From Protula sp. h YS-2021 (taxonomy: Eukaryota > Annelida > Polychaeta > Sabellida > Serpulidae), in assembly GCA_949752745.1 (NCBI GenBank), contig OX457033.1, positions 19,197,907 through 19,261,906 of the forward strand: a stretch of DNA of 64,000 nt, read 5' to 3'. This document shows, piece after piece, positions 1 through 64,000 of the stretch. The notes below the pieces were generated by a model. It was not told the origin of the DNA. It made no database searches and saw nothing but the letters and a program-made list of their open reading frames with translations. Both the position numbers and the translations under genes were made by a program. How positions within the stretch are numbered: position 1 is the first letter of the stretch; every line of letters begins with the position of its first letter.

Positions 1-276
1 TTTTAAGTACATTCTTAATGACTGGCCCTATATACAATTCATTTTTTTCTCCGAGTTTACGTTATCAGTTTTATAGTTCTTACTTAAGTGTGCACATGAG
101 CTGAAGATTGATTGCTTGTACAGTATATATAAATAAGAATTTACTTCATTGATTAACACAGGTCTGTTGGGCGTGTGTGAAATAAAAACGCTTTTGCTAA
201 AGTAGATACTGGTTAATTTCTGGCGAATACATGCAGGTTTTGGTGAAGGGGACAGGGCCGGGGTTCAACCAAAATT
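1..276. other. AT-rich intron or flank, nothing recognised
   Basis: No exon, repeat or RNA gene is recognisable here. It lies downstream of the last visible TRAF-like exon on the minus strand, so it is probably intron, with the missing C-terminal exons further left outside the window. Confidence 0.4.
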
Positions 277-759
277 ATCCCAGCAAACATTAAGACGTCA
301 GAATGACGTCGGGTTCCGACCTAAATCCGACGTCGGAATTAAGTCGGTTTTAGGTTGTATATGAAATTGGAACCGACGTCGGATTCCTACCTGAAACTGA
401 CTAGAGTTATATAATTAATAGATAATTAATTATTAAACTGCTGTTGTGAAATACATACGAAAGCCTTTTCCATGTAAATTTTTACAATCTAGGAAGAAAA
501 ATATCGACGCGCCATCAAAATTCTAAAATTTTCATGTAAAAATTACGTGTTTTCTTCCTCTTTTTCAAAATGACTTCCATTTCCGGTGAGCGTTTTGGTC
601 GTTTTTGCAACGTCGGAATGACGTCAGAAAACCGACGTCGCCTCGACGTCGGAATAAAGTCGGGTTTTAGGGTAATAGGTCAGAACATGGTTGTGAAGTC
701 GTCGGGACCAAAATACAACCTTTTTTAACCAAAAAAAGACATCGGTTGTTTGCTGGGAT
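277..759. mobile_element. MITE with 13-bp perfect inverted ends and GACGTC-rich interior
   Basis: The ends ATCCCAGCAAACA (277-289) and TGTTTGCTGGGAT (747-759) are perfect inverted repeats. The subterminal parts are packed with GACGTC and CCGACGTCGG palindromes (about 290-400 and 605-665), and the centre is AT-rich. There is no coding potential. The flanking dinucleotide AT occurs on both sides and may be the target duplication or part of the TIR. This fits a short non-autonomous DNA transposon. It lies in a TRAF-like gene intron or downstream flank. The superfamily is not assigned. Confidence 0.75.
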
Positions 760-942
760 CAGGAGGAGCGAGTCATTTTTTGGTGAAAATTAACTGTCAT
801 TCCTTTTTGAATTTGAGAGGGTGTGTGTGTGTGTGTGCGTGTGTGTGTGGAGGGGGGGGGGGGTGGCGGTTGCAATCTCTGACTCCCAACCCCTACCCCT
901 ACCTGGATCCGCCATTGTTATAATTACTTGAGCATAGCTCAC

Positions 943-3524
943 CTTCAACATTTTGAATACAAGCAAGCGTTCACAGTGTAGACAGTTTGTTTTACGCATT
1001 TCGCATTCTGCAGTCAGATGCTTCTTTTCGTCAGATAAAGGAATGAGAAGCCCACAGATGCATTCCAAGCGCTTGTGTTTACAACTTCTTTCATGGTCCT
1101 AAAAATACACTACAGTGTAAATGTAAATAAACATAATCATGTATTTGCATTAAGTCTCGTATAAGGGGGCGGGTTGCGGGGGGGGGGAGGGGGGAGGGGG
1201 AGGGGGGAGGGGGGAGGGGGAGGGGGGAGGGGGGAGGGGGGTGCGTCAGAACAATAATGAATGGGACTAAGATAGATGTAAACCCATTCTGCTGTTCAGT
1301 ACTTTTAATAGCAATATTAGGGTAAATTATTAGGAATAGAAACTGCTGCTACTAACAGAATACCCCCTCCCTCCTCCCCCCCCCCCCCCGCCTAAAAAAG
1401 TACCAAACACGGAATAAATGTTGTTATTACAATATATTTAGCATTCATTCAGCACGGTATGCATATAACATATAAACATTTAATGCTTATTTCTGATATC
1501 AAAAGAAAATTAAAGATTTCTGATATCAAAATATAATTAAAGATATCAATAAATCAATATATATGTAGATCTCATATATAACAGTTTTGTAATTTGGATC
1601 CCTGCTAATTGATTTTTCTTTTCAAAACAGCCAGATATTTTAGTTCGTCATCAGCCAATTGTATGTTACTTTTATATTATATCATATATGATTACAACTT
1701 GTATATCTGATGATCTCATATTTCGTTGAATATTCTTAGTGTTGTAATTTTACTTCCTTTTTAGGTTTTATCATTGTTATGAAGAAGGTGCAGATATTCC
1801 CACTGTTGAACCTCGTATTAATATATGTGCTTCCCGATCTCCAACTGAGGGAAATTTAGCTCTTTTAAATGTTGGAATAGTCATCATATTTATAAAAATA
1901 TTAATTGTGACATAAAAATCGCAATTAATATTTTAAATATTTTCCTGATTATGGGGTGCAGAGTAAATCTGTTCACAGAAAACTGCAATAGAATCTGTCG
2001 TAAAATGCAACGTTGCACTGCCATGAGGAATAACATTTTGCAGTTATATTGAATAATGTCGCACAAAAGCCCTTAATAACTTGATACAACATAACAAACC
2101 CATAAGCAGGCCAATTTAGTACAAATTTAAAAGAAAAAAATTATAATAAATATGGTATCCGGACATTTAGCCGACCGACGTTACGTTTAGTTGAAATTTA
2201 TAAAAGTGTGGTGATATATTTTTAATTGATTCCACAAATTATGGATATGGTTATCAACTGATCAAAAATCAATTACAAGGTCGTGCAAAAATTAGGTTAT
2301 TTCATTTTTTATACTTGACTAGATAACTAAAAATATATCACTTACAATTATATGAATTTTGACTAAAATCGTATATGACAATTTTGGCTAACTGTCGCTC
2401 AGCTGAAGGTCGCTGGGCTAAATGCCATATATGCGATAAACATTACCCCAGTTAATAAGCGACTTACGTCGTATTGTCGGAGATTTCCTTTCCATGTACA
2501 GTTCATATTAATGCAGTGCACACCCACTTTGGCTGCATCTCGCTTCATTGCATTGTCAACATACAGCTTCAAAAGACGAAAAACAGTTAAATACTTCACG
2601 AGTTCAGATTCAATAGGACTTATATATTATCTCGAAGGGGGGGGGGGGGGTGGGGGAGGAGAGACAGAGAGAGAGAGAGGGGCACTTGTTAAAAAAAGCG
2701 GGGAAAAGGGGGGGGGGTAATTCGGAGACCAGACGCGGTCCACAGGGACTGTCAATTTCGTCAAAAAAATCGGGGGTGGGGTGGTAATTTTCATTCAGTA
2801 CTCCGTGTTTCTCACAAAAGGGAGGTTATACAAGACCTGTATATCAGTTTGCTAAAAAAAAGTGGTATTGTTTCAAAATTAGCACTGCCCGTTTAAGGGT
2901 GGGTTCATAAAGTCGTGGATAAATGATGAGACTAACATTCTCTATTTCAAATATAGGCACAATTTATTGTAATCACTAACACAAACATATAAAAATATTC
3001 TCAATTCATTTGAAAGATTATATATTCTGTTTTTATATTGCATTAATTTGGTTTTTGATATCAGTTTAATTTGTTTGTTACCTGTTCAAGTAAATGCTCT
3101 GGTTTTAACTCATCATTGCCAACATCTTTAATACATGCTGGGCAGTATTTGGAGTTGACCTCTCTATAAAGTAAAGAGTGCAATGCCAGAAAAAAATCTT
3201 CCTTATTGTGGACAAATGTGTGGAATATTTGTAAGCTTTGAATTCGTTGTTTTGCATTTAAATATGCAGATTTGTGAATTCATAGTTTGTTAATAACTGA
3301 AGACATTTTGTTACTGGCCAATAAGTTGAAAAAAAAGAGACTCACTCGTTGACCTCCAGACGGTAGCTAACGCACGCGTCACAGAAGCGATGTCCGCAAA
3401 ACCCCTGCATAGGTTTTTGTAAGATACAGTTGCATATGCCGCAGAGAAACTTGCTGTCCACAGGGTCACTGTCCACGATTCCCTTGTCGAAACCCCGAGG
3501 GATCGATTTTCTTTTTCTTTCCAT
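943..3524 (-). CDS. TRAF-like RING/zinc-finger protein, N-terminal exons (partial)
   Basis: Four minus-strand exons join in phase: 3524-3346, 3163-3082, 2566-2468 and 1098-943 (172 codons, open at the left). Residues 28-70 form a RING: C28-x2-C31, C43-x-H45-x2-C48-x2-C51 and C67-P-A-C70. Exons 3 and 4 give zf-TRAF-like segments (CINMNCTWKGNLRQY, then CKHKRLECICG and CEMRKTNCLHCERLL). This order, RING then TRAF-type zinc fingers, is that of TRAF signalling adaptors and E3 ligases of the TNF/Toll pathways. The diagnostic MATH/TRAF-C domain would lie left of base 943 and is not seen, so a RING/zf-TRAF protein without MATH remains possible. Donors are GTGAGT, GTAACA, GTAAGT and GTGAGC. The start at 3524 follows a plausible acceptor (ACAACAG), so a 5' UTR intron is likely. 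Confidence 0.82.
1165..1243 (+). repeat. G-rich (GGGGGAG)n tract
   Basis: This is an 80-base purine tract of G runs of five or more separated by single A residues, in a TRAF-like gene intron or downstream flank. It could form stacked G-quadruplexes on the plus strand. The nascent minus-strand RNA would be C-rich there. Similar shorter G tracts occur near 2637, 18555, 21385 and 23547. Confidence 0.8.
1244..2148. other. AT-rich TRAF intron sequence
   Basis: There is no exon signal. Around 1430-1570 there are several TGATATCAAA motifs and the phrase ACATTTAATGC, which also occur in the foldback element at 50014-50774. This is probably a decayed relative of that family. Confidence 0.35.
2149..2436. 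mobile_element. Imperfect inverted-repeat element (MITE-like)
   Basis: The two sides are approximate inverted copies. ATATGG...CATTTAGCC at the left is matched by the complement of GGCTAAATGCCATAT at the right, and GTGATATATTTTTA recurs in inverted orientation further in. There is no ORF. The ends are not exact, so the boundaries are approximate. Confidence 0.45.
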
Positions 3525-3556
3525 TTCGATTTTTATATCTGTTGTAAAAAGCGTAA

Positions 3557-3920
3557 TTGAATAGGACGACAACAATGAGAATGACACTGATGTCGTTATT
3601 GTTGATGATGACGGTGATGATAATGATGACGACGATGATGGTGATGATAACAATGCCAACGATAATGATAATGATGATGATAACGACACTGACGACGACT
3701 ATGATGATTTTGATGATGATGATGATGATGATAATGACGATGATAATGCCGATGGTGATGACGATAATGATGACGATGATGACGACAAAAGACGACAAGG
3801 ACGCTAATGATGATGATGCTGATGATGCTGATGATGATGATGATCATGACGACGACGACGACGATGATGATGATGATGATGATGATTATGATGATTATGA
3901 TGATGATGATGATGATTCAT
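3557..3920 (+). repeat. (GAT/GAC)n microsatellite
   Basis: This is a degenerate trinucleotide tract of GATGAT and GACGAC units. All six frames give open but single-residue-rich translations (Met, Asp or Ile/Val), which are artefacts of the repeat. It lies just upstream of the first coding exon of the TRAF-like gene. Confidence 0.9.
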
Positions 3921-4033
3921 TTAAATGTTTCGTTCAAACTTATGATAGTTAGATTCATCGTGACTATAACATTACAAAAGCAAACAGTCAGTGTCATGTT
4001 GTGATGCCAGAGGGATTCGCTGAAAGTGGAAGT

Positions 4034-4264
4034 ACAGTGTGTACTAACGTTTTATTTCGTAAAACGTGCTTTTACGAGTAAAAGCGCAATTCGCGTTCTC
4101 CACTTTTAGATGGGTTTCCCTTCAGGATTTATCCTTTCACGCAAATAAATACAAACTTTTTGTGCCTGCAGAATAGCCTATCCCGCCATCCATCCATCAA
4201 CCAATCAAAATGAGGGAATCCTCTGGTATTTCGTCATGATTGACAATGGGCATTCCCTTTAAGC
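4034..4264. repeat. DIRS inverted terminal repeat (3' end of element)
   Basis: It starts near AACGTTTTATTTCGTAAAAC and runs to CATTCCCTTTAAGC. From 4098 to 4264 it matches the reverse complement of 11887-12053 almost base for base. The outermost 60 bases differ from those of the other terminal repeat, as expected for non-identical DIRS ends. Confidence 0.88.
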
Positions 4265-4329
4265 CCCACTCGGTGGTTGAAAAACGCACCCAGGCTTGTT
4301 GAGGGTGGATGGGAGGGAGAGTAGGCTAA

Positions 4330-4445
4330 AAGTGGAGGACGCGAATTGCGCTTTTACTCGTAAAAGCACGTTTTACGAAATAAAACGTTAGTTTTACTTC
4401 GCAAAAGCTTTGAATTCGCTTATCTCCACTTTTAGATGGGACTTA
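4330..4445. repeat. DIRS internal complementary region
   Basis: The first half (4330-4394) is the reverse complement of the outer end of the terminal repeat at 4034-4110. The second half (about 4391-4445) is the reverse complement of the outer end of the repeat at 12030-12080. The two halves meet at AACGTTAGTTTTAC. In DIRS elements this segment templates completion of the two ends and circularisation of the cDNA, so its match to both termini confirms the element borders. Confidence 0.85.
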
Positions 4446-5498
4446 AGTCCGGAGCAGGGGAGCCTGCCATTCTGTATTGCTTCACAAAAAGGTTGCGAAT
4501 TGTGCTAGATACGTAAAAACTCATCGGAAGATGAATAGTTGAACCGTAGTTGAAGACTGAATAAAAAAGCTAACTACGTTCCACTTCTATTAATGTTTTC
4601 CAAAAGTTTGGGATGGGGGGGAACACTCCCAGTCCCATAACAATCATCGTGGGATACGACCCCATGGGAACAGAATGTTGAGATCTGACACATGTAAGTC
4701 AAGTATATCAAAAACATAAGAGTGGTTACTGCCATCCCCCTCCTTCCGCCCACTGGATGGGTCCCAACCACACACTCTCAACATCGAGGTTACCAGGAAT
4801 AATTTCAAACCGTCGATACTTTGACAATACGATCGTAAATCTCGGAGATTTACGTAAATAAACTTAATACTGCCAGGGAGTGCGCCTGCAGTATTTACAA
4901 TTAGATAACATACTGAACTGACGTTAGACTAAAGCAAATGATAAGGTCCAAATGACCGAAGCAAAGAACACAATATAAATTGAAGGCTTTTCCCGCAAAA
5001 CCTACAAAATACGACTAGATATTCTTTTAGATTCTAATACTGATAGAATTTTAACTTAAAAAGTGAAAAACTTTCACTATTATATGAATTCCCGTGTCTT
5101 GGGCCAATTACGGGCCCATGGGAACAATGGGCATGGTCATCATGGACCGATCCCCTAGTTACCGGAGGTGACACGGGACTACGGGAACCGTAAGTACCGT
5201 GCACGCCCCCCCCTCTTTTCTGACCTTAGGGTCCGAAAAGAGGATGATGGCAGGTAGCTGGGTGTTAGGACCACGATGACCCTGCCCGCACAAGATAAAA
5301 TACCTTTACCCTGGAAACAATCTAGAGCTTAAAACTAACGTCCATGCAAGTGAAAATATCAGTTCCGTGGTGAATTAAAAACACTTGCTTAACTGTACTC
5401 GAGATACGATAACAAAGTCTGAGAGCATCACTGCTTCTTGCCCTTGAACCCATTGCTGTGTCCCTTGGGGAACCCCCCTTTCTGCTTGCCCTTGCTTT
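4446..5498. other. DIRS 3' non-coding region
   Basis: This lies between the recombinase C-terminus and the internal complementary region. There is no convincing ORF. Around 5100-5280 it contains loosely repeated CCCATGGGAAC and ACGGG-type words. The leader at the other end (11030-11250) has similar word content. Confidence 0.45.
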
Positions 5499-6616
5499 TC
5501 AGCTTTGAAGCGGGTTGCCTGAAACCAGAGTAGAAGGATTCGTAATGATGGTTTCCGCAGCAATGAAGGGGCCTAAAGAGTAAAGACCCGACAACTCGTT
5601 TTGCGAAAAGTCTTTCAGGTAATACTTAACAAATGAGTTGGGAGAGGACCAACAACCTGTTTTAAGTATATCTACCAAAGACACATTACGGAGAGCTCTG
5701 AGGGAATTTGCTATCTAGCGGACATGATGGGCTTTAACTTTACATTCGTTTTGTAGGCCCGTATCGGACTGTGCCCGTTCATAAGCTGCCAAAATGACCT
5801 TTTTAATGTAGTTTGAGATGGTCTGTTTAGAAAGGTCTTTGTTAAATTTCGGCATGAAAGAGATAATGAGGGCTTTTGATTTTCTGAGCGATAGGTTTCT
5901 GAAATCGAAAGATATTGACGTAGTGCTTTGACCGGGCACAAAGAAACACGATCCTCAGACAGTTGTTCCCCCTGAAGGGCCGGGAGCGCAATATGGTCAA
6001 AGGTGCCCCGGCCTTGGGAAATGATATGTGTCTTACCCATGAAACCGGCTCTGGGAGTAAGAAACACTCTATTCCACTCCCCATTTTCCTTCGTTATCTC
6101 CCTGTCCAACGCATGGATTTCGCCTCTCCTCTTACCGGACGCTAAGGCTAACAGGAAAGTGAATCTTACCGTGGCATCTTTTGCGGAAATGTTTTGTTCC
6201 GCGAAATTCTCTGGGCACTGTAAATAACGTAATACCAGAGACAAATCCCATTGGGCCACACTGGACTGTAGGGGAGGGGAATTCACCTTGAAATGTCTAA
6301 TTAACTGTGACAAGGCTGTATCCTCGCCCGGGTCATAGCCAGTAGATGCCTTAAGTCTAGAACCAATAGCGGCTCGATAACCTTCTATCGATCCCACCTT
6401 AAGTTGACCTTGTGTGAAAAGATGGTCCAAAAAATCTGCTACCACTGCTGGTGTCGCCTGGAAGGGGTCTAGCTTAGAGGCAGCGCACCAAGAGGAAAAC
6501 TTGTTCCACTGTGACCTATAAACTTTCGCTGTGGATTGTTTATGATTGTTTACCATCTTTTCCACTACCTGCTTGGAAAAACCTTTTTTCTCTAGGAAGG
6601 ATTGGTTAGGCACCAC
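5499..6616 (-). pseudogene. DIRS tyrosine recombinase, broken by a frameshift and a stop
   Basis: The main frame runs 6616-5711. It holds the N-terminal SAM-like helices and the first catalytic arginine in SGKRRGEIH. Near position 5880-5900 the reading continues in another frame, which carries the H-x-x-R motif (AHHVR) just before an in-frame TAG at about 5713-5715. The same frame resumes and gives a C-terminal part (5684-5499) with the likely nucleophile in SFVKYY. All the catalytic elements exist, but in pieces. There is no ATG at the listed start (GTG); translation probably follows RT, which ends at 6630. In DIRS elements this enzyme joins circular cDNA to the target in place of a DDE integrase. 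Confidence 0.85.
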
Positions 6617-6629
6617 AGGTGAAGGTTCA

Positions 6630-8747
6630 TTAGTTGTGGGGACGGGTGGAAGTGCCGCCAGGTATCGGGATGGATTTGATCACCTTGCACCGTAGAAGAA
6701 GGGTGAACCACGGAGCCTCTGGGGACAACGGGGCTATTAGTAACAGAGCTGGGGGTCTCAGTTCTATTATCCTTTGCAAGACTTGTAGCAGAATGGCCTG
6801 GGGAGGGAAGGCATAGAGTACTTCCTGCAGAGGCCATGGGCACTTTAACGCATCTACTGCCCAGGCTGCTTGATCCGGGCATGGGGATACGAACCTGGGT
6901 AGCTGGGTTGTCAACGCATTGGCGAATAGATCTAACGTCGGGGGGCCCCATGGGGATTCCCGTGTCACCCAACGGAAGGATGACTGGGCTAGGCACCACT
7001 CTGTGTGGATAACTTGGCCCGCCCTGGACGCCAGATCGGCCAGTACGTTTAGCTTCCCTGATAGATGACGTGCTACAATGGAGATTTTGCGTTCCCGTGC
7101 CAGAAGAAGGATGTGAGAAGTCAGGGTCGATAGTTGAGAGGATTTGGTTCCACCTTGCTTGTTCAGATACGCCACTGCTGTAGAGTTGTCCAGAAGAACT
7201 CTGACACTCTTGCCCTCGAGATGGTTCGATAGCTTGTTCAGAGCTATCCATACCACTCGGAGTTCCAGCCAGTTGATATGGTATCTGCAGAACGTTGCTG
7301 GCCATTTTCCTCGCCACATTTGACCCTGACAGTGAATTCCCCAGCCTTCCCTGGAAGCGTCCGTTTGGAGCTCTATATCCATGGGAGGGGCAAGAAAGGG
7401 GACTCCTTCGTTCATGGTAACCGGGTCGCACCACCATTGGAGAAGGGAGAGTGCGGAAGGGGACACTGTCATAGTGGCTTTGGGGGACCGTCCCTTCGTT
7501 AGGGCTTGTCTTACCTGTGCCTGGAATCGTCTGTAATGTAAGCGGCCTAACGGAACCGTCTTCTCGGTCGCTACTAACAGACCTAGCAGTGACTCCATAG
7601 CCTGTACCCTTACCTTTCGGTTGGCAGAAATGTTCCGGATAGACCGAGAAATTCTCTGCTGCCTGTCTGTTGTGGGGAATGCTCGGGCTGCTGATAAGTC
7701 CCATCGTTCCCCCAAGAAGATGACGTCTTGTTTTGGGGTCAATTCTGATTTGACCAGATTTACCACAAGACCTACCTGTATCGCCTTTTTGACTAGCTGG
7801 GTAGTCTGGTGATGGGCTATGTCCCGTTGAGTATGTGCTAGGAACCAATCGTCTAAGTATTGGAACACTAGCATTCCTTGGAGACGTGCCCATGCTTTTA
7901 GGACCCGCATGATCTTTGAAAATACGTACGGGGCTGACGAGAGGCCGAAAGGGAGTGCCAGAAACCAAAAACGCTTTCGATTTACTTGGAAACATAGGTA
8001 CTTCCTGGCCGAGTGGTGTAGGGGAACATGTAGGTAGGCGTCGGATAGATCTATCGATGTGCTCCACATCCCTTCCCGTAACATTGCTTTTATAACCTGT
8101 GCCGTGTCCATCTGGAAGGAGGTTATTTGCAGGGACTGGTTGAGGGAAGATAGATCTATCACTAGTCGCCATCCCCCTGACTTTTTGGGTACCAGAAAAA
8201 CTCGGCTGAAGAAGCCTACCTGGTTTTCTGGCATTTCCTCTATAGCTCGTTTTGCTTGCAAGTCTCTTAGCATTTCTTTTAGGGCTAAGTCTTTTTCTGA
8301 TCCCTGCTGATAAGCGGTGGCCAGGTTGCCTGGAGCTTGGAGTGTTAGGGGAATAGTTGGCTTGAGTCCCCTCGGGCCCTTCTTGAAGGGGAGGGGATAG
8401 CCGTTCCTGAGCCACCGGACTTTTCTCCGGGAAGCCCCTAACTCTGCCCAAGCATGCCAGAACTTGCCTAGCCTTCCGCCTACGGGCAAGGATGTGTTGC
8501 AAGACAGTAGTTCTTTTAGATCGTTTAAGCCAGAAAAAGTATCGCCAAGAGACGAGTCCCTCGTCTCTGAGCGGTACTTTGGTTGGCTGCTACCTGTGCT
8601 GCTGGGTGTGCTGACCCTCTGGCTTGCTGTCACCCGAATGCTTGGGCCTCTTCGGCGGTGGGGACTGCACCTGGGAGTTGGGTCGGGGGTGATCCGCAGA
8701 GGACTGTCGTTGTTTCTTGCGCTTCGCTGGTTGGCGGAACGAGGCAC
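6630..8747 (-). CDS. DIRS reverse transcriptase / RNase H
   Basis: An open frame of 705 codons. RT motifs include FSRVFLVPKKSGGWR (about 180-194), SIDLSDAYLHVPL (about 231-243), LPFGLSSAPYVF and the catalytic YLDD at 297-300. The RNase H domain follows, with TDAS (about 462), WLELR (about 493) and LLDNSTA (about 518) supplying acidic residues. The frame has no ATG before about residue 159. It overlaps the end of the gag frame (8590-8747), so it is probably made by frameshifting or re-initiation from gag. It should copy element RNA into cDNA. No stop interrupts it. Confidence 0.92.
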   Translation of the reverse strand: MPRSANQRSARNNDSPLRITPDPTPRCSPHRRRGPSIRVTASQRVSTPSSTGSSQPKYRSETRDSSLGDTFSGLNDLKELLSCNTSLPVGGRLGKFWHAWAELGASRRKVRWLRNGYPLPFKKGPRGLKPTIPLTLQAPGNLATAYQQGSEKDLALKEMLRDLQAKRAIEEMPENQVGFFSRVFLVPKKSGGWRLVIDLSSLNQSLQITSFQMDTAQVIKAMLREGMWSTSIDLSDAYLHVPLHHSARKYLCFQVNRKRFWFLALPFGLSSAPYVFSKIMRVLKAWARLQGMLVFQYLDDWFLAHTQRDIAHHQTTQLVKKAIQVGLVVNLVKSELTPKQDVIFLGERWDLSAARAFPTTDRQQRISRSIRNISANRKVRVQAMESLLGLLVATEKTVPLGRLHYRRFQAQVRQALTKGRSPKATMTVSPSALSLLQWWCDPVTMNEGVPFLAPPMDIELQTDASREGWGIHCQGQMWRGKWPATFCRYHINWLELRVVWIALNKLSNHLEGKSVRVLLDNSTAVAYLNKQGGTKSSQLSTLTSHILLLARERKISIVARHLSGKLNVLADLASRAGQVIHTEWCLAQSSFRWVTRESPWGPPTLDLFANALTTQLPRFVSPCPDQAAWAVDALKCPWPLQEVLYAFPPQAILLQVLQRIIELRPPALLLIAPLSPEAPWFTLLLRCKVIKSIPIPGGTSTRPHN

Positions 8748-9471
8748 GCGACATCCTTGACATCAAGGCGAAGTCTTGCGACAACGATCGGCTCTCTTGG
8801 TTTACTCTCTCCACCTCTGCTGGGGGGAACAGTTCTTTCTCGCCCAGGATAGGAGTATGTCTTAAATCACGAAGCCCTTTGACGCTTGACCAGCAGTGCT
8901 GGAGGAAGGCGTCCCGTCTTAAAAATACCATTGACGTCATTAGGAAGGTAGAGATTTTCACGACATCACGGGTGGCCAGAGACAGGCATTCCAAAAGCTT
9001 AGAAGACACTGGGTCATTGAGCCGCAGATTATCCCATCTCGCCCGTAGTGCTTTCAGAGTGTGGTCCTGAAAGGACATAATGTTTAAAACTTGACGGGCC
9101 GACGACTCAATGTTCCTGGCGTCTTTTTCTACTAACGGAATGTCTGAATCCGCACGAACTGATGGCATCCACACTGTTCTCTTGGATGGTTGATCCAGTG
9201 ACTCCATCGGTATCTGATCGTCCGAGGTACGGTATGGGCCGGGACGCACGGAGCAGTGCTTTGAGGCATGAAATCGCGATAATGTGCGGCCCTCACTGGC
9301 ATCCATCTTTTTGAACTCGTTTGACCGCACTATCACTGCGTTCGCGATGCCCTCACTCGTGGATAAGGCAATGAATGAATCGTGGTGGGGCAGAGACGTC
9401 TGGGATGTCATCCTAATGGGGGGGGGGGTCATCCCTTTCCAGACATGGGGTGCCACAGGTAACGTTAGCAA
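8590..9471 (-). pseudogene. DIRS gag, C-terminal fragment
   Basis: This frame is the last third of gag, ending in a basic and proline-rich tail (FRQPAKRKKQRQ, PPPKRPKHSG) typical of a nucleic-acid-binding Gag C-terminus. It has no ATG at its upstream end. It is separated from the preceding gag frame by a homopolymer of about 11 G (plus strand, 9419-9429), where the reading frame is lost. That makes a replication slip or an assembly error likely. It overlaps RT by 158 bases. Confidence 0.75.
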
Positions 9472-9534
9472 GGCGGGCTATTTCCTGTATGGCATCTCTA
9501 AACGGGACATCTTCCGGAGCTAGGGACGATGACG

Positions 9535-10536
9535 TCACGGAAGGAGCTCCCTCTTCCCCTGGAGATGAGAGATCGGGAGGAGACGGGGTCCTGATCGGGC
9601 GACGGCCTGCTGCCGCTGGGTCGTGCCATAGGCGTTGGTCGCGACCTGGGGAACGTACAGAGTCAATTTCCCGTAGGGTAAGTGGAAGTGAGTCGGTGCT
9701 GAGAGCTCTTGGGGCACATCTCCGGTCTCTTCCTCTTCGGACTCTTCCCCTTCCTGCTCCTCTTCACCCTGCCGCAGAACGTTCATGGGATGCTGGGTGA
9801 GTACTTCCCCCGAGGGTGTATAGATCTCCCTCTCTCTGTTAGAGGGAATAGATGTTATGGGAGAGGTGTGAGCTTGAAGTAGGTCGTCGTCCTCTTCTCC
9901 CACCAGATTGGAAGCCTGCCCCGACGGTGGAATACCCGAAGAGTCCTCCTCACTGGGGTCCTCCGACTCACGGTCCCTGACTGCACCCATGGCGGGGGGT
10001 TCGTGGGACGTGGACGCTAAGGGAAGTAATTCCGGTGGAGGCCGAGAGACCGTGGCCGATGGTGAACGCTTCCTGCTGGGGGTCCCTTTTGCCTCTTGCT
10101 CTTTAATTGAGCATTGCAAGTCCTGGATCTGGCGTTGAAGTTGAGTCCGTAAAGCCAGTATCGCCGACAAGCCCATTGAGTCACCCGTGGAGGGGGGCAA
10201 AGTTGGTGTATCTAGCTGGGGGAACAAATCCTCTGGTGCTGGTATGCCCAGTTGACCCGGAGTAGACGTGAAGGCAGAGCCTGTGGCGGTATGCACAACC
10301 GTTACTTGTCCTTCCGCAGGGTAAAGTTTTTTCTCGGATCCTGACCCTTCCTTCCCCGTATCCTGTCGGTCAGCGGACCAGGCGTTACGTAAGGCCGCGC
10401 GTTCGTCGCCGCCTAATATATCCAGTTCAGCCACTGTTTCTGAAAAGACTCTAGAGGTCTTTGACTTTTTACGCTTGCGCTTAGTGCCCGCTGTATCCGA
10501 CTCTGCAACGGTATCCAAACGGATGGGCGTCGACAC
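9535..10536 (-). pseudogene. DIRS gag, central fragment
   Basis: The frame encodes a low-complexity, charged Gag centre with KRKRKKSKTS near its start, an acidic stretch (EEEEQEGEESEEEETG-like) and many prolines and serines. It overlaps the N-terminal gag frame (10413-10835) by about 120 bases in a different phase, so the N-terminal and central parts of gag are also separated by a frameshift. There is no enzymatic motif. Confidence 0.7.
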
Positions 10537-10835
10537 CTGTGAAGGATCACTGAACTCGCCTTTTCCATTGAGCTGGAGGGTATAGTCCGGTGAGAGAAAC
10601 AGGAAGGGGCTTTGCGTCTGCTCCTTCTACGATCGTTCTTTGCCCTGTTTCTGTAAATTGCCCGCCACTCTCTGTGGGTTAACTGTTCACACTCCGGGCA
10701 GGTATTCGTTTCCACACACAACGCCAGGCCCCGATCTCGCCTGCAGCGATCGCACACTGTATGGGGATTGAGTAAGGTAGGCGGGTGTGAACACGGCAAC
10801 TCCTTCTTGTTTGACCGTAGGGTGGCCTCTGTCAT
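10413..10835 (-). pseudogene. DIRS gag, N-terminal zinc-finger fragment
   Basis: It begins at an ATG (10835). Its first 60 residues carry a zinc-binding cluster, C-x2-C (CDRCRRDRG) followed by C-x-ETNT-C-x2-C, then a basic helix (YRNRAKNDRRRSRRK). This resembles the N-termini of other DIRS gag proteins. The rest of the frame after about residue 65 is out-of-frame read-through, because the true continuation is in the 10536-9535 frame. Confidence 0.72.
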
Positions 10836-11881
10836 GTCTGAAAAGTAAGCAGAACGAAGAGACCATAAGAGACTGCATCAGAAAACACAAGACAACAGAT
10901 AGAATAACGTTTAGGCTATCGTTCTCAGTGATATGCAGTGCTTCATATTGAAATATATCATCTAAAATAATCGAAATGTTGATAATTATGATGACTAAGG
11001 ACGAAAAATCCGTATTTCTGGGACATATGACACTATGGGCCCATATTCCCATGGACCCCACAGTCCCATGTTCCCATATGAGACCATGTTCCCATAAGAG
11101 CCCTGTGCCCCTATGGGATCATGACCCATAGTCCCAAGGTACCTTACGGACCCATGTTCCCGTGAGACCCATAGCTCCATGTGACCCATGGGGACATGGT
11201 CCCATGCGAAGGCATGGGACGTCCCGTAAGCCTATAATCACCAGTCTGGGAATACATGGAACTACGGTCCCTGCGGTCACAAGGGCCGTTGCTAAGGACC
11301 CTACATGGGGCCTACGGAGGGACTATGCCTGTTTTTAGACCCCTAACGGACGTGTGGTCCCAGGGGTGCCACAAGCTCGAAAAGACGTCTCAAAACAGCT
11401 TTTTTCGCCCGGACAAAATTCTATCTTGCAGAGCTTGCAGATACAAGAAAGAACGAGTCCTGTTGGAGTGTAAGCAATGGCAAAAGCCTGGCCATTTCTG
11501 CTATGGCACGGTAAGCCGTAAAAGCTTAGAGTCTAAGCAGGCAATGAGGACTGCAAAGATCCGAAACAACTCCTGAGGGTGTGTGTTCGAACCAGTGGAA
11601 GTAGCCACTCGATCCTACAGTCTTCTAGTGGAGAAAAAGAGGCGCACTTCTCGGGACTATCGACGTGTCGCCGCTGCGTGCAAACTCAAATTCTGCCGGA
11701 CCGAAGTACAAGTGCTGAATTTGCCTCGAAACTGAACCAAATTTATCCAACTTTCACAGAATGATAAAGAAGTCCATTATTAGTTAAATAAACTAAATAA
11801 AAGGCAAAACCGCACCTTTCCACTAGTTCCCCAACGAAAAATTCGCGGAGCACACAGAATGGCGTGTGTTTTCAAACACAC
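10836..11881. other. DIRS 5' leader with CCCAT-type word repeats
   Basis: There is no ORF on the element strand. From about 11030 to 11250 the sequence is an irregular run of words such as GTTCCCAT, ACCCATAG and TCCCATG, with many short palindromes (CCATGG, CCCATGGG). The 11256-11576 plus-strand frame has no recognisable domain. Confidence 0.5.
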
Positions 11882-12080
11882 GCTTAAAGGGAATGCCCAT
11901 TGTCAATCATGACGAAATACCAGAGGATTCCCTCATTTTGATTGGTTGATGGATGGATGGCGGGATAGGCTATTCTGCAGGCACAAAAAGTTTGTATTTA
12001 TTTGCGTGAAAGGATAAATCCTGAAGGGAAACCCATCTAAAAGTGGAGATAAGCGAATTCAAGCTTTTGCGAAGTAAAAG
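11882..12080. repeat. DIRS inverted terminal repeat (5' end of element)
   Basis: Reverse complement of the repeat at the other end (see 4034-4264). It ends near GCGAAGTAAAA at 12079, fixed by the match of this outer end to the internal complementary region at 4391-4445. Confidence 0.87.
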
Positions 12081-12159
12081 GAAGTTATGCTGCTATTCTG
12101 CAAACAAGGTAACGGGAGGATAGCAGGGGTGGAGGGAGGGGCATTCTAATGACATCTTG

Positions 12160-12359
12160 NNNNNNNNNNNNNNNNNNNNNNNNNNNNNNNNNNNNNNNNN
12201 NNNNNNNNNNNNNNNNNNNNNNNNNNNNNNNNNNNNNNNNNNNNNNNNNNNNNNNNNNNNNNNNNNNNNNNNNNNNNNNNNNNNNNNNNNNNNNNNNNNN
12301 NNNNNNNNNNNNNNNNNNNNNNNNNNNNNNNNNNNNNNNNNNNNNNNNNNNNNNNNNNN
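12160..12359. other. Assembly gap (200 N)
   Basis: An unbroken run of N. It begins about 80 bases after the DIRS end. The translations across it are meaningless. Confidence 0.99.
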
Positions 12360-15163
12360 CCCCGATTAAATAATTGTCCCATGCGTGTATTCCGGCATAG
12401 CGACCGCTGAAACGAATTAATATGCTTACTTCGTGGTTATTATCTGAGACTTCGGAACAGTCGAACTCAACTGTCGTTTCCGATTTTACATCAATTTTTT
12501 TTCGGTCGCATATGACAAAGTCAATTTAAACAGCAGATGCGTGACGTCACAACGTTGCGATACTCCCTTGTGAGCAAAATCTGGCTCGTCTCAAAAAGTT
12601 GTGAATACGTTAAAAAATTAGTTTTTGGCCAATATTTCAGCCACGTTTGGGAGAAGTGCCAAAATTAAAAGTAGTAGCCAGGTATGTACCTGTGTCCACT
12701 ACCATCATCCAAAATTTTAAGACATTTGGGATAAAAACATTGCAGGAGATACAATTTTTCAACTTAAAAATGTACTTGTTTTCAACGGGTGTTCTAGCCC
12801 CTACTTCTTTAAGAAGCTATGTTTAAGAAACTTTTAGAAAACTGGCTACAAAAAAAAATAAATAAATAAAAAATGCCCCCAATTTTTGGCAGATAGCCAA
12901 AAATTTCAAGACAGGTCTACCTAGTACACAGTCGGTAGTACGAAATTTAAAGGAAGTAGAAGCATTTTGAAAATTAGTCACCAAGAATTTAAAATTGCCA
13001 CTCCCCATATAGCCAATTTTCTGTTGGATCGCCAAAGAAGTCAGATAAAGGTCTAAAATATATAGTTTTAACAAGCTGTTGATGACAGATCGACAGACCG
13101 ACACACGGTCGATCGCATATATTCCCCCCTGTGGGGAATAAAAACGCCTCCAATTTGGCCAATTTTTGGAGAATTGCCAAAAAATTCAAGAGATTCCCAC
13201 CTAAGAAATATTCGTCCAAAGTGTGAAAGGAATCCGATCCAAATTGTCAAGTAGAAGCATTTTGAAAATTTGTTGCCAATGAATTAAAAAAGGACTCTAT
13301 TTTGTGAAAATCGGCAACCAAAAACATTTTAAATATTGCCCATTTCAACAATTTTGGCGGATTGCCAAAACAGTAATTTTTCAAGAGAGGCCTTCATAGA
13401 GAACATTCGCACAAATTTGAAAGGAATCCGATCCAAACTGAAGGAGAAAAAGCATTCTAACTAAAAGCTTACATACACACAAACGTATACATACGTACGT
13501 ACGTATATACAGTCGACGGATGCCCCTCTACTTATGTGATAAGACTATCCCGACGAAGTCGCCCGCTCTGAAAGGTTCCGCAAGCACCACAAAAGAAACA
13601 AATCTCTTGAAATTTTAGTGATTAAAGATAGATCTTGAAGTCTCAGATTTTTCCCCAGCGATACATTAATATGTTAAGGGTTAAACACAACAACAATCCG
13701 TAAACTTCTGAAATAATTTAAGGAACGTCTGCAATAGTGGAATGTTGATGAATTCACTAAAAGGTGGATAGTCGATAAAAAAAATTGCCGCTAGAACCAA
13801 GTCAAATGTAACATGCAGGTCTAAAATCAAATAATAAAAAGTCATTCTTACCGAGAAACACAATAAAAATCATGAACTTCTTAAAAATTGATTTTAGTAC
13901 TTTTTATTTAATGATTGCACGACTAAGGTTGATTTTTTTTTGTTACAAATAAAACAAAATTGTATACAAACTGAGTGCTAAACAATAACACGTGACCACT
14001 ACAAAAACCAACTCCATATAAAGATTATATCGATCCACACCATGAGGTTAATCTTACACTATTTGAAAATATTTAGCTATTTTTTTTTACTTTAAGACTT
14101 TCCGTCTCGATCGGGCATACGTATAATTTTTGGCAAATGGTTTAACCAGCTTCAATCGCATAAATACTATTCAACAGAGCCGCTAATCGCAGGAAATAAA
14201 ATAGAAACACCAATATATTTTTAATTGTATTTTTTTGTACAATACCGTCTCTCAGAATCTGAACATAATTAAGTATGACTTAGCAAATAATGGCATTGAA
14301 AAAATACTAAATAGTTGATTTGCTGCCTTAAGTGATAGAGACCGGAAGTACGTCATATACCGCCGCTTTCCCGCGCTTCGTCTTTAGCGGACACTGTTAT
14401 TTTTCACTTTGTGAACGGCTTGTAAGTTTGCTTGTTTGTTGGTTTTTTTTTACTGCGGAAAGTCACTACCAAACACAAGGTCCTTTTACAAATATTCAGT
14501 TAGCAACAAATAATTCGCTAAATAACGGTGACAAAATCCATTTGCATCATGTTCGTTCGATCACAATTAATACTTGCCCGTTAAAAACAAGATGGCGACC
14601 ATTTTTTTCCTAAACTGGACGTCAAGATTAATACAAACCAGTACGATAACATGAAAACAAAACAAAAAAAAAAAAAAAAAAAAAAAAAAAGAAACAATAA
14701 AATCATGTTTAAATTGGTCTAGTTTTCCAAGAAGTAGTCTAAACACATCTAAGAGTAAATATGAATAAATGCAATGTTTTATATGATACACAATATGATT
14801 TTAGACGCTTTGACCTTGAAAGCCATGGCTAAGGTCACACAGTCAGGTTTTGTTCCGTCACTTCACCTTGAACTTCACACTTGAAGTATAACATGAGTTT
14901 CTTTAATTTTACATATTACACAACTCCAAGGAGGATAGAAAGCCAATTTACGATATCTTAAGAACAAAACTACTTTTATCGCTCAAAAATAGCGTTATGA
15001 TCATTTGATCTAATCTGATTCTTTGAGATAAAATTTCAGGTACTCTCCTTCCCCCTCCCGCAAAATGTTTTCTTAAACATCACTGGTACATATATTCTTT
15101 GTACACAAATCGTGTTCTGCCCTCAAGTGAACATTCCACGACAGACGCCTGTGGGCGGTTAGT
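12360..15163. other. Intergenic DNA with a degraded dispersed repeat
   Basis: From about 12600 to 13560 there are several loosely similar units of the type TTGCCAAAAATTTCAAG...GAAAGGAATCCGATCCAAA. The part near 12740-12830 (GGAGATACAATTTTTCA, AACTTAAAAATGTAC) has a relative at 32655-32735. A run of 30 A (14663-14692) and other AT-rich sequence follow. No exon was found. The 3' UTR of the laminin gene should extend into the right end. Confidence 0.45.
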
Positions 15164-48021
<32,858 letters not shown>

Positions 48022-50013
48022 TCTGCAGGCTGTATTCCAGGTATTTGTTATGTACACTTTCAAATGTGCATGCAGTGTTATCTGTAAATGCTATGGTTAG
48101 ACGAAGAAGGCAGTTTTCTATGATTTAACTGAATTTACCATAGTGTCACGTTTTACTCCATTCCTGTGGTAGACAATGTGTAACGTTAAAATAAGACGAA
48201 CTAAGATGTTTTGAACCTCGACTTTGCAAGCTCTTTGGTTGAATTGCGTCTAAAGTAAATAAGTAAATAAATAAATAAATAAAAAACTGAAGTAAACCAA
48301 AATTTTAACAAGTTTTATAAAGCTTTAAAAATATCTTATTATAATTAAAACGGCGCTATCCTTCTCCCGCCAAGCGCGTAAAAACAAAGTCAGATCCTTT
48401 TCAACAGCCACACCTCCTCCTCCTAACATCGCTCAAAAAAAAAAAAAAAAAAAAAATGCTGCAACTTCGCACCTTATCAAGATGTCTCTTTTTTCGAAAA
48501 TAAAGCCGGTCTAGAAATAATATAGGTCTAGAAATTATTATTGAAGCCTGACACCGACCTCTATGTGCCATAAATCTGACTGTGTCCAGGTAACCTTCCT
48601 CTCTGACAATATCCTTATCCCGACAAGCTTTAGAACTGAAATTTAAACCCCGTTCTGTTTCTCTGTATCCATTTCTTGTATAGGCCAGCAAATGTGGTTG
48701 TATCCTGGATTTCATTAGAATCTGCGGGGATGTTTTTATTTCTTAATATTTACTTATTAATTTATTTATTGTATTGGCTAGCAAAGAAAAATATCCACAT
48801 CAGAAATATTTGTTTATTTTTTTGTTTCCTATCCAGCCGAAGGCACCGATCGTCAGGTTACCATGCCTGGGTAACGCGGAAATGACGTCACGTGTGAGTG
48901 ACTCGTCCTAGGTTTTTGTTATTAACAGACGCCTGAGGGAAGGCCAGCCCGAGCATCATCTCTGTCTTACTAAAGATGTGAGTTGAAAATACAAAATGCA
49001 GGTAGAAACCAACTCACTTTCATTCGAATTGATTTAAATTGAATTGATCGGATGAGCTCGAATGCACAAAGAACAAAAAGACCCAGGTGACATCTTAAAA
49101 TAATCGATATCCAACAACACGCTACGTGCGCAGTTAATCTAAGTTATCGATGAGCAACAACATATTGTAGTGTTTTTATTCGATACGTTATCGTTATTTT
49201 ACAACGCCATGATTTGAGTCACTTACGTCTTTAATCGATATATCAGCAACTGTTATGCTGTTTTTATATCATTTTTTTTTACATAATTTATTTACGCTGT
49301 AACTCATACGAGCACCGATATATCCCTGACACCTCATCTACTAAGAAGAACATAATTTTATCGATCATGCATAAATATTAAAAATTGTCATACTGAAAAT
49401 AAACGAGTCGGCGCTGAACCAACGTAAGCGTTTAATTTTTTGTAAATACTTATGGATGGCAAATGTTTCATGTACATATTTCATGATTTGAACCACATTA
49501 TTTTTGTTATTGCTACAGCCACTCACGCAACAACTGGTTGATATGTGTGTTCATCACTTTTTAAAACTATCCCTAAAGGCGGAGTACTAATTTTGGAATA
49601 ACACCCCTTTCTTCAACCAAATGCAGAGTGCATCCCCCTCCTTCCTTTTGTGGGAAACCCGGAGTACTGACTATCTGTAACTATCCATTTTTAAAGTGAA
49701 ACTGTCTCTTCGCGGGGACCGCGTCTGGCCTCAAAATCCCCCCCCCCCATTCTCCGCTGTTTTTTTACTTAATTTTTTATGTGCGCATGGTAACACATAT
49801 GATGTCAAAAGCACCACCATTCCCTCCTTGGGAAAGGTGATGTTTTAAAAAATCGACCAATAAAAAAGTCCCTAACGGGGTCTCAGTTTATCGAGAAGAA
49901 ATTAAAGAAAAAAGAAAGAAATCCGCTAGTACATCATAACAACACATAAATATCAAATAAGAGACTATCATGCTGGAAATAGAGGGACTCAACAAGACAG
50001 TAGCATGTATTAC
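48022..50013. other. Laminin upstream region
   Basis: This should contain the laminin promoter. No TATA box is obvious. A composite TGACGTCACGTG (CRE overlapping an E-box) lies at 48883-48894, about 0.86 kb upstream of the ATG. AT-rich sequence and a poly-C tract (49737-49747) follow. No exon was seen. Confidence 0.4.
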
Positions 50014-50774
50014 AAATTTATGGAATGTCTTTTAACATTTAATGCTAATTTTTGATGTCAAAGTTTAATTAAAGATAAAATAAATCAATGTAGAGCTCAT
50101 TAATTTATATTTTACTATCAAGAATTGTATTTTAGATAGCAAAAGTATATTTTTGATATCTAAAAATCAATGTTACAAACTTTAAAAAGGGAGGGACACT
50201 TTTATATAAAATTAAACGAATTGTTAATTAAACTTTTGAGATGAAAAACTGAATAGTTGATATCAGTAATAACGAACCAATTTTAGAGCTCAAGAATTGC
50301 TTCTTTAGAGTCTATATACGGAAGCCAGTCATTATGTCATCACTGATATTTGCTCCTGATTTTTATGCATAAAAATTAGCTGACATTTTGATATCAAAAA
50401 TTAATTTTTGAGATGAATATTTTGGAGATTTCAAAATATAAAAAAGTCTCATTCTGAAATAATGTTAAACTGAGATTTTGCGATCAAACATTTTATTTTT
50501 GCCATCAACAATTGAACTTTTGATTCTAAAAATCAATTTTAGAGATCATGAAATCATTTTTGATATCACTAAAAATATTTTTTGATATCTCTAAATATTT
50601 ATTGATACCAAGAATTATTTTTTGAGATCAAGAATACATTTAGATAGATCAAAAATATAATTACAGATAGCAAAGATTAATTCTTGATATCAAAAATTCA
50701 ATTTTTGAGATCAAAAATGAATTATTGATATAATAATTGCCTAATAAATGTTAAAATGGCATTCCATATAAATT
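50014..50774. mobile_element. Foldback element with TTGATATCAAAA repeats
   Basis: AAATTTATGGAATGTC...TTAACATTTAATGC at the left is mirrored by AAATGTTAAAATGGCATTCC and ATAAATTT at the right. The interior is a run of short words on TTTTTGATATCAAAAATT and TTTGAGATCAAAAAT in both orientations. It is non-coding, and a decayed relative is at 1430-1570. Confidence 0.6.
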
Positions 50775-52139
50775 TTCCTTCAGTCCGTTCGCACCAAAAG
50801 TGACATAAATGAGGACATTTTGGGCTATGCATCTGTAGCTATGAAAATACAGCTTATGATAAGGCCACAATAAGAAACACAAATAAAGAGTGCTAAACTG
50901 ATCTTTTTAGGAAAAATATTTATCTTATAATTATATATCTGAACTTGAAATATGCTCTTTTATAAAACGCTAAACGATTGTAATAAAAAGAATCATAACT
51001 TTTTCATTATTGTGAATAATCTTGTAAATTCCCCCTCCCCCCCCCCCCCAAAAAAAAAAAAAACGAAAAAAAAAAAAAAAAAAAACACAAAAAAAAAACA
51101 AAAAAACAAAAGGACCAGTCGGAGGAAACACCTCAACTCGCTTTTTTTTTTGTTGCAAAATGCAATTGAAAATATTATCGACGTTTGGTAAATGCAGAAG
51201 ATTCGCTGAATTTTTTGCTTTATTGGCAAATATCACTGAGCATGTTTTGCGTAAATTAAAATATACCGCTGATTGCGCGTGAAAAGGAGGGTCTTTCCCG
51301 CGGCTCCGACCCTCTCACCCTAATTATTTGAGCACACCCCCCTCTGCCCGTTGATTCTGGTTTTGGCATACATGGAAGTAGTTAGCATGAAAATCTATTC
51401 CGTGTCTCCTTTCCTTTTTTTTTTTTTTTTTTGCCAAGTCCAGTCTTAATAAAACCACGGGCTTGAAAACTGGAGCAACGTGAGAGAACGTTGCAACGCG
51501 AGCAAACAAATGAGCCCTTACGACACCGAGTGAATGTTTTTTGGAAACCATCCAACAAGTCACAAGCACATTTATCGATATTTACTGATTTTGCAATGCT
51601 GATTCAACTGCATTTCCTAAAAAAAAAGAAGCACACTCTAATTTATGTAATATGTGTTGTACATAAAACAATTGTTAAATGTGTTTGTTGTTTGAATGAA
51701 TTGTTTAAATCCGGGTTGGGGAATTCCTAGCTCTCAAGTGCTTTATAAATGATGTGTATAAAAAAGTGCCTTGACGAAATGGCCGCTCCTAAACATGCTT
51801 TTTACAACAATATCCTTCCGCAAAATTTTATTTCAATCAAAAGGATGAAACAAAACAAATGTTGAACATTTTTGCCCACTGCTGGTAAAAGAAGTCTGAA
51901 GGAAGTATAAAAGAGGCCGCTTAATTTTTTAAAATAAAATTTCAATCTGTTAAAAAAGACTTTTCACCAGATTCACTCCAGTCAGTAACTTGGGACACGT
52001 TGTGCATTCGTTTCTGTTTCCGAAAACAATTAGCTTCACAAAAAGTTTCGCTTTCACTAATTTTAGAAGGCAAAATATCAGTCTATTAAAAATGAAAGCG
52101 GATGAAATTTAATTATGTTTTATGTTCTGAGTTTGCAAA
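50775..52139. other. AT-rich intergenic DNA
   Basis: It holds poly-C/poly-A and poly-T tracts (51030-51110, 51412-51432) and no recognisable gene. The frames reported here run through homopolymers. Confidence 0.4.
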
Positions 52140-52373
52140 TTAAACGTTGAAGCTGTACAGGGCCAATGTTTCGGACCTTTGTTTTTTTTTTACCGGTTCG
52201 TCATTTTGTCCGTAGTACTTCCTCTGACCATATTGTCCCAAATTTCGCACAGATTTAGCACTTGATCTGAAGTTGTGTACCTAGCTTTTTGTTTTCGTCT
52301 TTGTTTTCATTGTCATGATCAAAACGAGGAGGACAAAAACATGGATTTTTTTATCATGAAATGCAATGCACAA
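52140..52373 (-). repeat. Dispersed repeat R1, copy 2, first part (interrupted)
   Basis: The reverse complement matches R1 copy 1 from about 29255 onward (ATGAAATGCAA, AAAACAAAGACGAAAACAAA, CACAACTTCAGATCAAG). The rest of the copy is at 59958-60365, on the other side of the Polinton-like insertion. Confidence 0.7.
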
Positions 52374-52379
52374 GTGGCT
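52374..52379. repeat. Target-site duplication GTGGCT, left
   Basis: A direct 6-bp copy of 59952-59957, immediately outside the element end AGTAGTGTAAAAG. Confidence 0.85.
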
Positions 52380-52684
52380 AGTAGTGTAAAAGTGGGGGTT
52401 TAAAAACAGGAAGTGACGTCATAATGACGTCAGGAGGTGTTTTGATAGCCCCATGGGGCTTTTAAAACAGTGACGTCATAATGACGTCACTGTGGGGAAA
52501 ACCCGATCGATAAATTTCAGAGTGCACTCGTACAGAGTATGGGGGAAAACCGATCGATAAATTTTAGAGTGCACTCGTTCAGAGCGTGGGAACGATCAAT
52601 AAATTTGAGAAGGAATGGGATTTTCAGCAGGATAAAAGTGTGGCTCCGAAAACAGGAAGTGACGTAAAAATGACGTCACGAGGT

Positions 52685-52714
52685 GTTTTCGGAGCCCCAT
52701 GGGGCTCCGAAAAC
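52685..52714. repeat. 30-bp perfect palindrome in the left arm
   Basis: The half-site is GTTTTCGGAGCCCCA, centred on CCATGG. The right arm has the same palindrome at about 59567-59600. A related CCCCATGGGG palindrome lies nearer each terminus. It could extrude as a cruciform or bind a dimeric protein. Confidence 0.85.
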
Positions 52715-52785
52715 AGTGACGTGATTGTTTTCGAATTCGCATGGGTATTTTGAGACAGGTAATCGAAAGAGCGCGCGCCCGTTCA

Positions 52786-53012
52786 ATGACGTCATGATGA
52801 CGTCACCATGACGTTATAATGACGTCATCATGATGACGTTATAATGACGTCATGATGACGTCATCATGACGTTATAATGACGTCATCATGATGATGTTGT
52901 AATGACGTCATCATGACGTTATCATGACGTTATCATGACGTCATTATCATGACGTTATAATGACGTCACCATGACGTTATCATGACGTTATCATGACGTT
53001 ATCATGATGTTA
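52786..53012. repeat. CRE array, left arm
   Basis: By eye there are nine TGACGTCA octamers (the palindromic CREB/ATF bZIP site) and nine TGACGTTA variants in 227 bases, spaced by ATCA, ATAA and similar. Confidence 0.9.
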
Positions 53013-53181
53013 TGGCATATTAAGACAGTCCTAAGCAGGATAACCCTAAGTGGCCTGTCAATCATCATGACGTCATTAGTCACGTGACCTGTCAATCATC
53101 ATTGGTTACATGACCTGTCAATCATGTGTGATGTGATTCCAACCGCATATGAGGAATATTTTCCTGCTCATCAACCTTCTG

Positions 53182-53266
53182 GCCTGAATGGCTCAGTTGG
53201 TAGAGCAGAGGACCCGTAAGCGGACCCATGATCTGAAGGTCGGTGGATCGAACCCGCCCTCGGGCA
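53182..53266 (+). tRNA. tRNA-like sequence A, left arm
   Basis: 85 nt. The acceptor ends pair (GCCTGAA with CTCGGGC). The D arm is GCTC-AGTTGGTA-GAGC with a perfect box A (TGGCTCAGTTGG). The T arm is GGTGG-ATCGAAC-CCGCC with a near-perfect box B. The anticodon arm is extended by about 12 nt and I cannot fold it canonically, so it is either intron-bearing or a tRNA-derived pol III unit. No anticodon is assigned. Confidence 0.6.
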
Positions 53267-53282
53267 TCACTTTCATATCATA

Positions 53283-53447
53283 GGTCCTCAATCTTAGAAG
53301 ACCCCCCCCATCCCCCCACCCCCCTGGGTCCTCAAACTTGGAAGACCCCCCCTGGGTCCTCAAACTTGGAAGACCCCCCCCCGGGTCCTCAGACTTGGAA
53401 GACCCCCCCTGGGTCCTCAAACTTGGAAGACCCCTCCCCCCCCCCAG
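53283..53447. repeat. GGGTCCTCAAACTTGGAAGA minisatellite, left arm
   Basis: About five units of 27-28 bp, each ending in a C run (ACCCCCCC). An inverted partner with fewer or shorter units is at 58864-58990. Confidence 0.88.
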
Positions 53448-53550
53448 GATGTGACTATGTAACATCATATAGCTATATGACTATTTAATTGCTATGTGAA
53501 CATAATTAGTCTAACGTATGTATGTCGTTATCAGATCGTTCAACAGTCAA

Positions 53551-53623
53551 GCCGCGATAGCTCACTTGGCAGAGCAAACGGCTAGCAACCTGAGAGTCCC
53601 GGGATCGATGCCACATCGAGGCA
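53551..53623 (+). tRNA. tRNA-like sequence B, left arm
   Basis: 73 nt, the canonical length. The acceptor is GCCGCGA with TCGAGGC (one mismatch) and the D arm is GCTC-ACTTGGCA-GAGC. The loop CTAGCAA would place AGC (Ala) at the anticodon. The anticodon and T stems are poorly paired, so it is likely degenerate or tRNA-derived rather than a decoding tRNA. Confidence 0.5.
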
Positions 53624-55019
53624 AACTTTTGTTTTTGGTTTTTTGTTCACTTTTATGACTCTGTGACATTATGTGACAACATGTGACTGTGACATCATGT
53701 GACTCTGTGACATTATGTGACTGTGACTGTTTTTTTTTCTTTTTTTTTTAACATAATGGCTATATTTCTATGTCTATTTTCACTATTATTATGATAATAT
53801 TTAATTAGTCATATTTCAATGGTTCTAACCACACAGCATAGGAATAAGTACATGTGTACAGAGTGTGGGGAAACCGATCAATAAATTTTAGAGTGCACTC
53901 GTTCAGAGTGTGGAGGAAACCGATCGATAAAATTTCAGAGTGCACTCGTTCAGACCGTGGGAACGATCGATAAATTTGAAAACATCAAAGGCCTAGACCG
54001 TGGGAACGATCGATAAATTTGAAAACATCAAAGGCCTAGACCGTGGGAACGATCAATAAATTTCAGAGTGCACTAATTCAGAGCGTGGGAACGATCAATA
54101 AATTTGAGAAGGAATGGGATTTTTCACAACTCTATGTTTTATGTTATAGTAGTTGGAAAATGACACTTCTAAAGCACATTTAACAAATGTAGGTTTTTAT
54201 AACATATAATATATAAAATAAGTTTGAACATTTTAGCATGCTACTTATTTAAATGTTCTAAAGTTATAGTAGTGGAAAAATGGTGGTTCTAGACCAACTT
54301 TAACAAATTTAGTTATTAACACCATATGATATATAAAATAAGTTTGAACATTTTAGCATGCTACTTATTTGAATATTCTAAAGTCATAGTAGTGGAAAAA
54401 TGATGGTTCTAGACCAACTTTAACAAATTTTGTTTTTTGACAAAATATGATGTATAAAATAAGTTTGAACATTTTACCATGGTGTAGTAGGGTAAAAATA
54501 AGGGTTCTAGACCAACTTTAGCAAATTTAGTTTTTAACACCATATGATATATAAAATAAGTTTGAACATTTTAGCATGCTACTTATTTGAATATTCTAAA
54601 GTCATAGTAGTGGAAAAATGATGGTTCTAGACCAACTTTAACAAATTTTGTTTTTTGACAAAATATGATGTATAAAATAAGTTTGAACATTTTACCATGG
54701 TGTAGTTAGGTCAAAATCAGGGTTCTAAACCAACTTTAGCAAATTTAGTTTTTTACACGTTTCAGACGATTCTACCACTTGGTTGGTTGGTTGATTGTTG
54801 GAAAATGGGAAGTGAAAGTGTGGATAGTTATGTAGGAAAACTGCGCCCATTCAAAAGACGTGTTCGAATGGCAAGCCCATTTTAAAGACGTGTTCGAATG
54901 GCAAGCCCATTTTAAAGACGTGTTCGAATGGCAAGCCCATTTTAAAGACGTGTTCGAATGGCAAGCCCATTCAAAACACGTGTTCGAATAATTTTTGAAA
55001 GATATTACGTCGTGGTATT

Positions 55020-55161
55020 GTTCAACAAATTGTTCAACATGTTCAACACGTTCAACATGTTCAACATGTTCAACAAGTTCAACATGTTCAACATGTTCAA
55101 CAAGTTGTTCAACATGTTCAACATGTTGTTGTTCAACATGTTGTTCAACATGTTCAACATG
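55020..55161. repeat. GTTCAACAT 9-bp array, left arm
   Basis: About 15 units of GTTCAACAT with some shortened, directly upstream of the TATA box of the zinc-finger gene. Each junction makes the palindrome AACATGTT. Confidence 0.92.
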
Positions 55162-55169
55162 TATATAAA
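55162..55169 (+). promoter_or_regulatory. TATA box of the zinc-finger gene
   Basis: TATATAAA lies 54 bases before the ATG and just after the 9-bp array. In the right arm the same place reads TATATAGA on the minus strand. Confidence 0.65.
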
Positions 55170-55222
55170 GCTATGTTTAAAGACTTTCTCATCATTTGAA
55201 TAGTGTAGGTTGAACCGAAAGG

Positions 55223-55960
55223 ATGTATACATGCAACATTTGTTCGAAATCTTACAATTGGCCGCAAAGTCTTAAAAGACACTTAAAGGTTGCTCACGCT
55301 TCAGAAGTGGATGAAGAATCGGATATGGAAAACCCTGTAAAACTACCTTTCACGGAAACTTTAGATGAGTCTTCTATGGAAAGTCAAAGCGTCAACATAG
55401 CTGAAAAGAATGCACATGCTTGTACAGAATGTGGTGCATTGTACAACAGCGAAGAAGCTTTGCTCAAACATATGGAGCAGTGTGGTGAGGATGCTGATGA
55501 CAGGAGTTCTGAAAGTGAGTCAGAAACAGACTCTGAAAGTGAGTCAGAAATAGACTCTGTTTGGCATGATATGGTTCAAGACGTCTACGATGACTATGAT
55601 AACATATTTCAAGAAAAGGTTTCAGAATATGAAGAACAAGGACTTGAAGATGCGCGTGAAATAGCAAGTTATGACCTTCGACCCATTTATAAGCATGGAC
55701 TAAAACAACTGTTTATGAGACTGTTCAACTATACCCAGCGTCTACAACAAAGCAAACATTATCAAAAGATTTTAGAGGACTTTAATTACTTTGTTGATGA
55801 AAAACATTATAAGTATTCAAAGGCATTAATGGCGGCTATAAGGAAAAACAATGCATTCTTTGAAGAGCTACTAGATATGGAGGAGGAGGAGGAGGATGGT
55901 AGCAGTGACAACAAAAGTGGCATGGACAGTGAACAGAGTGAAACAGATGCAGAAAAATAG
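55223..55960 (+). CDS. Acidic two-finger C2H2-like protein of the element (245 aa)
   Basis: Finger 1 has C4-x2-C7 and H20-x4-H25 (YTCNICSKSYNWPQSLKRH). Finger 2 has C67-x2-C70, H83-x3-C87, a C2HC variant. Residues 91-112 are an SE/SD-rich acidic run. Residues 120-220 form a helical region with RPIYKHGLKQLFMRLFNYTQ and FFEELLDMEEEEED. The C-terminus is acidic again. It looks like a DNA-binding regulator with an acidic activation-type tail. A role in controlling the element or its helper is inference. The first 13 or so codons lie inside the terminal repeat, so finger 1 is split by the arm boundary. It is a single exon, with AATAAA 20 bases after the stop. I do not recognise an orthologue. Confidence 0.85.
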   Translation: MYTCNICSKSYNWPQSLKRHLKVAHASEVDEESDMENPVKLPFTETLDESSMESQSVNIAEKNAHACTECGALYNSEEALLKHMEQCGEDADDRSSESESETDSESESEIDSVWHDMVQDVYDDYDNIFQEKVSEYEEQGLEDAREIASYDLRPIYKHGLKQLFMRLFNYTQRLQQSKHYQKILEDFNYFVDEKHYKYSKALMAAIRKNNAFFEELLDMEEEEEDGSSDNKSGMDSEQSETDAEK

Positions 55961-55981
55961 ACTTATTTGACTAAACTTTAT

Positions 55982-55987
55982 AATAAA
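55982..55987 (+). terminator. Poly(A) signal of the zinc-finger gene
   Basis: AATAAA 22 bases after the stop codon. A second AATAAA follows near 56263. Confidence 0.6.
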
Positions 55988-56109
55988 GACTTTATAAATG
56001 TTGTAATATTTTATTAACTTAAGCGTTGTGTAATATATGTCTTGCTTTGCAACATATAAAGTCGTAAGGTTCCTGACACGGTTTTAATTGACCCGTAAAC
56101 CATATATCA

Positions 56110-56250
56110 TATATTGGGTATTATAGTTAATTTTGTATTATTATGTATTATATTCAAGAATTGTATTATTACGTATTATATTCAAGTATTGTTTTATTAT
56201 GTATTATATCCAAGTATTGTTTTATGATGTATTATATCGAAGTATTGTAT
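56110..56250. repeat. Short tandem repeat between the convergent genes
   Basis: About four units of roughly 35 bp built on TATTATGTATTATATTCAAG and GTATTG, in the shared 3' region. Confidence 0.75.
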
Positions 56251-56286
56251 GAGAAAAATAAAAAGTTGAAAAGCATCATATGTGTT

Positions 56287-56292
56287 TTTATT
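56287..56292 (-). terminator. Poly(A) signal of the PC4-like gene
   Basis: TTTATT on the plus strand is AATAAA on the minus strand, about 320 bases after the stop. The two transcripts would overlap tail to tail only slightly or not at all. Confidence 0.45.
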
Positions 56293-56609
56293 GAACATTA
56301 CAAATATGTACAATTATGATAAAAACAAAACTATTTCAAATACATATTATGTTAATACATGTGCAGAAGAACTTAACTTAAAATTTTATAACAACTGACT
56401 TCACATGAACATAGATAAAGTTAATTTCATAGTCTACATATGAAGACAATTTAATTTGAACTACATATCAAATGTACATGTCCATATGAGTCAAAGCTAA
56501 GTTCTTGTCAAGCTTCAAAACCGTCGGTCCAATCTTCTGCACTGTGATGAAATCACAGCATCCACTAAGCTCGTCATGCTGTTAAAACTGTATACAGTCA
56601 TCTCGCTGT

Positions 56610-57152
56610 CTACTCAACCATCTTCTGACAGTCACTGCATTTATACAGATCCATTTTCTGAAGCATGAGATCCACTGACGTCATTTGCTTCTTCAACATG
56701 TGCCAGTCTTTCAATGACAACAAAATTCCCTTCTTGGTAGGATATAATCTCCCAGATGCATGATTCGTAATATATTTACGAATGTTAACCATCACTTTCT
56801 GTTGATAATTCACCAATTTAATATATGTTTCTCCATTAATGGGTATCATAACCGGTGAATCGTCTACACGCATCTTCTTCATAGTGGTATGAGCTTTACG
56901 CTCCGGTTCTCGCTTCACATTAGGCTCTGTCGTATTTTTTCGCATTTTACACGGCGGCGTCATAGCTGGTAACTCATCTCTTTTTATCTTTCTAAGATGT
57001 GGTCGCTTTTGACGCTGCTGACGTGACTTCGCCTTAGACTTTACCATGGGCATTGCCTTAGACTTTGCTGTAGGTATTGTCTCAGGCTTTGCTATAAAAT
57101 TTTCTGCAGGCATTGCCATAGATGGTAGTTGTTGTTCACTCACTGCAGACAT
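56610..57152 (-). CDS. PC4/SUB1-like single-strand-DNA-binding protein of the element (180 aa)
   Basis: From the ATG at 57152, the first 105 residues are basic and repetitive (AKSKAMPMVKSKAKS, RQQRQKRPHLRKIKRDE), as expected for a nuclear-targeted, DNA-contacting tail. Residues about 105-168 match the PC4 C-terminal fold: GETYIKLVNYQQKVMVNIRK (two strands), a linker, YPTKKGILLSLKDWHMLKKQ (the conserved KGI.L....W..LK block) and a final helix. PC4 proteins bind melted DNA and act in transcription and replication. The tail ends with YKCSDCQ, a CxxC absent from ordinary PC4. It is a single exon, convergent with the zinc-finger gene. The assignment is by motif only. Confidence 0.82.
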   Translation of the reverse strand: MSAVSEQQLPSMAMPAENFIAKPETIPTAKSKAMPMVKSKAKSRQQRQKRPHLRKIKRDELPAMTPPCKMRKNTTEPNVKREPERKAHTTMKKMRVDDSPVMIPINGETYIKLVNYQQKVMVNIRKYITNHASGRLYPTKKGILLSLKDWHMLKKQMTSVDLMLQKMDLYKCSDCQKMVE

Positions 57153-57204
57153 GTTCACTCTTCAGTATCTTGATACAGAATGTGCGTTATGTCTGAGGGT
57201 AGGT

Positions 57205-57213
57205 ACCTTTTAT
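57205..57213 (-). promoter_or_regulatory. Possible TATA box of the PC4-like gene
   Basis: The minus strand reads GCATAAAAGG about 55 bases before the ATG. A transcript could alternatively start at the duplicated promoter in the right arm. Confidence 0.5.
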
Positions 57214-57279
57214 GCTCTATAGGGAGCTGCCACACTCGAGGTTGGACACACTATGTCCTAAAATGTTTAGAAATAATTT

Positions 57280-57333
57280 TACCATATGCGACTCTGCAGC
57301 CAATTGTAAGATTTCGAACAAATGTTGCATGTA
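57280..57333 (-). pseudogene. Truncated second start of the zinc-finger gene
   Basis: The right-arm copy begins with the same ATG and residues MYTCNICSKSYNW, then diverges (LQSRIW) into a stop. It could be a short upstream ORF for the PC4-like gene, or its 5' exon if the adjacent ATG|GTAAAA is used as a donor. Confidence 0.7.
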
Positions 57334-57401
57334 TACATCCTTTCGGTTCAACCTACACTATTCAAATGATGAGAAAGTCTTTAAACATAGCTCTATATAC
57401 A

Positions 57402-57658
57402 ACTTGTTGAACATGTTGAACAACATGTTGAACAACAACATGTTGAACATGTTGAACAACTTGATGAACATGTTGAACAAGTTGAACATGTTGAACTTGT
57501 TGAACTTGTTGAACATGTTGAACATGTTGAACATGTTGAACATGTTGAACTTGTTGAACATGTTGAACAACTTGTTGAACATGTTGAACATGTTGAACTT
57601 GTTGAACACGTTGAACATGTTGAACGTGTTGAACATGTTGAACAATTTGTTGAACAAT
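57402..57658. repeat. GTTGAACAT 9-bp array, right arm
   Basis: The inverted and longer counterpart (about 27 units), with GTTGAACTT variants. The long Asn/Leu/Met, Phe/Asn and Ser/Thr/Cys frames across it are repeat artefacts. Confidence 0.92.
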
Positions 57659-58686
57659 ACCACGACGTAATATCTTTCAAAAATTATTCGAACACGTGTT
57701 TTGAATGGGCTTGCCATTCGAACACGTCTTTAAAATGGGCTTGCCATTCGAACACGTCTTTAAAATGGGCTTGCCATTCGAACACGTCTTTTGAATGGGC
57801 GCAGTTTTCCTACATAACTATCCACATTTTCACTTCCCATTTTCCAACAATCAACCAACCAACCAAGTGGTAGAATCGTCTGAAACGTGTAAAAAACTAA
57901 ATTTGTTAAAGTTGGTTTAGAACCCTGATTTTGACCTTACTACACCATGGTAAAATGTTCAAACTTATTTTATACATCATATTTTGTCAAAAAACAAAAT
58001 TTGTTAAAGTTGGTCTAGAACCACCATTTTTCCACTACTATGACTTTAGAACATTTAAATAAGTAGCATGCTAAAATGTTCAAACTTATTTTATATATTA
58101 TATGTTATAAAAACCTACATTTGTTAAATGTGCTTTAGAAGTGTCATTTTCCAACTACTATAACATAAAACATAGAGTTGTGAAAAATCCCATTCCTTCT
58201 CAAATTTATTGATCGTTCCCACGCTCTGAATTAGTGCACTCTGAAATTTATTGATCGTTCCCACGGTCTAGGCCTTTGATGTTTTCAAATTTATCGATCG
58301 TTCCCACGGTCTAGGCCTTTGATGTTTTCAAATTTATCGATCGTTCCCACGGTCTGAACGAGTGCACTCTGAAATTTTATCGATCGGTTTCCTCCACACT
58401 CTGAACGAGTGCACTCTAAAATTTATTGATCGGTTTCCCCACACTCTGTACACATGTACTTATTCCTATGCTGTGTGGTTAGAACCATTGAAATATGACT
58501 AATTAAATATTATCATAATAATAGTGAAAATAGACATAGAAATATAGCCATTATGTTAAAAAAAAAAAGAAAAAAAAAAACAGTCACAGTCACATAATGT
58601 CACAGAGTCACATGATGTCACAGTCACATGTTGTCACATAATGTCACAGAGTCATAAAAGTGAACAAAAAACCAAAAAAAAAAGTT

Positions 58687-58759
58687 TGCCTCGATGTGGC
58701 ATCGATCCCGGGACTCATAGGTTGCTAGCCGTTTGCTCTGCCAAGTGAGCTATCGCGGC
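58687..58759 (-). tRNA. tRNA-like sequence B, right arm
   Basis: The inverted copy of 53551-53623. It differs in the anticodon-stem/variable region (CCTATGAG against CCTGAGAG). Confidence 0.5.
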
Positions 58760-58863
58760 TAACTGTTGAACGATCTGATAACGACATACATACGTTAGAC
58801 TAATTATGTTCACATAGCAATTAAATAGTCATATAGCTGTATGATGTTACATAGTCACATCCT

Positions 58864-58990
58864 GGTGGGGGGGGGGGGTCTTCCAAGTCTGAGGACCCGG
58901 GGGGGGTCTTCCAAGTTTGAGGGCCCAGGGGGGGTCTTCCAAGTTTGAGGACCCAGGGGAGGGGTGGGGGGGTGGGGGGGGTCTTCTAAG
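58864..58990. repeat. Inverted minisatellite partner, right arm
   Basis: Complement of the 53283-53447 units with G runs of up to nine or ten. Confidence 0.88.
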
Positions 58991-59016
58991 ATTGAGGACC
59001 TATGATATGAAAGTGA

Positions 59017-59101
59017 TGCCCGAGGGCGGGTTCGATCCACCGACCTTCAGATCATGGGTCCGCTTACGGGTCCTCTGCTCTACCAACTGAGCCATTCAGG
59101 C
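59017..59101 (-). tRNA. tRNA-like sequence A, right arm
   Basis: The inverted copy of 53182-53266, apparently unchanged through the box A and box B segments. Confidence 0.6.
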
Positions 59102-59271
59102 CAGAAGGTTGATGAGCAGGAAAATATTCCTCATATGCGGTTGGAATCACATCACACATGATTGACAGGTCATGTAACCAATGATGATTGACAGGTCACG
59201 TGACTAATGACGTCATGATGATTGACAGGCCACTTAGGGTTATCCTGCTTAGGACTGTCTTAATATGCCAT

Positions 59272-59497
59272 AACATCATGATGACGACATGATAACGTCA
59301 TGATAACGTCATGGTGACGTCATTATAACGTCATGATAATGACGTCATGATAACGTCATGATAACGTCATGATGACGTCATTACAACATCATCATGATGA
59401 CGTCATTATAACGTCATGATGACGTCATCATGACGTCATTATAACGTCATCATGATGACGTCATTATAACGTCATGGTGACATCATCATGACGTCAT
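59272..59497. repeat. CRE array, right arm
   Basis: The inverted counterpart of the left array, with the same alternation of TGACGTCA and TAACGTCA. Confidence 0.9.
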
Positions 59498-59951
59498 TGA
59501 ACGGGCGCGCGCTCTTTCGATTACCTGTCTCAAAATACCCATGCGAATTCGAAAACAATCACGTCACTGTTTTCGGAGCCCCATGGGGCTCCGAAAACAC
59601 CTCGTGACGTCATTTTGACGTCACTTCCTGTTTTCGGAGCCACACTTTTATCCTGCTGAAAATCCCATTCCTTCTCAAATTTATTGATCGTTCCCACGCT
59701 CTGAACGAGTGCACTCTAAAATTTATCGATCGGTTTTCCCCCACACTCTGTACGAGTGCACTCTGAAATTTATCGATCGGGTTTTCCCCCACACTCTGTA
59801 CGAGTGCACTCTGAAATTTATCGATCGGGTTTTCCCCACAGTGACGTCATTATGACGTCACTGTTTTAAAAGCCCCATGGGGCTATCAAAACACCTCCTG
59901 ACGTCATTATGACGTCACTTCCTGTTTTTAAACCCCCACTTTTACACTACT

Positions 59952-59957
59952 GTGGCT
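59952..59957. repeat. Target-site duplication GTGGCT, right
   Basis: A direct copy of 52374-52379. Downstream, GCAGCAGCATTTGC resumes the interrupted repeat R1. Confidence 0.85.
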
Positions 59958-60365
59958 GCAGCAGCATTTGCAAGCTTCTCGACAGCCACACCGTGCATTA
60001 CCCAAATAACGCATGCACACGCCATACGGCAAATAGTGAAGCACCTAGCTGTGTTGCTTTCATAAGCACCCCCTGTGGATGCAAAATTTTACCTGATTAT
60101 AAGTATACGTGTTGAGGGTCGGAGTGTGGGGGTGTGAGGGAGGTTCGAACGGCGTTTCATAGAGTAAGTAGCAATTAAAGCTATTTCTTTAAAAAGGTTT
60201 CGCAATCTGGAAAAAAAATACTGTGTTGTTTGAAAATGACAAACAAACCAAAATCAGACTGAAAAGTTGTTAAATTTCACTCGAAGGCAGAAAGTGATTT
60301 TGAAAATATTATTTTTTGACGAAGCGTTTAATATTCACCTTTGAGAAACAGGTTCTCGTTATTCA
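59958..60365 (-). repeat. Dispersed repeat R1, copy 2, second part
   Basis: The reverse complement matches R1 copy 1 from about 28855 to 29250 (CCTGTTTCTCAAAGGTGAAT, CAGATTGCGAAACCTTTTTAA, GCAAATGCTGCTGCAG). It joins to 52379-52140 if the Polinton-like element is removed. Confidence 0.7.
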
Positions 60366-60965
60366 ATGATTTACAAACGGACACTATAAGGGGTCAGCCA
60401 TAGCCATACCTGGAAATCTGGTACCCCAGGGGAATGAGGGGATCTATTTTGTGTTCACTGATGTTAAGGTATATTGGTAGTGCTATAATTTCAGTGGAGG
60501 AGAGGGCCCGGGGAGGGGGAGGGAGGAAGGAGTCAAGAAGTCCGGTCGTGGGAGTTGATGAGGGTCCCTTATCAAGTCATGATTTCTAATATGGGTACAG
60601 CGTATATAAAAAACTCAAGCCGGTTTTATTTTTAAGTGATTTAGCTTTTGATAAACTAAGCCGACAGAGCTGGTGGTGATTCAAGTGCATTAGCATGCAA
60701 CGTTTCTTAACATTTTGCGATATGGCCTGATATCACAAATCGATGCGGGATTGCAACGTTTCTGAACGTACAGAACGACATACTATGTTTGCCCTCATTT
60801 GGCCTTTAAATGGAGCCACTGTTTGCATTGCCACACTATTCCACACGACAAGCACAACAGACAGACACAAGCAAAGCGAGGCAAGAAAGAATACTGAGAG
60901 ACATTGAAGCAAAGCGAAAAATATAGAAAACCAATTTTACAAAGCCAATTAAAGAGCTATCAAAG
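60366..60965. other. 5' flank of the FAxKWF-repeat gene
   Basis: No exon is recognised. A purine tract lies near 60490-60530. It probably contains the promoter and 5' UTR. No TATA box stands out. Confidence 0.35.
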
Positions 60966-63900
60966 ATGAGAGTAACAGGAAACTTTGAAGCATCGGACGG
61001 CTCTCAAAACCAAGACGCCACGACGGAACAGGGATTTGTGCCGAGTGGTGCACCAAATGATGCGCAGAGCGCTGCACAGGCGCAGTCACCCCAAGTGGGA
61101 TTCGAACCCTTTGCCTTTCGTGGCTTTTCGGTAAGTCCATTTAAATACATTTACTAAGAGCAAACATGAAGTGAAATTTAATTAAATAATGTATTACTTG
61201 GGTGCTATGGCAATTTAGCATGATTAAGGATGAGTAAACTTTAATATACAGTGGTGTTCAGAGATTACTGTTTCCGTGATTTTGTTTTAAAGATAAGAAT
61301 TTGGCTAAGATAAGAATCTTGAAAACCTCTTAAAATCTCATGAGAACTTCGGCCATATTCGGAAGAACAATAATTATTCATAATCAATGCACCAATTCCG
61401 TCACACATATAAATGACGATGACGCACGAGGCTTTGTTTGATTTCCACCGGCATGATCGATTCCATATAAATAAGGCATTGTCTTGCATTTCTCTCTGGG
61501 TTTCCGGATGATCGATCCTTAAGCATACGTAAATCCAGTGTAAACAAGTAGAGAGCGATCTCAATGCCAATCCTAAATCGCACTTGGCCATTTCTTTTTA
61601 AGTGAATATTTAGGATCAATTTTGGGTATACGTGCCCATGTTGTAAAACTAGAACCTCACTTCGCTAGCGAAATGTTAAACACTTGACAAAAATTAAAAC
61701 GCAAAAATACTTCCTTCAATGGGTTATTTCTTGAATAATACATTGCAAACAACACAGCTTGACTATGTCTTATAAGCCGAGTAGTGTTTGGTTTCTGTCG
61801 ACTTAAGGTTTTATTGACTGATCTAGAATACGCCGTGTTAGCTATTTACGCAGTGAGAGCTCGCACAAAGCTCACTGTGCAACTGCGTGTGATGTGGGTT
61901 AAATGCTACGCATTTACTTGCCAAAAATGCACTCTTTTCACATGGCGTTTTAACAAAGAAAACGAAATCAAAGACGAAAATAAAAAGTGACATGCACATG
62001 TTCAGATCAAGCTCTTCATAAGTCCCAAGGTTCATGGTCGTAGGGCCCATAGTGTCAGAGGAGAAGAAGACACAAAAAATCGGAAAAAGTGTCAAGAAGA
62101 AAAAAAAAGGACGAATTTTGCTCGCACAAATTCATATAACTCTTGCAAGCCAAAGGCTTGTCAAGTGTTAATAAGGAAACCAAGGCAATAGAACCACAAG
62201 TGGGACTGAAAGAAACTGGTCCGATTTCCCGCGTTGGTACAACTTGTGATAATTATAGAACGACCCGAGAGGGAGGGGGTACTGGGGGGAGCGGTTTTTT
62301 AAACAGTGGCTCTGTTTGTGGGGTGGTTCCTTTCCGGACATTGAGTATGTAATACTGTCATTGCAGCCGATGATGCCTCCTCCACACAGCTGGACGACAT
62401 TGCAAAAAAAGGCGGACAAGAAGAAAGTGTACTTCTCCGAGCCAGAGGCTTCCGGTTACAGCTCGACGGAAGAGCCCGAGTCACGGAAAAAACAGCGCGG
62501 GGCTAAACTACCACCCTTTGCCAAGAAATGGTTTGAGCTGAGCAAGGAAAAAAAGGAAGAGCTCCGTCAGTTGAAACAACAATGGGCAACCGAGCAAGTC
62601 GCCAGTGGCAACCCTAACCCACACAGTGACGTGGAAGGCTTGAAGAAAATCATGCCTAAATTTGCCGCAAAGTGGCTCGTACTTCCGGAAGAGGAACAAG
62701 AGAAGTACCGCACCATGAAAAAAGCTGCGAAGCTTGAGAAGACCGATGGCAAAGATATTCCGGCATTTGCCACCAAATGGTTCTCTCTGTCCGAGAAAAA
62801 GAAGAATGAATTCCGCAAAATCAAGAGACGCCTGAAGATGTCCAGAAAATCCTGGATGAGCGATGGAGATGGTGAAGGCGACCAATCAGAGCCCGAGATT
62901 GATTACCAGCGCGAGGGAGTCCCGCCCTTTGCTGCTAAGTGGTTTTCGCTACCAAAAGCTAAGAAAGACGAGATTCGAGTGAAATACCGACACCACAAGA
63001 AGTGCAAGAAGACCGACTGTGAAGGCCTCGAGGACATGATCAATATGATGCGCCTGCAGGGGCCTTGGTATGGCGCCACCATGCCTCCCATGATGTACCC
63101 ATACACGCCGTACTCTGGCTACCCAATGCCGTGGACGGGGCCGTTCTACCAGCAGGGATACCCAATGTGCGCTCCTCCAGGACAGCCGCACATGTGTGCA
63201 CCATGCCCCATGGCGCCGCCGTATTGCGTATTGAAGAGATTTCACAAGGCGCAAAAAGCGAAGCAACACCGACGTGGATGGACGACTGATACATCCGACG
63301 AGGAGTCAAAAGGGCAAGACATGCCAACAACGGGCTCTGAGAGTGATGACGATGGAACCCAGATGCCCGAGTTCGTGAAGAAATGGTTTTCGCTCCCCAT
63401 GCAGGCTCGCCAACAGCTACGCATGTGGAAACGCCAACAAAAACACAACAAATCTGGCGATGACACGATGCCCCCCTTTGCTAACAAATGGTTCGCTCTT
63501 GACGAGAAAACCAAACAGAAGATGAGGAAACTAAACCGCCAGCACAAACATGTCAGCAAAGCAGAGCAGACGACATCTGACGCAGACCCGGATGTAGCGA
63601 CAAACCAACCTCCATGCGATCCTGCAGCCATCGAAGTCGAATTGCCAAAATCTGAAGCCGCAGCGGCACAGGAAATACCAGAATTCGCGCGTGTGTGGTT
63701 CTCGCTGCCAGTAGAACAGAAATACCACCTGCGCATGCTCAATCGCTACCTGTCGTCAAAGTCCGACAGCGACACAACTGATGACGAATATGAGGAGAAG
63801 ATGCCGGATTTCGCTGCGCAGTGGTTCGCTCTAAACTCCGAGCAGAGGCAACATTTGCGTGATTTGAAACACCAAGGCAAAGCAAAGAAAGGCAAAGGCT

Positions 63901-64000
63901 TTGGTCACAAGAAAGGCTGTAAGCGTTCTGCTGGATTCAGCGCAAATCCATGGTGGAGACGGTGGGCCTTTCATGCAATGCCGCCGATGGGTTATTTCTA
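60966..64000 (+). CDS. FAxKWF-repeat protein, two exons, reaches the window edge
   Basis: Exon 1 is 60966-61130 (donor TTCG|GTAAGT) and exon 2 runs from 62367 (acceptor TTGCAG) to at least 64000, joined in phase 0: 599 residues, with the window ending on TA of a possible stop. Eight copies of a motif of about 26 residues begin near 62514, 62652, 62756, 62919, 63363, 63469, 63675 and 63801. The consensus is P-x-F-A-x-K-W-F-x-L, then a charged helix with K/Q and R. Examples are PPFAKKWFELSKEKKEELR, IPAFATKWFSLSEKKKNEFR and MPDFAAQWFALNSEQRQHLR. Between copies 4 and 5 is a Met/Pro/Tyr/Gly/Cys-rich stretch (MPPMMYPYTPYSGYP). Linkers are acidic and serine-rich. There is no signal peptide or known domain. 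I do not recognise the family. Confidence 0.85.
61740..62190 (+). repeat. Dispersed repeat R1, copy 3 (diverged)
   Basis: Within the intron of the FAxKWF-repeat gene. AACGAAATCAAAGACGAAAA, CATGTTCAGATCAAG and CTTGCAAGCCAAAGGCTTGTC parallel R1 copy 1. The borders are uncertain. Confidence 0.5.

Follow-up and report, generated by a model that had tools for sequence, protein, structure and literature searches.

A high-copy element of Protula with Polinton-type ends and genes for a zinc-finger and a PC4 protein, probably a helper-dependent Polinton satellite

How is an element propagated that has the ends of a Polinton and none of the recognizable Polinton core genes, and what might the two genes it carries contribute? 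This question is raised by a locus in the window, the stretch of 64,000 nucleotides from the annelid Protula sp. h YS-2021 (contig OX457033.1) that was analysed here. In our view Polintons in the same genome likely supply the enzymes that copy and insert this high-copy element. Its two genes encode a zinc-finger and a PC4 protein, both predicted to act in transcription or replication.

The element, its genes and its copies

The window copy comprises 7,572 bp (52380-59951), ends in AG...CT and is flanked by a duplication of GTGGCT (Table 1). Both of its ends open with AGTAGTGTAAAAGTGGGGG, and the arms can be aligned from the tips inwards up to position 55271 on the left and 57290 on the right. 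These limits agree with the sequence-only reading, which had described a 7572-bp element with the same ends and duplication and arms of about 2.7-2.9 kb; the measured arms are 2.89 and 2.66 kb long. They differ mainly in the copy number of 47-, 218-, 30- and 9-bp units, and the right arm extends beyond the start codon of the zinc-finger gene. The sequence TGACGTCA, which we take to be a CRE-like palindrome, occurs 31 times in the whole element; 200 mononucleotide shuffles contained it 0.12 times on average. ARAGORN reported no tRNA at the tRNA-like genes of the arms, and all microRNA matches in the element were under the gathering scores, mostly inside repeat arrays.

Table 1. Features of the window copy (positions in the window)
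Feature	Position	Strand	Remark
Target-site duplication GTGGCT, left	52374..52379	.	
Left arm (terminal inverted repeat), starts AGTAGTGTAAAAGTGG	52380..55271	+	2,892 bp
Array rich in TGACGTCA, period ~11 bp, left arm	52785..53013	+	
tRNA-like gene, left arm	53182..53266	+	RF00005, 31.7 bits; gathering score 29
9-bp array, unit TGTTCAACA, upstream of zinc-finger gene	55019..55162	+	
TATA-like site TATATAAA ahead of zinc-finger ORF	55162..55169	+	by eye
Zinc-finger (C2H2) ORF, 245 aa	55223..55960	+	CCHH and CCHC fingers, acidic linker, predicted helical domain
AATAAA 3' of zinc-finger ORF	55982..55987	+	by eye
AATAAA 3' of PC4 ORF	56287..56292	-	by eye
PC4 ORF, 180 aa	56610..57152	-	PF02229, E 3.7e-10, above cut-off
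TATA-like site GCATAAAAGG ahead of PC4 ORF	57206..57215	-	by eye
First codons of the zinc-finger gene, as a fragment inside right arm	57279..57338	-	by eye
Right arm (terminal inverted repeat)	57290..59951	-	2,662 bp
9-bp array, unit TGTTCAACA, outer side of PC4 gene	57401..57644	-	
tRNA-like gene, right arm	59017..59101	-	
TGACGTCA-rich array, right arm	59274..59498	-	
Target-site duplication GTGGCT, right	59952..59957	.	

The two ORFs that had been recognized as zinc-finger and PC4-like from the letters are indeed intact in the window copy and convergent, and both are flanked by TATA-like and AATAAA sites which, read by eye, are putative signals. A Pfam scan of the element's ORFs found no catalytic domain. 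The zinc-finger protein has 24 relatives of 31-38% identity and resembles a protein whose start is the end of a Polinton-type ATPase. A fold search with its model (pLDDT 71.9) yielded no match at E<=0.001, the predicted helical domain included, and its best matches, all above E 0.001, were zinc fingers. No relative was returned by a protein search with PC4 as query or by a scan of viral contigs for relatives of the element.

The element is mobile and present in hundreds of copies. As the genome searches scored the best 40, 89, 111 or 150 candidates, the counts are lower bounds leaning to intact copies: PC4 types I-III together mark at least 291 separate places, and the pooled searches with PC4 type I and the zinc finger at least 213. 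Among the best 150 candidates of each search, 141 were without a stop for PC4 type I, 136 for types II and III and 143 for the zinc finger. Identity within a type is 97-100% among the copies listed (PC4 type I, zinc finger); the PC4 types are 10-19% apart and their ORFs are still mostly open. Several subfamilies, each with open ORFs, keep both genes. Both are full length at 12 of the 18 first-fetched sites, and parts of both or part of one are found at 4 more; L020 lacks the zinc finger and retains PC4 in part, and in L026 neither gene lies within the stretch read. The 15 uninterrupted copies that were read measure 4.4-9.7 kb. Thus further copies, which the sequence-only reading had proposed to look for, are plentiful and mostly open, against its alternative of a copyless element with decaying ORFs or a palindromic assembly artefact.

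Sixteen elements were read at both ends, namely 14 of the 18 first-fetched sites, the window copy and L040, whereas L019, L025 and L026, of which the sequence read covers a single end, and L023, whose right end was misplaced, were left out. All 16 have AG...CT ends, and 15 have a perfect 6-bp duplication, the sixteenth matching at 5 of 6 bases, so that an assembly artefact is ruled out. The left and right tips of one copy are identical in 14 of the 16, whereas the tips of different copies differ on average at 6.27 of 60 positions. This matching within copies was not equalled in any of 20,000 permutations (15 copies; L040 was compared separately). It looks as if mobilization rewrites one end from the other each time, and tips that match within copies and vary between them would be sequence evidence for the joint rewriting of both ends. 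The strongly diverged arms of L027 and L028 past the tip count against the satellite reading favoured below.

Polintons of the same genome

Young Polinton families are present in the same genome as the short elements: of the best 111 integrase matches scored, most of them without a stop, 47 belong to family A, 57 to family B, 5 to family C and 2 to others. One element of family B has 17,051 bp, identical tips and the duplication GCTGTC, and a tip of family A was found at L016:6653. The integrase of family A has, like that of adintoviruses, a C-terminal chromodomain (PF00665 and PF00385, both above cut-off). The large ORF of these putative helpers, which by its motifs we presume to be PolB, has in Pfam scans of both families no OTU domain, of the kind that adintovirus PolB bears at its N-terminus, and no PolB domain either, and it found no polymerase match in Pfam, NCBIfam, PHROGs or PDB; in its exonuclease part it resembles a PF03175 protein of the genome.

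The short element is linked to these families by several traits. Pieces of family B match 1,720 of the 2,892 bases of the left arm. The element's PC4 protein is 39.5% identical to that of family B (E 6.6e-17), the nearest among those compared, and 32% identical to that of family A. Since both families carry such a gene, PC4 is a Polinton accessory gene in this genome. The pieces of family B that were read showed no zinc-finger gene. A full element with the same first 30 terminal bases had been suggested as a target of the search, and what we found is a related tip: that of family B agrees with the tip of L015, its best match among the short tips, at 40 of 50 bases. As this amounts to only 80%, the present helper may be another family.

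That every Polinton core gene is lacking was borne out by tblastn of 11 Polinton proteins other than PC4 (from family A PolB, protease, capsid, part of the ATPase, integrase and RING; from family B PolB, protease, capsid, minor capsid and ATPase) against 15 short elements, which gave no match at E<=1e-3. The protease, ATPase and capsid proteins of both families remained unmatched, and the integrase, for which that of family A served as query, had no match even at E<=1. PolB gave three matches of 21-22 residues in the window copy (E 0.016-0.27), the best of them pairing PolB's own finger with the second zinc finger and the other two falling within the arms. The earlier classification as a non-autonomous element with Polinton-type ends is supported, and the genome also contains complete Polintons whose ends are related.

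Selection on the two genes and rival explanations

Purifying selection, which the sequence-only reading had proposed to test on both ORFs, is modestly indicated for one of them. In simulations 4 of 5 pairs have fewer protein changes in the zinc finger than expected under neutrality (ratio 0.39-0.47 of the neutral one, P 0.009-0.043), whereas PC4 shows such a deficit in only 1 of 6 simulated pairs, and its pN/pS, with the window copy set against copies from other subfamilies, is 0.66-0.92. Simple Fisher tests gave p down to 3e-6 for the zinc finger; the P values simulated with the transition ratio of the spacer are weaker, and we prefer these. The pairwise tests share branches and hence are non-independent. 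Between the window copy and L044, 49 changes in ~729 coding sites (6.7%) compare with 6.8% in the spacer between the genes. Changes common to several copies are no more constrained than singletons, which counts against selection on active lineages because such selection predicts more constraint.

These data bear on a rival view, by which the element is a non-autonomous derivative of a Polinton like any other and both genes are passengers devoid of a role that are open mainly since the copies are young. The near identity of the copies listed within a type, the PC4 ratios, the similar divergence of coding and spacer sites and the behaviour of the shared changes all fit this explanation. We nevertheless regard it as unlikely, given the zinc finger's deficit, the mostly open ORFs of PC4 types that are 10-19% apart and the 12 of 18 sites at which both genes are full length. 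Two further explanations are much less probable. A new type of autonomous transposon, with the zinc-finger or the PC4 protein itself transposing or replicating it, would suit two conserved genes, separate subfamilies, the high copy number and a predicted helical domain without structural match; it is very improbable, as Pfam shows no catalytic domain and the ends, the length of the duplication, the arms and PC4 all indicate the Polintons of the same genome. Zinc-finger matches without a PC4 neighbour had been candidates for an autonomous form, and the one tested, L040, is a short element with a second PC4 type. Hardly credible is the idea that a larger, full-length element exists of which the short one is merely an end. 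At one locus, equal ends lie 27 kb from each other and enclose core genes, but what they enclose is a Polinton in its own right, with separate tips and a 6-bp duplication GTTTTC, that is inserted into a short element's right arm, so that this locus was rejected as the full-length form.

A probable helper-dependent satellite and its possible parallels

In our opinion the element is best read as a helper-dependent Polinton satellite with genes of its own; this is probably correct, although movement in trans and the roles of the proteins are inferred. Polinton polymerase and integrase likely serve the element because the ends and parts of the arms are shared and no replication, integration or capsid genes of its own were recognised. 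A helper resembling family B would provide a protein-primed polymerase that initiates at the AGTAG tips; during copying one end could act as template for the other, and the product would be inserted by the helper integrase. Such end-templating would explain the matched tips, the equal arms and the arm that has grown into the zinc-finger gene. The zinc-finger protein might bind the arm arrays or promoters and PC4 single-stranded or promoter DNA, to the advantage of the satellite. More tentatively, it is possible that the satellite has shed all enzymes, borrows polymerase, integrase and perhaps the capsid of its helper, has both tips rewritten each round and uses its two regulators to steer transcription or replication from the shared arms to its own benefit, as a eukaryotic counterpart of the phage satellites. 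For the satellite idea of the sequence-only reading, the complete Polintons with related ends and the retention of both genes through the subfamilies speak in favour, and the selection data on PC4 do not.

Polintons are thought to be both transposons and viruses. With Polintons/Mavericks and adintoviruses the element shares the AG...CT ends, the 6-bp duplication and long inverted repeats with tandem arrays, and with families A and B the PC4 gene, with B also stretches of the arms. It differs in being without PolB, integrase, protease, ATPase and capsid gene, in its size (4.4-9.7 kb versus ~17-19 kb) and in the zinc-finger gene absent from the family B pieces. Non-autonomous DNA transposons such as deletion derivatives and MITEs are moved in trans by the enzymes of a full element, as would be the element described here; unlike them, it carries a pair of protein-coding genes across several subfamilies, and one of the pair shows signs of selection. 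Known satellites that bring genes of their own include virophages, phage P4 and PICIs. The element would likewise depend on helper replication and carry regulatory genes, but it has no capsid gene, and packaging and an effect on the helper are hypothetical. Polinton satellites with genes of their own were not found in the open-licence PubMed Central literature searched. Young Polintons and hundreds of satellites within one genome could serve as a natural system for studying the recognition of Polinton ends, for finding out if the tips are where copying begins and for learning whether satellites can burden or restrain their helpers.

One paper (PMC11071296) describes Ziftr, zinc-finger regulators of adintoviruses and adomaviruses, to which the zinc-finger gene of the element would be comparable as a putative regulator gene of Polinton-type viruses. 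A term search of this paper gave no PC4 and no satellite, defective or non-autonomous form.

Architecture and abundance of the short element

The sequence-only reading had claimed an element of 7572 bp with a GTGGCT duplication, arms (terminal inverted repeats) of about 2.7–2.9 kb and two intact ORFs, and this description holds. The element of the window comprises 7,572 bp with GTGGCT on either flank; its arms of 2,892 and 2,662 bp are near-identical except for gaps in repeat-unit number, and it contains a convergent pair of ORFs, both open, one encoding a 245-aa C2H2 protein and the other a 180-aa protein with a PC4 domain, which matches solved PC4 chains (E 3.3e-6 to 5.8e-6). Putative TATA-like and AATAAA sites were read by eye close to both ORFs. 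The motif TGACGTCA occurs 31 times in the element versus 0.12 in simple shuffles, and TGTTCAACA arrays flank both genes on the outer side. The claimed absence of Polinton core genes was likewise borne out, as 11 non-PC4 Polinton proteins gave no match at E ≤ 1e-3 in 15 short elements. A tRNA-like gene above the Rfam cut-off is present in the window copy, in six of nine short elements and in two of the five end pieces scanned of the Polinton family B.

Locations of features in the window and at other loci of the genome
Feature	Location	Remark
Short element	window 52380-59951	
First 100 bases and their inward repeat	window 52380-52479 and 52626-52725	246 bases further in
tRNA-like gene	window 53182-53266 and 59017-59101	arms of window copy; above Rfam cut-off; no ARAGORN call in window
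tRNA-like gene	L036:559-644; L037:399-484 (family B)	
DIRS-type retroelement (putative)	window 5711-10626	minus-strand ORFs
Family B copy	C2:45802591-45819641	17,051 bp
ORFs named PolB, with endonuclease VII-like stretch	L038:2137-5847; L017:2267-6457	PHROG 423, E 4e-6 and 9e-5
Histone-type 3′ UTR stem–loop RF00032	L016:9146-9191	37.4 bits (cut-off 34)
Palindrome	L046:1-1839	
Close inverted PC4 pairs	C3:25469343/25470106; C6:8504672/8505395	one stop in the C3 pair

Further copies, for which a genome search had been proposed, are numerous in the 863-Mb assembly (218 contigs). With the arm end as query the best 40 of 2,350 candidate places were scored, with 147 aligned pieces altogether. The best 150 of 6,727 candidates for the window PC4 are each 97–100% identical at full length (141 stop-free) and the best 150 of 6,372 for the zinc finger are 97–100% identical (143 stop-free); the two lists combined give at least 213 distinct places, with 87 common to both. 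For a second PC4 type of 188 aa, taken from the short element at locus L040, the best 150 of 6,816 candidates fall into 35 at 96–100% and 115 at 89–93%, and 136 are stop-free. The two PC4 lists have no match in common and together comprise at least 291 places (matches less than 10 kb apart merged). As these lists hold the best candidates only, they overstate the intact fraction. Among the 18 other sites fetched first, the zinc finger is full-length in 13 (10 of these stop-free), PC4 in 14 (13 stop-free) and both in 12.

The zinc fingers of the window copy and of L040 are 97% identical and their PC4 proteins only 81%, which suggests that subfamilies have swapped parts. In addition, one locus of 1.8 kb (L046) is a near-perfect palindrome, 98.3% identical to its own reverse complement over its whole length, and holds two open divergent PC4 genes.

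The proposed check for purifying selection came out modestly positive for the zinc finger and gave no clear sign of it for PC4. In simple counts the zinc finger has a pN/pS of 0.28–0.34 against the copy L044 (p 3e-6 to 3e-4) and of 0.31 between the window and L013 (p 0.005). A neutral simulation with the transition ratio of the spacer (88 to 81) was milder: protein changes amount to 0.39–0.47 of the neutral ratio in four of five pairs (P 0.009–0.043) and to 1.06 for the window against L040. For PC4, one of six simulated pairs reached P 0.0485, the other five being non-significant; simple counts reached significance for 4 of the 18 pairs that involve copies of PC4 type III and for L013 against L040 (p 0.048). 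Against selection speaks that coding divergence is about that of the spacer. Furthermore, a stronger constraint on shared than on singleton changes, which was sought in both ORFs, was not found (zinc finger: 3 synonymous and 9 nonsynonymous shared, 21 and 49 single; PC4: 6.5 and 26.5 shared, 28 and 67 single), and this also counts against it. Given the milder simulated deficits and this contrary evidence, the constraint that the sequences suggest for the zinc finger is modest, and for PC4 they show none clearly.

Matched ends and their possible rewriting

Both ends were read in 16 elements including the window copy, namely 15 uninterrupted ones (4.4–9.7 kb) plus one that surrounds the insertion at a nested locus. 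The 6-bp duplication is perfect in 15 of the 16 and matches at five of six bases in L011. The first 60 bases differ at 15 columns among 15 elements, with a mean of 6.27 differences between copies; within a single element, however, both ends agree fully in 13 of the 15 and differ once in the other two (0 of 20,000 permutations as extreme). The ends of L040 are identical as well, so that 14 of 16 elements have identical tips. Over 420 bases the mean divergence is 2.25% within versus 6.44% between elements, with L027 (63/415) and L028 (29/333) as outliers. We infer that at each mobilisation one end is probably rewritten from the other. Protein-primed copying with annealing ends would yield such matched tips, and it is also consistent with the growth of an arm into the zinc-finger gene. 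A repeat of the element's first 100 bases lies further inwards (82%) and is possibly a spare template for the variable tip.

Polintons of the same genome as candidate helpers

Polintons are an established class of element, as are non-autonomous DNA transposons, and repeat libraries contain non-autonomous Polintons; in the open-licence papers searched we recognised no gene-carrying Polinton satellite.

Of the Polinton families found, family B is by its sequence the closest candidate for a helper. A complete copy has identical tips and the duplication GCTGTC, and its tip shares 14 of the first 15 bases, and 40 of 50, with that of the short element L015. Family B pieces, mostly 80–92% identical, cover 1,720 of 2,892 arm bases; the main arm blocks (689–902, 1072–1598, 1671–2378) keep their order from the tip in the family B piece L036, and block 112–246 matches a repeat lying further inwards there. 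Family B tips are mosaic-like: past base 25 one copy reads ACAGGAAGTGACGTCAT as the satellites do and two others differ (L032, L035 versus L036, L037). In family B the ATPase exceeds the Pfam cut-off (Adeno_IVa2 E 5.3e-8; Pox_A32 3.9e-5), as does PC4 (E 2.4e-9); the protease lies narrowly below the cut-off (E 3.2e-4), and capsid and PolB have no match above it. In a comparison limited to the Polinton families A and B, the satellite PC4 is 39.5% identical over 86 aa to that of family B, encoded directly after PolB (E 6.6e-17), and 32% to that of family A (E 4e-16). A search of the family B pieces for the zinc finger brought up no relative.

Equal outer ends 27 kb apart were considered as one long element, which was rejected: a family A Polinton, about 19 kb long and with its own tips AGTAGTGGGAAAATACGGG and duplication GTTTTC, is nested in a short element's right arm. 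Its integrase with chromodomain and its PC4 exceed the Pfam cut-offs, protease and capsid match weakly (E 0.036–0.037), and its 1,396-aa ORF named PolB and its ATPase piece have no Pfam match above cut-off. The 111 scored matches of the family A integrase comprise 47 at 98–100% (6 with stops), two at 82–86%, 57 at 69–70% (family B, two with stops) and five at 68% (family C). Several Polinton families have thus been amplified recently.

The PolB ORFs of families A and B are 60% identical to each other and carry motifs which we take to be those of PolB. Their exonuclease part resembles a PF03175 protein encoded in this genome (E 8e-6; hhalign probability 79.7). The 84 above-cut-off matches of PF03175 in the genome all lie outside the family A and B loci that were read, and searches of NCBIfam, PHROGs and PDB named no polymerase. 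With these motifs, the exonuclease likeness and no library match, these ORFs are likely PolB. Both also contain a stretch resembling recombination endonuclease VII, below cut-off in Pfam, and that of family A has a finger faintly resembling the zinc-finger family (E 0.008).

A single search with the zinc finger gave one relative, and a two-row profile gave 24 at E < 1e-36 (31–38% identical), which share its layout whenever they are complete. P0025, a weaker relative (E 3.3e-5), opens with a Polinton-type ATPase end (34% to family A, 40% to family B) and goes on with the second finger and the helical domain of the zinc-finger family (hhalign probability 96.3). Thus, the zinc-finger gene may well derive from a Polinton-type virus. 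Some adintoviruses are reported to have zinc-finger regulators, termed Ziftr (PMC11071296), a conceivable counterpart of the satellite protein.

We suggest that the tips, starting AGTAG, would be acted on by the polymerase and integrase of a helper, that linear copies with matched ends would be made, and that these would insert with a 6-bp duplication. The arm arrays of both motifs are candidate binding sites of the zinc-finger protein. Cellular PC4 binds single-stranded DNA or promoters; by analogy, single-stranded intermediates or promoters may be the targets of the satellite PC4.

Minor observations

A histone-type stem–loop lies 19 bases past a RING-like ORF of family A, so the mRNA of this ORF may have the kind of 3′ end seen in replication-dependent histone mRNAs. 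L017, L033, L034, L038 and L039 gave no such stem–loop. Six are reported from a PLV/virophage collection (PMC12220804). Elsewhere in the window, ORFs named by eye as reverse transcriptase and tyrosine recombinase have the look of a putative DIRS-type retroelement.
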